A program made the translations under genes and the position numbers. DNA of 48,614 bases from a virus: positions 1 through 48,614 of IMG/VR virus record IMGVR_UViG_3300010399_000012. The stretch is one strand, 5' to 3'. The notes beneath the pieces are model-generated. The model searched no databases and was not told where the DNA came from. It saw nothing but the letters and a program-made list of their open reading frames with translations. Shown piece by piece: positions 1-48,614 of this stretch (positions within the stretch are counted from its first letter, which is position 1; the number at the start of each line of letters is the position of its first letter).

Positions 1-123
1 CTGTGTCAGGTTCTCGCCCAGAAATAGCCCCCGGGACGTCACGAGTTTGTTGCGGGGGTGCTCATGAGCGAAGAGGAATTGATACTGCAGGCTGCCAGCC
101 TGCCGCCCGTTTACGTCGATGGA
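1..123. repeat. Terminal direct repeat, left copy
   Basis: These 123 bases are identical to the last 123 bases of the window (48492-48614). This is what a circular or terminally redundant phage genome looks like when an assembler cuts it open. The repeat ends inside the first gene, so it is not a natural gene boundary. A packaged terminal repeat cannot be excluded, but an assembly overlap is simpler. Confidence 0.95.
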
Positions 124-312
124 TTCGGAGCCTTCCGCAAAGTGAACGGAGTTCTCCGCTGCGTCGGCTGGGTCATCGATGCCGGCGCGCAGTTGAATTT
201 GATTTGTTCCCTGACAGGCGCGGAGCAAAGCAACCGGGCTGCACGTCATGCGCTCGACGGCAAGGCCACCGCGTGCATGCACATCTGGAACGGGGTGAGC
301 CTGCATCATTGA
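64..312 (+). CDS. Conserved phage hypothetical protein, 82 aa
   Basis: The ATG at 64 is preceded by a GGGGGTG purine run at good spacing, which favours it over the upstream GTG at 58. The protein begins MSEEELILQAASLPPVYVDG and is compact and globular, with no signal peptide or membrane segment. It resembles a small conserved protein of rhizobial prophages, but I cannot name a function. It is a lone plus-strand gene between two leftward genes and overlaps the 3' end of the Cro-like gene by 7 bases, so it must have its own promoter, possibly in the 48295-63 gap across the circle junction. Confidence 0.7.
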   Translation: MSEEELILQAASLPPVYVDGFGAFRKVNGVLRCVGWVIDAGAQLNLICSLTGAEQSNRAARHALDGKATACMHIWNGVSLHH

Positions 313-506
313 GCGGGTTCCAGCGACTGATAGTCGTCAGCGGTAGATGCGCCCTTCGTGAACACCCTGATCTTTTCGATCGTCTCCCAGTTGGGACGGA
401 GCTTTCGGCGCCGAATCCGGCTGACAGTTACGCGAGATCGCTCAATGCCCGCCGCAACGGCGTCATCATCGAGTTTGTTCAAAGTCATGTAATCGGAGAG
501 GTGCAT
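306..506 (-). CDS. Cro-like HTH regulator, 66 aa
   Basis: A small one-domain DNA-binding protein. Residues about 12-45 have the helix-turn-helix pattern (DDAVAAGIERSRVTVSRIRR), followed by the basic stretch RRRKLRPNWETIEKI typical of small phage HTH proteins. It diverges from the Xre gene at 602, with an operator cluster between them, which is the classic repressor/Cro layout. Its promoter (515-543, minus strand) places the transcription start only a few bases before the ATG and there is no Shine-Dalgarno, so the message is probably leaderless. It is called Cro-like because it is the first gene on the leftward (replication) arm. It could instead be the maintenance repressor. Confidence 0.72.
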   Translation of the reverse strand: MHLSDYMTLNKLDDDAVAAGIERSRVTVSRIRRRKLRPNWETIEKIRVFTKGASTADDYQSLEPAQ

Positions 507-514
507 GTTTAGCG

Positions 515-543
515 TTGTACGCCCGGCGTACAGTCGCCGTCAA
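515..543 (-). promoter_or_regulatory. Leftward early promoter (PL-like) with embedded operator
   Basis: On the minus strand a TTGACG -35 box (543-538) is followed by 17 bases and a GTACAA -10 box (520-515). The 17-bp palindrome TGTACGCCGGGCGTACA sits between the boxes and runs into the -10, so a bound repressor would block polymerase. The rightward promoter at 1422-1450 has the same boxes, spacing and operator. The start point would fall around 508, almost at the ATG (506). Confidence 0.65.
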
Positions 544-602
544 GCCCTTTTGTACGTGAGGTGTCGTTTTCATCGACGGCGGCGCCGTGCATGATGCGTA
601 CA
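516..602. promoter_or_regulatory. Operator cluster 1 of the lysis-lysogeny switch (three sites)
   Basis: Site 1, 516-532, is a perfect 17-bp palindrome with a single central base. Site 2, 551-567, keeps the left half TGTACG and matches at 10 of 17 positions. Site 3, 586-602, keeps the right half GCGTACA and also matches at 10 of 17, and it runs into the ATG of the Xre gene. The centres (524, 559, 594) are exactly 35 bp apart. A strong site plus graded weaker sites between divergent regulators is typical of phage OR/OL regions. Site 1 covers the leftward promoter and site 3 would allow the repressor to control its own gene. Confidence 0.65.
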
Positions 603-967
603 TGGGGAAAAAGACAACGAAAACAGCGCAGACAAGATTGCGGCCGCTTTACCAGCGGACGTTCATCCGGGCATGGCGCGAGAAACGCAAAATGTCCCAA
701 GAAGAGTTGGCGGCAAGGGTCGGTGAGTACCTGGAAGAGAACGAGATCAGCGAGAAGGGCTATAGCCACGCCAGCATCGGCCGAATCGAAAATGGTCGCA
801 TGCCCTACTCACAGCCAATCATAGAAGGCATCTCAAAGGCCCTCGGGGTGCCTGTAGCCACGCTGATAGCGCTCCCGCCCCCGAATGACGATACCGAGCC
901 GCCACTCAACCAAGAGGCTCTTATGGCCCTTTGGAACAATGTCTCCCGCACAGTTGGGCGCAGGTAA
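602..967 (+). CDS. Xre-family repressor (CI-like), 121 aa
   Basis: An Xre/Cro-type HTH domain spans about residues 20-80: an MSQEELAARVGEYL helix, then SHASIGRIENGRMPYSQPII (recognition helix and following loop), then ISKALGVPVATL. There is no C-terminal RecA-cleavage (LexA-type) domain, so induction by autocleavage is unlikely. The ATG at 602 is the first in-frame ATG; a GTG at 587 is possible. Neither has a Shine-Dalgarno, and operator site 3 abuts the start codon. A strong terminator at 1307-1343 separates it from the rightward operon. It is taken as the repressor because it lies between the two operator clusters. Confidence 0.8.
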   Translation: MGKKTTKTAQTRLRPLYQRTFIRAWREKRKMSQEELAARVGEYLEENEISEKGYSHASIGRIENGRMPYSQPIIEGISKALGVPVATLIALPPPNDDTEPPLNQEALMALWNNVSRTVGRR

Positions 968-1039
968 TAGTTCTCCTTCCGCTATTCCCGGCAGTAATGC
1001 CAAGCGGCCTGAGGAGAACGGAGAGCGCGTATACCTGGG

Positions 1040-1147
1040 ATGCCCTATATCGGGGGCCAGCCGCCCGGCACGCAATACACTGCCTTTAAAGTCCCAGATG
1101 TGAGCATAGCCCCGTCGGCATTTGCTCGGGTCGGAAGCCCTCATTGA
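1040..1147 (+). CDS. Possible 35-aa protein or gene remnant
   Basis: A short reading frame starts MPYIGGQPPGTQYTAFKV and stops at 1147. The beginning resembles the N-termini of some phage tail-fibre or adhesin proteins, but there is no continuation in frame and no strong ribosome-binding site. It lies in the 530-base gap between the repressor and the rightward operon. It may be a remnant of a longer gene, a tiny real gene, or chance. The rest of the gap holds the terminator and operator cluster 2 and otherwise no gene I can support. Confidence 0.25.
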   Translation: MPYIGGQPPGTQYTAFKVPDVSIAPSAFARVGSPH

Positions 1148-1306
1148 GGTGAAGATCCCCCGCGCGGCGCCCCCGGAATCGCCGGGCCGTGTGAACATCT
1201 ACGCGGCAGCTCAATCGGTATTTTGTACCGGGCTGGACAATATACGTTGCGCCGCCTATATCTGACCCAACGGTCTGGGGATTGTCCTTCAAGCCTTCCC
1301 AGATCA

Positions 1307-1343
1307 GCCCGGCCGATTGTCACGAATCGGGTCGGGCATTTTT
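1307..1343 (+). terminator. Rho-independent terminator upstream of the rightward operon
   Basis: The 5' arm GCCCGGCCGATT (1307-1318) pairs with AATCGGGTCGGGC (1325-1337) around a 6-base loop, with one small irregularity, and is followed by ATTTTT. It would end transcription from the repressor gene and insulate the rightward early promoter 80 bases downstream. Confidence 0.75.
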
Positions 1344-1397
1344 CTATATGTGCTGTTCACGGTACGTTCGCAAGACCTCAACCCTCCCGAAATTATT

Positions 1398-1449
1398 TGT
1401 ACGCCTCGCGTACGATTTCCATTGACTTCTCCTGTACGCCGGGCGTACA
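1398..1449. promoter_or_regulatory. Operator cluster 2 (two sites)
   Basis: Site 4, 1398-1414, matches 14 of 17 positions of the site 1 palindrome. Site 5, 1433-1449, is TGTACGCCGGGCGTACA, identical to site 1 read on the minus strand. The centres, 1406 and 1441, are again 35 bp apart. Site 4 lies upstream of the -35 box and site 5 fills the promoter spacer and -10, so this is the rightward counterpart of cluster 1. Confidence 0.7.
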
Positions 1450-1451
1450 AG
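1422..1451 (+). promoter_or_regulatory. Rightward early promoter (PR-like)
   Basis: TTGACT (1422-1427) is separated by 17 bases from GTACAA (1445-1450), or by 18 from TACAAG. Operator site 5 lies inside it. The arrangement copies the leftward promoter at 515-543. The first gene of the operon starts at 1497. Confidence 0.65.
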
Positions 1452-1496
1452 AGGACATCATCTCAGGCAACGGCCGGCGAGCGAGGAAAAACCAAA

Positions 1497-1592
1497 ATGT
1501 CAGACGCGCAATTCTACGGCTTCACAAGTCTCATCGCTTTGCTGGCGGCGCCGTACATCGCGCTTCTGTCGGCCCTCGTGTGGCCCCTCTGA
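1497..1592 (+). CDS. Membrane miniprotein, 31 aa
   Basis: First gene after the rightward promoter. The ATG at 1497 follows CGAGGAAAA. The protein is one hydrophobic helix with a short polar N-terminus: MSDAQFYGF, then about 20 residues of Leu, Ala and Ile ending in VWPL. It is almost certainly inserted in the inner membrane. Its stop lies two bases before the next start, so the two genes are probably translated together. The position (first immediate-early gene) would suit a host-takeover or superinfection role, but nothing in the sequence proves that. Confidence 0.5.
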   Translation: MSDAQFYGFTSLIALLAAPYIALLSALVWPL

Positions 1593-1594
1593 CC

Positions 1595-1798
1595 ATGCTC
1601 GCCCGCCCTCGTCCCAACGGCCACCCGAAAATGCTCCCCGCGCAGCCCGGCATCAACGCGCCGCGCACCGCATGGATCGACATCAACACAATCGACGTAA
1701 CCGACCCGGTTCACTTCACGAAGCGGCCGAAGCTCACGGCCAACGAATTCGACGACAACCAGTTCAGCAACGAGAACGGCGACGGGGAGATTTATTAG
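1595..1798 (+). CDS. Hypothetical protein, 67 aa
   Basis: A longer frame is open upstream, but it would run through the terminator and promoter, so the ATG at 1595 is chosen; it lies two bases after the previous stop. The protein is proline-rich at the N-terminus (LARPRPNGHPKMLPAQPG) and acidic at the C-terminus (NENGDGEIY). No family was recognised. The stop is directly followed by the next ATG at 1799, which supports translational coupling. Confidence 0.5.
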   Translation: MLARPRPNGHPKMLPAQPGINAPRTAWIDINTIDVTDPVHFTKRPKLTANEFDDNQFSNENGDGEIY

Positions 1799-1999
1799 AT
1801 GTTCCGCTCCATGTGCGATCAATGCCTCTCACCAACCAACAACCTCGAAAACGAGTACGGCGAGTTCGTCTGCGACGACTGCGAGCAGGACGCCGCCGAA
1901 GCCGCTTACGAGCGCCATTGCGAGGACTTCCACGACGGCGGCTGCACTCGGTTCAACAGCCTGCAACAGCAACAGATCGAAGCACGGAGGCTCAAGTGA
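1799..1999 (+). CDS. Zn-ribbon-like small protein, 66 aa
   Basis: Two CxxC knuckles, Cys6/Cys9 and Cys25/Cys28, fit a small zinc ribbon, followed by a Glu/Ala-rich helix containing two His (residues about 40 and 45) and a Gln-rich tail. It starts at the ATG adjoining the previous stop. Phage zinc ribbons of this size often bind nucleic acid or host proteins; the target cannot be read from the sequence. Confidence 0.6.
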   Translation: MFRSMCDQCLSPTNNLENEYGEFVCDDCEQDAAEAAYERHCEDFHDGGCTRFNSLQQQQIEARRLK

Positions 2000-2253
2000 G
2001 CATCATGTCTGAAATCGATATGGACCGCCAGCAGGTTGAACAGATCATCGGTCCGGCTTGGCAACAAGTCTGCGTTGCTTCTCTCGTTGGCCACTGCGAG
2101 GCGATTGCAGCGTCCGGCCACCTGACCGAGCCCGCAGAGAAATCCCTGCGATTTCTGATCGCGGAAACCTTGTCAGCCTTCAACATGGTTTCGCATGACC
2201 AACTCGAAAACGAATTGTCCGCAATCCGGCAAGTGATGGAGCGAACGTCATGA
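1996..2253 (+). CDS. Hypothetical helical protein, 85 aa
   Basis: The GTG at 1996 is preferred because GGAGG lies 5 bases upstream and GTGA overlaps the previous stop; an ATG at 2005 is the alternative. The product is mostly amphipathic helix with no recognised domain. It overlaps the next gene by the ATGA type of junction, so it is part of a tightly coupled string. Confidence 0.6.
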   Translation: MSIMSEIDMDRQQVEQIIGPAWQQVCVASLVGHCEAIAASGHLTEPAEKSLRFLIAETLSAFNMVSHDQLENELSAIRQVMERTS

Positions 2254-2474
2254 GCATTTCAACCTATGACGCAACGATCAAGCCTCACCTGACCGCCGCA
2301 ACAGAATATGCGTACCGGGCAAGGCGCGAGATCAACCGGCTCCCGGCCCGGCCGAACTTCTTCTCCCTGACGGAAGATGAGCTTGCCGACACTCGCGCGA
2401 CGCTGGAGCGCGCGCTGGAAGACGTGAAGGCGGCGCAGGCCGAGTACAGCGCAAAGCCGGTGGAAACAAACTGA
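2250..2474 (+). CDS. Hypothetical helical protein, 74 aa
   Basis: Starts at the ATG that overlaps the previous stop. The C-terminal half ([20 protein letters not shown]) is a probable coiled coil. No family was recognised. Its stop overlaps the ATG of the HNH gene. Confidence 0.6.
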
Positions 2475-2944
2475 TGCCTCCGCGCCAGAAACTCGTCGAT
2501 CTCAGGTTTTGGTCCAAGGTCAATATTGGGCCGGGATGCTGGACGTGGACTGGCGCCGCCGACCCTAACGGATACGGCCGATTTCAAGTCATGCGAGATG
2601 GCAAGTGGAGAGCAGAACTTGCACACCGCGTAGCTTGGGAACTGACGCAAGGTCAAGCAGCTGGCGACCTGTTTCTTTGTCACCACTGCGACAACCCTAG
2701 TTGCGTAAACCCAACGCACCTCTTTCTCGGCACTCACGCTGACAACATGGCTGATTGCGCCAAGAAGGGACGTGCAAAGGGAGGTTTAGTCCACAGTAGT
2801 AAAACGCACTGCAAGCGAGGCCACGAATACACAGAAGAGAACACCTACCGACCACCAGGCAAGAACGAGCGATGGTGCAGAACGTGCCAGCGCGAACACA
2901 GCCGAAACTTCAAAGCAACTCACAAGCAAGGAATTGAACGATGA
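2474..2944 (+). CDS. HNH homing-type endonuclease, 156 aa
   Basis: A free-standing HNH nuclease. It opens with the usual [19 protein letters not shown] block. The active-site region is [12 protein letters not shown], then [18 protein letters not shown] (residues about 69-86) with His71, Cys72, Cys77, Asn79 and His82, then an Asn91 turn. A C-terminal Zn-binding part has Cys113, His117, Cys135 and Cys138. Such genes are usually selfish insertions that cut alleles lacking them. Here it is embedded with start-stop overlaps on both sides, so it has become a normal member of the operon or was inserted precisely. Confidence 0.85.
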
Positions 2945-3336
2945 AAATCTCAGAAGAAATGCCGAGCAAGTACCTGAAAGCGGCCGATCTACAGGGCCGC
3001 GAAGTCAAAGTCATCATGGCCAATGTGGAACGCGAGAAGATTGGCGACGATACGAAGCTTGTCCTCTACTTCAAGGGGAAGGACCGCGGCGTTGTTTTAA
3101 ACAAGACTAACGCATTCACGATCAGTGAAGCCTATGGCGACGATACCGACGACTGGTACGACCAGGAGATCATCCTTCTTTCAGTGATGGTTGATTTCCA
3201 AGGAAAGGTTGGCCCCGCCATTCGTATGCGCGCTCCAACCGCAAAAGACCGAAAGCGATCCGACCCAATTTCGAGCGGCCCACCGGCAGGACATCCGGCC
3301 AATGAACCGCTAGACGACGACGCAATCCCGTTCTGA
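2941..3336 (+). CDS. ssDNA-metabolism-like protein with SSB-type acidic tip, 131 aa
   Basis: Residues 1-95 form a beta-rich domain of a widespread phage family ([47 protein letters not shown]). A disordered Gly/Pro linker follows and the protein ends LDDDAIPF. That ending closely resembles the DDDIPF tip by which bacterial SSB recruits RecO, PriA, exonuclease I and other partners. The layout (folded beta domain, linker, acidic tip) is that of an SSB. Binding to ssDNA is an inference. It lies beside an HNH recombination-type gene. Confidence 0.65.
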
Positions 3337-3346
3337 GGACTGATCC

Positions 3347-3835
3347 ATGACCGCTTTCCGCGCCACCTATTCCGACTGGAAGCTGATCAAGACCCGTGGC
3401 GTCGTTCAAGTGGTCATGGAAGTCCCGTTGGCTGATGCCGATGCAGCCTATGACGTTCTCGGCGGCATGCCCGTACACGGCAAGGAGCGCTGGTTTGGCA
3501 TTGCCGCCATCAAGTCTCCCGAGCAGAAGGAGGACCGCGCAGCGCCCCGCCAGACCTCATCCCCAGGTATTCCCACTGGCGGGGCAAAGCGCGATTGGCG
3601 GGACATCCCGCCGGCACAGCAAGCGGGCATCCGTTGTGAGGAACCAGTCTTCGCGGCTTTCCTGAAAGAAACGCGCAAGGACGACTGGCACGAGACACAG
3701 GACGCGACCGATTGCGTGCGACTGATCTGCGGCGTCGAATCCAGATCAGAGCTTGGCACCAACCAACGCGCCCGCATCATCTGGCATCAGCTAGATAGCG
3801 CCTTTCAGGCGTGGAAAGTGGTGGAGCATGCTTAG
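3347..3835 (+). CDS. Conserved phage protein, 162 aa
   Basis: The N-terminal domain (about residues 1-62: FRATYSDWKLIKTRGVVQVV) is a conserved phage module. A Pro/Gln linker follows, then a C-terminal helical domain of about 75 residues (CEEPVFAAFLKETRKDDWHE...LICGVESRSELGTNQ). The same C-terminal pattern is common next to recombination and nuclease genes in alphaproteobacterial prophages, but no function is established to my knowledge. It overlaps the next gene by 8 bases. Confidence 0.7.
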   Translation: MTAFRATYSDWKLIKTRGVVQVVMEVPLADADAAYDVLGGMPVHGKERWFGIAAIKSPEQKEDRAAPRQTSSPGIPTGGAKRDWRDIPPAQQAGIRCEEPVFAAFLKETRKDDWHETQDATDCVRLICGVESRSELGTNQRARIIWHQLDSAFQAWKVVEHA

Positions 3836-4118
3836 GCAACGAGAGCCGCGCGAGCGGGACAACAAGCACCTGGATTTCATCCGCTCGCAGCCGTGTTGCA
3901 TCTGCGGCGGGATCGATACGGAAGCCGCGCATATTCGTACCGCGTCACTCGCTCACGGGAAACAGCATACCGGCATGGCTGAGAAACCGTCCGACAAGTG
4001 GGCGCTGCCGCTGTGCAATTACCACCACCGGGAACAGCACGGCATGAACGAGTTGGCGTTTTGGAAAGCATACAAAATCGACCCGTTCATGCTGGCAATC
4101 AAGATGAGGGCGCGATGA
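3828..4118 (+). CDS. HNH nuclease of DUF968/Ref-like type, 96 aa
   Basis: The short HNH fold reads FIRSQPCCICGG (CxxC, residues about 24-27), AAHIRTASL, then KWALPLCNYHHREQHGMNE, where LCxxHHREQH carries the metal-binding His residues. Proteins of this size and pattern (DUF968, Ref, Rap-like) act in phage recombination by nicking at recombination intermediates. Together with the SSB-tip protein two genes upstream it suggests a small recombination cassette. Ref-like activity is inferred from the motif only. Confidence 0.75.
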   Translation: MLRQREPRERDNKHLDFIRSQPCCICGGIDTEAAHIRTASLAHGKQHTGMAEKPSDKWALPLCNYHHREQHGMNELAFWKAYKIDPFMLAIKMRAR

Positions 4119-4249
4119 CTTTCACCAAACTAGGCGGCGCGATCTTCGCGGTTGGGCTTGTCGTTATCCCTGTGTGGGCGGTCATTCATTACATCGTCAT
4201 ACCGATCTTTTGCGGCGTGACGGCAAGCTGCGGGAGCGCGGCATGGTAG
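4115..4249 (+). CDS. Membrane miniprotein, 44 aa
   Basis: The ATG overlaps the previous stop (ATGA). One long hydrophobic helix (LGGAIFAVGLVVIPVWAVIH) continues into a second hydrophobic stretch ending near Cys residues. It is the first of three consecutive membrane miniproteins (4115-4484). Function unknown. Confidence 0.55.
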   Translation: MTFTKLGGAIFAVGLVVIPVWAVIHYIVIPIFCGVTASCGSAAW

Positions 4250-4365
4250 AGGCCCTCACCATCCTCGCAACGGGCGCCGTGCTGTTTATCGGTCTGCCGG
4301 CGTATTTGACGCGCAGCCTTTCGGACAAAGAGCAGCCCGACGCAGGGCCGCAGTTGGGAGATTAG
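4243..4365 (+). CDS. Membrane miniprotein, 40 aa
   Basis: The ATG at 4243 lies inside the end of the previous gene. The N-terminal half is a transmembrane helix (ALTILATGAVLFIGLPAYL) and the rest is a short charged tail. No family was recognised. Confidence 0.5.
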   Translation: MVEALTILATGAVLFIGLPAYLTRSLSDKEQPDAGPQLGD

Positions 4366-4367
4366 AC

Positions 4368-4484
4368 ATGACCGACTACGAGAAAGACCAGAAAGCCAAC
4401 GCGTGGGCGGAAACGCGTGGCCGTTGGTTCGTGTACAGCGCGCCGCTGGCAATCCTCGCAATTTATTGGGTGATTTATGGTTGA
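4368..4484 (+). CDS. Membrane miniprotein, 38 aa
   Basis: It starts two bases after the previous stop and overlaps the next gene by 8 bases. A charged N-terminus of about 20 residues (MTDYEKDQKANAW) is followed by a single transmembrane helix ending YWVIYG. Three adjacent genes for single-pass miniproteins may act together at the inner membrane, but nothing shows how. Confidence 0.5.
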   Translation: MTDYEKDQKANAWAETRGRWFVYSAPLAILAIYWVIYG

Positions 4485-4890
4485 GCGGATATCTCCCGAG
4501 ACCGCACTGGCCGAGATCGACAAGATCGCTGGGGTCATTGAGCACATAGGCTTCGAGATTTGCGAACAGCTTGCGAATGACATCAGGGAGAAAACGGAAC
4601 AGATCCGCACTTTCGCGTTTGCCCAAACTCCGGCAGTGCTAGAAGCATTGATTTTGGCGGAAGACGTGTTGTCGCGCCGGCCTTTCTCGTCGGAGATTTG
4701 GTCGAATGGGATGCACCCGCAAACAGGCATCACCAAAATCAGGGACGCCATTAAGTCACTTTCGGACACATCGACAGATCGCGAGGGATGGTCAACGCGT
4801 GATCTGCTGGTCCCCAATTTGGGATGGGGCGACAAAGAGGACGAAAGAAATCTTCCAGGACCTTCCCCAATTCGCGAGGACGGCAAATGA
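4477..4890 (+). CDS. Hypothetical protein, 137 aa
   Basis: The N-terminal two thirds are helical (EIDKIAGVIEHIGFEICEQL, ANDIREKTEQIRTFAFA). The tail is rich in Gly, Pro and charged residues and looks disordered. No family was recognised. The start overlaps the previous stop and the stop overlaps the next start. Confidence 0.55.
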   Translation: MVERISPETALAEIDKIAGVIEHIGFEICEQLANDIREKTEQIRTFAFAQTPAVLEALILAEDVLSRRPFSSEIWSNGMHPQTGITKIRDAIKSLSDTSTDREGWSTRDLLVPNLGWGDKEDERNLPGPSPIREDGK

Positions 4891-5168
4891 CCACGCAAAT
4901 CCAGGAAGCAATCACCATCCTCGAAGACGATGCTTTGACCAACCGGATCGAGCGCGCGCTGGAAGTACTGCGCGGAGAACCGCAGAGGTCGCAAGAGCCA
5001 ATGTCGCTCGAAAAGCCGGATGGCTGGATCGTGAAAAATCGCACTGGCGGGGTCGAACTCTTTTTGGACCACGAAAGAGCCGCCGCCGCGTTATCCGCGT
5101 GGGGATCCTCGATTGGACCTCTTTACGCCGGCCCGGACACGCGCCCTGATCGAAAGAGCAAAGCATGA
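4887..5168 (+). CDS. Hypothetical protein, 93 aa
   Basis: The ATG at 4887 follows GCGAGGACGGCAA and overlaps the previous stop. The helical N-terminus (IQEAITILEDDALTNRIERA) is followed by a beta-type segment (DGWIVKNRTGGVELF). It resembles small accessory proteins scattered in alphaproteobacterial prophages; function unknown. Confidence 0.55.
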   Translation: MTTQIQEAITILEDDALTNRIERALEVLRGEPQRSQEPMSLEKPDGWIVKNRTGGVELFLDHERAAAALSAWGSSIGPLYAGPDTRPDRKSKA

Positions 5169-5428
5169 AATGCCATGCAGGCGTAGAATATCCGAGTGGC
5201 AAACCGTGTCCGAAGTGCGGGGCGAAGCTAGGCGAGGTTTGCTGGCCTGGCATCAACCGAGATCTGATGGACGTGAAGAAGCTGCGCGACGCACTGACTG
5301 AGTTGTATGCCCTGGTGCGTGGAGAGTGCCCGTCACTATTGAATGAAGATTCCGGCGGCGACGCTCAACTTGACCTGAGAATACAGGCTCTAGTTTCGGA
5401 CACTTCGCAAGATCGGACTTCAAAATGA
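5165..5428 (+). CDS. Small protein with N-terminal Zn knuckle, 87 aa
   Basis: A Cys-rich N-terminus (MKCHAG, CPKCGAKLGEVC; residues 3-27) forms a probable zinc knuckle, followed by a helical, acidic C-terminal part. Coupled by ATGA overlaps on both sides. Function unknown. Confidence 0.55.
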   Translation: MKCHAGVEYPSGKPCPKCGAKLGEVCWPGINRDLMDVKKLRDALTELYALVRGECPSLLNEDSGGDAQLDLRIQALVSDTSQDRTSK

Positions 5429-5664
5429 GCGATGAAGACGAGTTCTCGGGACTTCACTTCCTGATCCAGTACCGTCGCAAGGATGACGGCGTTCGTTGGG
5501 GCAATATGGCAGCATTCGACGTCATGGGGCCAGCCGAAATATACCTCGCACAGCAGAGGTGCGACGAAGATTGGCCGTGGGAATACCAAATGGTCGATCT
5601 GGAAACCGGCCTCTGCACCCGCCAGACTCCCCAGGAGTCCGTCACGGAGAAAAACAATGACTGA
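5425..5664 (+). CDS. Hypothetical acidic protein, 79 aa
   Basis: An acidic protein with many Trp and Tyr residues (FLIQYRRKDDGVRWGNMAAF, DEDWPWEYQ), so it is probably folded rather than chance. No signal peptide or membrane part. It starts at an ATG overlapping the previous stop. No family was recognised. Confidence 0.55.
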   Translation: MSDEDEFSGLHFLIQYRRKDDGVRWGNMAAFDVMGPAEIYLAQQRCDEDWPWEYQMVDLETGLCTRQTPQESVTEKNND

Positions 5665-5962
5665 GCATACGCTGACGCCCTGGCACTCTGACGACACAGC
5701 TATCTTTGCGCAGGATGGAGTATTGGCGCGCATCCCTAACCACCCCGACAACGGGGTGAACTGGCGGGCTGACGCAGCCTTCATCGTCAAGGCCGTCAAC
5801 AACCACGACGCGCTGGTGCAGGCGCTCCGGGCTCTCGTCGATCAAATCAACGACTACGAACGCGTCAACAATCTGGCGCCGAACCCCGGTCGAACCGAAT
5901 GCTGGGACACGGTAGCCCGCGCGAAGGAAGTGCTCGGTCTTGTGGGAAGTCCGAAACAATGA
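5657..5962 (+). CDS. Conserved phage protein, 101 aa
   Basis: The ATG at 5657 overlaps the end of the previous gene. The pattern TPWHSDDTAIFAQDGVLARI followed by WRADAAFIVKAVNNHDALVQ and ALRALV is a widespread phage family of unknown function (short beta domain, then an NHDALV helix). The gene is almost certainly real. Confidence 0.7.
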   Translation: MTEHTLTPWHSDDTAIFAQDGVLARIPNHPDNGVNWRADAAFIVKAVNNHDALVQALRALVDQINDYERVNNLAPNPGRTECWDTVARAKEVLGLVGSPKQ

Positions 5963-6258
5963 CACTCGAAATCTGGAAGTTTACGCTTCAGCCGCTCGTC
6001 AACCATATCGAGATGCCGAGCTATGCCCGCGTGCTGTCGGCGGCATTTCAGGGCGAAGACCTGCGTGTATGGGCGGTGGTCGTACCGTCAAACAAGCCGC
6101 GCAAACGCGGCTTCTTCGTTGCTGGTACAGGCTGGCCCTGTGATGACAAGGCAGTGGGCACGTTCGTTGGAACAGCTTTCCACCCGCAGGGCCTGGTCTT
6201 CCATGTCTTCGACCACGGCTATGAGCCAGAGTCTCCGGCAGACCGAAAGGGTGAATGA
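5959..6258 (+). CDS. DUF7352-like phage protein, 99 aa
   Basis: The pattern IWKFTLQPLVNHIEMPSYAR, AAFQGEDLRVWAVVVP and FVGTAFHPQGLVFHVFD fits the small phage family I know as DUF7352, which has a conserved two-sheet beta fold and no known function. The ATG overlaps the previous stop. Confidence 0.65.
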   Translation: MTLEIWKFTLQPLVNHIEMPSYARVLSAAFQGEDLRVWAVVVPSNKPRKRGFFVAGTGWPCDDKAVGTFVGTAFHPQGLVFHVFDHGYEPESPADRKGE

Positions 6259-6584
6259 TGTTTAGGGTCGGGCAAAAAGTGGTTTGCATCGAAGCAAGCA
6301 CTGGTGAATTCGTTTACCAAGGCGCGGTTGAACCGACTGTTGGCGACATCGGGACCGTCACAAACGTCTATGTCGCTTTCAACGGAGACTTGGCGATAGA
6401 ACTCGCCGAGTTTCCTGCGCCCGGGGGGCGATGGGGCGGCGCGATATACGAGCCTGGTTGGCTTGCCTGTTCCTTCCGGCATCTCGTCGAGCGCAAGACC
6501 GATATCGGATTCGCGCATGAGACCCTGCGGAAGGTCAGCAGGAAGGTTCCTGCGCTAGCGAACTCTTCTGGAGACCGGCAGTGA
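6255..6584 (+). CDS. SH3-like barrel phage protein, 109 aa
   Basis: It begins FRVGQKVVCIEASTGEFVYQ with a following GDIGTVTNVY, a KOW/SH3-like small barrel repeated in many alphaproteobacterial phages. The C-terminal 35 residues are helical and probably variable. The first ATG overlaps the previous stop. Function unknown. Confidence 0.6.
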   Translation: MMFRVGQKVVCIEASTGEFVYQGAVEPTVGDIGTVTNVYVAFNGDLAIELAEFPAPGGRWGGAIYEPGWLACSFRHLVERKTDIGFAHETLRKVSRKVPALANSSGDRQ

Positions 6585-6826
6585 CACTCGAACAACTCCG
6601 CGCTTGGCGCGATCACCAGGCAGAGAAATCCGTTGAGCCAAAGTTCATGGGGAAGCCCGAATCTTGGTACGAAAATCGCCATTGGTTTTGCATCAACGGT
6701 CATGTCTCGGGCTACATCCTTCGCTGCGAAGAAGATGGGGATCGGTGCTTAGCGTGCCGCGCTCCGGTGCTACTCGGCCCGGCGATTGGCGAAGCTGAGT
6801 TCGCCGACGTACTGTCGCGGACATGA
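6581..6826 (+). CDS. Zn-binding small protein, 81 aa
   Basis: The GTG start overlaps the previous stop (GTGA). It contains C-x2-G-H (FCINGHVSGYILRC) and CLAC, four Cys and one His that can build a zinc ribbon in the C-terminal half. The N-terminus is a helix, LEQLRAWRDHQAEK. No family name can be given. Confidence 0.55.
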   Translation: MTLEQLRAWRDHQAEKSVEPKFMGKPESWYENRHWFCINGHVSGYILRCEEDGDRCLACRAPVLLGPAIGEAEFADVLSRT

Positions 6827-6846
6827 CGAAAGACCGGACTTAGCAA

Positions 6847-7086
6847 ATGACCCTTTGGCCCGCAGCACTTCGTCTCGACCAGGCAGCCGAATACACTGGC
6901 TTGTCCGTCGATACGTTCAAGGAAAAGTGCCCGGTCAAGCCCATTTCGTTCACGGAATCCACAAGAGGAAACCGATGGCTTCGCGCCAACCTGGATAATT
7001 GGCTCTTGTCTTTGGACCCGAACAAGCAATCATCCCCGACCGGCAGGCGATTTGGGGAGAAGATCGGTGGTCAAGGTGCGGCTTAA
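6847..7086 (+). CDS. Excisionase-like HTH protein, 79 aa
   Basis: A short MerR/AlpA-like winged helix: LRLDQAAEYTGLSVDTFKEK (HTH, residues about 8-28), a beta turn with FTESTRGNRWLRANLD, then LDNWLLSLD. Xis proteins of this type bend attP DNA and drive excision. It overlaps the integrase start by 20 bases, a common xis-int arrangement. Confidence 0.75.
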   Translation: MTLWPAALRLDQAAEYTGLSVDTFKEKCPVKPISFTESTRGNRWLRANLDNWLLSLDPNKQSSPTGRRFGEKIGGQGAA

Positions 7087-8218
7087 AGGTCTGAAAATCG
7101 CCCACGCTCGGGGCAAGTATTACGTCTACGTCCGCGCGACGGGCAAGGCCCTGATCTGCGGCTTTGAGGGCAGCAAGGCGCAGCTCATCAAGAAGCTGGA
7201 AGATCCCGACATGATCGGCGCCTACAATGCGCGACGCGGCACCCGGACTTATCCGAGCCAAACGCTGGGCGGGCTGGTCGCTTGGTATCAGAGCGACGAT
7301 TGCGCGGAATACAGGGCTCTCGCCCAATCAACTCGCGAGAACTACGACGCTGCCCTGCTCTATCTGGAGCCGGAATATGACGCGCCGCTGGACACCATCA
7401 CGCCAGCCGCGGTCTATGGCGTGCGCGACAAATGCGCCGTTGCGAAGTGGCCCGCCTTTGCGGACAACGTGACCACGACCCTTTCATCTATGTTCAATGC
7501 CGCCGTGAAACGCGGAAAGATGCCCAGCAACCCCGCTAAGGGCATTGAGCGCGCCCGCAAGTCAGACCCAAACGCCAACCGGGAATGGTTGCCGGCCGAA
7601 TGGGCGACCGTCATGGCCTGCGCGCCGGGCCACCTGAAGACCGCTTACATGATTGCCCGGCATATCGGCTACCGCAGCCAGAGCGTCGTGGCCGTAACAT
7701 GGAAGAACTACCAACCAGACCCGCGATTCCGGATGTGCTTCCGGATGGCGCACAGAAAAAACGGCGAGCGGCATTGGCTGCCGGCATCGCCGCTGCTTCA
7801 GGAATATCTCGCCTCGCTCAAGGTCCGGACGAAGGATGGCAAGATCGCGCTCCGCTTCAACGGCCAGCCGTGGGAGAGCGAGGAACAACTACAGAAACAG
7901 TCCAGCAACTTCCTCGCGAAGCTGACGAAGAAGGGGCTGGTCGAGCCGGGTCTGACGCTGCATGGCCTGCGGGTTTCATTCGCTGCCGAGATCAAGCGGG
8001 TCACTGGCGCAAGCGACGCCCAGATCGCCCGTGCGCTTGGCGATCGTGACGACCGCATGGGCGGTCACTACACCCGCCATGTCGAGCAAGAGAACCAGGT
8101 GGCACTTGCGTTCTTCAGTCTGATGAGCACAGGAACAGAACAAGATTTGGAAAACGGGAGGATGCAGGTTTTCCAAAATGGCGGAAACACAAGTAATGTG
8201 ATAGACTTAAAAGAGTAG
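7067..8218 (+). CDS. int: Tyrosine-type phage integrase, 383 aa
   Basis: The GTG at 7067 is preferred since GGGGAGA lies just upstream; a TTG at 7052 is also open. An N-terminal arm-binding segment and a core-binding SAM-like domain (about 65-165) precede the catalytic domain (about 175-345). Active-site residues that can be assigned: Arg203 (GYRSQ), Lys231 (HRKNG), His299 and Arg302 (HGLR) and nucleophile Tyr335 (GHYTR). The usual LGH before the Tyr box reads LGD here, while His334 adjoins the Tyr. It integrates and excises the phage by recombination between attP and a bacterial site. The last 35 residues lie beyond the catalytic core. Confidence 0.92.
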   Translation: MVKVRLKGLKIAHARGKYYVYVRATGKALICGFEGSKAQLIKKLEDPDMIGAYNARRGTRTYPSQTLGGLVAWYQSDDCAEYRALAQSTRENYDAALLYLEPEYDAPLDTITPAAVYGVRDKCAVAKWPAFADNVTTTLSSMFNAAVKRGKMPSNPAKGIERARKSDPNANREWLPAEWATVMACAPGHLKTAYMIARHIGYRSQSVVAVTWKNYQPDPRFRMCFRMAHRKNGERHWLPASPLLQEYLASLKVRTKDGKIALRFNGQPWESEEQLQKQSSNFLAKLTKKGLVEPGLTLHGLRVSFAAEIKRVTGASDAQIARALGDRDDRMGGHYTRHVEQENQVALAFFSLMSTGTEQDLENGRMQVFQNGGNTSNVIDLKE

Positions 8219-8326
8219 GGAGGATGCTGAGAATGTCGTCCCGTCCCTGTTGTTGCTGTCAATTTTTGGAAAACGGAAGGTGAATTCACGATGCAAAACG
8301 ATAGAACAAACCGCGATTTGGAAAAC
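8146..8326. repeat. Four copies of TTTGGAAAAC around the int 3' end; candidate attP arm sites
   Basis: The 10-mer TTTGGAAAAC occurs at 8146-8155, 8265-8274 and 8317-8326, and inverted at 8168-8177. Copies 1 and 3 are followed by CGG. A direct and inverted short motif next to int is what integrase arm-type binding sites look like. Two copies are coding (end of int, and the 56-aa gene at 8291), where they encode DLEN. The recombination core itself is not obvious here. It could also be an operator for the genes after int. Confidence 0.45.
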
Positions 8327-8461
8327 CTGAAACGGAACCTCGCCGAGCAATCCAAATGGCTCAAAGACGAGACCGGCGACCGCTCTTGGGCGGTGCACCC
8401 GACGCAAGATATTCGATGGTGGATGAACGTGCAGGTCGAAGCGCTGGCAAAGGAGAGGTGA
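8291..8461 (+). CDS. Hypothetical helical protein, 56 aa
   Basis: The ATG at 8291 follows GGAAGGTG at good spacing. The protein is charged and helical (NDRTNRDLENLKRNLAEQSK) with a Trp pair near the end (IRWWMNVQVEAL). It may be a small DNA- or protein-binding factor. Its DLEN codons contain one of the repeated 10-mers. No family was recognised. Confidence 0.5.
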   Translation: MQNDRTNRDLENLKRNLAEQSKWLKDETGDRSWAVHPTQDIRWWMNVQVEALAKER

Positions 8462-8462
8462 G

Positions 8463-8711
8463 ATGGCGGCCCATTTCTGCGTTGGCTATCCGTGTCCGCT
8501 CTGCAGTCCTTGGTGGCCAGCTCCCTCCTCTCCGCCGGCACCAGTCTACACATGCTCGCCCGGCTGCATCTGCCCGCCGACTTCTGAGAAGACTTGCGAG
8601 AGCCCGATATGTCCCCGGAAGAACCACCTAAGCGCAAGCGGCCGGGGTTTCGTTGGGAGTATCGAGAAGGTTGCCGATGTGGATCCTGCCCTTGGAAAGG
8701 CAACTGCTTAG
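8463..8711 (+). CDS. Cys/Pro-rich hypothetical protein, 82 aa
   Basis: The ATG directly follows the previous stop with GGAGAGG upstream. It holds about ten Cys in the first 50 residues (YPCPLCSPWW, YTCSPGCICPP), suggesting metal binding, and several prolines. Its last 100 bases overlap the next gene in another frame, so the true C-terminus may be less important. It could also be a chance frame. Confidence 0.4.
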   Translation: MAAHFCVGYPCPLCSPWWPAPSSPPAPVYTCSPGCICPPTSEKTCESPICPRKNHLSASGRGFVGSIEKVADVDPALGKATA

Positions 8712-8803
8712 GCGAGACGTGGCCACATTGGCGCGAAGTAAAGGAAGCGGACGGCCCGGAGTGCCTAGGTGAACGAGAGACCAGCAACGACGAGGACGAC
8801 TAA
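8609..8803 (+). CDS. Cys-containing small protein, 64 aa
   Basis: The ATG at 8609 (an upstream TTG at 8594 is also open). A basic N-terminus (EEPPKRKRPGFRW) leads into a cluster of four Cys (GCRCGSCPWKGNCLGE) that can bind zinc, then an acidic tail. Such basic-knuckle-acidic layouts suit nucleic-acid binding. Function unknown. Confidence 0.5.
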   Translation: MSPEEPPKRKRPGFRWEYREGCRCGSCPWKGNCLGETWPHWREVKEADGPECLGERETSNDEDD

Positions 8804-8899
8804 GGCTTTCACTTCGTTGCTGGATTTCTCTCCAAAGCACCTCAATCCGTCCGCTACTGAGAACACTGAAAGCCGCGTTGGGCGGCATGGAGAGAGAAG

Positions 8900-9067
8900 A
8901 TGGCTAAGAAACAGACCAAAGAAATCAAGCGCACCACACCAGCGCCGGCCCTGCCGAAGATATCTGGATTCGCTGGCGGCGGAATTCAAGTCGCCGCAGA
9001 CGTCGATGGCGAACTCTATCGGATTGATACCAACCTTGGCACCATCAGCAAGTTGCGCTGGGAGTAG
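8900..9067 (+). CDS. Hypothetical protein, 55 aa
   Basis: GGAGAGAGAAG directly before the ATG is a strong ribosome-binding site. The N-terminus is basic (MAKKQTKEIKRTTP) and the rest is a small beta domain (GGGIQVAADVDGELYRIDTN). It is followed by the 162-base non-coding gap with the tRNA-like fold. No family was recognised. Confidence 0.55.
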   Translation: MAKKQTKEIKRTTPAPALPKISGFAGGGIQVAADVDGELYRIDTNLGTISKLRWE

Positions 9068-9076
9068 CACAGTTTC

Positions 9077-9177
9077 GCGAGGCATCTGGTGATGCGCACC
9101 GTCCGATCAATCTCGATTGAGGTATCTCAGGATACGGGACGTTCGGCGGCCGGGTTCGATCCCCGGCCCTCGCTCCA
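9077..9177 (+). other. tRNA-like cloverleaf with a perfect T-arm; candidate attP core
   Basis: Inside the only sizeable gap of this stretch (9068-9229), GCGAGG (9077-9082) can pair with CCTCGC (9168-9173), followed by TCCA. Inside are four hairpins: GCATC/GATGC (loop TGGT), TCAAT/ATTGA (loop CTCG), GTATC/GATAC (loop TCAG) and a canonical T-arm with CCGGG/CCCGG stem and TTCGATC loop (9150-9166). The T-arm and 3' end are just like a real tRNA with U73 and encoded CCA. The anticodon arm has a 4-base loop, so this is not a normal working tRNA. Since many integrases use tRNA 3' ends, 9150-9177 is a good attP core candidate; alternatively it is a decayed tRNA or a tRNA mimic. Confidence 0.5.
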
Positions 9178-9229
9178 ACTAGTCCAGACATTCAAACAGT
9201 CCGAAACATCGGATTGGAGGGGAAGCACC

Positions 9230-9397
9230 ATGCCGGAACCGACACGCGAGCAGATAGAGGCGGCCAAAGCCATATTTTGCGAGAACGGATTCGAGATCAG
9301 CGCCCCGTGGGATGGCGACCTCGATGACCTTGAGTTTCATTGGTTTGAGACACTGAAGAAAGCGATTGCTGCCGCTCTGGCCTGTAACATTTCGTGA
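9230..9397 (+). CDS. Hypothetical acidic protein, 55 aa
   Basis: The ATG at 9230 follows GGAGGGGAAG, a strong ribosome-binding site. It begins MPEPTREQIEAAKAIFCENG, typical of small accessory phage proteins, followed by an acidic helical part. Function unknown. It overlaps the first bases of the promoter repeat at 9393. Confidence 0.55.
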   Translation: MPEPTREQIEAAKAIFCENGFEISAPWDGDLDDLEFHWFETLKKAIAAALACNIS

Positions 9398-9436
9398 TTA
9401 CGCGGGACTTGCGTATACGCAGAATTAGCGTATTGT
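9393..9436 (+). promoter_or_regulatory. Duplicated promoter, copy A, with a palindromic operator
   Basis: A 33-bp block (9393-9425) is identical to 10507-10539. It contains TTGCGT (-35), a 16-base spacer and TATTGT (9431-9436) as a -10. The 12-bp palindrome TGCGTATACGCA (9410-9421) overlaps the -35, a likely operator. It leads into the 9462 gene, which shares its leader (AACGGAGCAAGCAA before the ATG) with the second copy. Confidence 0.6.
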
Positions 9437-9461
9437 AGCTTCATCAGAACGGAGCAAGCAA

Positions 9462-9644
9462 ATGACCCTCTACATCATCACAGTGACCGAAAAGTTCCAG
9501 GCAGCCGGCGAATGCGAAGGCACACTGGAAATCGAAGCCGCCAACAAAAAGGAAGCAATCAGCAAGGCCCGCAGGAAGGTTGCCCCGAACCGCAGCCGCT
9601 ACGATGGCCCGGTCTACTACTCGGCAAGGGAGTGGGGGGAGTGA
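9462..9644 (+). CDS. Hypothetical protein of cassette A, 60 aa
   Basis: The ATG follows GGAGCAAGCAA. It has the beta-beta-alpha pattern of small DpnD/PcfM-like phage proteins (LYIITVTEKFQAAG, LEIEAANKKEAISKARRKV). That resemblance is weak and no function follows. It is the first gene behind promoter copy A and its stop overlaps the GTG of the HTH gene. Confidence 0.55.
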   Translation: MTLYIITVTEKFQAAGECEGTLEIEAANKKEAISKARRKVAPNRSRYDGPVYYSAREWGE

Positions 9645-9832
9645 CCCCCACCCAATACAAGGCCGCCATAAAGGCGCTGGGGCTGTCCCAGGAGCGTGCG
9701 GGGGATTGGCTCGGCATCGGCCGCAGAACCTCCCAGGGCTACGCGCTGGGAGAATATCCCGTACCTGAGCCAGTGGCGAAGCTGCTGCGCTTGTGCGTCA
9801 AGCTAAAGCTGAAACCCGAGGACGTGGTTTGA
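9641..9832 (+). CDS. Small HTH protein, copy A, 63 aa
   Basis: The GTG start overlaps the previous stop. The HTH domain is TPTQYKAAIKALGLSQERAG (helices 1-2), DWLGIGRRTSQGYALGEYPV (recognition helix and turn) and LLRLCVKLKLKPEDV. It is a common rhizobial/Bradyrhizobium phage-type regulator. A second copy at 11049-11240 differs at only two amino acids although the DNA has many silent changes. Its operator may be the palindrome in the duplicated promoters. Confidence 0.8.
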   Translation: MTPTQYKAAIKALGLSQERAGDWLGIGRRTSQGYALGEYPVPEPVAKLLRLCVKLKLKPEDVV

Positions 9833-9878
9833 CCGCCTCGGAGTGGCCGGCTGTCCGAAACAATGAAGGAGAACGAGG

Positions 9879-10106
9879 ATGACCCTCGATAAGGAATCGC
9901 TTCGTTGCCTCAGATTTTTGGCAAAGTCACCTGCCCAGTTGGAGTGGCCGTGTCGCAACGCAACTATTCCGTGGCTGGTGGATCGTGGATATGCACGCAA
10001 GGTCCGCGATTTTCAGTCGAGCTGGAACCATAGAATGCATGAATGCGCCGAAATCGCTATCACCGACAAGGGCCGGGAAGCCCTCCAACAGACACCGGAA
10101 GCGTGA
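9879..10106 (+). CDS. Winged-helix-like small protein, 75 aa
   Basis: The ATG follows GGAGAACGAGG. It reads as a small winged helix (LRCLRFLAKSPAQLEWP, IPWLVDRGYARKV, EIAITDKGREAL). The ending ITDKGREAL is the strand-turn-helix found in phage wHTH proteins. The gene at 11754 has a similar plan, so these may be related parts of the two cassettes. DNA binding is inferred. Confidence 0.55.
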   Translation: MTLDKESLRCLRFLAKSPAQLEWPCRNATIPWLVDRGYARKVRDFQSSWNHRMHECAEIAITDKGREALQQTPEA

Positions 10107-10107
10107 C

Positions 10108-10194
10108 GTGAGACGCGCGGACGACCTTCCTGCTTGGGCTCAAGTATTGATCTGGTTCTGCCTAGCGATGTTTCTTCTATGGCCCCATTCATAA
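10108..10194 (+). CDS. Membrane miniprotein, 28 aa
   Basis: The GTG at 10108 is two bases after the previous stop. A short polar start (RRADDLPAW) is followed by one hydrophobic helix (AQVLIWFCLAMFLLWPH). Very short, so confidence is limited, but it matches the other single-pass miniproteins of this operon. Confidence 0.35.
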   Translation: MRRADDLPAWAQVLIWFCLAMFLLWPHS

Positions 10195-10207
10195 CCGGGA
10201 GCGTGAT

Positions 10208-10465
10208 GTGAGAGATTTAGAGAAACAGCCTTATTCGGTAGATGAAAAACGGATTGCCGAGTTCTTTTTTGAATGTGGCGTCGGCGGGGGTGACGATCCA
10301 ATCGGCTCAATTATCGCCAGCCACGCCTATCTGGCAGCCGAATGCAACCGTTACCGCAAGGCGCTGGAGATCATCTCTGGCCAGCCGCAGTGCGTTCTAG
10401 AGGCCATGCAAGCCAAGGCCGCGCCCGACAACATAGGGCCCGACGTGCTGGCTGACGATCAATAA
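10208..10465 (+). CDS. Conserved phage hypothetical protein, 85 aa
   Basis: The GTG start follows GGGAGCGTGAT. The helical part (IGSIIASHAYLAAECNRYRK followed by ALEII) is typical of a small accessory-protein family in alphaproteobacterial phages. Function unknown. Confidence 0.55.
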   Translation: MRDLEKQPYSVDEKRIAEFFFECGVGGGDDPIGSIIASHAYLAAECNRYRKALEIISGQPQCVLEAMQAKAAPDNIGPDVLADDQ

Positions 10466-10506
10466 CCCGGCCTGGCCGGCTGTCCGAAACAGTGGCTGTA
10501 ACAATA

Positions 10507-10550
10507 CGTGATTACGCGGGACTTGCGTATACGCAGAATACGCGTATGTT
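10507..10550 (+). promoter_or_regulatory. Duplicated promoter, copy B, with a palindromic operator
   Basis: Bases 10507-10539 are identical to 9393-9425. TTGCGT (10523-10528), a 16-base spacer and TATGTT (10545-10550) form the promoter, with the same palindrome TGCGTATACGCA at 10524-10535. A further TACGCGTA lies in the spacer, absent from copy A. It drives the gene at 10577. Confidence 0.6.
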
Positions 10551-10576
10551 GTGTCTATGAGCAACGGAGCAAGCAA

Positions 10577-10735
10577 ATGACCAAGACCTGGACGAGCCCC
10601 GAGACGAAAGCCCAAATCGCAGTTGTCGTCACCAAGGAATACGACGCTGCCGGCGAGCCCATGTATCTGGTCCATAAGGCCACCGCCTCCAGCTCCAAGT
10701 TCGTGTTTGGTGTTCGCGCTCGGGATTGCAAATGA
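10577..10735 (+). CDS. Hypothetical protein of cassette B, 52 aa
   Basis: The ATG follows the same AACGGAGCAAGCAA leader as the 9462 gene. The product is a small beta-rich protein (AQIAVVVTKEYDAAGEPMYL) not visibly related to the 9462 protein: the promoter and leader are duplicated, the coding region is not. The stop overlaps the next ATG. Confidence 0.5.
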   Translation: MTKTWTSPETKAQIAVVVTKEYDAAGEPMYLVHKATASSSKFVFGVRARDCK

Positions 10736-10932
10736 CCAAGGACGACATGCTCGACCTCATTGCCCAGCGCCGCGACTTTCACATTAAGTCAGCGGCGGAC
10801 TGGCTTGATCTTGTTCAGAAGCATGCTGCCAAAAATGAAATTAGGGATCTTTCGGACGCCTCCACAAGTGCGGAGCGACACAACTTTGCGGCCCACTCAT
10901 TTGGATTATTGCTCAAGGAGTTAGAGGGATGA
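10732..10932 (+). CDS. Hypothetical helical protein, 66 aa
   Basis: The ATG at 10732 overlaps the previous stop. All-helical and acidic (MLDLIAQRRDFHIKSAADWL, HSFGLLLKELEG). No family was recognised. The stop overlaps the ATG of the fused HTH gene. Confidence 0.5.
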   Translation: MTKDDMLDLIAQRRDFHIKSAADWLDLVQKHAAKNEIRDLSDASTSAERHNFAAHSFGLLLKELEG

Positions 10933-11240
10933 AGCCGCTTTCCGATCGCCTCAGAGAAGCCTGTGACGGCCACCCTCATGCCAAGATAGAGTGGCCGCAC
11001 AGAATCCTTCACGAGGCGGCGGACGCCCTAACCCAGTCGAGCAACACGATGACACCGACCCAATACAAGGCGGCTATCAAGGCCCTGGAGCTATCCCAAG
11101 AGCGAGCGGGTGATTGGCTCGGCATCGGCCGCCGAACCTCTCAGGGCTACGCGCTAGGCGAATACCCCGTGCCTGAGCCAGTGGCGAAGCTGTTGCGTCT
11201 GTGCGTCAAACTGAAGCTCAAGCCCGAAGACGTGAAATGA
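10929..11240 (+). CDS. HTH protein copy B fused to an N-terminal phage module, 103 aa
   Basis: Residues 1-40 (MKPLSDRLREACDGHPHAKI and a following EWPHRILHEAADAL) are a short module normally seen as an independent small phage protein or N-terminus. Residues 41-103 are the HTH domain, 61 of 63 identical to the protein at 9641. An internal ATG at 11049 could also give the free 63-aa HTH protein from the same gene. The fusion distinguishes it from copy A and may give it a different partner. Confidence 0.7.
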   Translation: MKPLSDRLREACDGHPHAKIEWPHRILHEAADALTQSSNTMTPTQYKAAIKALELSQERAGDWLGIGRRTSQGYALGEYPVPEPVAKLLRLCVKLKLKPEDVK

Positions 11241-11270
11241 CAGTTTCGATCAGGCAAGGAGACGGAAACA

Positions 11271-11429
11271 ATGGAAGAAAACGTCAAGAACGTACTAAAC
11301 GATCTTCTCGATATCGTTGAGCAGCTTGCCAAAATCGTGGCCGAAACAAACCCAGGGGCCAATTACGAAATGATTGAATTTTTGATTCGTCGGGCAGACG
11401 ACCAGATCAAATTGCTCGGTCATCAGTAG
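11271..11429 (+). CDS. Hypothetical helical protein, 52 aa
   Basis: The ATG follows AAGGAGACGG. A single amphipathic helical hairpin with heptad-like Leu/Ile spacing (VLNDLLDIVEQLAKIVAE, MIEFLIRRADDQIKLLG), so it probably dimerises. Function unknown. Confidence 0.5.
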   Translation: MEENVKNVLNDLLDIVEQLAKIVAETNPGANYEMIEFLIRRADDQIKLLGHQ

Positions 11430-11445
11430 AAATCACGAGAGCAAA

Positions 11446-11625
11446 ATGAAATACCTGATCATGGCGGCAATTATCGGCGGAACGTCGCTTACGATGTGGC
11501 TTGCAATTCACTTCGGCGGGAAGTGGATCGACAAGATGCTTTGTGTTCAGCCGCCCTATGACCCCAACAAGCCGCTGGTGCGGCCCTACCCGCCGGAGTC
11601 GAATGGTATTCGCGAGGGCAAATAA
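11446..11625 (+). CDS. Membrane protein, 59 aa
   Basis: The N-terminal 24 residues are a hydrophobic helix (MAAIIGGTSLTMWLAIHFGG) and the C-terminal half is proline-rich and polar (QPPYDPNKPLVRPYPPE). Either an uncleaved anchor or a signal sequence. The stop lies one base before the next ATG. Confidence 0.5.
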   Translation: MKYLIMAAIIGGTSLTMWLAIHFGGKWIDKMLCVQPPYDPNKPLVRPYPPESNGIREGK

Positions 11626-11626
11626 C

Positions 11627-11728
11627 ATGGGATGGAAAGATCCGCCGGATAAGGGTGACTGGCTACTGGGAATTTTCGTATTTACTGTGATCGTCTGCGC
11701 AATGATCGTTTTGATGCCTCGGATATGA
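11627..11728 (+). CDS. Membrane miniprotein, 33 aa
   Basis: The ATG is directly behind the previous stop. A short charged start (GWKDPPDKGDW) is followed by one transmembrane helix (LLGIFVFTVIVCAMIVLM). Function unknown. Confidence 0.45.
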   Translation: MGWKDPPDKGDWLLGIFVFTVIVCAMIVLMPRI

Positions 11729-11753
11729 CCGAACGTTCGGATGGAGACCTAGG

Positions 11754-11987
11754 ATGACAAAGGCAGAACTTGGCGCCCTAGAAAGGGTCTTTGCCGCTGA
11801 AATCGACAACAGATTGCCTTTCCAATCCAAGGGAAAGATATTCAGTCGCCTTTGCGACGACGGGTATCTTGAACCAATGGAGCGTAATTTTGGGCACAAC
11901 AGGTTTGGCGTCGTGGTTAAGGGCTACCAGCTCACGCACATGGGGCGGCTTACCTACTGCATGTCCTGCCCAGACTTGCCGTCTTGA
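11754..11987 (+). CDS. Winged-helix-like small protein, 77 aa
   Basis: The ATG follows GGAGACCTAGG. The layout is helical N-terminus (KAELGALERVFAAEID), FSRLCDDGYLEP and a strand-turn with GYQLTHMGRLTYC, like the small wHTH protein at 9879. The final Cys pair may bind metal. Role unknown. Confidence 0.5.
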   Translation: MTKAELGALERVFAAEIDNRLPFQSKGKIFSRLCDDGYLEPMERNFGHNRFGVVVKGYQLTHMGRLTYCMSCPDLPS

Positions 11988-11999
11988 GCAGAGAGCGAC

Positions 12000-12320
12000 A
12001 TGGCAAACTGTAGATCCAGAATTGGCAACGACGATATGGATTATCTCGATTGGGAGCCAGACGATCCTGATCCGTGCGACCACGACGACTACGAGGTAGA
12101 CATCTTGGATTACCGCTGCCGATGCGTGTGCGGCCATAGCTGGCACGCAAGCGCCGAACAAGTCTTGGCCGAGATCGAGCGCCAGCGCGAGTATTACGAA
12201 TACGAGGAGCGCGAGAACCGCCGGCAGTGGTGGCGCGACCGTTGGGATTCGGTGAAGTCGCTCTTCCGCCGCCGCCAGCGAGGCCCGCCGCTGGTTTCCG
12301 ACGACGATATCCCGTTCTGA
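12000..12320 (+). CDS. Zn-knuckle protein with SSB-type tip, 106 aa
   Basis: Three parts: an acidic N-terminus (residues 10-35), a Cys/His cluster CRCVCGHSWH (40-49), and a long charged, Arg-rich helix (about 52-95). The protein ends LVSDDDIPF. DDDIPF is the exact hexapeptide that ends E. coli SSB and is the docking site for many repair and replication proteins. Unlike the 2941 gene this protein has no OB-like domain, so it may be a pure docking mimic or an adaptor. That is an inference from the tail alone. A start at Met13 is also possible. Confidence 0.55.
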   Translation: MANCRSRIGNDDMDYLDWEPDDPDPCDHDDYEVDILDYRCRCVCGHSWHASAEQVLAEIERQREYYEYEERENRRQWWRDRWDSVKSLFRRRQRGPPLVSDDDIPF

Positions 12321-12353
12321 GTGTTTCGATTATGGCCAATAACCGCCTGAATC

Positions 12354-12666
12354 CGTCTTGATGGAGGGGGTTGATTCACCAGACCAGAGAATTCGCGTAT
12401 ACACCTATCGGTCACCCCGCAGCGGAGGATACCTCACCATGAGCGAGTACGAACGGCAGATGGAAGAATATTTCCGCAATCTCGCGGAAGAGGCCCGAGC
12501 GAAAGGCCTGATCCTCACCTTTGAGGTCACCAACATATCGTATCACGGACAAGCGGCGGTCAACATCGCTAACGGCTTGCCGCCGGACGCCGACCCATCA
12601 GAGGTCAAGGGCTGTTTTAACGATTGGCTGCAAGATTTCCTGCCGCCAGCGTCTTGATGGAGGGGG
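12354..12666. repeat. 17-bp direct repeats flanking one small gene
   Basis: CGTCTTGATGGAGGGGG occurs at 12354-12370 and again at 12650-12666, 296 bp apart. The second copy spans the end of the 72-aa gene at 12439. The pair brackets a single-gene unit, as left by duplication or by a recombination-mediated insertion. Confidence 0.6.
12439..12657 (+). CDS. Hypothetical protein, 72 aa
   Basis: The ATG at 12439 follows GGAGGATACC. The product has an acidic helix (MSEYERQMEEYFRNLAEEAR) then a mixed beta segment (LILTFEVTNISYHGQAAVNI) and a WLQDFLPP end. No family was recognised. It sits between the 17-bp direct repeats, next to the methyltransferase. Confidence 0.55.
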   Translation: MSEYERQMEEYFRNLAEEARAKGLILTFEVTNISYHGQAAVNIANGLPPDADPSEVKGCFNDWLQDFLPPAS

Positions 12667-12688
12667 CAACGTGGGGTAGCGTGGCGGG

Positions 12689-13432
12689 ATGCTTCAGCAG
12701 AAAATTGCCCGTCGGCTCAATTGGTACAAATCCCGTTTCCAAGTGAATAATCCCGTCGTTGGCCGCGCCGTCGAATTGCTCGGCGACCGTGTTTGGATGG
12801 ACGGCCTGACCTATTCCGTCGCCACCCCCCAGATTACGCGCGGCCACAAAAGCACCCTCGCCTTCGGCCTGCACGAGATGGAAGAGCGCGAACTGATCCG
12901 CCGCTGGCTTCCGCCTGACATTCCCGTCATCGAATTCGGCGGCGGGCTTGGCGTCGTGTCATGTCTCACAAATCGCAAGCTGTCTGACCCATCCCGGCAC
13001 ATCGTGGTCGAGGCCAATCCCGCCATGATAGGCGTGTTGGAGCGCAACCGAGACTTGAACGGATGCCGATTTCAGATCGTCAACAAAGCCCTGGCGTATG
13101 GCACCGATTTCATAGAGCTTGACGTGGATGCTGAATTCGTTGGGTCGAGCGTCAAGACGACGAACGGGCACGCGATCCTCGTCCCAACCACGACCCTCAG
13201 CGCCATCACGACAACTGACCGGGTTGGCGTGGTCTGCGATATCGAGGGCGCCGAGGCTGACCTGATCCGAAACGAATTGCCAAAATTGGGCGAGCGGGTC
13301 CGCTTCCTGATGGCCGAAATGCACCCGGCGATATTGGGCGCCGACGCTGTGAACAGCCTGCTCAACACGCTTCGCGATATCGGATTCTACAAAAAGCAGC
13401 AGATCGGTGACAGCGTATTCTTCTCCCGCTAG
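12689..13432 (+). CDS. FkbM-family methyltransferase, 247 aa
   Basis: A SAM-dependent methyltransferase. Motif I is VIEFGGGLG (residues 80-88), the acidic ribose-binding residue is in VVEANP (Glu108), and CDIEGAE (183-189) is the FkbM signature. Known members O-methylate sugars and polyketides. It is the last gene of the rightward arm and converges with the spike gene, the stops overlapping by 4 bases with no terminator between. The neighbour suggests sugar modification of host surface polysaccharide, perhaps to stop reinfection or protect the lysogen; this is an inference. It looks like a moron gene. Confidence 0.85.
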   Translation: MLQQKIARRLNWYKSRFQVNNPVVGRAVELLGDRVWMDGLTYSVATPQITRGHKSTLAFGLHEMEERELIRRWLPPDIPVIEFGGGLGVVSCLTNRKLSDPSRHIVVEANPAMIGVLERNRDLNGCRFQIVNKALAYGTDFIELDVDAEFVGSSVKTTNGHAILVPTTTLSAITTTDRVGVVCDIEGAEADLIRNELPKLGERVRFLMAEMHPAILGADAVNSLLNTLRDIGFYKKQQIGDSVFFSR

Positions 13433-15999
13433 TTCTTGGCGTAGAGCCTTGATTTACTGACGTTGCGGAGCCTCAGCAAGTGCCACGCCTGATCGAGGTT
13501 ACTACCATCTAGAGCGTTCAAGCCGTGCCCCCACCGATCCCCGACTGACGTAACGCCGGTCTGGATGTAGTCAGCCGGCATGATTGCGCCAGTGGTGCTG
13601 TTAAAAATGTCGTGGGCGTTCCTCAAGGCCACCGCCCATGACTTGCTTGCCTTGCAGGCAAGTAGGAAGTTTTGATTATCGGCCGAGCCACTGATGGCTC
13701 GATCCCAGCCGCCTTCATACATGCATGTCTGTTTACTCAGACCGACCAAATGCGAGGCATAAGCCGGCAACAAAGTTTCGAAGTAACGATCGATGGTTTC
13801 GTTGCCACCAAACGTTTTTATCCCCGCCACATAGAGCGCATAAGCCGCTTCCTTCGCTACTGGGTCCGTTCCGGCCGCCAGCCACGCGGTCGTGCACGTC
13901 GCCAGACTGTACGTTGCGTTGCTGTCGTCATTGTAGAGGTACGCCGCCCACGCAAAGACATCATGAACCGACATCGGTTCGGCGTTGGTCGGATTTAGCG
14001 TATCCGTCAGCATAGCTGTAGAGCCGTGAACGCGAGCATAGTTCATCGTGCTCGATCCGATGCCAAGCGTCCCCTGCCCTGCCAGAACATATTTCAAGCG
14101 ACTGTTGCCTGGGAAAGCGGCTTGTATCTCCTTCATCATGAGGTAGGATCGCAGCCCAACCATGCTGGTATAGTCCGAAACAGTCGTTGCTGCCCATGCC
14201 GCACCAGATCGACACTGCCCGCGGCGTGCCAAATAACTCGCCTGCGTAAAAGCGCTTCCCGTGTTCCATGTCTCGTTGCTGTATTCGATCCAAAGCTTGG
14301 CCGAACTCGTCAGGCCCGAATACCCATTTGCTCCGTTCATGATGACGTCTACAGATTTGGTAGCGAGATTCGAAGCCGCACTGTAGTCCGAATCTGACGA
14401 TAGCAGCGCCCAATGCGGAATGGTGATCCACATATCGATTGGAGCAACCGGGCTCATGGCGTTTAGTTCGTTGACCAGGGCCGTGCAGATTTCGAGCGGA
14501 ACGCCGCCCTTATGGCCCCTATCAGCTCCGTTGCTGTTGAAAAACCAAACGCCATACACGAGGGCGCCAGCCCCGTCCGTCTTGGCTGCAATCGTCTTAT
14601 CGAAATAGAAGCTCTTGTAGTCGCCGGCCACGATATAATCATTGCCGAAATGCGAGGCGTAATCGACCCCGTTGGTGAAGAGAACTGGATAGGAAGTCCG
14701 GTCGCTACCGCTGCCGACCTGGAGCGAAATATATTGATTGCCGGTGACGCCGACCTTGAACGTGAAGGTGATCCCAGATCCTGTCCCGGTCATTGATTTA
14801 TTGATCTGGACCTGAGTGGCATTCACAATCTGGGTAACGAGCGTGTTGGCCGGGATGTTGGTTCCAGTTACCGACATGCCTACGGCAATGCCGGTGGTGG
14901 ATGAAAGGTTGGTGATTGTCTGCCCAAGATTGGTGGTGTTGCCGGTCGGGGTCGGCCCGTTGAACGCGCCGAACGAAGTCGTATTCACCCCCAAGGAATA
15001 GGTGTCGGCGTCGCTGACGGTGATCGTGCAGGGCAGCATGTGCAGGTTTGCCATGCCTCCGGTCACCTTGTGGATGATGACGTCGCCGGTATTGAAGCCG
15101 TGAGCAGTGGAGGTAACTACGCCGGGGTTTGCGTTTGTGACGTTAGTGATGGTCCGATCGACGCCGCCGCCCGTGAATGTGCCCTGCCGAACAGCCGTGT
15201 TGCCGATGCGGCAAGTGGCAAGTTCGCCATGTTGCATCGAGGCTGGCGTTCCCGTTACAGCGGCAAGGCTGTACTGGTTTATCCCCGTGGTTTCGCCGTA
15301 CTTTGGCCCAGCAACCCAATTCGTATGGCCAGCCCAGGCGGCATGGCTCGGCAACGTTCGGCTCTCAAATCGGCACATGAAGGCGTCGTTATCGCCAAAC
15401 CAATTCATGAACCGCAGGACGGGCGGGCAGAAATCAACGTAGGTCTGTTTCCACGCGGCGCGGAAGATGTTGCCAGCTTGAAGCTGCGACAGTTCTGATG
15501 TTCTGAAGAACCTGACATTCTTGATAAACTTGCCGGTATTGAGCGGGTCAACGGTGAGCGCATTGACGCCGACAGTTTGGGCGGATCCAGAATAAGTGAG
15601 TTGCGCGGTCCACCGAACGCCGACGCCTTGATCGGTGACGGTCAGGGTAGAACCTGCCAGGCTGACACCCGTGGCGGCGCCGATTGTCCACGACCCAACA
15701 GCAAATTGGATGGTGCCAGAGCCGAAGCCGTCGATCGTGTACGGCCCGGCAAAGTCGGATGATGACGGAAGAAAGACGCCACCAAACGGTGCCCGCTTAT
15801 TTATCGTTGCCGTCGAATAAGCAGGCCAGCCATCGGAATCGACGTTCTGCCCCCACACCGCGCCGCCAACAGTGTTCCAAGTACCCCCCGTGGCAGGACC
15901 GCCAAACTGCGTTGCGCCGCGCATGTGATCAATAAACTGAAACTCCGAACCATTGCTGGAGTTTAGGTTAATGCTAGTCCGCTTATCAGATGCGGTCAT
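13429..15999 (-). CDS. Tail spike with glycoside-hydrolase-like catalytic domain, 856 aa
   Basis: A likely polysaccharide-degrading spike. FCPPVLRFMNWFGDND (around residue 195) and IEYSNETWN (acid/base candidate Glu576) are patterns of clan GH-A type barrels. MYEGGWD places a second Glu at 762, where the nucleophile would be expected. Between them the chain reads as helical barrel repeats. Residues about 283-415 are a Gly/Thr/Val-rich insertion (ITNVTNANPGVVTSTAHGFN, VGMSVTGTNIPANTLVTQ) like the small adhesin domains of other phage fibres. The first 180 residues look beta-rich and may attach the spike to the virion. Catalysis is predicted, not shown. It is the last gene of the late operon. 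Confidence 0.7.
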   Translation of the reverse strand: MTASDKRTSINLNSSNGSEFQFIDHMRGATQFGGPATGGTWNTVGGAVWGQNVDSDGWPAYSTATINKRAPFGGVFLPSSSDFAGPYTIDGFGSGTIQFAVGSWTIGAATGVSLAGSTLTVTDQGVGVRWTAQLTYSGSAQTVGVNALTVDPLNTGKFIKNVRFFRTSELSQLQAGNIFRAAWKQTYVDFCPPVLRFMNWFGDNDAFMCRFESRTLPSHAAWAGHTNWVAGPKYGETTGINQYSLAAVTGTPASMQHGELATCRIGNTAVRQGTFTGGGVDRTITNVTNANPGVVTSTAHGFNTGDVIIHKVTGGMANLHMLPCTITVSDADTYSLGVNTTSFGAFNGPTPTGNTTNLGQTITNLSSTTGIAVGMSVTGTNIPANTLVTQIVNATQVQINKSMTGTGSGITFTFKVGVTGNQYISLQVGSGSDRTSYPVLFTNGVDYASHFGNDYIVAGDYKSFYFDKTIAAKTDGAGALVYGVWFFNSNGADRGHKGGVPLEICTALVNELNAMSPVAPIDMWITIPHWALLSSDSDYSAASNLATKSVDVIMNGANGYSGLTSSAKLWIEYSNETWNTGSAFTQASYLARRGQCRSGAAWAATTVSDYTSMVGLRSYLMMKEIQAAFPGNSRLKYVLAGQGTLGIGSSTMNYARVHGSTAMLTDTLNPTNAEPMSVHDVFAWAAYLYNDDSNATYSLATCTTAWLAAGTDPVAKEAAYALYVAGIKTFGGNETIDRYFETLLPAYASHLVGLSKQTCMYEGGWDRAISGSADNQNFLLACKASKSWAVALRNAHDIFNSTTGAIMPADYIQTGVTSVGDRWGHGLNALDGSNLDQAWHLLRLRNVSKSRLYAKN

Positions 16000-16002
16000 G
16001 CG

Positions 16003-16926
16003 TTAGCGCGCCGTCGTGAAGAGTTTTTCGACTTCCACGTAATCGACATAGGCGCCAGACCTCGCCGTGGTTCCGGCGGTCTTTTCGCTCGCCACGGCAT
16101 AACCTGTTTCCCTGCCGGACCCCGTTGGAATGTTCGTCGTGTTGGTCGCCACAAGCACGTCATCGATATAGAACGTGACGCTGGTACCGGCCGCGTTCAC
16201 ATCGATTCTGAAGCGCTGATGTGTGCCCGCGACGGCAGCAATCGTGGTGTCCGTCGTTGTCGCGGTGCCGTTGCTGCGGGTGATCGCTTCCCATTTGCCG
16301 CTGTTGTTCGCGCTCGAATAGCTGAACATGATGGCGTCGGTCGGGGTGCCGGTGAAGTTGTCCTGGAATCCGATCTTGGTCAGGAACGTTTCGGTGCCGT
16401 CGGACAAAACCGGAATGGCAACCTTGGCCAGAAACCGGGTTCGGCCGTCGCCGAATTTCAGAATGGCCGTCTGCGAACTGTTGATGGAGACCTTGCCTGT
16501 GCTCGTGCCGAGATCGAGAGAGATGACACCGAGCGCATTCAAGCTGCCGATCGTGACCGAGGAAACGGCAGCCCCGGTTCCGGTCCATGAAAGGTTGAAT
16601 TCAGGCGCTACGACGCTCGCTGAAAGGCAGTCCGAATAGGCATAGAACCGCCGAGCGGATGATCTGAACTGTCCCGCTCGCGGTATCCACACGGCGGCTG
16701 ATGCCGTTGCATCCGTGCAATACCATAGCTCGGTCGTGTCGCTACGATACCAGAGCGACCCAACGTGATAGCCGGCCGAACTGTCATCGGTCGCTGCCGG
16801 ATCTGCCGTCGCGATCAGGTTATCAACGGTGCGATAGTTCGTCGTCGAACCAGACCGCGCTGTCGGACGCGACAAGGCCCCAGCCCCGGTGAGCAAGGTG
16901 CGGGCAGAAATCTTCTGGTTGGCCAT
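16003..16926 (-). CDS. Tail fibre protein with lectin-like domain, 307 aa
   Basis: The N-terminal MANQKISARTLLTGAGALSR is the usual short attachment segment of phage fibres. The C-terminal two thirds form a beta-jellyroll of the LamG/concanavalin type (FLTKIGFQDNFTG, RFRIDVNAAGTSVTFYIDD). Such domains bind glycans. The gene lies directly before the spike gene, with a 3-base gap. Confidence 0.7.
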   Translation of the reverse strand: MANQKISARTLLTGAGALSRPTARSGSTTNYRTVDNLIATADPAATDDSSAGYHVGSLWYRSDTTELWYCTDATASAAVWIPRAGQFRSSARRFYAYSDCLSASVVAPEFNLSWTGTGAAVSSVTIGSLNALGVISLDLGTSTGKVSINSSQTAILKFGDGRTRFLAKVAIPVLSDGTETFLTKIGFQDNFTGTPTDAIMFSYSSANNSGKWEAITRSNGTATTTDTTIAAVAGTHQRFRIDVNAAGTSVTFYIDDVLVATNTTNIPTGSGRETGYAVASEKTAGTTARSGAYVDYVEVEKLFTTAR

Positions 16927-17423
16927 TATGCTGCATCCTCAAGTAAGATGGTGTCGGTTGAATCTTCTAGTTCGATAAGATCGGTCGTTCCCTCCAGCTC
17001 AATTCCGTTGGCTACCGCCGCTACGGTGAAGGAGACCGTGTTCGAATAGGTGCTGTATGATCCGCCCGAATGCTTGAACTTGCAGCGCGCCTCATAATTG
17101 CCGTTCGCAAGGGCGCTGCCCGGGAAATCAATTTCGGTCCCGGTGATCTCGCTCGTTGTGACCGTATGGTTCGTGACTGTGGCGCCCGACCAATCCCCGC
17201 CCGCGGTCTGCACTTCGAATTGAAGGTCATCCTGGTCGGCCCATGCAGCGTCGATGATCCAGAGCGGAGTTGCTTGCGTCGTGTCCCACGCTGGGTCCAT
17301 CGCCAAAACAGGCGCTGTCGGGGCCGCCGGAACTGACCCTCCCGCACTCCCAAGGTGTCTGCGCTGGCGCTCGTCCTGCCATCGCCAAAACGAGCGGCGT
17401 CGCCACATTCTTATTAATGCCAT
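16926..17423 (-). CDS. Tail-associated protein with FN3-like domain, 165 aa
   Basis: A beta-sandwich region (PTAPVLAMDPAWDTTQATPL to YSTYSNTVSFTVAA) resembles fibronectin type III modules of tail proteins. The C-terminus repeats short acidic units: IELEGTTD, IELEDSTD, ILLEDAA. Its stop overlaps the fibre start, so the two proteins are made together. The basic N-terminus (MALIRMWRRRSFW) may be unstructured, or the start may lie further downstream. Confidence 0.6.
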   Translation of the reverse strand: MALIRMWRRRSFWRWQDERQRRHLGSAGGSVPAAPTAPVLAMDPAWDTTQATPLWIIDAAWADQDDLQFEVQTAGGDWSGATVTNHTVTTSEITGTEIDFPGSALANGNYEARCKFKHSGGSYSTYSNTVSFTVAAVANGIELEGTTDLIELEDSTDTILLEDAA

Positions 17424-17437
17424 CGGTCACCGATCAT

Positions 17438-17467
17438 GAAAAAGCCCGGCGCTGCTTAACGCCGGGC
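17438..17467 (-). terminator. Rho-independent terminator after the lysis/moron block
   Basis: On the minus strand GCCCGGCG (17467-17460) pairs perfectly with CGCCGGGC (17451-17444) around an 8-base loop and is followed by TTTTTC. It separates the lysis block (17544-20435) from the fibre/spike genes downstream, so the fibres need read-through or their own promoter. Confidence 0.85.
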
Positions 17468-17543
17468 AAGTCTAGGGAGGCGAATACAGGGACAGGAGGT
17501 TCCCTGCAGCCCTCTCGGGCGGGGTTACGGCACAAGGCCGAAT

Positions 17544-17654
17544 TCAGACGATGCCAAACACATGCAGCAATCCGTAGATCGCCAAGCCGGCGCACAACAC
17601 TGCCCCGCCGAGCAACATGAACACGGCGCGCAGTTGGCGGTCCTCGGGGCTCAT
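17544..17654 (-). CDS. Membrane miniprotein, 36 aa
   Basis: ATGA overlap with the previous gene (17651-17654). Charged start (MSPEDRQLRA) then one long hydrophobic helix (VFMLLGGAVLCAGLAIYGLL). It is the last gene before the terminator at 17438. Perhaps a lysis accessory; no family was recognised. Confidence 0.5.
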   Translation of the reverse strand: MSPEDRQLRAVFMLLGGAVLCAGLAIYGLLHVFGIV

Positions 17655-17878
17655 CGTTTGCACGGGTTGGGTTTGCCGACCGAATAAGCCTCGCTCATCG
17701 CCTGGTATCGGCCGCCGCCCTTGCAGAGTTCTTTCCAGCGTTTCGCTTGCTGGCGGTCGAGATAGGCTTGCGAGTATGTGCCGAATGCGGGCTGCTGATT
17801 TGCCCTATAGTCGGACCGCGCATGCGTGCAGGTTGCCATGAGAACGAGCGCCGACAATGCCGGGATGATCCACTGCAT
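17651..17878 (-). CDS. Exported small Cys-containing protein, 75 aa
   Basis: The start at 17878 overlaps the DUF3309 stop (ATGA). A signal-like N-terminus (MQWIIPALSALVLMATCTHA) carries a Cys, but the surrounding residues are a poor lipobox. The mature part is polar and helical with two more Cys (SQAYLDRQQAKRWKELCK, KPNPCKR). It is probably periplasmic. Location in the lysis block suggests an envelope role. Confidence 0.5.
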   Translation of the reverse strand: MQWIIPALSALVLMATCTHARSDYRANQQPAFGTYSQAYLDRQQAKRWKELCKGGGRYQAMSEAYSVGKPNPCKR

Positions 17879-18042
17879 CAGAGCTTGCCAAGCAGCAAGA
17901 GAATGAGAAGCACAACCACAATCAGCCCGAGCGCGCCGCCGCCGTAATGGCCGGTGCCGTAGAACGGCCCGCCACCGAGTCCTGAAAACCCGCCGAGCAG
18001 CAGGATAATCAGGAGAATTAACAGGATTGTTCCGAGAGACAT
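17878..18042 (-). CDS. DUF3309 family small membrane protein, 54 aa
   Basis: It begins MSLGTILLILLIILLLGG, has a glycine-rich middle (FSGLGGGPFYGTGHYGGG) and ends with a second Leu/Val helix (LGLIVVVLLILLLLGKL). That is the usual DUF3309 pattern of alphaproteobacterial chromosomes. Function unknown. Its presence in a phage suggests capture from the host; in the lysis block it might act as an extra pinholin-like protein, which is speculation. Confidence 0.75.
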   Translation of the reverse strand: MSLGTILLILLIILLLGGFSGLGGGPFYGTGHYGGGALGLIVVVLLILLLLGKL

Positions 18043-18212
18043 GGCATTTCCTCAAACGTCACGCGGTAGAGTTTTCCCCTCTCCAGCCTGCCGAGTGACG
18101 GATGCAGGTTGGTGGTGATGGTGTTGCCTTCGATTTTCAGGAGGCTGAGTTCATTGCCGCTGCCCATCAGGACAGCGGCCACACACTCTGTTTCGACAAC
18201 GAGCGCCGGCAC
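18018..18212 (-). CDS. Hypothetical beta-rich protein, 64 aa
   Basis: The GTG at 18212 lies just beyond the stop of the upstream gene; a longer frame (to 18248) would overlap it. The pattern VETECVAAVLMGSGNELSLL, IEGNTITTNLHPSLGRLERG and YRVTFEE suggests a small beta barrel. It overlaps the DUF3309 start by 25 bases in another frame. Function unknown. Confidence 0.45.
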   Translation of the reverse strand: MPALVVETECVAAVLMGSGNELSLLKIEGNTITTNLHPSLGRLERGKLYRVTFEEMPCLSEQSC

Positions 18213-18216
18213 GAGG

Positions 18217-18600
18217 TCAGCGCCGGATGAACAACGCTGAGAGCGCAATGCCCGCCATTAGCAGACCAAGCGCCCACCCAAACAATGCGTTCATTCCGAG
18301 CCCGCGCCCAGTCTGCGACGAGACGTAGGACTTGACAGGCTCAAGGTCCTTGTTGGTTGCATACAGACCGCGCTCGCTGCTGATCTGCTCGCGGAGTTCG
18401 TTTGCCTTTTCGTCCTTGTAATTTTGGATCTCACGGGCCAAACCAAGCGCGGCGAGGTCAGCGGTTTCCTTGATCTTTAGCGCCTTCTCGCGCTCTATGT
18501 TTACTTCAGCGTAGCGGCGGTCCCTCTCCTCACTAAACCGCATATCAGCGGCTCGCAGCGCTTCAAGATGTTCTTTGAGAGGAACAGTTTCGCCCGGCAT
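18217..18600 (-). CDS. Coiled-coil protein with C-terminal membrane anchor, 127 aa
   Basis: Residues about 1-90 are one long charged coiled coil (LKEHLEALRAADMRFSEERD, KIKETADLAALGLAREIQNY). Residues 100-125 form a transmembrane helix (LFGWALGLLMAGIALSALFI). Tail-anchored coiled coils are common in phage lysis blocks and may be holin regulators or spanin-like. No family is assigned. Confidence 0.6.
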   Translation of the reverse strand: MPGETVPLKEHLEALRAADMRFSEERDRRYAEVNIEREKALKIKETADLAALGLAREIQNYKDEKANELREQISSERGLYATNKDLEPVKSYVSSQTGRGLGMNALFGWALGLLMAGIALSALFIRR

Positions 18601-18628
18601 TCATGCCCCCGTAGGGGCACGCGCCCCG

Positions 18629-18922
18629 CTATTTGCCCAACATGGTTTTAACGCCCAGCCAGAAAGCCCCGACTGCGCCCGTAACGATTGCGGTAGCAAC
18701 AACCTTGAAAGTCAGACTCTGTGCCTGCTCGACGCTTTTGCGCCATCTGCGCAGATGAACGAAGTCAGCCCGCAGCTCGACGCGATCCTCTTCCTCAATG
18801 CCGAAGGAAGTCAGTATGGTTGCAATGGTCTTTAAGACCACCTCATCCACTTCAGAGTTGTGCAGACGGTGCTGTTCGGACAGCACTTCTGCCACAACTT
18901 GACGCACGTCCTGATCGTCCAT
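18629..18922 (-). CDS. DUF6127-like membrane protein, 97 aa
   Basis: Start ATG at 18922. A soluble part with FVHLRRWRKSVEQAQ precedes one C-terminal transmembrane helix (VVATAIVTGAVGAFWLGVK) and a short basic end. This pattern fits DUF6127, a family near phage lysis genes and possibly a holin-like protein. The gap to the o-spanin gene (18923-19072) contains only small hairpins (18958-18973; 19038-19060) without clear T-tracts. Confidence 0.5.
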   Translation of the reverse strand: MDDQDVRQVVAEVLSEQHRLHNSEVDEVVLKTIATILTSFGIEEEDRVELRADFVHLRRWRKSVEQAQSLTFKVVATAIVTGAVGAFWLGVKTMLGK

Positions 18923-19072
18923 TTTGCTTGTCAACCAGCTACTGAGCAAAAATGAACAGCCCGCCTCCGGGCTCTTGTGATTGAATACAGGGCAGCCATC
19001 ATTTTGGAACCTCATTCCAAGGGGTGGTCAGGGCCTGTCGCTCTGTTTCGACCAGAGCGATGGGTCCGCTTG

Positions 19073-19276
19073 CTATTTCTTAGGTACGCACTGATCCCGA
19101 TACGTTAACTCGTTCGCAAGTAAACGCTTTTTCACGCCCGAGGTTGCAGTGATCGCCCCGTCACCCTTGGCGACCACCACCCTGTTGTAGACCTGGCAAA
19201 ACGAGTCCGTTGGAGGCGGAGCGTGCGCGCAGCTACTTAGGCTCAAGGCCGCCCAAGCCAGCATCAACCTCTTCAT
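19073..19276 (-). CDS. Outer spanin-like lipoprotein, 67 aa
   Basis: Start at the ATG at 19276. It has a short signal peptide with a good lipobox (AALSLSSC, Cys about 16) and then AHAPPPTDSF, the proline-rich start typical of Rz1-like outer spanins. It overlaps the proposed inner spanin gene by 44 bases in a different frame, a classic overlapping spanin pair. Together they would fuse inner and outer membranes in the last step of lysis. Confidence 0.65.
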   Translation of the reverse strand: MKRLMLAWAALSLSSCAHAPPPTDSFCQVYNRVVVAKGDGAITATSGVKKRLLANELTYRDQCVPKK

Positions 19277-19460
19277 CGGACATCGCATTGACTTTCTCCA
19301 TGATAGCCTTGCCGGCCGTCGTCTTGACGAGGATCGACTGCGTTACCTCCGCAATCGCCTTGTCGTACCCTTTGTCGATCAGCTCCCTCTCCCTTATCGA
19401 CGACATGATCGAGTTGACCAGCTTCAGAAGTTGAAGAGCGAGACCAATCCAAGTGAACAT
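19233..19460 (-). CDS. Inner spanin-like protein, 75 aa
   Basis: An N-terminal membrane-type helix (MFTWIGLALQLLKLVNSIMS) is followed by a charged helical region (SIRERELIDKGYDKAIAEVT, GKAIMEKVNAMSDEEVD). The start at 19460 overlaps the holin stop. Size and position before the lipoprotein gene fit an inner spanin (Rz). It is short compared with typical Rz, so the assignment is moderate. Confidence 0.55.
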   Translation of the reverse strand: MFTWIGLALQLLKLVNSIMSSIRERELIDKGYDKAIAEVTQSILVKTTAGKAIMEKVNAMSDEEVDAGLGGLEPK

Positions 19461-19720
19461 CAGGGTTGAACCGCGCCCGTAGCCGAGTTCACGGTTGGAA
19501 CATCGGAGCGCGCCGCTGTTGCGGCCGGAACAGGCTTGGTATTCCACTTGACCCAGAGACCCCACGCCGCTGCACCAAGGGCAACACCGCCGCTGAGAAT
19601 CTGGATGACTTGATCAGCCAAGACGGGGACTTGCGCCGGATCGATCTTGCCCTTACCAGCGAAGAAGCCGCCGATCCCGATCAAAACATAGCGAACGGTC
19701 TGCCAAATAGTATCGTTCAT
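19460..19720 (-). CDS. Holin, Pam3-gp28-like, 86 aa
   Basis: The pattern MNDTIWQTVRYVLIGIGGFF, DPAQVPVLADQVIQILSGG and ALGAAAWGLWVK gives two transmembrane helices with a short loop. The tail KPVPAATAARSDVPTVNSAT is typical of this small alphaproteobacterial phage holin family. It lies directly after the endolysin. It forms membrane lesions that release the endolysin. Confidence 0.7.
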   Translation of the reverse strand: MNDTIWQTVRYVLIGIGGFFAGKGKIDPAQVPVLADQVIQILSGGVALGAAAWGLWVKWNTKPVPAATAARSDVPTVNSATGAVQP

Positions 19721-19757
19721 TCTCGTAGTCTCCAGTGATGCTAATTGCGCGATGCCG

Positions 19758-20435
19758 TCACGCGGCGGTTTTGTTTATGGCTTCCCAGCATTGAGGACCG
19801 CAGATGCCGTCAGCGGCAAGGTTGTGTGCCGCCTGAAATTGCTTCACAGCCTTTTCAGTGCCAGCCCCGAAGAACCCATCAATGTCGTCACCCTTCATTC
19901 CGATGCCGGCCTGCATCATTTTCACCAGCTCGCCGCGGGCCTTCAGCCGCAAAGTCGTAGGCGGCGGTACGTAGTTGTTCGCCTCAGGTGCCAACTCCTC
20001 GGCGGCTTCAGCCATGCCACCCAAGTTCCACTTCTTTCCATCGTCGAACTCGGATTCCTTCTCCGTGACCGAGACATGCGTATGATGGTTATGAGGGTTT
20101 GCCCCGCTGTACGGCCTCCACTTCCAGGCCTCCGGGCCGCCCTTGCCCGATGCGATCTTCCGATTGCTGATCACATAGCGAACGCGTGGATCCTTGTTCT
20201 TCAGCATCATCTCGGCGAAGGCATAGGCGTCAAAGCCGGTCTCCGGCGCGTGCGTGAAGTCAAACGCACGAACGACGCCCTGCCCCTTCACCACGATATA
20301 GGGGTTGTGATCACTCGACCGCGAGGCGTGCGCGGCGTCGCCGATCCCGCCGTCGCTGTCCTTCCGCCGGTGCGGGTTTTCAGCATTAACCTGGTCCAGG
20401 AGCGTCTTGATGCTTTTCGCAAGGCGCCATGCCAT
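19758..20435 (-). CDS. Endolysin: M15-like peptidase with peptidoglycan-binding domain, 225 aa
   Basis: The N-terminal half is a zinc peptidase of VanY/M15 type: SRSSDHNPY (His43), AFDFTH (Asp59) and NPHNHHTHVSV (His118/His120) supply the metal ligands. A short linker leads to a C-terminal PG_binding_1 domain (about 164-220: LVKMMQAGIGMKGDDIDGFF, CGPQCWEAI). There is no signal peptide, so it depends on the holin. It cuts peptide cross-links rather than sugar chains. Confidence 0.85.
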   Translation of the reverse strand: MAWRLAKSIKTLLDQVNAENPHRRKDSDGGIGDAAHASRSSDHNPYIVVKGQGVVRAFDFTHAPETGFDAYAFAEMMLKNKDPRVRYVISNRKIASGKGGPEAWKWRPYSGANPHNHHTHVSVTEKESEFDDGKKWNLGGMAEAAEELAPEANNYVPPPTTLRLKARGELVKMMQAGIGMKGDDIDGFFGAGTEKAVKQFQAAHNLAADGICGPQCWEAINKTAA

Positions 20436-20741
20436 TCCAAATTCTCCAACGATTTGAGTCTGTTACAACCATAGAGTCTAGATGCGGAAATCCGCGATCT
20501 ACCGTTGATCAACTGAGGGCTGTGGTGATAGAAGGTGCCATCCACCAGGGAGAGGCCAAATGGCTTTGTTACGCGGTATTCTTAGGCTGCTTCACAAACA
20601 TCCGAATTTCACACCGACTTTGCTCGATCCAACCAACCATCCCGACTGATGGACCACATCAGGACCGCCGCAGTGCTTTGGCCCTTCCCGATTACGCTGG
20701 CCTGCGCACTCATATTGAAAAACGAAAGACTGGAGCCAATC
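20436..20741. other. Intergenic stretch before the endolysin
   Basis: About 300 bases between the endolysin start and a small plus-strand frame at 20742; with that frame the gap to the beta-helical spike is 410 bases. A GGAG ribosome-binding site precedes the endolysin ATG. I see no terminator and no clear promoter. It is one of the few long gaps in the late region, so a lysis-gene promoter may lie here. Confidence 0.4.
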
Positions 20742-20849
20742 ATGCAAACAGCGATTTGGTGCCTGATCGCTTTCGCCTTTGCCGTCGTGGTATTCGCTCT
20801 GGTCTCACAGAGATTTTCTGACCCGCCTGACCAGATCCATCCAGACTAA
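20742..20849 (+). CDS. Possible plus-strand membrane miniprotein, 35 aa
   Basis: The ATG follows GGAG at 7 bases. It contains one transmembrane helix (AIWCLIAFAFAVVVFALVS) and a polar end. An upstream in-frame ATG at 20649 would add a second hydrophobic stretch. It is the only plausible plus-strand gene in the late region and could be a moron. Its stop overlaps the end of the convergent spike gene. Confidence 0.35.
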   Translation: MQTAIWCLIAFAFAVVVFALVSQRFSDPPDQIHPD

Positions 20850-23254
20850 GCTTCCACGGCGCCAAAGCGCTTCCACGTCCCTGGAGAGCCTGCGGTCACG
20901 CAGCAAGTCCCTGTGAAACCAGAGGCAACCGGATCGCAGTAGAAAATCCGGTCACCGAGCGCCCACGTTCCGGCCGCTGGCGTCGTTCCCGCCGTAAGTG
21001 ACGAACCGGCACGCGATGTCGTCCAATGCCGCAGTGGTGCGGTATTCCCCAAAACATGCACCCGATCGAATGGCACAATATCGACACCGGATACCTTGGT
21101 AGTGATGGCGGTTGCGGCGTCGTTATCCTTGAACAGGCCTATGCAGGTGTAATTGTTTGTTCCGGCGAGGACATAGGCGACACCACTGGTGGCGACTCCA
21201 AGGACTTTGTTCCCCCGCAACTCAGCACCGACCGCGGACGTTGTGACCCGGATGCCGTTGTCCTGCGAACTTTCGCCGCCAATTCCAAGAACGCACCTCT
21301 CGGCAACAGGCCGAGTTGCGGCATCAAACCTGATTCCGGCGTAGACCGTTCCTCCTGGATCTTGGCCGCTGGAATAGCAAGCCGCGCCAACAATCCGGAC
21401 ATCTTCCGGCGCGTCTGTGTCGCCAACGTAAATTCCGTCTTTGTAGGAGCTGACGAACGTTCCGCCGTCGATCAGTAATTGATCGCACCCGTTGATCACC
21501 TGGACACCATATTGATTGAAAAACGTGTGGCAATTCCGCAGCGTTCCGCCAATCATGTTGGAGATATAGAACCCAGGCCCGGCTACCGCTGGATCGGCTG
21601 CGATAGAACGGCATCCCTCAAACAGAATATCGGTATTGTTGATCGGCGAGAGAAGCGGAGAATAGCCACTCCCCGAAACCGCAGCCGCGATATTGTCGGC
21701 ATAGGCCTCGCAAATAAAGCCGTAACCAGTCTTCGAATCATAGACGTGGCAGTTCTTGAAGGTCGTCCCGCGATACCGGCGCCGCTTCAGTTCGTTGCTT
21801 GGCGCAAATTCAAACCCGAAATCGCCCGCAGTGTGGAAGAAGCCGCAGAAGCTGGAGGATTCGACCTCAACGTCTTCCACCTTGATCTTGTAGCAGCCGG
21901 ACAGGCGCACGCCGAACCCGCCGTCATCGCCAACCTTCGTCTTGGTCATATTCCCGATCTTGCAGCGGCGGATCGTGATATCGTGCGGAAAGACGCTGTA
22001 GGCCGTCCCGGCATCAAACAGGATGCGGCTCGCCGGGATGTCCGCAGCGTTCAAGTTGCCGACCGTGCCGTGATCCAGACCGATGGCGATCGATACGGTG
22101 CTGTTATCCGGAATAGTGATGTCCTCGATCAGCCCGTGTGAGATCCCGCCAATCCCAGCCAATATTTGGCCACCAGTCCCGGTTCGAACAGAGTCAAGCG
22201 TCACACTGCGAACTGACCAGTTCGAGGCGTTGATGTAATTTCCAACGGCACCTACACTCGTCACTTCGCCATAAGCCGCGCCGATCACCACGGGTGCATG
22301 CCACCAGGCACTAGAACCGGGGCCTGACGAAACGGTGGTCTTGATGGTGCCGGGACCGACGATGTGCGAATTGCTTTGCAGCCGGATGCCGTAGACCGAT
22401 CCCGTGCATTCAAAGTTGATCGCCGCCGCGCCGTACAGATCCAGCGTCACGCCGGGCTTGAGAGTTACACCGTCGAAATCGCCGCCATTAACAACCATGC
22501 GGTACGTCCGGCCGAACACGCCGCAGACACGACCGCACCCGGCAGCCGACACGGTATCGATTGCCGACTGAATGGCGGCCCTGTCGTCCGTCGAACCGTT
22601 CCCAACGGCTCCGAATTGCCCCAACGTCACCGGCTGGCCCAAATAAACCAGCTCCCACCATGCTCCGTCTGCAGACTGGAACTTGCCCGTATGGCTCGGC
22701 TCCGAAACAACCTTCTTGTAGAGAGCGCCGCCACCGTCGCCAGCGGCCGAATAGCCAGCCGTTCGCAGAAAGGTCATCCCGACTGGAAGTGTTGCAGCGG
22801 CAGCAACCGAGCGGCTGGCAAAGTCAGCGGCTCCGGTGAGTGAATAAATCGTCGCAATGATGTCATTGGCGACGTTGTTCATCTCCTCTACCAGTCCGAC
22901 ACTGAAATAGAATTCCCAATCAATATCATCGTCGCCAACGTCCGGCCGGTTCGTGGCAAGGGTCCAGATGGCGCCGCTGTTTACTGTGCCTTCCTGAACA
23001 TGCACCTTCATCCCTGCAATCAACGTGCGGGAGGTGGCGGCATCCGGAGCGCGCTTCCACGTTCCCGCAGAGGCGGTATAAATGCCGTTCTCGATCGCGC
23101 TCGTCTGGTCCTTTACCAGCACCCGATCGCCTGCGACAGTCACCACGCCATCTACGGTGAGCAGCCCAGCCAAAGCGAGATTGCCCGTGGAAGCCAGCCG
23201 AACGGGCTCCTTGTCGCCCGCCAGAAGACGGACGGCGGCGGTTTCAGCATTCAT
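20846..23254 (-). CDS. Beta-helical tail spike, 802 aa
   Basis: An N-terminal module (GDRVLVKDQTSAIENGIYTA followed by GTWKRAPDA, residues about 42-75) is the common virion-attachment domain of phage spikes. From about residue 210, LGQFGAVGNGSTDDRAAIQS is the usual start of a pectate-lyase-like beta helix, followed by repetitive N/G/V turns to about 700 and a C-terminal domain. Spikes of this type bind and often cleave surface polysaccharide. No catalytic residues can be named. Confidence 0.8.
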   Translation of the reverse strand: MNAETAAVRLLAGDKEPVRLASTGNLALAGLLTVDGVVTVAGDRVLVKDQTSAIENGIYTASAGTWKRAPDAATSRTLIAGMKVHVQEGTVNSGAIWTLATNRPDVGDDDIDWEFYFSVGLVEEMNNVANDIIATIYSLTGAADFASRSVAAAATLPVGMTFLRTAGYSAAGDGGGALYKKVVSEPSHTGKFQSADGAWWELVYLGQPVTLGQFGAVGNGSTDDRAAIQSAIDTVSAAGCGRVCGVFGRTYRMVVNGGDFDGVTLKPGVTLDLYGAAAINFECTGSVYGIRLQSNSHIVGPGTIKTTVSSGPGSSAWWHAPVVIGAAYGEVTSVGAVGNYINASNWSVRSVTLDSVRTGTGGQILAGIGGISHGLIEDITIPDNSTVSIAIGLDHGTVGNLNAADIPASRILFDAGTAYSVFPHDITIRRCKIGNMTKTKVGDDGGFGVRLSGCYKIKVEDVEVESSSFCGFFHTAGDFGFEFAPSNELKRRRYRGTTFKNCHVYDSKTGYGFICEAYADNIAAAVSGSGYSPLLSPINNTDILFEGCRSIAADPAVAGPGFYISNMIGGTLRNCHTFFNQYGVQVINGCDQLLIDGGTFVSSYKDGIYVGDTDAPEDVRIVGAACYSSGQDPGGTVYAGIRFDAATRPVAERCVLGIGGESSQDNGIRVTTSAVGAELRGNKVLGVATSGVAYVLAGTNNYTCIGLFKDNDAATAITTKVSGVDIVPFDRVHVLGNTAPLRHWTTSRAGSSLTAGTTPAAGTWALGDRIFYCDPVASGFTGTCCVTAGSPGTWKRFGAVEA

Positions 23255-23293
23255 TGATGTGCCTCTATTGAAGTGAGAGCAGCCAAAGCACGG

Positions 23294-23758
23294 CTACCTG
23301 ACCCGTCTGGCCCTGATCAGGCCGTACCCGCCAGATGTCCCGACGGTGAACGTCGCAAATCCCACAAGAAAAATCTGTGTAGAGCCGGTGACGCTGAACC
23401 GCGATGGAACAATGACGGTGCTGATTGGAACACCAGCCGGAACGAAGGCGGCTGAGACCGTCTGATTCCACCTTCCTAGCGTGCTCGAACTTGTATCGGT
23501 GGTGAGGGAAAGACTTCCAGCGACGATGGTGAAGCTGGCGCCGCCGGCGCTGGTGAACGCGACATGGCCGCTCACATCCCAATCGCCGGCCGTTAGCGTG
23601 ATGCTCGTGATCGTCTTCGCAGCACCAGACGTCAACGCTACCGCCGAACCGGATGCAATAGACGCCTCTATATACTCCCCGACCTTTCCGGCGGCGGCAC
23701 TGTCGTTTGTCGCCGTACCGGGGAATTGGCCCGGGGTGATGAGGGAGAAGCCGCTCAT
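23294..23758 (-). CDS. Phage structural protein with jellyroll-like fold, 154 aa
   Basis: The pattern GKVGEYIEASIASGSAVALT, ITLTAGDWDVSGHVAFTSAG and VSAAFVPAGVPIST is common in short tail or capsid-associated phage proteins with an all-beta fold. No signal peptide. The stop of the upstream 245-aa gene overlaps its start. Confidence 0.6.
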   Translation of the reverse strand: MSGFSLITPGQFPGTATNDSAAAGKVGEYIEASIASGSAVALTSGAAKTITSITLTAGDWDVSGHVAFTSAGGASFTIVAGSLSLTTDTSSSTLGRWNQTVSAAFVPAGVPISTVIVPSRFSVTGSTQIFLVGFATFTVGTSGGYGLIRARRVR

Positions 23759-24495
23759 CAGACGTAATCCAGATTGAATGCCGTGATGTCGGCGGCAACT
23801 AGCACCGTCGTATCGGCGTCGGCGACCAGCTTAGTGAAGGCGTAGCCGATGCCCGTCCCGAAGGTCAGGCCGACCGGGAAGTCATAGACGAAGGCCTGGC
23901 CGGCGGGACAGCAAACCTTGCGGCGAATCGTCGTGGTGCCCGGCACCGGCGGGTTTGCTGCGCTGTCGTACAGCACCAGGAAGACGTCGTAGGCCGCGTT
24001 GTTCTTGCCGGTCAGGCAGTAGATCCGGCCAGCGCTGGCCTTCACCATGGTCGCGTTGGTTGATGCTGCGGCGGACGGCAGACGGGCCGTAGTCGCGATG
24101 CCGCCAGTTGCAGCGCTGGCGTCTGCGACCGCGCGCCCGATCAGGTTCGTACCGGCAGGCGTTGCCGCGGCTGCCAGTGCTTCGAGGCCATCGACAAAAC
24201 CATTTAGAGACGTTGCAAGCGCTTCCAGGCCATCCACATATCCCGCGAGCGTTGTCATCTTGGTATCGATAGATGACAACGATGTGTTGCCGGTATCCTG
24301 CTTGGCTTCCGTCGCAGGCGCGGCGATGATCTTGGCGAGAACCGACGCAAGGGTCGCTTGAGAAGCTAGTGCGGCAAGGTCCTCAGTGCAGAGAACCACC
24401 GGGCGCGAGGCAGTCGCCGCCACCCTTCCCGGCGCAAGCGGCTTTTCAATCGCTACAACGTCGCCATTCGCATCCAAAACGTTCATCGTTGTCAT
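23758..24495 (-). CDS. Structural protein with central helical repeats, 245 aa
   Basis: An Ala-rich N-terminus and a helical centre (TEAKQDTGNTSLSSIDTKMT, YVDGLEALATSL, FVDGLEALAAA) with a duplicated VDGLEAL unit, then a beta domain (NAAYDVFLVLYDSAANPPVP). The helical repeats probably trimerise as in fibre shafts. It lies among the tail accessory genes. Confidence 0.55.
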   Translation of the reverse strand: MTTMNVLDANGDVVAIEKPLAPGRVAATASRPVVLCTEDLAALASQATLASVLAKIIAAPATEAKQDTGNTSLSSIDTKMTTLAGYVDGLEALATSLNGFVDGLEALAAAATPAGTNLIGRAVADASAATGGIATTARLPSAAASTNATMVKASAGRIYCLTGKNNAAYDVFLVLYDSAANPPVPGTTTIRRKVCCPAGQAFVYDFPVGLTFGTGIGYAFTKLVADADTTVLVAADITAFNLDYV

Positions 24496-24896
24496 CAGAT
24501 GTCCTCAAGCAAGGCGATGTAACCGCTGTTTTGTGGGCGGGCGAACCATGCCCAGATAGGCGCTTCATCACCGTCCGAATATCCAAACCCGCCGACGGCA
24601 TCGATCGTGCCGCCGCGCACCATTCCGATTTTCACGCCAAGGGCGACACGCTCAAGAAAGTAGTTGTTCGTCACGCCCGTTCCTGCCCCATCAAGCCCCG
24701 GCAATTCAGGAGGACGCTCTGGCGGGATCATCATACTGATGTTGATGACCAGCTCGGTCCTGAACACCGTGACCCCTTCTGCTGGCGTCAAGAAACGTTC
24801 GATCGTTGCCCATCGGCCGGGAGCGACATTCGCTCGGCGCCCGCGTGTGGCAGGCGCCGAGCGTGTCGGATACTGGATTACGGCAGGGGTTGGCAT
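24495..24896 (-). CDS. Structural protein, paralogue of the 43167 gene, 133 aa
   Basis: RWATIERFL, then VINISMMIPPERPPELPGLDG and VKIGMVRGG...DAVGGFGYSD line up with RWATIKHVEE, VINISIMEAGPPEVAEGL and VAIGMRRGG...GSVDGFGWKD in the gene at 43167. These two late genes are therefore homologous, 19 kb apart, each with its own neighbours. Function unknown; probably head or tail accessory. Confidence 0.65.
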   Translation of the reverse strand: MPTPAVIQYPTRSAPATRGRRANVAPGRWATIERFLTPAEGVTVFRTELVINISMMIPPERPPELPGLDGAGTGVTNNYFLERVALGVKIGMVRGGTIDAVGGFGYSDGDEAPIWAWFARPQNSGYIALLEDI

Positions 24897-25405
24897 CAGA
24901 CCGCGGCGATCGTCACGCCAACGTCTTGGCCGTTCAGGAGGCGTGCCTCGAACATGCAGGCGAGATCCGTGATGGTGCCGGTCTTTACGAGCGTCACCTG
25001 GATATCAAATGTCTGCGTGGTGGTGTTGGCGCCAGAGATCGCGCTAACGCCATAGGCGAGCGTCAGAGTACCGCCGCCGGAAACCGTCGCGATCTGCGCC
25101 AGCGCCAGGGTTGCCACAACCGCCACGGTATCGATTGAACCGGTCTGGCGAGCCAGAGTAACAAGCCCCTTAGCGACGCGGGTTGATTCGCTCTGGTCCG
25201 TGCCGGTGCCGAGCCAGCCAACCAGCGTAATTTCAATGCCGGCGTTCTGATTACCGCTCGGAACGGTCACCCGAATGATTGACGTTGCGGTGTTGTCGGC
25301 GATGCCAGTCTTTCGACCAACGAGAGTGCTCACGTTGCCGGAATACCCAGGCCGGTTTCCCTTATCCATGCCGCTGGTGCGGACGCGCCCGAAATTACGT
25401 GCCAT
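24896..25405 (-). CDS. Structural protein, 169 aa
   Basis: AAGGAGA precedes the ATG. Basic N-terminus (MARNFGRVRTSGMDKGN), then an all-beta sequence rich in Thr, Val and Gly (ATSIIRVTVPSGNQNAGIEI). Probably a decoration or tail protein. The first gene of this block after the terminator at 25471. Confidence 0.55.
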   Translation of the reverse strand: MARNFGRVRTSGMDKGNRPGYSGNVSTLVGRKTGIADNTATSIIRVTVPSGNQNAGIEITLVGWLGTGTDQSESTRVAKGLVTLARQTGSIDTVAVVATLALAQIATVSGGGTLTLAYGVSAISGANTTTQTFDIQVTLVKTGTITDLACMFEARLLNGQDVGVTIAAV

Positions 25406-25470
25406 GTCATTTTCTCCTTTGGAGCCGCCTCTAGGACGGGATTAACGGGCTGCCGGCCCGTGCGGAACGC

Positions 25471-25493
25471 AAAAAACCCGCCGGAATGGCGGG
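25471..25493 (-). terminator. Rho-independent terminator after the internal virion genes
   Basis: On the minus strand CCCGCC (25493-25488) pairs with GGCGGG (25482-25477) around a 5-base loop, followed by six Ts (25476-25471). It lies just after the ejection-protein gene. Confidence 0.85.
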
Positions 25494-25514
25494 CTGCACG
25501 CGATGCTGAAATTT

Positions 25515-28500
25515 CTATTGCTGCTGTGGATTGACGACGTATCGGAGCATTTGCCGCACGCCAATGTAACTATTGAACGGAAGCAGTCGCTCGGCAGCGT
25601 TCTTCTGGCCCTGCGTTACTTCCTCGCCGTCGATCATCTTCTTGGGCAGGCCCATGACCTGCGTAGCGTCATCGATCAGTCCGCCAGAGGGCCCGACCAC
25701 AGATCCAAGCAAGCTGCGGTTCTGCATCTTCTGAGAGATCGCGGAGCCCTCATCGAAGGACTTGACCGGCGTCTTGATCGGATTGAAGCCCGTCGCCTTC
25801 TCGAAGGTATTTGCCAGCTCCATCGGCACAGCGAAGATGCCGGCCTTATCGATCCCTTCTCCGATCCACCAGCCCGGATTCTTGCCAATGTCCTGCAGCT
25901 TCTCAGTCCGGTTGCCCGAAACTGCCTTCAACCATGTCGCCATGATGCCGATCGTTGACATCGCAACAAGCCCCCCGACAAACCGGGATTGATCCTCCTG
26001 CAGGCCGCGAAGTAAAACCCGCTGATGCGACGCCAGAGCAAATGACTTGAACTGCAGCATTGCCCGGCCAGTGGGCGTATTGGCGAACAGCGGCGTATCC
26101 GCCACGCCCTTGGTCGTGATGATCGAATCCACATCCTTTGACAGTGCGGCGCGATAGGTGCGGCCCGCAACCTCGTCCGTCCATTTCTCCTGATTGGCGA
26201 CCCTAACCTTGTCAATCGTCTCGCCGTGCTCCGCGAACTGCTTTGCGATGCGCTCAGCCATGCTCTGGTCAATGCCGAGATAGGCGAGATATGCCCGCTC
26301 CTTGTCGGCTACTTCCTGGAACATCGCTGCACCACGGAGCAGCCGGTTCTGTGTCATCACCGATGCAATCGACTTCTGCATGTCGGTCAGTAACCGGATG
26401 CCGTTCCACTTCGACGCGACGTTCGTCATGTTCTCTAGGAAGGCTTCTACCGGCCCGCGCGAGGCGTAGGGATCGATGATTTCCGAGAGCGTCGCCAGCC
26501 TGGTCCCCAGCACCCGCTCCGTCACCACGCCCGCGATCTTTGCTTCGTTTACCGAAGCTCGGATGCCTTTCATGTTCGTCAGCGTCTGGCCCAGAGTTTC
26601 CATGTACGGCATCAGGCCGTGAACCATGGCAGGCCGCACGGTTTCCGTCAGGGACGCGATCGCCACCTCACCCATGGAACGAAGATAGTTGAAATGGTTT
26701 ACCGAGCGCACAATCCGGGAATAGTTGGTTTCGGTAGGAGAGCCTGGATTGGTGCCGCGCAGCATATCGCGCACCGCTTCCAGATCGCCGATGTCTGACT
26801 TCTCGCGAGCGGCCAGTTTGGCGAGTTGCTTTTCGTCCGTAATGCCGTCGCGCAATCCCTTGTAGTCCTCGCGGATTTTGCCGATCTGTTCAGCCATATC
26901 CACCGAGCCGAACTTGCGGGCCAGTTCGACGTCGGCACCCATGATCCTGGTATAGCGGCGGGCAACCTGCTCGACATCGTGTTCAAGATAGTCCTCTACA
27001 GAGCGCCCATTGGATGATTTGAACAGATCGTGGATATCGAAGGTTCGCTCCTTGAGCGGCCCACGGGCCTTGATCGTAATGAAGTCCGGCCGCACGCCCT
27101 GCCCGGCCCTTCCCGTCATTGTATCGAACACCTCATTGGCAACCTGCCGCGCCGCGTCCTTGGCCTCGAAGCGGTCTTCCCGCTCAATGCGCCGTGCAAC
27201 CTGGAATTCCCGCAGAGCGTCATCCTTGAGCTTGGCGACCTTTTCAGCAGTCTCACGATCGAATGCCGCCAGATATTTCGGCATTTGCCGGTTGACGTAA
27301 TCCTCGACCATGCCCTTGAAGCCCTGCTCATCGGCAGAGATCTTCCGGCCGTTCCACATCCGAGTAAAATATGATTGCGCGGTATCGACCGAAACATCCG
27401 CCGGCAGGAGCTTGGCGTCTATGGCCTGCTGTTTCAGTGGTTCGAACACCTTGGCGCGGTATTCCTGTGCAACCTTGGCAATGATCGGATCGGCATCGGT
27501 ATCCCCGCGCCGCATCGCCTTGCCAACCGCTTCCCGAAATTCATCCTTGCCGAGCTGACCGCCAGCCTTCCGGAACTCCTGATAGCCATCGTTTGTGGTG
27601 CCAATCGCCTTGGCTAGACCGCCGTTGTGTTCCTTCATCAGAGTTTCAACGGCCGGCTGTGACGCCACGCCATCAAAGTTCTTTTTCAGGTACAGCGGGT
27701 TCTCGACGGTATCGAGCATGATTTCCCGATAGGCCGCCGACGGGCTGTGCAGTGCACGCAGCAGCGGGTTCATCTGCGCCGTAGCCGACGCAGTCATCCG
27801 CGCCGCGCCGCCGGCAATCGTATTGTCTGCCAGGTCCGTTGCTGTGTTCGCAGCCGCACCAACCGAGCGCAGCGGCGCGTTGGAATTGGCCGCCTCCAGC
27901 ACAGCCTCAGGCGTCACGGCCGGCGTATGGGTGGCTTCCAGATCGCGTTCTAGGGCAGCTACGCCCTTCTGCCAATCACCCTTGGAAAGCACCGCCTGAC
28001 CGCCCGCGCCGAGCAATCCACCCAGGAACAGCGAAGCCCCGATGGCAGTAGCGCTCTCGCCCGCGGTCCTTGTCTGCTCGGTTGATTGCAGTGCAGCTTC
28101 CTGAATGCCAGCACCGACAGCATTCGCGACGCCGACCGATGCGCCAGCCTTCACGATCGCAATGCCTCCCTTGGCGCCCTTCACAAATGTTCCGCCGGGG
28201 ATCAGCGACGTGGGGCTTAGGATGCCCGCTGCTCCCTCAGTGATCAGCCCCATCCACCACGGTTGAGAATCCAGCAACTTGCGATCAGCGTTCTCTCGGG
28301 CAATATCCGTTCGAATGGCCTCAAATTTCTTGCTATTGCGGGCCGCAGATAGAGCCTCAAAATTTGCCTCATCCGGAGTGCCCTTGATCTTGTCCCACGG
28401 GTTAAAGCCGGGTTCCGGGTTATTATCGACCCAAGCAGACTCTGACGCGCCGAGCGCTGACAATTCGTTATTCCTGCGGAAGGCTGCGGCCCAATTCCAC

Positions 28501-28619
28501 GCTTGTTTCGTTCCGTTATCCTGTAGGTCATTCGCGCCAGGTGTGACCGCAAAGCCCTGCGGGATATCCGCGCGCCGCGCCAAGTCGATCGGTTGAGCAT
28601 CATCTTCAAGGAACGGCAT
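25515..28619 (-). CDS. Large internal virion (ejection) protein, 1034 aa
   Basis: A very long, mostly helical, Ala/Glu/Lys-rich protein at the position of T7 gp16. The ATG at 28619 has GGAGAG 6 bases upstream; a longer frame to 28637 lacks it. A Gly/Ala hydrophobic region about residues 120-215 (MGLITEGAAGILSPTSLIP, ATAIGASLFLGGLLGAGG) may enter the host membrane. The remainder is coiled helix. No transglycosylase motif is seen here; the lysozyme domain is in the next protein. It would be ejected to form the channel for DNA entry. Confidence 0.7.
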   Translation of the reverse strand: MPFLEDDAQPIDLARRADIPQGFAVTPGANDLQDNGTKQAWNWAAAFRRNNELSALGASESAWVDNNPEPGFNPWDKIKGTPDEANFEALSAARNSKKFEAIRTDIARENADRKLLDSQPWWMGLITEGAAGILSPTSLIPGGTFVKGAKGGIAIVKAGASVGVANAVGAGIQEAALQSTEQTRTAGESATAIGASLFLGGLLGAGGQAVLSKGDWQKGVAALERDLEATHTPAVTPEAVLEAANSNAPLRSVGAAANTATDLADNTIAGGAARMTASATAQMNPLLRALHSPSAAYREIMLDTVENPLYLKKNFDGVASQPAVETLMKEHNGGLAKAIGTTNDGYQEFRKAGGQLGKDEFREAVGKAMRRGDTDADPIIAKVAQEYRAKVFEPLKQQAIDAKLLPADVSVDTAQSYFTRMWNGRKISADEQGFKGMVEDYVNRQMPKYLAAFDRETAEKVAKLKDDALREFQVARRIEREDRFEAKDAARQVANEVFDTMTGRAGQGVRPDFITIKARGPLKERTFDIHDLFKSSNGRSVEDYLEHDVEQVARRYTRIMGADVELARKFGSVDMAEQIGKIREDYKGLRDGITDEKQLAKLAAREKSDIGDLEAVRDMLRGTNPGSPTETNYSRIVRSVNHFNYLRSMGEVAIASLTETVRPAMVHGLMPYMETLGQTLTNMKGIRASVNEAKIAGVVTERVLGTRLATLSEIIDPYASRGPVEAFLENMTNVASKWNGIRLLTDMQKSIASVMTQNRLLRGAAMFQEVADKERAYLAYLGIDQSMAERIAKQFAEHGETIDKVRVANQEKWTDEVAGRTYRAALSKDVDSIITTKGVADTPLFANTPTGRAMLQFKSFALASHQRVLLRGLQEDQSRFVGGLVAMSTIGIMATWLKAVSGNRTEKLQDIGKNPGWWIGEGIDKAGIFAVPMELANTFEKATGFNPIKTPVKSFDEGSAISQKMQNRSLLGSVVGPSGGLIDDATQVMGLPKKMIDGEEVTQGQKNAAERLLPFNSYIGVRQMLRYVVNPQQQ

Positions 28620-31173
28620 TTGCGCTCTCCGTCCCACTCAGTCTCTTGATGTCCTGCCTGTTTTTCTCCGGCAGGTCGTGGAAATACCGGGCTATGGCTG
28701 CAACTTGATTTTCAAACAGGAACGGCGATGACATGGCCTCTGCGCGCTTCTGCTCAAAGCTGGATGATTTTTCCCTTGCTGCGGTCTGAACGGCACGCAT
28801 AGCATCCGGATCGGCATAGAAGTGCCGTGGGATCGTTTGAACGTGACCGTTCTTGTCTTCATAGCTCAGAACGTAGCTTGGGGCCTCGCCGCGGACATAG
28901 CGCTCACCTGTGTTTTTCACCTCGTCAATCCGGAGTTTCGACCGCTCTACATCCGTCCCGTTCAGATCTTTGATGGCAACCACAGCCTGAGCCGCGATGG
29001 CTTCAGCGACATTATCTACACCAGCATAGGCAGGCGATCGCTCAGGAGGATATTTCATCACGACCTTTGAGCCGTTGACCTCCGTTACTCCCCACGTCTT
29101 TTTCATGTCCTCGAGCGCAAGCTTCTTGCTCAAGGTCACATCGCCATTGCGAGCGAACTTCTCACGGAAACCTTCCTCATAATCACCCATCGCGCGTTGG
29201 CGCATATTGGGATCGAAGGCCAGCTTAGGGTCATTGAACGGTATCCATGAATTATCAAAGGCCCCCCTGATATCGCTATCCTTCAGCTCCTTCTTCACAA
29301 TGGTATTCATGTCCTCGGACTTGATCCGGGCCTTGACCGTCCGCTCGTATTCCGGAGTTCGTTCTTCCATGATGCGCGCAGTAGCTTCAGCCGCGGTCAT
29401 GCCCCGGTCATAGACGTAATGCCGGAACGTATTTGCCGCCTCGGTCAGCTTCTCGCCGCCCGTGGCGCCGGCAAAGATATCCGGATAGCGACCACCAACC
29501 AGATTGGCCGCCGTCTGTAGCGCGCCCTCAACCCGCTTGGCATCGGGCGAGAACATAGCCCCCTGCATGGCAACCGCAGCGCTGGCAGGCACGATCCCGG
29601 TTTTCTCAGCGATCGTTTGCAGCGCCTGCATGTTGCCGCCGAGCGACCTGAAACCAGCGTCCGCAGCGTCTTTATGGCCCTTATCCACAGGGTTCCATGG
29701 GAAGTCCGGGTTGGCCATTGCCTGCCCGAACGCCGTCACATCAGCCAGGCCCTTGTCGCGCGATGCGATCTGTCCCTGCAGCTTCATGATGTCGCCGGCA
29801 TCCTTTAGCCAGCCTTCCTGCCGAGCCTTCTGGACGTCCGCAATTCCGGCCGTACCGTCGATAATGCCGGTCTGCATGGTATTGAAACGGTCGTTATAGG
29901 TCGCTGTTGCCGCCGCAGCTTCCGCCGCAGACTGCTTATGCAGTTCGATTTCAGCCCGGCCGGCGAGCTGGGGCCGCTGATCCGCGGGAATGTTTGCAAA
30001 CCGCGGATCAGGAGCATGCAACCCCTGCACCGGCCCGTCACCCGAACTGCGAACCAATGCCGCCTCAGCCAGCCGGCGGCTTTCGTTGACGCCGTTATTG
30101 TGCCCCTTCAGTCCCTCTATCGAGCGCGCCAGCGCCTCCGTGTCTCCTGACTTGGCCGCAGACACCACCGAGGCCGGCAGGCTCCCATAGTTATAGGCCA
30201 CGGACCCCAGCGCGGCCTGCTGGTTGGGGTTCAGCTTGTTGAAGGCTTCTTCGCCCACCGAGGATTTCACGCCGCCTAGAAACTCGGTAGAGCGCCGGGC
30301 AAGGTCTCTTTCAGCATCCGCGCGCGTTACCGTATCGCCTTGCTTGACCTGGCGGACCGAGCCATCGGCCGCCGTGATCGTGTCCGACCCGTAGCCAACA
30401 CGATGGGCGTTCACATCCCAATAGGTCGAGGACTTGAACCCTTCCTTGTCGCGCAGAACCTGCATCGTGCGATCGAGCGCGGTTCCGGAGAGACCCTTGT
30501 CGATGCCCCAGCCCTTGGCGATCCGTGCGGCCTCTTCTGGATTGCTTTTCAGGACCGACAGGTACCCGGCCGTCTCCAGCGTAGGCTTGACCGATTTGCG
30601 CAGTTCTTCCTTCTGGACCGGCGTCAAGGTTGAGGAATTGATCATCTCCTCAACGTCTTTGGCGAAGGGTTCGATCTGGGCCGGGCCGCCCTGAAGCACG
30701 CCCTGCTTGGCCGTCTCGAACCGCTCGCCGATCTTGACGCCCTGATAGCGCTGGCTTTCGGCAGCCTCAATGGTCGCTGCACCGACCGAGAACGATTCCC
30801 GCTTTGCCCTGATGCGCGCCTCGAACTCGCCGCGCTGGCTCTCCGGGATCTTCGTCAGCCATTCCTTTGACCGATCGTCATAGGTCTTGAGAAGGTTATC
30901 ATGCAATCCGGCGGCGCCTGGCTGCATGGTCTCCTTGGCCTTTTGGGTTTCCCCGGTCAGGCCAGCGCTGAACTCGTCAAACTGAATAAGCGACTGGAAG
31001 CGCTCCTGCTGCGCAACGCGATCGAAATAATGCGTCGTCAGTGACTGACCCTTGGTGCCGGCCTGCTCCAACGCGGCACCGACGGGAGAACCGGAAACGC
31101 CCGCGTAGGATACAACGCCACCAGGATCAAGGCCGCGGGTGGCGCCCGCTATGCGCGGAATAGTCGCCATCAA
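28606..31173 (-). CDS. Internal virion protein with lysozyme-like domain, 855 aa
   Basis: Residues about 230-370 are a phage lysozyme fold: VLRDKEGFKSSTYWDVNAHR with candidate catalytic Glu near 244, then VGYGSDTITA, and PNQQAALGSVAYNYGSLP. The Thr expected in T4-type enzymes is not at its usual place. The rest is helical. It would thin the peptidoglycan during DNA entry, as T7 gp16 does with its own lytic domain. Start ATG at 31173, overlapping the stop of the 166-aa gene. Confidence 0.75.
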   Translation of the reverse strand: MMATIPRIAGATRGLDPGGVVSYAGVSGSPVGAALEQAGTKGQSLTTHYFDRVAQQERFQSLIQFDEFSAGLTGETQKAKETMQPGAAGLHDNLLKTYDDRSKEWLTKIPESQRGEFEARIRAKRESFSVGAATIEAAESQRYQGVKIGERFETAKQGVLQGGPAQIEPFAKDVEEMINSSTLTPVQKEELRKSVKPTLETAGYLSVLKSNPEEAARIAKGWGIDKGLSGTALDRTMQVLRDKEGFKSSTYWDVNAHRVGYGSDTITAADGSVRQVKQGDTVTRADAERDLARRSTEFLGGVKSSVGEEAFNKLNPNQQAALGSVAYNYGSLPASVVSAAKSGDTEALARSIEGLKGHNNGVNESRRLAEAALVRSSGDGPVQGLHAPDPRFANIPADQRPQLAGRAEIELHKQSAAEAAAATATYNDRFNTMQTGIIDGTAGIADVQKARQEGWLKDAGDIMKLQGQIASRDKGLADVTAFGQAMANPDFPWNPVDKGHKDAADAGFRSLGGNMQALQTIAEKTGIVPASAAVAMQGAMFSPDAKRVEGALQTAANLVGGRYPDIFAGATGGEKLTEAANTFRHYVYDRGMTAAEATARIMEERTPEYERTVKARIKSEDMNTIVKKELKDSDIRGAFDNSWIPFNDPKLAFDPNMRQRAMGDYEEGFREKFARNGDVTLSKKLALEDMKKTWGVTEVNGSKVVMKYPPERSPAYAGVDNVAEAIAAQAVVAIKDLNGTDVERSKLRIDEVKNTGERYVRGEAPSYVLSYEDKNGHVQTIPRHFYADPDAMRAVQTAAREKSSSFEQKRAEAMSSPFLFENQVAAIARYFHDLPEKNRQDIKRLSGTESANAVP

Positions 31174-31670
31174 TACAACCCGCCCGTGCCGGTCGTAGAG
31201 AACCCTGAGCCGCCGAACTTGATAGCCGAGCGCGGTGTATAGAGCTGCGTCAGACCGCTCGCGACATTGGTCGCCGCGCCGATATAGCCGGCCTGCTGCT
31301 TCTGCTCGCCCTGCATCTTGGCCAGTTCGCCTTGCGTGATCAGATTGTTCTGCTTGATGGTCGATCCAAACCTGATAGCATCGATGTCCATTTGCGACTG
31401 GATGGCATTATCAGCCAGAACTTCAGTCGGCGAACCAGTCAGCGAAACACCAGAACCCGCGACCTGCACCAACGCCGCCGAAGCTGCCCGCCGGTTCTTG
31501 TCCGCAACGCGCGTCGCTTCATAGCCGGAGGCCTGTCGCTCATATTCAGCAGACTGCTGATAGGCCCGCTGTTGGGCCTCACCAGCCGCAGCCGCCTGAT
31601 TGCCCTGCATGATCGAGCCGATGGCTGCCAAACCTGTGGTAGCCAGCATCAGCGGAGCCATGGCGCACAT
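31170..31670 (-). CDS. Internal virion protein, gp14-like, 166 aa
   Basis: The N-terminal hydrophobic segment (PLMLATTGLAAIGSIMQG) is followed by an Ala/Gln-rich helix (NQAAAAGEAQQRAYQQSAEY) and a Gly-rich end. Small proteins of this layout lie between the tail tube and ejection genes of T7-like phages and are ejected into the outer membrane. The start overlaps the tail tube B stop (TAATG). Confidence 0.65.
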   Translation of the reverse strand: MCAMAPLMLATTGLAAIGSIMQGNQAAAAGEAQQRAYQQSAEYERQASGYEATRVADKNRRAASAALVQVAGSGVSLTGSPTEVLADNAIQSQMDIDAIRFGSTIKQNNLITQGELAKMQGEQKQQAGYIGAATNVASGLTQLYTPRSAIKFGGSGFSTTGTGGLY

Positions 31671-33931
31671 TACGAGCCCTCGCTATCAAAGCCGGGGATG
31701 AGCGCACGGACGGTACACGGCACAGGATCCGGCGCCTCGATGCGAATGCGACCCTGCCCTTCCCAAGTATCGTCAAGCTTCACTTCATCCAGGTTTCCGG
31801 TGTAGAGCGAAACCAGATCAGCCGGTGCAGCGACCGTGTTCCGCCCCGCCGCCTGTAGATCGAAGTCATCCCGAGATGCCGATCGAACATAGATGTTGGC
31901 GGTTTCCAGAACCGAGAAGATCACCGAGTTGATGCGCTTGCGCCGGCCGACGACCGAGCCGTCCTTGCCGCCGACGTCAAGTTCCAGCGTCTCGGCAATC
32001 GCATTGTAGGGTAGGCCGACATGCCATTTCGACGCCTCAACCGGAATGGAGACCTCGCCTCCGGTCACGATCAGATCACGGTAGATAATCCCGTCCGCAA
32101 GCGCGACCACGGTTTCTCCTTCGAGATGAGCAAGCCCCGTCACCAGCGATAGCGGGGCGCCGTCATAGCTCAGGCCGCAATCCACCAGGAAGGCGTCCTC
32201 AATCTCTCCATATTCAAATGGCGGCTGCATCACTTCGATATAGCGCCGTGTTTGTCCGTCGATCGTGCGCTTGACCACGAGCCAGACATCATCGGGGCCG
32301 GACTGACCCGGAGAAGTAGCAACCCATTCGATCACGGCGTCGCCACCGTCAAACGAGCCGCCGACCTTCTGCCGATGCCAGCCGCGCACGTTCTGATCGG
32401 CCTCATAGGTCAGGCCGCCGATCTCGCCACTATCGAGCCCCATCCAGAAGATTTGATCGGTTTCGCTCTGATAGCAGATCGAGGAAATCCCCCGCTTTGG
32501 AATGTGCTCGGATATGATGCTGATCGGCGAGGTCGAATAGCCGTTCTTCTCCAGGGAGAAGTTCATCTCGACCAGCGACTTGCGGTCAAACCCTACATAA
32601 ACGAACGTGGACCCGGCCTTTACCGGAGGAATGCTGCAACAACGCTTGGTCGGAGACCCCCGGTTCTTGAACTTCGAGGACGTCAGCGCTTCGTTGTTGC
32701 CGCCGCCCGACATTGTTCGAACGCCCCCGACGGTTCCGATGATCAGGAAACCATCAGATTCCTCCAGCCATGTGATGTCGTTGGTGCTGGCCTGATTAAA
32801 CGCGATCGCGTCATCGTCATCGGCGCCGGCGCGCAGGCTGGTAAAATCGAAGGTCTTGGAGCCATAGATCGAGAACTTCTTGCCGAACATCAGCCGTTCT
32901 TCGAAGATAGCACAGGACCGCGGGTAGCCGGCGACACCATCGAAATCCCCGATTGACCAGCGATATGACTTGTTGCCGGAACCAACGACCTCAGCGGGAA
33001 AGGTCTGCACCACGAGAGCACCCGCGGATGTTGGTCCACCCACCGAGACAATGCGCGCAACCCCGTACCCGGAATGTAGGTACAGCCATTTGACGCCGTA
33101 ATTGTCGTCGTGCGCAGGCGTTCCGTCATAATTTTCAGCCTGCTCACCCGCCCCGTCCCATTCCTCACCTTCCAGATGGGTCGGTGCCGTCCCACCCATG
33201 CGGATTTTTCCGGTAACCGCGGCTGGCTCGGTAGCCTGATAGACGTTGCCATTATGCCGTCGCGTGAGCCCCGTAACACTGCTATTCGTCAGAAAGCCAC
33301 CGGCTTCCCATGGCTTCCATGTCTCATAGGTCTCGACCTGGATTTTGACCAGTTGCCCGACCATGTCGGCCGTGAATACGTCAGTATCCGATGTCAGCGT
33401 GACGGTGCCGGTTGTGGCGCTGGCATACATCTTGTTCGTCGTGGTCGTGTTCTGAGCGGCAAACGGCCCGTCATTGAAAACCTGAAACTGGATTTCCCAA
33501 TCGGTATTGCTCGATCGAACGATCTTGCCGGGCGTGTAGTCCGGATGAACCACATAAAGCGCGTCGCCGGATTGCTGGAATTGCAGATCGGGAACGTCCG
33601 CAATGGCCCATGGCGTTACTACCTCTACCACGTCAAAGCCATCCATGACTGGACCGCCATAGGCATAGACGCGGAAGTAAAGATCTCCAAAGAACAGCAT
33701 GTAAGCCTGCTCTTCGGAGAAGATGAACGGATATGGCCGTTCCTGTCCCGAAAGCTTGGTTTCGCCAGCGAAGTACGTCCCGCCTCGCTTGCGGATACCG
33801 CCATGCGGCATGGTGATGAAGTTCTCGCACAGCTTCAGCGCCGAGCGGTACAGATCGAGCGAGGCCCGCGCATGTAGCCGTGGCGATATTTCTCCTCTGA
33901 CAAAGCTATCTTGGCTGGGAAACAGCGTCAT
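31670..33931 (-). CDS. Tail tubular protein B (nozzle), 753 aa
   Basis: The N-terminal signature FVRGEISPRLHARASLDLYR, ENFITMPHGGIRKRGGTYF is diagnostic of the nozzle proteins of podoviruses with this virion type (T7 gp12-like). A beta-propeller-like body follows (KTFDFTSLRAGADDDDAIAF, WHRQKVGG). It builds the tip of the short tail. Start ATG at 33931, overlapping the stop of tail tube A. Confidence 0.85.
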   Translation of the reverse strand: MTLFPSQDSFVRGEISPRLHARASLDLYRSALKLCENFITMPHGGIRKRGGTYFAGETKLSGQERPYPFIFSEEQAYMLFFGDLYFRVYAYGGPVMDGFDVVEVVTPWAIADVPDLQFQQSGDALYVVHPDYTPGKIVRSSNTDWEIQFQVFNDGPFAAQNTTTTNKMYASATTGTVTLTSDTDVFTADMVGQLVKIQVETYETWKPWEAGGFLTNSSVTGLTRRHNGNVYQATEPAAVTGKIRMGGTAPTHLEGEEWDGAGEQAENYDGTPAHDDNYGVKWLYLHSGYGVARIVSVGGPTSAGALVVQTFPAEVVGSGNKSYRWSIGDFDGVAGYPRSCAIFEERLMFGKKFSIYGSKTFDFTSLRAGADDDDAIAFNQASTNDITWLEESDGFLIIGTVGGVRTMSGGGNNEALTSSKFKNRGSPTKRCCSIPPVKAGSTFVYVGFDRKSLVEMNFSLEKNGYSTSPISIISEHIPKRGISSICYQSETDQIFWMGLDSGEIGGLTYEADQNVRGWHRQKVGGSFDGGDAVIEWVATSPGQSGPDDVWLVVKRTIDGQTRRYIEVMQPPFEYGEIEDAFLVDCGLSYDGAPLSLVTGLAHLEGETVVALADGIIYRDLIVTGGEVSIPVEASKWHVGLPYNAIAETLELDVGGKDGSVVGRRKRINSVIFSVLETANIYVRSASRDDFDLQAAGRNTVAAPADLVSLYTGNLDEVKLDDTWEGQGRIRIEAPDPVPCTVRALIPGFDSEGS

Positions 33932-34530
33932 CTAACGTCCGACATGTCGCCGCGCTCTTCGGCCCAGGTGCGGGAACCGGAGATCGAGCTTGAAACAATG
34001 GCGTTGATCCGTCGCGCTTCCGAAATAGCCTCGTTGTAAACCAGTTGCGCGCCTTGCAGCACGCTCGGTTTATTGGTCAGCGGCATGGCGATCTTCATGG
34101 CCAGCCGCGCGGCAAACGCTTCCACGAACAACGGATCCCAATCAGACGGGTCGGTCAGGTTGCCGATGTAGCGAATGATCCGAGGACCGGAGTAGTTGGT
34201 CAGGATCAGCGTGCCTTCCTGCTTGAACGGCAGACGCAAGCCGGAGGCCTCGCCATTGTCCGTCAAGGGAAGTACGCGAAGCGCATCGTCCGGTACCGTA
34301 TAACCATAGCGGTATTCATCGCTTGTCGGCGCGTCGTCCTCCGCATCCAGTTCAACCCGGAAGATCGCAAACGCCCACGATTGTTTGACCAGTTCGGACT
34401 GGCGAGTCGTCTCATAATGCAGGTTGAGCAGCCGCGCGGCTTTGTTGTCCTGATCGAGGCTGGAAATCGGTGCCTCAACAAGAATCCCAAGGGCCATATT
34501 GGCCACATCAACCGGCGTGAGCGCGACCAT
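33928..34530 (-). CDS. Tail tubular protein A (adaptor), 200 aa
   Basis: The pattern DVANMALGILVEAPISSLDQ, AARLLNLHYETTRQSELVKQ, YGYTVPDDALRVLPLTDNG and DPLFVEAFAARLAMKIAMPL is typical of the gp11-like ring adaptor between portal and nozzle. Confidence 0.85.
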   Translation of the reverse strand: MVALTPVDVANMALGILVEAPISSLDQDNKAARLLNLHYETTRQSELVKQSWAFAIFRVELDAEDDAPTSDEYRYGYTVPDDALRVLPLTDNGEASGLRLPFKQEGTLILTNYSGPRIIRYIGNLTDPSDWDPLFVEAFAARLAMKIAMPLTNKPSVLQGAQLVYNEAISEARRINAIVSSSISGSRTWAEERGDMSDVR

Positions 34531-34790
34531 CAGCTACCCTTCGCAATCACGTTGGGATGCAGGATCGGCCGTTTGCCTACTTCGCGTCGCTTCTGGCCAA
34601 AACGAGGCGGGCGATGCAGAGCAGCAGCAGGATCAGCAAAAGCACGCTTGAAGCCTTCCCGAGCACGCTCCAGCCGTTTCGGCTCAGATGTAGATCCAAC
34701 CGCAGGTTCAGGCTCGACAGCCGCCGGCTGTGCCACCGAATCAGTCTTGCGCGGCCTTCCAGGAGGATTACCCGTGCGAACATAGGGCAT
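34530..34790 (-). CDS. Basic small protein with AT-hook-like motif, 86 aa
   Basis: NPPGRPRKT (residues 8-16) is an AT-hook-like core, followed by a Pro/Ala linker and a basic C-terminal part (KRLERAREGFKRAFADPAAA, FGQKRREVGKR). It may bind packaged DNA or contact the adaptor. The small terminase has the related GNPGRPKGSRNK. Function unknown. Confidence 0.55.
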   Translation of the reverse strand: MPYVRTGNPPGRPRKTDSVAQPAAVEPEPAVGSTSEPKRLERAREGFKRAFADPAAALHRPPRFGQKRREVGKRPILHPNVIAKGS

Positions 34791-34793
34791 GGC

Positions 34794-35105
34794 CTATGCC
34801 TCGCCCGCCATCGCAACCCAGGCAGTCACAGTCCGTCCGCTAGCAAGGCCCGACACTCGGGCGCGGATGTGTAGGACTGGGACATTGCTGACGTTTAAAA
34901 ATGCTATCGCGTTTGCGTTCACAACGGCGCTCTGCAGCAAGGAAAAGTTGGTGCCGTCGAGAGAACCCTCCAGATATATCGTAGCACTCCCACTTGGAAT
35001 TGTTGCGATGTACTGAAGCACACAAGGGTACTTCAGCACGTCCGACGACGAAAGGACACTACCGCTCGTGTCCGAAGTAACCGCGTCAAGCGACTTAAGA
35101 GCCAT
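34794..35105 (-). CDS. Virion-associated protein, 103 aa
   Basis: A small all-beta protein (IPSGSATIYLEGSLDGTNFS, VSNVPVLHIRARVSGLASG) placed directly after the capsid gene. Likely a head decoration protein. No family was recognised. Confidence 0.55.
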   Translation of the reverse strand: MALKSLDAVTSDTSGSVLSSSDVLKYPCVLQYIATIPSGSATIYLEGSLDGTNFSLLQSAVVNANAIAFLNVSNVPVLHIRARVSGLASGRTVTAWVAMAGEA

Positions 35106-35135
35106 AAGGCAACCTTTCCTGATTTCATAACAAGT

Positions 35136-35157
35136 GAGAGGGCTCGTAAGCCCTCTC
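35136..35157. other. Strong hairpin after the capsid gene
   Basis: GAGAGGGCT (35136-35144) and AGCCCTCTC (35149-35157) pair perfectly over 9 bp with a 4-base loop. No T-tract follows on the minus strand, so it is either an inefficient terminator or a stability/processing hairpin that protects the 3' end of the capsid message. Confidence 0.5.
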
Positions 35158-35174
35158 TAAGTTTCTGATGTCTC

Positions 35175-36167
35175 TTACGTTTCGGTTGTGCGCAGAAACA
35201 CGAACCCCGTGTTCTTGATATCCGTCGCAGTCCGGTTCCAGTTGGCGCCGGCGGCCAGCTCGGTATCGGTCGGAAACACGCCAGCCACCGAAGCATGCAG
35301 CCAGTCGAAGCCGCGCGGATGCAGGATCATCTGCCGACGTGCAACCAGCTCGGTCACGCCGCCACCATGCGCCTGACGGGGCTTGCGATCGGTCTCGATC
35401 GGGCCGCCTTCAGTGTTGACCGGCAGTTCGTCGTAAACGACGGAGCCGGGCTTGAACATGATCGCGTTGTATTCGTTGGAGCCGGTCTTGGTGATACCGT
35501 CGTCAACGACCACACGAAGGCCCTGATAGGTCGGGATCATCATGCCACCCTGCTGGGAAGGCGGCATGTAGTCGATCAGGTCCGCCTTCTTCAGAACCTT
35601 CATCTGCTTGGAGTGCATCAGCACGCCCACGAACCGGTCGGCCTGGTCGCCCTGCAGGTAGGCAGCGTCGATCAGGTCGGTATCGGCAATGGTCGCGTTG
35701 GTGTCGCGGATCATATCGCTGGAGTCGTTCGTGATATTGTCCGCGAGCACGCCGGCCATGGAAGCGAGAACCATCTTCTTGATGGCGCGCTGCCAGTAGT
35801 CGGTCTGCCGGTCTGCAATCACCTTGCCGGGGTCCTCGCCTGCCAGAACGGCAGTCAGGTCCGGATAGGCCCACGCCTGAGCGCGCATCTGGCGAAGCGC
35901 GGTCTCGGAGCGGGTGAGCAGCTTCTTGGTCTCGATCGAGTCGGACGGATCGTCGTTGATCGGCTCAGAAGCATCGTTCGTGATGTCCTTCCAACCCGGA
36001 AGCTCCACGAACTTTCCGCCATCACCAAACTTTCCGGTGATCATGGGATCCGTGCCGAGCAAGCCGGCCTGGAAGATATCGAGGTTTTCGACGTGCTTCT
36101 CAAATGAGTAGCGCGCGTAGGGGAGCGGCAGGATTACGTCAGAAATCCTGGTATATGCGTCAGACAT
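35175..36167 (-). CDS. Major capsid protein, 330 aa
   Basis: Size, position between scaffold and tail genes and the pattern ISDVILPLPYARYSFEKHVE, ALRQMRAQAWAYPDLTAVLA, LMHSKQMKVLKKADLIDYMP and QGGMMIPTYQGLRVVVDDGI are typical for major coat proteins of the HK97 fold, of the family found in T7-like temperate podoviruses. A small hairpin (36175-36191) lies just upstream. Confidence 0.8.
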   Translation of the reverse strand: MSDAYTRISDVILPLPYARYSFEKHVENLDIFQAGLLGTDPMITGKFGDGGKFVELPGWKDITNDASEPINDDPSDSIETKKLLTRSETALRQMRAQAWAYPDLTAVLAGEDPGKVIADRQTDYWQRAIKKMVLASMAGVLADNITNDSSDMIRDTNATIADTDLIDAAYLQGDQADRFVGVLMHSKQMKVLKKADLIDYMPPSQQGGMMIPTYQGLRVVVDDGITKTGSNEYNAIMFKPGSVVYDELPVNTEGGPIETDRKPRQAHGGGVTELVARRQMILHPRGFDWLHASVAGVFPTDTELAAGANWNRTATDIKNTGFVFLRTTET

Positions 36168-36202
36168 TTTGGTAGCCCTTCAAGGAAGGGCGCGACAACA
36201 CG

Positions 36203-37078
36203 TTATGGGCGCTTTGCGCTAACCCAATGATCCGGATTCAGTCCGGCCTCGCGTGCCAATCGTCGCGCCTTGTCAGGGTCGCTTTTCACCAGGGCTGATA
36301 TTTCCGTGAGATTCTTTTCACCCTTGAACGGGTTAGGCCCGCCAGGAGCATCGCCACCGTCGATCCGGTCCTCGGCAAACATCTTCTCGCCGATTTGGGA
36401 AAACGCCACCGCAAGAGCAGGATCGGTCAAGGCGCCATCGTGCATGATGATGCCGGACTTCTTGAAGCTCTCGACAAGCCCGAGCTTTTTCAAGGCGCGG
36501 TTTGCCATCTCGTGCTTGGTCTTGAAGCCCTCGGAATCCTGAGGTCCCCAATCCTTCACGAGCGCGTCGGCGGTTGTTTCGACAGCCTTGGTCAGAGCAG
36601 TCACATGCGCCTTGGCCTGTTCGGCCTGAGCGAGTGCGAACTGATCGTGCAAGGTCTGAGCCTGACGACCATTCAGCCCCGCCTGGTGCGCCCACGTCTT
36701 GAAGGAGCCCGCGAGGGCCTCATCATACGGGAGATCACTGGGCAGGCCATCCGGCCGCTTGAACTCATAGGCATCCGGCTTTTCAGGACGGCCGATCTTG
36801 GAATAGAAAGCGTTCCATTCCGTCTCGGACGCGTCGTCGGCCGGCTTCGTCACGCTTGAACCTATCTTCTGCTCAGCGTGGAAGGCGGCCCTAGCCACAT
36901 CATCTACGGACTTATAGCCCTTTGTCTCGACCCATTTCCGGGTGCCTTCATCTTGAAGACCGGCGAAAGGCGATGCTGCTGCAGCGGCGGACCCGTTATC
37001 CGCTCCAGCGTTTTGCGTATCGGGGGCGCCCGCCGACTGACCTGCGTCAGCCACGGACCCCGCATCAGCGGTAGTCAT
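36203..37078 (-). CDS. Capsid scaffolding protein, 291 aa
   Basis: Acidic, Ala-rich disordered N-terminus (about 40 residues) followed by helices (KGYKSVDDVARAAFHAEQKI, AQTLHDQFALAQAEQAKAHV), and a C-terminus rich in Pro, Gly and Lys. It precedes the capsid gene as scaffolding genes do. It would guide prohead assembly and be released afterwards. Confidence 0.75.
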   Translation of the reverse strand: MTTADAGSVADAGQSAGAPDTQNAGADNGSAAAAASPFAGLQDEGTRKWVETKGYKSVDDVARAAFHAEQKIGSSVTKPADDASETEWNAFYSKIGRPEKPDAYEFKRPDGLPSDLPYDEALAGSFKTWAHQAGLNGRQAQTLHDQFALAQAEQAKAHVTALTKAVETTADALVKDWGPQDSEGFKTKHEMANRALKKLGLVESFKKSGIIMHDGALTDPALAVAFSQIGEKMFAEDRIDGGDAPGGPNPFKGEKNLTEISALVKSDPDKARRLAREAGLNPDHWVSAKRP

Positions 37079-37101
37079 GTGTTAGTTCCTTGGTTGGAGG
37101 C

Positions 37102-37404
37102 TTAATCCTCGGCAAACCCAAAGCGTGCGACCCGCTCCAGGCGGAGCATTTCGCTTTCGTTCAGGCTGGCGAAGCTTGAGATGTACTGAAACAGCGAGCG
37201 GCGCCCGTTCTGTTCAGCACAAAATATGTCGAAGCCGGCGGCTGAGCCGGTATCGGAAATCCATTTGGCGAGACTCGGCACCTGATAGAAGCCAGCCTCA
37301 ACCGCCATGTCAGCAAGTACGGTAGCGCCATCCCCGTTGCGCGGATTGTCGCTGAATAGTCTCGCATAGGAGAGCCTGACCGCAGCTTGCTGCTCTTCGG
37401 TCAT
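37102..37404 (-). CDS. Bbp19-like phage protein, 100 aa
   Basis: The pattern YARLFSDNPRNGDGATVLAD, MAVEAGFYQVPS and GRRSLFQYISSFASLNES is like the small Bbp19 family between portal and capsid genes. Function unknown, presumably structural or assembly-related. The stop of the previous gene overlaps the start. Confidence 0.65.
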   Translation of the reverse strand: MTEEQQAAVRLSYARLFSDNPRNGDGATVLADMAVEAGFYQVPSLAKWISDTGSAAGFDIFCAEQNGRRSLFQYISSFASLNESEMLRLERVARFGFAED

Positions 37405-37652
37405 CAGTCCTGCTCAACATTGTTTATGAGAACCCGGTGCTGCAAAATGGAGAGAGCGCTATTCAACTGATGCAGCCAGCCGCTACTCAACCCAGACCAT
37501 TCCGTCGAAATACAGCCATCGGGTTTGACGCCAGCTATACCGACAGCTTGAATCTCTCCGTCTTTGGCGCGCTTAAGCCACTCTTCCAAAGTTCTAATAA
37601 CGCCATCGTCGGTCTGCGGCTTGGCGAATTGCACTTCGCGGATATTAGACAT
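37404..37652 (-). CDS. Conserved phage hypothetical protein, 82 aa
   Basis: TLEEWLKRAKDGEIQAVGIA and CISTEWSGLSSGWLHQLNSA (followed by LSIL) are hallmarks of a short conserved phage family. Its place between portal and Bbp19-like genes is conserved in related phages, I believe. Function unknown. Confidence 0.6.
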   Translation of the reverse strand: MSNIREVQFAKPQTDDGVIRTLEEWLKRAKDGEIQAVGIAGVKPDGCISTEWSGLSSGWLHQLNSALSILQHRVLINNVEQD

Positions 37653-39382
37653 CAGAACACGGCCTTCGTATCAGCCGCATTCGCTGCCCCGAGGCCCGGC
37701 AGTAGACCAGCTTCCGATGCCTGTGCCATAGCTGCAGCACCATCCTTTGCCGCACCGGCACCCGCCTGAGCCGCTGCAAGTCCCTGTTGAGCAGCGGCGG
37801 CCCTGGCAGTTGCAGCGCGCATCTCTTCCAACTCTTCCTTACGACGAAGCACGGACTGTGGCGCACGACCGGCAGCGTGGAACACACGTAGCGCCTCATC
37901 AGCGTCAACGTTATCCTTGGTGCCAGGCCAAATCTGTTCCATCTGCGCCGCAGTGCTGACCAGCTCGACAACTGATTTTGCTTCACCCGCCTTCCGGAGG
38001 ATGTCGAGCGGCGATGTGAATTGAACCCGGATGCCCTTACCGGACAATGACTGAGGCGGCGCAAACCGGCTATCCGGCTCATAAAGCCCCTTGCTCTCAA
38101 GGATCGACAGTTCCCGATCGGTCTGCATCGCAAGCCCGCCCTGGATGGACGAACCCGCAGGGCCGAGCAGCGCGCCCTTCTCTTCCTGGCGGATCAAGGC
38201 TTCCGTGGCCGTTTGATTGCCCGGCTTGGACACCAGCGTTTGGAACAGGTTGACGTACAACCCTTCCTGAATCGTGTTGCGGCTTTGCTCAATGTACTGG
38301 AACGCATAGTCAGGCCGTGCACCGGTGACGATCGGCTGGGCCAGCAGGCGCCCATTGTCGTCAATCATGCCGGGGTGTCGTGAACCAGGATCGATCGGCG
38401 GAAGCCAGTCCAGCTTGCCACCCAGCGCAAGAGCAGGATCCGTGATGTTTTGCAGTGAACGCAGCGTGCCCTTCCGGACCGCGTTGATCTCGCGGACCTC
38501 GGTCAGCAGTTCAATCACAGGGCTTGTACCGTAATCGTCCCCGTCATCCCTGCCCCAGTTGAAGCAGGCTACCGGAAACGACGCGAAATCCTTCTCCTTG
38601 ACGACCTTCTCGCCATCGCAGATCACATGGCTGGACTTGAACGGCCCATCGATATAGGCGGCTTCACCCATGTTCTTGTAGCTTTTGCGGTCATAATTCG
38701 GGCAGATCGAATGGACAAACTCAACCTGCTCCTCACACTGGTTCGACTTCTTGGCCATGTCGATGACTTTGGGTGGCAGCTTGTCGCCAAATAGCTGATA
38801 GGCCACACGCGCCGACCGCTTGTAGCGCCGGTGCAGCGTATCGACATCGCCCCATTTGTTGCGGGCGATCCAACATTCAGCCACCGGCAACGACCGATAG
38901 CGAACATAGCGGCCCGAGAAATCCTCCTCGGCATACAGATAGGCCGGCCCAAACCGCACAATGTTGGCGTAGCAACCCTGCATCGCCGGCACATAGCCCG
39001 AGCCGGGCGAGTAGCGGATCGAGAACAGGAAATCACGGACCTTCTCGGCCCATTCCTTTTCCTCGTCGGTCTCCTCGTCGTTCATCGCAGCAGTGGTGAG
39101 GCCCTGCCACTTGTCGTTCTGTGGCGTGATCAGGCTCTCAAGTCCTGCCGCAAGCCTGCGCTGGCCTGTCCGAACCGTCGTGTCGTAGACCCGCCGCGTC
39201 CGCCGATCGGTCCTCGTCACCTGGTTGTCATTCTTGGACGAGAAGCCATTGCGCAGGAACTCAGGCGCATCCGGTGCGCAGTATTCCGCCACGTCACGCC
39301 ATACCGATTCATACGGCAGCCGCGCGCTTTCAAGCTGGGACTGCCGTGAAAGGATGTCCTTGGCGCTTGAGCCTTCAGCCAT
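37652..39382 (-). CDS. Portal (head-tail connector) protein, 576 aa
   Basis: The sequence fits T7 gp8-like connectors: RLPYESVWRDVAEYCAPDAP, RVYDTTVRTGQRRLAAGLES, VARHA-like helices and a Pro/Gly-rich DNA-channel region. The last 60 residues are Ala/Gln-rich and helical. It forms the dodecameric ring used for packaging and tail attachment. Confidence 0.85.
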   Translation of the reverse strand: MAEGSSAKDILSRQSQLESARLPYESVWRDVAEYCAPDAPEFLRNGFSSKNDNQVTRTDRRTRRVYDTTVRTGQRRLAAGLESLITPQNDKWQGLTTAAMNDEETDEEKEWAEKVRDFLFSIRYSPGSGYVPAMQGCYANIVRFGPAYLYAEEDFSGRYVRYRSLPVAECWIARNKWGDVDTLHRRYKRSARVAYQLFGDKLPPKVIDMAKKSNQCEEQVEFVHSICPNYDRKSYKNMGEAAYIDGPFKSSHVICDGEKVVKEKDFASFPVACFNWGRDDGDDYGTSPVIELLTEVREINAVRKGTLRSLQNITDPALALGGKLDWLPPIDPGSRHPGMIDDNGRLLAQPIVTGARPDYAFQYIEQSRNTIQEGLYVNLFQTLVSKPGNQTATEALIRQEEKGALLGPAGSSIQGGLAMQTDRELSILESKGLYEPDSRFAPPQSLSGKGIRVQFTSPLDILRKAGEAKSVVELVSTAAQMEQIWPGTKDNVDADEALRVFHAAGRAPQSVLRRKEELEEMRAATARAAAAQQGLAAAQAGAGAAKDGAAAMAQASEAGLLPGLGAANAADTKAVF

Positions 39383-39582
39383 TACTGCCCCAACATCACG
39401 GATTTAACGGGGCTCAGTACAGGCCGGGTGCTCGTCACGTCACTCGGCTTGAGATCGCTCACGATGTTCGATTGTGAGCCACCACGAGCCGCGGCAAGCC
39501 GTCTGGCCTCGTCGCCTGCCTGCTGCGCTTGGAAGCTATCAGGCTGCGGTACGCGCGGAACCGCAGGAGCTGGCGCCGGCAT
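39382..39582 (-). CDS. Small Pro/Ala-rich protein, 66 aa
   Basis: Short, mostly disordered (MPAPAPAVPRVPQPDSFQAQ), with a conserved-looking C-terminal part (QSNIVSDLKPSDVTSTRPVL). It lies directly before the portal gene and overlaps its start. Perhaps an assembly factor. Small proteins like this occur at this site in other phages. The 98 bases upstream (39583-39680) contain nothing I can name. Confidence 0.5.
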   Translation of the reverse strand: MPAPAPAVPRVPQPDSFQAQQAGDEARRLAAARGGSQSNIVSDLKPSDVTSTRPVLSPVKSVMLGQ

Positions 39583-39680
39583 GCTTGGTGTATTAAAAAG
39601 ACAAATGGCAGCCTCCTATTGGTTTCTAGCAGGGCTCGACCGCTCGCTTCCCACCCCGGCTTGGTTCGACAATTTGGTGG

Positions 39681-40247
39681 TCAATCCGCCCGATAGACAG
39701 ATTGTCGATCAAGCTCCCACTCCCCTTGCGGGACCTCACGGGCCTTAGCCTCGTCCGTCGGCCTGATAGAATCTCTCTCATATGTCTCTCTCGTCCAGTC
39801 ATAGAGGCAGAACGCTTCTCCGTTCTTGCCGTAAGCGGGTAGTTCGCAGCGGAACGTGCCGCCTATTCGTTCTAAAAAGCGTATGGCGTGCCGATGCGAG
39901 GCCAGCGCTCGGGCCTCCACACGCCGCGCCCCAGCCTCATATACGGCAGGTTGTAGCTGCTCCGTAATGAACGACACCATCGCAGGAACGCATCGGACGA
40001 GTCTGTCAGTCCCCCAGCTCCAGGCGATCCAATACCCCCGGCGAACCTGACCACAACCGAATGCGGCTTCAGGATTGCCGTTGAGTTCCACGACATAGGC
40101 GAAATCACGAAGCGACAGGGCTGCGACATGAACGGCACTCCATTCGTCCATTTGGGCTTCGACTTCGGCACGGTCGCTGGCTCGCATGTGAGCAGCAACA
40201 TAGCTAAGGTCTCGAAGGGTCGCGGGGACGACCTCACATGAACTCAA
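39681..40247 (-). CDS. GNAT-like protein (DUF2833, gp13-like), 188 aa
   Basis: LRDLSYVAAHMRASDRAEVE, FGCGQVRRGYWIAWSWGTDR and ASHRHAIRFLERIGGTFRCE have the order of a GNAT fold, the family found at the T7 gp13 (internal core protein) position. The expected acetyl-CoA loop is degenerate, so it may be structural rather than an acetyltransferase. It overlaps the next small gene by 14 bases. Confidence 0.65.
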   Translation of the reverse strand: MSSCEVVPATLRDLSYVAAHMRASDRAEVEAQMDEWSAVHVAALSLRDFAYVVELNGNPEAAFGCGQVRRGYWIAWSWGTDRLVRCVPAMVSFITEQLQPAVYEAGARRVEARALASHRHAIRFLERIGGTFRCELPAYGKNGEAFCLYDWTRETYERDSIRPTDEAKAREVPQGEWELDRQSVYRAD

Positions 40248-40401
40248 GCGGATCAGCCTGCTCTGTCTTCCGATGCGTCAGTATCATCCGCGTATTGTCC
40301 ATCTTTAGCGGCGCCCCGCACTCGTCGCAGTCCAGCCGCTCTATATCATCCCGGTATGCATGATCCTTGCCGCAAAGCTTGCAGCGGACAATGGCAGGCA
40401 T
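40234..40401 (-). CDS. Zn-ribbon small protein, 55 aa
   Basis: MPAIVRCKLCGKDHAY and LDCDECGAPLKMD give CxxC at 7/10 and 25/28, a rubredoxin-type zinc ribbon. The gene fits exactly between the terminase gene and the GNAT gene and overlaps the latter. It may interact with the terminase, but no function is shown. Confidence 0.6.
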   Translation of the reverse strand: MPAIVRCKLCGKDHAYRDDIERLDCDECGAPLKMDNTRMILTHRKTEQADPLEFM

Positions 40402-41169
40402 CTAGAACCCCGTGAGCGGATCTCCGCCCATTGCATTCGCTGCCATCGCCTTCTTGCGGTTCTCGGAGCGAAGCGCTGGCGGTAACAGCGCATGGCGGAT
40501 CATCATCACACCGTAACGGGTTGCCGACATCAGGTCGTCCTTCAGCTTCACGACCTTGCCGTCCTTGCGATGATAAAGGCGGAACTCCTCGAACCAGTCA
40601 TTGAGGTTCGAAAACACCTTAAGGCGGCCTGTCTGCATGCGCTCCAGCATTTCAGTCAAGCCAGGAAATACCGCATTCGAACCATCAGGGAATGTCGCCA
40701 TGCTCTCCAGCATGTTTAGCCCGTGGTCCTCATACTGCTTCCTAAGCGGGACGCCGCCACCGGCGGCGGTCTCGTTGTTTCCATCATGCGGCCAGGCCCA
40801 AGGAATCCACTTGCCCCACGGCTTGACCGCCGCCGCGTGAATGATCGGCGTTTCCTGACTGGCCCTATAGCATTTCACAACGTAGATGACGTCAGCTTCA
40901 TCGTCATAAACCAGCTCGACTGCTCCGAACGGATGATCCCAGCCAAAATCCATCGCACCAAGGCGTGGCCAATAGACCGGCATCTGGAACGGCTCAATAG
41001 TGAGCAGTGCTTCCTCTATCGGGAAAATGCGTCCCGAACCCAGAACTGGTATTCCCTTGGCCCTAGCCTCTCGTTCATGCGCCGGATAGGCCGCAACGAT
41101 GTCAGCACGCTCTTGCGCCGTGTAGTGCTCGGCGTCGTCAATCGTCATGAACGTAACGTGTTTGCTCAC
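40402..41169 (-). CDS. terL: Large terminase, nuclease part (separate reading frame), 255 aa
   Basis: An RNase-H-like nuclease with three acidic residues: Asp74 (GAMDFGWD), Asp129 (WAWPHDG) and Asp212 (LKDDLMSATRYG). It begins with a GTG that overlaps the stop of the ATPase gene by 4 bases. The first residues, HVTFMTIDDAEHYTAQERAD, are the segment that follows the ATPase domain in intact terminases. It cuts the phage DNA concatemer at packaging. The fusion has been lost, or the two parts work as a complex. Confidence 0.85.
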   Translation of the reverse strand: MSKHVTFMTIDDAEHYTAQERADIVAAYPAHEREARAKGIPVLGSGRIFPIEEALLTIEPFQMPVYWPRLGAMDFGWDHPFGAVELVYDDEADVIYVVKCYRASQETPIIHAAAVKPWGKWIPWAWPHDGNNETAAGGGVPLRKQYEDHGLNMLESMATFPDGSNAVFPGLTEMLERMQTGRLKVFSNLNDWFEEFRLYHRKDGKVVKLKDDLMSATRYGVMMIRHALLPPALRSENRKKAMAANAMGGDPLTGF

Positions 41170-41921
41170 TTCTTGACCATTTTCTTGAGCTGCTCATCGC
41201 TCAGAAACTGGAGAACAACGTCCGACATGCCCTGCAATGGAGTGAATGTGACGATGATGATGCCGCCCGTGGTGTTGGTTCGCGTTAAACCCTCGCTATA
41301 GATATCAAGCGGCGGCTCTTCATCTTCCCAAATGCCCTCTAGCGTTTCGCCTTGCCACTTCTCGCGGCCCATCTCATAGCTTTTGAAGCTATTGACGCTC
41401 TCTCCAGCCTGGACATCGCCACCGCCGCCCCACTTGACGACGATGCTATCCAGCGCGTTAGGAACGCCACGCCCCATGATCGTATCAACAATGGCATCCC
41501 CAGGGATCATACCAGTCCCCCAAGCCTCTTGCTGTTGAGGCGGACCGACAAGTATGCGCTGCGGATTATCGCGCGTACTAAGCCCTGTGACGCCTGCAGC
41601 CCACATCCTCACTGGCTTGTTAAAGACCTTGCCTTGCCACCAGTCCGGGTAACGTCCGGTTAGGTGGATCGCCCACTCTGCGCCACCAGCCAGCGTCTTG
41701 CCAAGCTGGTTGCCGGCCATGAACAACCGCTCTCGGTTGTCCTTGCCGGCCGCATGAAACTGCGCCTGCTTACTGTAGGGTCGATACGCCGCCAGCCGGT
41801 TGCGGTCCGCTCTTCGCTTCTTCTGTTGCAGAAGCTCCAGCAGTTCCAATTTCAACGCCGATGATGCCGGCGAGCTGTCGGATACGCTGGTCAAGCTCGG
41901 AATCGGAGAGTTCATCGACAC
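41166..41921 (-). CDS. terL: Large terminase, ATPase part (separate reading frame), 251 aa
   Basis: Walker A GNQLGKT (residues 70-76), Walker B LEGIWEDEEPP (about 194-204) and a TFTP coupling motif near 227 identify the packaging motor. The frame ends shortly after ...VVLQFLSDEQ, exactly at the link to the nuclease domain. The N-terminal 45 residues overlap the small-terminase gene by 152 bases in another frame, so the true start may be further in. It powers DNA translocation into the prohead. Confidence 0.85.
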   Translation of the reverse strand: MSMNSPIPSLTSVSDSSPASSALKLELLELLQQKKRRADRNRLAAYRPYSKQAQFHAAGKDNRERLFMAGNQLGKTLAGGAEWAIHLTGRYPDWWQGKVFNKPVRMWAAGVTGLSTRDNPQRILVGPPQQQEAWGTGMIPGDAIVDTIMGRGVPNALDSIVVKWGGGGDVQAGESVNSFKSYEMGREKWQGETLEGIWEDEEPPLDIYSEGLTRTNTTGGIIIVTFTPLQGMSDVVLQFLSDEQLKKMVKK

Positions 41922-42171
41922 GCTCGATCTTCAGTTCCTTCGGGAGCAGGCTGGCCACCACCTTGAGGTATTCGTGCGGTTTGTCCTTACGAACCTCTTG
42001 GATCACAGCCACGCCATGCTCTTCAAAGTCTGCATGGAGCGCCTGTACAAAGGCCTCACCAAGCTTGTTGCGTGAGCCTTTAGGGCGGCCAGGATTACCG
42101 GGTTTGAACTGATGCTCGACGGGCGGCATCGGCTTGCCCGATGTTTCCCCGTTTTTTCGGGTGTTGTCCAT
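41770..42171 (-). CDS. Small terminase-like protein (DUF5681), 133 aa
   Basis: FKPGNPGRPKGSRNKLGEAF is the DUF5681 start, followed by the helix YLKVVASLLPKELK. These proteins lie before terL in many phages and act as small terminases. The start is at 42171, where TGATG overlaps the previous stop with GGGAG upstream. It recognises phage DNA and starts packaging. Confidence 0.75.
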   Translation of the reverse strand: MDNTRKNGETSGKPMPPVEHQFKPGNPGRPKGSRNKLGEAFVQALHADFEEHGVAVIQEVRKDKPHEYLKVVASLLPKELKIERVDELSDSELDQRIRQLAGIIGVEIGTAGASATEEAKSGPQPAGGVSTLQ

Positions 42172-42461
42172 CACTCCCACGATCCAGATGAACCGCCTCC
42201 ACCAAAGTCACCGCCTCCAGCCTGTGCCTCATCAGATGGCCTGCTGTCCGAGGCGCAACCGTCAGACGTCAACGCGCTGTAAACCATGGCAGCAACAGCG
42301 ATAGTACCGGGGCTTGGCAGCATATCGTCACCCAGCCTTGAACGGTCACCATCACCAAGCTTTGGCTCTCTTGGTGCACTTGGTCGATTGGCGCCCCGCA
42401 GCCCAGCGCTCATAACCGGTAACGGTGGAGGCTGCAGAAGCGTTGAAACCATCAGACACAC
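42171..42461 (-). CDS. Hypothetical protein with Gly/Ser-rich tail, 96 aa
   Basis: The middle (SPGTIAVAAMVYSALTSDGC) is a weakly hydrophobic helix and the end is a flexible tail (AGGGDFGGGGSSGSWE). Its N-terminus overlaps nothing upstream, leaving 2 bases to the next gene. Similar Gly-rich endings occur in other phage miniproteins. Not recognised. Confidence 0.45.
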   Translation of the reverse strand: MCLMVSTLLQPPPLPVMSAGLRGANRPSAPREPKLGDGDRSRLGDDMLPSPGTIAVAAMVYSALTSDGCASDSRPSDEAQAGGGDFGGGGSSGSWE

Positions 42462-42463
42462 AA

Positions 42464-43108
42464 TTACCGCTCCTTCTTGACCACGATAAAATCGATCGTC
42501 ATGACGTTCGCGACAGCCTGACCGTTCTGAAGGCCGAAGGATACCGCCAGTTCCTCGTCATCGACCATGTTGGTCAGAGCAACTGACCCAACCGTATCGC
42601 CGTTGACGAAATAGTCGATGTCGCTGGATTCGCCGTCGTAGTAGAAGCCGACCGTGACGAAGGTATCGGCAACCAGGGTAGCAACGCCGGCAACCAGCGT
42701 GGCTGTGTTGTTCTTCTCGACCGAGAAGTCCAGCAACGCGTCGCCGTCGTCGGTTCCGAAGTAGATGCCGTCAGTCACGTCAAGCTGGGTGGTATCCGTG
42801 ATCATAAGGCCGAGGCGCATGTCGCACTCGATGACCTCCAGGATCTTGAACCGGCATTTGAAGAACATCTTCTTACCGACCACGAACTTGAAGGTTTCCT
42901 TGGTGAGCTGGAAGAAGTCCAGATCGTTGTCTGCAGCATCATTGGTGATGACCAGAACGCCACCATCGATATTGCCGATAGCTTCCGTAGCGTCACCGGC
43001 GCCGGCTTCCGTGGTGGTCAGCGTCCAGTCGCCAGCCGTGTACTTGTCAAAGTCCTCGAAAAACGTGTGGAAATCGCTTTCGGTATCGAAGGAATAGCGC
43101 GTCGCCAT
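42464..43108 (-). CDS. Head-associated structural protein, 214 aa
   Basis: MATRYSFDTESDFHTFFEDF, TAGDWTLTTTEAGAGDATEA and TNDAADNDLDFFQLTKETFK form the start of a lectin-like jellyroll. This pattern is common for a virion protein that follows the packaging genes. It is a close neighbour of the paralogue pair member at 43167. Function unknown, probably capsid decoration. Confidence 0.65.
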   Translation of the reverse strand: MATRYSFDTESDFHTFFEDFDKYTAGDWTLTTTEAGAGDATEAIGNIDGGVLVITNDAADNDLDFFQLTKETFKFVVGKKMFFKCRFKILEVIECDMRLGLMITDTTQLDVTDGIYFGTDDGDALLDFSVEKNNTATLVAGVATLVADTFVTVGFYYDGESSDIDYFVNGDTVGSVALTNMVDDEELAVSFGLQNGQAVANVMTIDFIVVKKER

Positions 43109-43124
43109 TGGGTATACCCCTATG

Positions 43125-43152
43125 AAAAACCCCAGTGTTTGAGCCGGGGGTT
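43125..43152 (-). terminator. Rho-independent terminator
   Basis: On the minus strand AACCCC and GGGGTT pair around a 15-base region (with an extra C-G possible) and run into TTTTT at 43129-43125. It lies between the genes at 43167 and 42464, so the head/packaging genes below are separated from the early genes above. Confidence 0.65.
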
Positions 43153-43166
43153 AATCAGAACCTGGA

Positions 43167-43607
43167 TCAGTTCGTTCGGTGCTTGTCATCGACGGGACTG
43201 GAATGGGCGGCTTCTTCTGCCGCGTCCTTCCAGCCGAATCCGTCAACGGAACCAAATTCACCGCCGCGTCGCATGCCGATCGCAACGCCAGGACCTACCT
43301 GCTGGTAGGTGTAGTGCTCGGCGAGCTTGTTGTCGTCGTCGGTCAGGCCTTCAGCAACTTCCGGAGGGCCGGCTTCCATAATCGAGATGTTGATCACCTC
43401 GTCACGGGTGTTGCTGGGGTCGTTGGCCTCTTCGACGTGCTTGATCGTGGCCCAGCGGTTGGTCGCGTAAGCCTTGGCGCGCGCTTCGCCGCTAGCCTTC
43501 ACCGAAAGCGGCTCATTGGCTGATTTGGTCAGTTCGGGCTTTTTGGCAGCCGTCTTGGCATCGACCTTCTGCTTTGGTTCGGCATGCGCAGTCTGAGTGT
43601 CTTTCAT
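43167..43607 (-). CDS. Structural protein, paralogue of the 24495 gene, 146 aa
   Basis: The N-terminal 50 residues are Lys/Ala-rich and disordered (EPKQKVDAKTAAKKPELTK). The remainder matches the 24495 protein motif by motif (RWATI, VINISIM...PPE, VAIGMRRGG, VDGFG). Probably a head or decoration protein. Two copies suggest a duplication with division of roles. Confidence 0.6.
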   Translation of the reverse strand: MKDTQTAHAEPKQKVDAKTAAKKPELTKSANEPLSVKASGEARAKAYATNRWATIKHVEEANDPSNTRDEVINISIMEAGPPEVAEGLTDDDNKLAEHYTYQQVGPGVAIGMRRGGEFGSVDGFGWKDAAEEAAHSSPVDDKHRTN

Positions 43608-43686
43608 AGGACTTCTCCTCAGTTGGGGTTTTATCCGCGCATTACCGCGCTGTATGGAAACGAAGGGCTGGGGTTTTGCGTTCCGG

Positions 43687-43836
43687 CTAGTCAGGGTCTT
43701 TCTTTGGTGCCTTGTATTCAGCCATCTGTTCTTCCGTGAGCCAGCCGCAGTTGACCCGCTTCATGATCTCGGTCGCTTGGGCCTCAATGAGCTTTGGATT
43801 GGGCTTCGGGGTGAACTGCACTATTTCAGCGGTCAT
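43687..43836 (-). CDS. Small conserved phage protein, 49 aa
   Basis: ATG at 43836 with GAGGTCGTC upstream. Short protein TAEIVQFTPKPNPKLIEAQA with a Pro/Lys end. Such short proteins occur in this place in several alphaproteobacterial phages. Function unknown. Confidence 0.5.
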   Translation of the reverse strand: MTAEIVQFTPKPNPKLIEAQATEIMKRVNCGWLTEEQMAEYKAPKKDPD

Positions 43837-43848
43837 GACGACCTCACG

Positions 43849-43874
43849 AAAAAGCCCGCCGCGATTTCTCGGGC
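43849..43874 (-). terminator. Possible rho-independent terminator
   Basis: On the minus strand GCCCG (43874-43870) pairs with CGGGC (43858-43854) around an 11-base loop and is followed by TTTTT (43853-43849). The 5-bp stem makes it weaker than the others. It lies at the end of the replication block. Confidence 0.5.
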
Positions 43875-43979
43875 GAGCTATGAATTTGGCGATCCCCCGA
43901 GGAATTTCACCCCGACGCATTAGCGAGCGGCTGGAAGGAGAGCGACCCCTTGGAGCAACTTGGGACCATGTTGCGCAAA

Positions 43980-44693
43980 TCACTTGCGACGATGCCCAAT
44001 CTGGGGTGATTTGCTGGACCAGTCAAGGCCCTTGTTCCGCTTTGCATTGGCGTCGTCCTCCATTATCCGGACAACATCGTCCTGCGTCAGGTAGACCAGC
44101 CCGATACCGGGGACGAACATCGAAGGTTTCCAGTTGGTCTGAACAACCTCCCTGCCCTCGCCGCCAAAGCCATAGATCAGCGCAAGATCATCCAGACATT
44201 CCCGCAGCCGACGCCCGAGGTATTTCCGTTCGAGTTCGGTTTTCATTGAGCGCTTGGCGGCAACTTGATCCAGGCTCATCCGCGCAATGAGAACGTCATG
44301 GGCGATTGATGACCCGGACTGGCCGAGGACACCATGCACCCGGTTTAAACGCGCCACGGCCTTCTGCTGCTGTTCCGTAATGGGCTCTGGCATCCGCCCG
44401 CCGTCCACAGCCTCCTTGCTCGGATCGATCGCGCGCGGGCCCCGTTCAGCCGTCTCGAAATCGTGCTGGAAGGCCCGGCCACCATGGTACTGTGCCTCGT
44501 CGATTTGGTTGCGGGCGTGCAGGTTGGCCAGCGGATCGTTCCTCGTGTTCCGTTCGGTGATAATCTTGGCGCCGACCTCGTATGGGTCATCCACCTCGAT
44601 CAGGTGCCGTGGATACTCCGGATTCGGCTTGCCCTTCTTGCTCGCCGCAATCCCTACCCGGCGGATGTTCTTGGTCATTGAGGCCCCGTGCAT
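43980..44693 (-). CDS. Conserved phage protein at a late-regulator position, 237 aa
   Basis: AAGGAACC precedes the ATG at 44693. The pattern EVDDPYEVGAKIITERNTRN, IDEAQYHGGRAFQHDFETAE and ELERKYLGRRLRECLDDLAL is shared with DUF6456-like proteins of rhizobial phages. It lies between the replication genes and the packaging genes, the location of lambda-type late regulators such as Q. That makes it a regulatory candidate, with no direct evidence. A helical C-terminal half suits DNA or RNA polymerase contact. Confidence 0.55.
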   Translation of the reverse strand: MHGASMTKNIRRVGIAASKKGKPNPEYPRHLIEVDDPYEVGAKIITERNTRNDPLANLHARNQIDEAQYHGGRAFQHDFETAERGPRAIDPSKEAVDGGRMPEPITEQQQKAVARLNRVHGVLGQSGSSIAHDVLIARMSLDQVAAKRSMKTELERKYLGRRLRECLDDLALIYGFGGEGREVVQTNWKPSMFVPGIGLVYLTQDDVVRIMEDDANAKRNKGLDWSSKSPQIGHRRK

Positions 44694-44694
44694 T

Positions 44695-44940
44695 TTAGGT
44701 TCCTTCGGTCTTGCGGTGGAAGTAATCCTTCAACCACTCCCGCGATTTCCCCAGCCTTGCCAGGTTCTCAGGCTTGCTGCTGCCGCTCTGAAGGCCAGAA
44801 GTGGTGGTGTCGATGACCGGGGTATTCCCGGTCATGCCCGGTTCTGGAGCGGGCATCTGCGCCCCGTGCGCCGCGCTATGGTTTTCTGCGCGCCGGTCGC
44901 TCGGCTCCCTTACCGAGCCGTCTGAGGGGTCGCGGATCAT
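44695..44940 (-). CDS. Hypothetical protein, 81 aa
   Basis: A polar, largely disordered N-terminal half (Ser/Glu/Pro/Thr), then a short basic helix (NLARLGKSREWLKDYFHRK). ATGA overlap with the initiator gene. No family was recognised. Confidence 0.5.
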   Translation of the reverse strand: MIRDPSDGSVREPSDRRAENHSAAHGAQMPAPEPGMTGNTPVIDTTTSGLQSGSSKPENLARLGKSREWLKDYFHRKTEGT

Positions 44941-45578
44941 GCCATCCTCCGAAGTTCGAGGCCGAATTCGCGCAATAATTCCGGCGGGGCTCGGCAGGCT
45001 GGCGATGTTGGATCGTTGCCGTGGCCCTTCGGCCAGTTCCCAAAGCTAGTGTAGCTTTGCAAAGCGGCTCGCCAATTGACGTTTTCCGGATTGACCACGC
45101 CGACGCCTGGCGCCTGCTTTGGTGCCCAATCAGCAGAATTCAGCAGCCATTTGTCCCAAGCGAAGTTCCAGTTTTTGAAAACCGTCCCCTTCGCTCGGTG
45201 GTGCGATGTGAACTTGCTCAGCTCCCGTTCCGCTCCGTCAGTCCCCAGCTTTCGGCAAGCGGCTGTCCAGCGAACCTCGTCCGGTCTCCAACCTTCCGCC
45301 AACTGCGTGCCTCTATCTTTCTTACTTTCCTTCTTCTCTTTTTCTAAACCTATAGAGGGTGCCTCAGGAATTCCGGTGGACTCCGGTGGAATTCCGGTGG
45401 AATTCCGCTTCCTTTCACGATCATAAGCGCGCCTTTTCTCGGCTACCTTATCCACCGGATTCCGCGGAATTCCGGTGGAATTAACGCCGGCAACAAACGC
45501 GCGAGCTACAACGGAAGCAGCCACATCAGGCGCACATCCAGCCTCGATCAGTTCTGCAACCATCTCGCCAACATCCAT
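44937..45578 (-). CDS. Replication initiator-like protein (DnaT/lambda-O-like), 213 aa
   Basis: Residues about 1-60 form a helical domain. Residues 50-85 contain repeats of STGIP in a charged linker (KRNSTGIPPESTGIPEA). Residues about 95-165 (LAEGWRPDEVRWTAACRKLG, ERELSKFTSHHRAKGTVFKN, WNFAWDKWLL) match the C-terminal helicase-loading domain of phage replication proteins. The repeats are coded by the iteron-like DNA described at 45310-45479, as in lambda O. It would bind the origin and recruit the host helicase. Confidence 0.65.
   Translation of the reverse strand: MDVGEMVAELIEAGCAPDVAASVVARAFVAGVNSTGIPRNPVDKVAEKRRAYDRERKRNSTGIPPESTGIPEAPSIGLEKEKKESKKDRGTQLAEGWRPDEVRWTAACRKLGTDGAERELSKFTSHHRAKGTVFKNWNFAWDKWLLNSADWAPKQAPGVGVVNPENVNWRAALQSYTSFGNWPKGHGNDPTSPACRAPPELLREFGLELRRMA
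45310..45479. other. Candidate replication origin: iterons, DnaA box and AT-rich tract
   Basis: Inside the initiator gene the 10-mer TTCCGGTGGA (one copy starting CT) occurs at 45371-45380, 45381-45390, 45392-45401 and 45470-45479, plus an inverted copy at 45451-45460. The first three are spaced by about one helical turn. TTATCCACC (45448-45456), one base from the DnaA-box consensus TTATNCACA, overlaps the inverted copy. Next to the direct array is a 45-base stretch (45311-45355) with 69% A+T, nearly all pyrimidine on the plus strand. This is the layout of the lambda origin. Confidence 0.55.
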
Positions 45579-45581
45579 CGC

Positions 45582-45827
45582 TTAGACCATCCCCATCGCA
45601 ACCATGTAAGCCTGCACTTCCGCTTCAAGGGCCTCAGCCTTCTTGGCGTCCTGTCGCTTCTTGCGCACGATTACGCGAATGGCGGACGGATTAAGCCCGC
45701 CGCCCTTTGCTTCCAGGTAAATCTCGGCGATGTCTTTGCTGAGATCCTTCTTCTGGTCCTCCAAGTTAACGACGCGATCGACAATCGCCTTAAGCTGTCC
45801 GTTATGCCCCGGCTGTGCTTCGCTCAT
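45582..45827 (-). CDS. GapR-family (DUF2312) DNA-binding protein, 81 aa
   Basis: Almost the whole protein fits GapR: QLKAIVDRVVNLEDQKKDLS, IAEIYLEAKGGGLNPSAIRV and VRKKRQDAKKAEALEAEVQA. GapR of Caulobacter binds overtwisted DNA ahead of forks and stimulates topoisomerases. The start at 45827 is the first good ATG. It lies directly upstream of the initiator and origin, so it probably supports phage replication or takes over host chromosome topology. Confidence 0.9.
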   Translation of the reverse strand: MSEAQPGHNGQLKAIVDRVVNLEDQKKDLSKDIAEIYLEAKGGGLNPSAIRVIVRKKRQDAKKAEALEAEVQAYMVAMGMV

Positions 45828-46026
45828 GTGCGCTCTCTGTCTGGGTTGGATGGGATATTGCGTACTCTCCGAAGCCGCCCGGCACAGGACAGTCACAGAG
45901 CCATGCCAGTTCGCAGCCGTAGTGATGGTGGTGCATTACAGCGTTGGGGAATGACATCACCCAGCCGGCCCTGTAGTGGTCCTCTACGCGGTCGTAGCGA
46001 ACGAATTTGAGGGCGCGGGCGTTCAT
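45802..46026 (-). CDS. Hypothetical protein, 74 aa
   Basis: ARALKFVRYDRVEDHYRAGW, NAVMHHHHYGCELAWLCDCP: a Trp/His/Cys-rich small domain common in phage replication regions, with potential for metal binding (four His in a row, three Cys). Its end overlaps the GapR start by 26 bases. Function unknown. Confidence 0.55.
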   Translation of the reverse strand: MNARALKFVRYDRVEDHYRAGWVMSFPNAVMHHHHYGCELAWLCDCPVPGGFGEYAISHPTQTESAHERSTAGA

Positions 46027-46349
46027 GATGCTTTCGCAAATCTCGGCGGCACAGTCGAATTGAGGTCGAAGTATTTGCAGCTCGGCGCGTCATCAGGAAC
46101 CTTGTCGCCGTGCTGTAGGGTGATTTGCTGATATTTCCTGCAGCGCGCCGGCTCGATCAAACCACGGTATTTTCCGCTCTTCGCCCGATAGTCATGCGGA
46201 CCGTGATCCCAGAAAATACACTCCCTGCAGGTGGTGTTGACGGGGCCGGTTCGCGCAAAGTGCGCCATGCCTGGGTACGAGGCGCGGGCCAACGCATCGA
46301 CTGGCGAGGCTGTGAGGTGGTCCTGAATGGATTCCTTGAACAAGCTCAT
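46023..46349 (-). CDS. Cys-rich hypothetical protein, 108 aa
   Basis: TTCRECIFWDHGPHDYRA and ARCRKYQQ give CxxC and further Cys/His (residues about 40-70), probably a zinc or Fe-S site; CKYFD follows near the end. Coupled to its neighbours by ATGA overlaps. Not recognised. Confidence 0.55.
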   Translation of the reverse strand: MSLFKESIQDHLTASPVDALARASYPGMAHFARTGPVNTTCRECIFWDHGPHDYRAKSGKYRGLIEPARCRKYQQITLQHGDKVPDDAPSCKYFDLNSTVPPRFAKAS

Positions 46350-46537
46350 TCGTCATCGTTCCTTTCGTAGCCGCGCTCGTTCCATGAGCGGTCAACCTCA
46401 TCCAAAAGATCCGACATCAACCGACCAGCGCTCTCTGACGATGTTGCGCCATCAACCATGGCGTTCCATACCGCCTCGGCGCAGAGGCGCTCTGACGTCT
46501 TTAGATTTCTGCCTCCGCACCATTGATTGAAAGTCAT
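46346..46537 (-). CDS. Hypothetical protein, 63 aa
   Basis: Small acidic, helical protein (SAGRLMSDLLDEVDRSWNER, GYERNDDE) with ATGA overlap to the next gene. No family was recognised. Confidence 0.5.
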   Translation of the reverse strand: MTFNQWCGGRNLKTSERLCAEAVWNAMVDGATSSESAGRLMSDLLDEVDRSWNERGYERNDDE

Positions 46538-46686
46538 GCCGCCCTCCGCTTCTTCACCTCAATTTTCAACTGCCTCAGCAGCAAATTCCCCAGCTTGGCT
46601 TCAAGCTTTGTCTTGCGCTCTGAACGGGGCTTGGCTCGACGGGCGGCGCTGAGGGTCTCGAAATATTGGGAGGCGATGGTTTTCAA
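46534..46686 (-). CDS. Basic small protein, 50 aa
   Basis: The TTG at 46686 is chosen: GGAGG lies 7 bases upstream and TTGA overlaps the previous stop. A longer ORF without this site extends upstream. The protein is very basic (AARRAKPRSERKTKLEAKLG, KKRRAA), so nucleic-acid binding is likely. Confidence 0.5.
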   Translation of the reverse strand: MKTIASQYFETLSAARRAKPRSERKTKLEAKLGNLLLRQLKIEVKKRRAA

Positions 46687-46850
46687 TGTACGTCCTCCAG
46701 TTTCCGCTTTAGAATTGCCTCGTCCAGTCTCCGCAGCCATTCGCTGGAGACGACGGTGTATCCAAGATCAAGCAATTCAGTGCGGAGCTTCTCCACGCGA
46801 ATTGCCTTCTCCAAAGGGGTTCTATCGATGACGATTTCCTGGAGGTTCAT
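46683..46850 (-). CDS. Hypothetical helical protein, 55 aa
   Basis: ATG at 46850 preceded by GGC-rich sequence of the DnaA-like gene's 3' end, which it overlaps by 4 bases. Leu/Arg/Glu-rich helices ([36 protein letters not shown]) suggest a coiled coil. Function unknown. Confidence 0.5.
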
Positions 46851-47350
46851 ATGCCTACGTCCGGGATGACTTGCTTGATGCGCTCAAGCTCGGCAGCAAA
46901 CACGGCGTCTTTTGCGACCATCGCCTCAATCTTGCGCACGGCGTGCAAGACCGTCGTGTGATCTCGACCACCAAAGCGACGGCCTATCTCTGGAAGTGAG
47001 CGCGCCGTGATGGTCTTCGACAGGTACATCGCAATCTGTCTGGCCCTGACCATTTTTGCATTGCGCCGGGGCGACTTCAGGTCATACATCGTGACGCTGG
47101 GATACTCGGCGAGAACAGCCAGTTGAATGGCCTCGATACGGTTCATCACCATCCGCGGTGAGACGATCTCGCAGGCTTCGGCAATGGCCGCGTTCGGAAT
47201 CGGCGGCATGGCTTTCAGCGTTTCGCTTCCTGGCAGGCGCTCACCTACCGGAATAGCGGCTGCGCTGGAGAATCTATGCAGCCTTGCCTGTCTTGCCGCT
47301 GCGGCGAGAAGCTGTGATTGCGTCGCGGTTTCATGCGGATTGTGAAGCAT
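46847..47350 (-). CDS. DnaA domain-IV-like DNA-binding protein, 167 aa
   Basis: Residues about 65-160 match the DnaA C-terminal domain: [40 protein letters not shown], then the DnaA-box signature [16 protein letters not shown] (127-142). The AAA+ ATPase part of DnaA is absent, so it cannot load helicase itself. It should bind DnaA boxes such as the one in the candidate origin, either to help the phage origin or to compete with host DnaA. Confidence 0.85.
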
Positions 47351-47372
47351 ACACTACTCTCCGTTGATGATT

Positions 47373-47711
47373 TCAGGTGCGATCTCGATTGCTAATTGCG
47401 CGCGCCGCCGCGACGAACGCATCAATCTGTTCCCGATGAAAATCCGGATCGATGTTGGAAAGCGCTTGAGCGTGCCGACTAAAAAAGTTCGCAACCACTG
47501 CCGCATCGCGCTTTGCCTCTTCTATTTGGGCCTGCTGCCGCACAGCTTTGGCCGCCAAATGATCTGGGTCTGTAATTTCTTCGTTCCATAATGAGCGCGC
47601 TGTTCGAAACGAAATACCTGCCGAACTAGCGATCTTTGATAGCCATCGCGGTAACTCGCCATGTGCCGGCGGATTTCCTGCTAAGGTGATCATTGCTGCC
47701 CGCGTACTCAT
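47373..47711 (-). CDS. HTH-type regulator, 112 aa
   Basis: Start chosen at the ATG at 47711 (47732 is also open). LPRWLSKIASSAGISFRTAR is a HTH-like helix pair followed by LWNEEITDPDHLAAKAV and a helical C-terminal half. This pattern is common in phage DNA-binding proteins near DnaA-like genes. Targets unknown. Confidence 0.6.
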   Translation of the reverse strand: MSTRAAMITLAGNPPAHGELPRWLSKIASSAGISFRTARSLWNEEITDPDHLAAKAVRQQAQIEEAKRDAAVVANFFSRHAQALSNIDPDFHREQIDAFVAAARAISNRDRT

Positions 47712-47761
47712 TTTGGATGACTTCTCCACCATTTGGATTTTTCCTCTGTCATGTTGAGATC

Positions 47762-47998
47762 ATGGCTAGAGGCACTCACGATAACGAGAATGAACCACTC
47801 AGCTTTGTTTCGCTCGCTGCGCTAACAGCGAACGTGACGCGATACCTACGTGTTGACGAAAAGAAGAATGAAGAAAGCGAACGCGAGCCCGCACCCAGTC
47901 GCGGAGACGAGCAGAAACGCGCACAGGAGCTTGAATACGTCGAGCGCCGCTTGCGCGAACTCAGATCGTGGGAGCGAAAGATTTCCGGGAGGAAGTAA
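47762..47998 (+). CDS. Possible antisense-overlapping charged protein, 78 aa
   Basis: An open frame on the plus strand: a short hydrophobic start (SFVSLAALTANVTRYL), a very charged middle, then YVERRLRELRSWERKISGRK, a helical end that resembles short phage proteins I have seen in rhizobial genomes. It lies fully or mostly opposite the minus-strand gene at 47846-48106, which has the better ribosome-binding site and start-stop overlap. Only one of the two may be real. Confidence 0.35.
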   Translation: MARGTHDNENEPLSFVSLAALTANVTRYLRVDEKKNEESEREPAPSRGDEQKRAQELEYVERRLRELRSWERKISGRK

Positions 47999-48106
47999 GA
48001 TCGAATCGCTCGGCGCGTATCTGCCGAGGCGAGAACGTGCGGGCGGATGCTCATACCGCCCCCCGAGGTCCGTCCGCACGTTAGAGATTCCGAAGTTGCG
48101 GCTCAT
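47846..48106 (-). CDS. Small membrane-anchored protein, 86 aa
   Basis: ATG at 48106 with GGAGG 7 bases upstream and an ATGA overlap with the preceding HTH gene. A soluble N-terminal 50 residues is followed by one C-terminal transmembrane helix (LLCAFLLVSATGCGLAFAFF and ILLFV). No family was recognised. Its opposite strand also carries an open frame (47762-47998). Confidence 0.6.
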   Translation of the reverse strand: MSRNFGISNVRTDLGGRYEHPPARSRLGRYAPSDSILLPPGNLSLPRSEFAQAALDVFKLLCAFLLVSATGCGLAFAFFILLFVNT

Positions 48107-48294
48107 GCCGTAGCCTCCGCAGAAGCCATCCATCCGCTTTTATTGCGAGGCTTGAGACCGCGACGTTTGGCCAATAGGGATGGGTAGGACTCGTTAACGC
48201 CATACCTCCATGCGATCAGCTTGACGCTCTCGCCGGCCGCATACGCAGCGCAAATCTCGGCCTTTTGCTTCTTCGTCAATCGCGGAGCACTCAT
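48103..48294 (-). CDS. HTH protein (homeodomain-like), 63 aa
   Basis: ATG at 48294 with GAGGACGTG upstream. A single HTH of the transposase/resolvase type: RLTKKQKAEICAAYAAGESV, KLIAWRYGVNESYPSLLAKR. Such short proteins can be transcription factors or lone HTH parts of recombinases. It is the first gene in the leftward replication operon after the gap 48295-48491. The gap holds no gene I can support. Confidence 0.6.
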   Translation of the reverse strand: MSAPRLTKKQKAEICAAYAAGESVKLIAWRYGVNESYPSLLAKRRGLKPRNKSGWMASAEATA

Positions 48295-48491
48295 CACGTC
48301 CTCGCAATGTCTGGAATGCTGTTGATGGAAATTACTGCGCCGGCCATCACGTGGGACGGAGGGGGCTGCGTAACAGCCGGCGCGCACTCGCTGGGTGTCG
48401 CAGCAAGTTGGTAACGGGATGCACTGTGCAATTTTGACCACTGATCGCGTGCGAAAAAACGTGATGAAGCCTGAGCGCGATTTCTCTTGCC
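48295..48491. other. Gap at the circle junction
   Basis: About 200 bases before the terminal repeat, continuing into 1-63. It lies between the leftward HTH gene and the plus-strand gene at 64, so promoters for either may be here. TTGACC at 48434-48439 could be a -35 for the plus strand, but no fitting -10 is seen. No terminator. Confidence 0.35.
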
Positions 48492-48614
48492 CTGTGTCAG
48501 GTTCTCGCCCAGAAATAGCCCCCGGGACGTCACGAGTTTGTTGCGGGGGTGCTCATGAGCGAAGAGGAATTGATACTGCAGGCTGCCAGCCTGCCGCCCG
48601 TTTACGTCGATGGA
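48492..48614. repeat. Terminal direct repeat, right copy
   Basis: Identical to 1-123. Joining the two copies gives a closed circle of 48,491 bp and an intact gene at 64-312. Confidence 0.95.

Follow-up and report, generated by a model that had tools for sequence, protein, structure and literature searches.

In the phages lambda, P22 and 434, the repressor gene cI lies between two operator clusters, OL and OR, and cro is transcribed divergently from it. Neighbouring lambda operators are about 24 bp apart, compared with 33-35 bp at the locus described below. Another temperate phage that resembles the one described here is the rhizobial Sinorhizobium phage 16-3, with its C repressor and operators, although these operators differ in being of the ACAA...TTGT type. 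The two lambda clusters are separated by about 2.3 kbp (PMC5880393). In the staphylococcal phage phi11, as here, three homologous operators lie between divergent repressor genes (PMC3991615). Outside phages, the restriction-modification controller protein C.Csp231I has as its target a pair of 15-bp palindromes with an 18-bp gap, and the second dimer is lost when 6 bp are removed from the gap; a U-bend has been proposed for this complex, and no cooperativity in affinity was seen (PMC4321490).

We analysed the viral record IMGVR_UViG_3300010399_000012 of IMG/VR over its whole length of 48,614 nt, which we refer to as the window. We interpret the region around its left end as the probable immunity region of a temperate podovirus with relatives among Bradyrhizobium prophages; it would work as a mirror-image lambda-type switch. 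Like lambda, P22 and 434, it has operator clusters on both sides of the repressor gene, three sites separating this gene from a Cro-like gene, 17-bp operators in promoter spacers, a Cro arm that leads to replication and late genes, a second arm that leads to an integrase, and an HTH of the P22 c2/434 type. In contrast to lambda, the orientation is mirrored, the second cluster consists of two sites, the clusters are 0.5-1.5 kb apart, the repressor has 121 aa without an S24 domain, and the operator sequence is new; some members of the family additionally carry a structured RNA and a LexA-type box between the clusters. The locus would thus represent a compact lambda-type switch outside the enterobacteria, in which a repressor of ~121 aa without a cleavable domain seems to control two arms. 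Its elements are as follows (P_cro and P_right were read from the sequence).

306-506, minus strand: Cro-like regulator P0002, 66 aa, all-alpha HTH, predicted leaderless start at 506, divergent from the repressor
514-543, minus strand: predicted promoter P_cro, TTGACG (543-538), 18-nt spacer with S1, TACAAC (519-514)
516-532: operator S1, perfect 17-bp palindrome, highest mean score of the five sites across the family
551-567: operator S2, degenerate, left half-site, abutting the -35 of the putative repressor promoter
567-595, plus strand: putative weak repressor promoter, TTTTCA (567-572), 17 nt, CATGAT (590-595), proposed from geometry only, weak consensus
586-602: operator S3, degenerate, right half-site, overlapping the repressor -10, its last base being the A of the repressor ATG
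602-967, plus strand: repressor P0001, 121 aa, XRE HTH (PF01381, E=1.5e-10), between the operator clusters
1398-1414: operator R1, two mismatches, upstream of the P_right -35
1422-1451, plus strand: predicted promoter P_right, TTGACT (1422-1427), 18-nt spacer with R2, TACAAG (1446-1451)
1433-1449: operator R2, perfect 17-bp palindrome

Operators, promoters and regulators

The palindrome TGTACGCC-N-GGCGTACA is present in two exact copies (S1, centre 524, and R2, centre 1441) and in a third copy with two mismatches (R1, centre 1406). When up to three mismatches were allowed, these three were the only matches in the 48.6 kb; 0.17 would be expected, and one of 100 shuffles reached three. The sites centred at 559 and 594 each deviate from the palindrome at 6 of 16 positions, S2 retaining its left half-site (6/8) and S3 its right half-site (7/8). 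Matches of this grade are by themselves about what chance provides in a single genome (about 2e-3 per position), and both sites are credible because their positions are kept in relatives. The five palindrome copies of the original prediction therefore reduce to two perfect ones and one close one, the remaining two being half-site-like.

Both predicted promoters are built from the same cassette, which could be aligned in all 20 contigs of the family: an upstream operator, a gap of 16-18 bp that contains the -35, an operator in the spacer and the -10. The gap measures 18 bp in the window and holds TTGAC. In this alignment, the operators overlap both predicted lytic promoters. TTGAC and TACA of P_cro are kept in 20/20 contigs; in a few right-hand promoters TTGAC is replaced by TTTAC, TTGCG or GGAC, and the -10 is TACA or a near variant. 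The promoter positions given earlier, 543-515 and 1422-1450, were correct. Their composition, described as TTGAC, 17 bases and GTACAA, needed a small correction, since TTGAC is actually followed by 18 nt and GTACAA, which can be read either as TTGACN, 17 nt and GTACAA or as 18 nt to the likelier -10, TACAAN. A promoter scan listed none of P_cro, P_right and the putative repressor promoter, and the -10 hexamers of the first two are mediocre. An AT-rich tract of the AAATTATTT type (window 1390-1398) lies directly 5' of R1 in most relatives and is a possible UP element of P_right.

The -10 of P_cro is 7 nt from the P0002 ATG at 506. No Shine-Dalgarno sequence fitting this start was found upstream of it, and a leaderless P0002 mRNA is thus predicted. 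The repressor ATG at 602 follows 6 nt after the weak -10-like CATGAT in S3, and the repressor transcript is likewise predicted to be leaderless, with transcript starts at 506 and 602 for the two genes.

The AF2 model of P0001 (pLDDT 78.4) contains an HTH of the P22 c2/434/C.AhdI type and ends in one short, low-confidence helix; ahead of the recognition helix P0001 has about 12 inserted residues, which only part of the family shares. No S24 peptidase domain was found in P0001, and no peptidase family was matched, its matches being to HTH/regulator families or at chance level; this protein of 121 aa lacks a C-terminal peptidase/oligomerisation domain of the lambdoid CI type, the domain of RecA-dependent self-cleavage. 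The P0001 family profile matches C.Csp231I over both the HTH and the C-terminal region (20-111 versus 6-94, E=8e-6). C.Csp231I (3lfp) was not among the listed structural matches of the P0001 model, which says little because the C-terminus of this model is poor. The two systems are alike in having a small HTH protein with a further C-terminal region and, in the window, two palindromes separated by an 18-bp gap; in C.Csp231I this region consists of two helices that form most of the dimer interface, and the gap length is required for the second dimer. C.Csp231I differs in controlling a C-gene/endonuclease operon, in recognising CTAAG-N5-CTTAG and in using two sites only (PMC4321490, PMC3115060). 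We regard this likeness as a lead for the mechanism rather than as proof of membership. The smaller P0002 gave a weak match to HTH_26 (E=0.009) and an AF2 model with pLDDT 87.5, whose Foldseek matches include P22 c2, Xfaso1 Cro and P22 Cro, all with E above 0.08; it is conserved in about 20 relatives.

From the observed sites, cassette, register, gene layout and conservation we infer which protein binds, repression, autoregulation and dimer-dimer contact, in the following scheme. Dimers of the small repressor would bind the paired operators at P_cro and P_right, where one operator occupies the spacer between -35 and -10 and an 18-bp gap that contains the -35 separates it from the second operator upstream. 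Each pair would shut its promoter, so that the Cro/replication/late arm on the left and the integrase arm on the right would be silenced together. S3, lying over the -10 and start codon of the repressor gene, would mediate autorepression, and S2, lying beside the -35, might permit activation as in lambda. P0002 would probably act on the same sites with the opposite effect. The 33-35 bp register would fit two dimers whose contact depends on gap length, as in C.Csp231I. Neighbouring dimers may cooperate, as the original prediction suggested; C.Csp231I with its 18-bp gap is a nearer precedent here than lambda, P0001 having no lambda CI C-terminal domain, although C.Csp231I itself showed no cooperativity in affinity.

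Conservation of the register and alternative readings

Searches with both regulators yielded about 20 distinct related contigs, and our comparison (n = 20, window included) concerns contigs of shared ancestry, so that the counts are not independent trials; P0001, P0002 and the operators follow one phylogeny. Comparing the palindrome in related phages had been proposed as a check, and it turned out favourably, with sites and register kept across the 20 contigs. The distance between S1 and S3 is 68-70 bp in 20/20 and that between R1 and R2 33-35 bp in 20/20. The S1-S2 step is 34-35 bp in 17/20; no S2 can be recognised in L041, L044 or L045, and that of L040 is weak. Positions of the sites vary by no more than 1-2 bp among the contigs, and the background of sites of S2 quality in the flanks is 6.6e-4 per position. 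A spacing of exactly 35 bp was thus rightly predicted for the window (centres 524, 559, 594 and 1406, 1441) and relaxes in the family to 34-35 bp on the left and 33-35 bp on the right. In L045 and L046, S3 forms a fuller dyad, and about 14 bp separate it from the start codon. This uncoupling argues that selection on the third site concerns its role as an operator, beyond any role in the start of the gene.

In a test that assumed no spacing, all IMG/VR contigs (2.9 million viral contigs) were scanned for paired sites at centre distances of 20-50 bp. At 34 or 35 bp, nearly every pair came from a contig with homologues of P0001/P0002. Three contigs deviate: L066 is a fragment that shares its sites with L050/L105, and L065 and L087 have a distant P0001 relative only. 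Unrelated contigs showed other distances (22, 27, 33, 36, 45 and others). Exceptions to the register are a prophage (L115) with 44 bp on the right, the distant L056 with 38 bp, and L033 with 46/34 bp. Given the conserved 18-bp operator gap, how small HTH repressors measure distance can be tested with natural variants of 33, 34, 35, 38 and 44 bp. Tandem GTACAC...GTAC palindromes at steps of 33, 36 or 45 bp were also seen in the unrelated contigs L054, L071, L083, L076 and L099, and are possibly other repressor arrays.

One relative is integrated in Bradyrhizobium japonicum in8p8, and two further Bradyrhizobium genomes carry relatives. It is these prophages that point to the host; a phage-record BLAST search for the host returned HNH fragments as its sole matches. 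Looping between the clusters set by helical phase was considered and dropped as a candidate, since the S1-R2 distances show no phasing (Rayleigh p about 0.73); the lack of phasing neither supports nor excludes looping between the clusters as such.

A natural deletion bears on the question of which protein uses the operators. L033 (IMGVR_UViG_3300009678_000021) is complete, with a 123-bp terminal repeat, and its immunity region recurs in the same form in four contigs. This region has collapsed, so that S1 and P_cro stand beside a right-type cassette (sites 34 bp apart) with no repressor gene between them. P0002 is retained, and searches of L033 gave no match to P0001, HTH_3, or tyrosine or serine integrases. 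L033 is apparently a naturally virulent derivative and, being complete with its operators kept and repressor and integrase gone, offers a ready natural deletion. Its operators persist without P0001, which suggests that P0002 uses them; the Cro-like protein thus probably shares the operators of the repressor.

The same genome provides an argument for a different assignment, in which the operators are mainly those of P0002, P0001 acts elsewhere or only at the weak S2 and S3, and the register reflects promoter anatomy rather than dimer contact. L033 indeed keeps strong operators and P0002 without any P0001, and the paired operators flank the -35, so that the promoter alone could fix their distance. 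However, the deletion in L033 could be so recent that the sites have had no time to decay, and S3 lies outside P_cro and nevertheless keeps the same step from S2. In lambda-type switches, moreover, it is normal for two proteins to use a common set of operators. We therefore consider this assignment unlikely.

Far less probable is that the sites represent a host-factor motif or a -10 extension common to promoters, and not operators of the phage regulators. The motif does sit in promoters, and its inner half-site overlaps the -10 (TGTACAA), yet no further promoter, in this genome or in the flanks of the relatives, has it, and R1, S2 and S3 lie outside the spacers of the predicted lytic promoters. 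That two palindromes merely have loosely matching neighbours by chance is hardly credible at all: S2 and S3 are near background in a single genome, but some 20 related contigs keep the sites in place, and the scan without an assumed spacing speaks against coincidence. The comparison across relatives led us to exclude chance palindromes. A repressor acting on both clusters, with P0002 on the same sites, is the reading that we carry forward.

The two arms of the genome

The window has identical 123-bp ends (1-123 and 48492-48614), which shows the genome to be circular and the record to cover it completely, read with an overlap. Since the genome is circular, leftward transcription from P_cro would continue into the minus-strand genes at the right end of the window. 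The genes of the arms that we refer to are the following.

1497-1592, plus strand: first small ORF of the right arm, 31 aa, preceded by GCGAGGA, read from the sequence
7052-8218, plus strand: tyrosine integrase, right arm (phrog_1, E=9e-26; PF00589, E=1e-4)
44937-45578, minus strand: replication initiation-like protein, leftward arm (phrog_1408, E=8e-8)
46847-47350, minus strand: DnaA domain IV protein, replication arm (PF08299, E=1.6e-26)

The left arm begins with the Cro-like gene and continues with a small HTH protein, the DnaA domain-IV protein and the replication initiation-like protein, before reaching the structural genes for terminase, head-tail connector, capsid and tail. The right arm contains small ORFs, an HNH endonuclease and the integrase. 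Control of two early arms, as originally proposed, describes this layout only in part: the left arm runs past the Cro-like gene into replication and then into terminase and structural genes, and P_cro therefore heads a replication/late arm that is not purely early. The location of the repressor gene between the clusters, together with the contents of the arms, corresponds to the lambda arrangement in mirror image. The proposed lambda-like switch, in which both arms share their operators, is well supported by comparison: 20 contigs have the cassette at both promoters, with the repressor gene in the middle, the divergent Cro-like gene on one side and the integrase arm on the other. The large terminase subunit (window 40402-41921, minus strand) is split into two overlapping ORFs and forms one intact frame in the relatives G653 and G654, the split being either a real frameshift or a sequencing error.

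A structured RNA and a LexA-type box between the clusters

The segment between the repressor gene and the right operators contains three further elements.

966-1345, plus strand: conserved structured non-coding RNA, ~380 nt, intrinsic terminator at about 1307-1345
1345-1373, leftward: possible promoter with the LexA-type box, TTGCGA (1373-1368), 17 nt, CATATA (1350-1345)
1355-1369: LexA-type box GTTCACGGTACGTTC, GTTC-N7-GTTC, directly 3' of the RNA terminator and before the right operators

The existence of this RNA, apparently an undescribed one, is well supported by comparison. Its nucleotide sequence, interrupted by compact indels, is conserved in L024, L026, L027, L028, L036 and L042, and it may be transcribed either separately or as the 3' end of the repressor mRNA. 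A protein gene in 967-1345 was rejected, there being no conserved frame and the alignment consisting of RNA-like blocks with indels; tRNA and tmRNA were discarded for want of a match in 966-1345. Among 13 sequences, 12 of 26 proposed pairs have changed on both sides, compared with 6.5 +- 1.5 in shuffles and 1-7 in slid versions of the structure, and 96.7% of cells pair, figures to be read with the structure having been chosen partly on those 13 sequences. Rfam gave no match to the RNA at E up to 1 in L026, L042, L113, L114, L121, L128 and L129; in the window, at E up to 5, it gave one chance match elsewhere only.

GTTC-N7-GTTC is the LexA motif of alphaproteobacteria (PMC3323433, PMC8565304). 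The box is kept in L024, L026, L027, L028 and L036 and occurs as GTTCACGTTACGTTC, with a changed spacer base, in the prophage L115. Among family members it is missing from L042, despite the RNA there, and from those that have no RNA. With a repressor that lacks a cleavage domain, it is attractive to imagine an SOS route that uses this box: DNA damage would trigger transcription antisense to both the RNA and the repressor gene, allowing SOS induction without a cleavable repressor. Such participation of the RNA in the switch is conjecture, and we regard it as rather unlikely.

The RNA extends beyond this phage family. A search by exact pattern found it in 0/397 genomes of the order, and a search by model in 1/257 Bradyrhizobium genomes and 1/385 Alphaproteobacteria genomes. 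Homologues are present on a Skermanella plasmid (L114), in chromosomal mobile regions and in viral contigs: two come from Bradyrhizobium, one in the prophage L115 and one near an integrase-like gene (L117), a third from a different alphaproteobacterium (L121), and L128-L130 are viral. The RNA between the clusters thus seems to belong to a new family of structured RNAs in mobile elements of alphaproteobacteria.

Follow-up and report, generated by a model that had tools for sequence, protein, structure and literature searches.

We propose that region 45314-45479 of this phage is its replication origin, lying inside the gene of its own initiator; on the evidence of the sequence this is very probably the correct explanation, and the best one that we could find. 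That the initiator gene contains a lambda-like origin had been suggested in a first-pass annotation of the window (the whole stretch of DNA analysed here, 48,614 nucleotides), and sequence comparison strongly supports that suggestion through the DNA-level conservation of the iterons, the AT-rich tract and modular exchange. The case is built on direct observations, namely the repeats, their conservation as DNA, the AT-rich tract, the exchange of modules and the covariation of a basic helix with the repeats. Two marks of a lambda-type origin are apparent: repeated candidate initiator sites (iterons) within the initiator gene, and an AT-rich tract next to them (45314-45355) whose position is conserved. 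The features of the locus are the following.

44937-45578, minus strand: initiator gene, 213 aa (PF17948 and PHROG matches; relatives L001-L005; AlphaFold2 model)
45138-45305, minus strand: codons of the DnaT-like domain, residues 92-147 (PF17948/DnaT profile matches; model pLDDT about 90)
45314-45355, unstranded: AT-rich tract, proposed DNA unwinding element, coding for a lysine-rich linker
45372-45380, minus strand: iteron 5, coding for STG
45382-45390, minus strand: iteron 4, in another reading frame, coding for PPE
45393-45401, minus strand: iteron 3, coding for STG
45405-45440, minus strand: basic helix EKRRAYDRERKR, codons 47-58, proposed iteron-specificity element ([YW]D or [YW]R according to class)
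45448-45456, plus strand: TTATCCACC, DnaA-box-like and probably incidental, overlapping the inverted iteron
45451-45459, plus strand: iteron 2, the inverted copy, coding for PVD
45471-45479, minus strand: iteron 1, TCCACCGGA on the coding strand, coding for STG
45477-45572, minus strand: codons of the N-terminal helical hairpin, residues 3-34 (AlphaFold2 helices 3-12 and 17-34; pLDDT about 81-87)
45582-45827, minus strand: GapR-like DNA-binding protein (PF10073, E 1.1e-16; ORF open to 45896)
46847-47350, minus strand: stand-alone DnaA domain IV protein (PF08299, E 1.6e-26)

The repeats share a core of 9 bp, TCCACCGGA on the coding strand or TCCGGTGGA on the + strand, where it is found at 45372, 45382, 45393 and 45471, with the inverted copy at 45451. 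All five copies, four in one orientation and one inverted, fall within 108 bp (45372-45479) of the initiator gene; no further copy of TCCACCGGA is present elsewhere in the 48.6-kb genome, for which 0.46-0.54 would be expected genome-wide. When the codons were resampled for the same protein with the codon usage of the genome, 200,000 trials gave a maximum of 3 copies, against the 5 observed. Iterons 1 and 2 form a head-to-head pair 20 bp apart, which is a near-perfect palindrome (45451-45479), and iterons 3 to 5, 58 bp away from this pair, form an array at 10- and 11-bp steps, that is, one helical turn. The initial description of five copies of a 10-mer at helical spacing was thus right in the number and orientation of the copies and, as to spacing, in the three-copy array, whereas the exact core is only 9 bp and the other two copies are the head-to-head pair. 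No Rfam family matched at the locus.

We then compared the locus with its relatives. A protein similarity search gave five viral relatives (L001-L005). The five iterons are all retained in L001-L003, and L004 and L005 keep the C-terminal domain with different repeats at the same place. Another gene, L051, found via its neighbouring GapR-like gene, pairs the iterons of the window with a C-terminal domain of another kind. L001, L002, L003 and L051 were all identified independently of the iterons; compared with the window, each of them has all 13 iteron codons unchanged, whereas 8-17 of 41 codons outside the iterons in the same stretch differ. Synonymous changes among relatives are absent from the iteron codons and reach 17-29% outside. 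With six genes pooled, synonymous differences at same-residue comparisons amounted to 0/185 in the iterons, 142/413 outside and 228/578 in the C-terminal domain, in pairs that are not independent and with L060, itself found by an iteron scan, included. Scanning viral contigs with the 17-bp iteron string AATTCCACCGGAATTCC gave 23 loci, which are mostly initiator-type genes save a few with one or two copies; scans of genome contigs gave no relatives. In the 19 genes with this iteron (class A below), the 9-mer occurs in both orientations and in five of the six registers (49, 36 and 3 copies in forward phases 0, 2 and 1; 19 and 3 in inverted phases 2 and 0), each scan-derived locus having one copy by construction and the remaining copies being unforced. 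Across these registers it spells STG, PPE/PPD, HR, PVD and SGG. Because the iterons carry no synonymous changes and the 9-mer is read in five registers, the constraint acts on the DNA and not on the peptide; comparison of about 40 related genes shows that evolution preserves the repeat DNA rather than the encoded amino acids, the DNA being kept while the peptide changes frame and orientation. The contrary pattern raised in the first-pass annotation, an STGIP peptide kept over unconserved DNA, is the opposite of what the relatives display, where the DNA is invariant.

The AT-rich, strand-asymmetric tract reported beside the repeats was confirmed. In a genome of roughly 58% GC, 45314-45355 holds the AT-richest 40 bp of all (72.5% AT), it adjoins the iteron array, and purines predominate in its coding strand. 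Moreover, in 33 of 43 genes a 40-mer within the top 1% of its locus for AT content begins 60-200 nt past the basic motif, where random segments give 7.1 expected and a maximum of 18 in 2000 sets; the class B genes L108, L119 and L126 are without an unusually AT-rich tract. A scan for the AT-tract sequence CCYTCTATATCTTTARATA gave only chance matches beyond the contigs of L001, L004 and L005. GC skew was confounded by gene direction and was not decisive for the position of the origin. The repeats might also be initiator-binding sites devoted mainly to autoregulation or copy control, with replication starting elsewhere. Plasmid iterons often serve control as well as initiation, a dual role that favours such a reading, and conservation of the DNA cannot tell the purposes of binding apart. 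However, the adjoining AT-richest tract, with its constant position in these 33 genes, fits an unwinding element, and the iterons are located 100-200 bp inside the gene and not at its promoter; we therefore regard a mainly regulatory function as unlikely.

A different mode of recognition would be a DnaA-dependent origin, in which recognition depends mainly on the pairing of the phage-encoded DnaA domain IV protein with the TTATCCACC box. The near-consensus box reported over the inverted copy does exist, one mismatch from the consensus, and the gene for the DnaA domain IV protein is located at a distance of 1.3 kb, its relatives being found near many such initiators. The box is nevertheless not conserved: among 14 aligned inverted iteron copies it is present in the window and L002 only, the others carrying different flanks. 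It is among 9 sites of the genome with at most one mismatch from TTATNCACA, the single perfect box being at 29681, and only 1 perfect TTATNCACA was found within 500 nt of the initiators in 43 loci. The box was thus rejected as a functional origin element, and a DnaA-dependent origin is very unlikely. As relatives of the DnaA domain IV protein are found near initiators of every iteron class, this protein is also unlikely to set iteron specificity.

Three iteron classes were distinguished: A (TCCACCGGA), B (CGTCACnAA) and C (CGTAACGAA), the class B and C genes having been found by scanning for the other repeats, which lie at the same position in the gene. Class B iterons follow 10-bp steps and rotate through all three frames as RHKASQSVT, and class C iterons alternate between 10- and 11-bp steps; all three classes share the short N-terminal helical hairpin and the basic motif. 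When the N-terminal/iteron classes A, B and C are set against C-terminal types 1 and 2, all six combinations are found. N-terminal parts of the same class are 51-91% identical whatever the C-terminal type, and C-terminal parts of the same type are 54-90% identical whatever the iteron class. Judging from these identities, the N-terminal part and its iteron class recombine with the C-terminal domain, a cassette exchange of the kind known for lambdoid O genes. This exchange bears on the idea that the repeats mark another phage site, for example a packaging (pac) or partition site, which as a matter of general knowledge can consist of repeats and lie in coding sequence; no result points to such a site here, where the gene encodes a replication initiator rather than a terminase and a change of repeats goes with a change of the initiator's N-terminal part, which makes it most improbable. 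Finally, the view that the repeats matter at the protein level, as a repetitive STGIP linker whose amino acids are conserved, was rejected and has hardly any chance of being right, since three STGIP units in the window and related peptides recurring in class A proteins are outweighed by an invariant DNA that is read in five of six registers, as STG, PPE, PVD, SGG and HR, by iteron codons without synonymous changes, and by relatives that wholly replace the peptide while their C-terminal domain is still 72-88% identical.

The iteron class covaries with the basic helix: all 19 class A genes carry [KR]RRA[YW]D, and all 25 genes of classes B and C carry R[QTM]xx[YW]R. The motif search was not based on the iterons, and its pattern admitted only D or R, so that the pairing with class was unforced. 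This covariation is a lead for recognition and not a proof, since shared cassette descent can also produce it, and the motif splits class B from class C only partially, some B and mixed genes sharing RQxRYRER. It does suggest a testable recognition code, in which class A is told apart from B/C by the single residue that follows the aromatic of the basic helix. We tentatively propose, as a possibility somewhat short of an even chance, that a widespread group of initiators without a winged helix reads its origin by a short basic helix whose codons lie about 150 bp or less from its binding sites, and that the helix, iterons and AT-rich tract are swapped between phages independently of the C-terminal replisome-loading domain. 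As this helix would be encoded beside its own sites, the three elements would form one self-contained cassette. The intragenic origin plan is already known; the proposed new part is the recognition helix beside its own target. In L121, L125, L131 and similar loci, a large gene (KVSVFKNLFNSKETPYNLS...) has CGTCAC repeats at its start or immediately ahead of it; these may be an intergenic origin belonging to a different group of phages.

From N to C, the initiator consists of a helical hairpin, the basic helix, the iteron-encoded linker and a DnaT-like domain. It matches three PHROG 'replication initiation protein' families (best phrog_1408, E 7.7e-8), and PF17948 (DnaT) at E 1.8e-4 with 21.6 bits, which is below the Pfam cut-off of 25 bits; profile matches of residues 93-156 to solved DnaT chains are weak (E 0.02-0.67). 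In the AlphaFold2 model the DnaT-like domain is helical and confident (about residues 88-150), the iteron-encoded linker is disordered, and a helix at residues 41-58 has low confidence (pLDDT 50-60). The hairpin is conserved across iteron classes. The protein had been described as DnaT/O-like, which holds for its DnaT-like C-terminal part but not for lambda O, as Pfam detected no PF04492 (lambda O N-terminal domain) and the model contains no winged helix. The N-terminal part gave no match in tblastn against phage and plasmid collections, and Foldseek gave no meaningful match in the PDB and weak matches to phage replication/HTH proteins in BFVD.

According to the origin reading, the N-terminal hairpin and adjoining basic helix of the initiator would bind the TCCACCGGA iterons, as one head-to-head pair and a one-turn-spaced array of three. 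Binding would strain and melt the AT-rich tract next to these iterons. The DnaT-like domain at the C-terminus may then engage the exposed single strand and help to load the host replisome, presumably through helicase recruitment, and replication would start at 45314-45479. Such an origin would work like lambda ori, but its initiator is not a member of the lambda O family.

In lambdoid phages the N-terminal part of O and the iterons are exchanged together, and here as in lambda the two change together. The lambda ori is made of iterons and an AT-rich tract within gene O and, like the origin proposed here, these lie between the N- and C-terminal parts of the initiator (PMC7466680). By contrast, lambda iterons are longer (4 in lambda, 6 in Stx phages), while those described here have 9 bp, 10-11 bp steps and both orientations; the present initiator has a DnaT-like C-terminal domain, in addition to lacking the O-type features named above, and no lambda-P-like gene was found next to it, Pfam and PHROG searches giving no P-type helicase loader in the neighbouring 44695-44940 or 43980-44693. 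Escherichia coli DnaT (primosomal protein 1, PF17948) resembles residues 92-147, with the sub-threshold match given above. It is a restart primosome protein with no origin in its own gene, whereas here a candidate origin lies inside the gene. For mycobacteriophages Miko and Rachaly, which have RepA-like initiators, analogy with lambda led to the suggestion that the origin lies upstream of repA or within it, and no repeated motif was identified in the regions that the authors examined; those initiators have an N-terminal helix-turn-helix, unlike the one described here (PMC7157519). In isolated phages, gp38 of Gordonia/Rhodococcus phage Jace and gp11 of Burkholderia phage Bcep176 are DnaT-type initiators with intragenic repeat arrays, eight copies at 11-bp steps in all three frames in gp38 (L152:1287-1375) and repeats at 17- and 22-bp steps in gp11. 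Both are larger (327 and 269 aa), with a longer, different N-terminal part and other repeat sequences. Jace, an isolated phage, would be a convenient laboratory model for intragenic repeats. A literature search of incomplete coverage found no description of the present initiator group. A hunch from one sequence has become a comparative case of three iteron classes and about 40 initiator genes, and it offers a rule for origins of uncultured phages, namely repeats of non-triplet period beside an AT-rich lysine tract in DnaT-type genes.

The 48.6-kb contig has 123 identical bp at both ends and is therefore probably complete and circular. The phage is temperate and encodes an integrase together with head-tail adaptor and tail tubular-type proteins, so that the T7-like virion context noted at first was broadly right. 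Among the proteins scanned, which cover part of the ORFs, none was recognised as a helicase, primase or DNA polymerase. The GapR-like gene is directly upstream of the initiator gene, and its relatives adjoin initiators in other phages. The large terminase is apparently split between overlapping ORFs (40402-41169 and 41166-41921), each matching a different terminase family. ORFs 9512-9832 and 10929-11240 share a near-identical C-terminal stretch (MTPTQYKAAIKAL..SQERAGDWLGIGRRTSQGYALGEYPVPEPVAKLLRLCVKLKLKPEDV), an apparent duplication.
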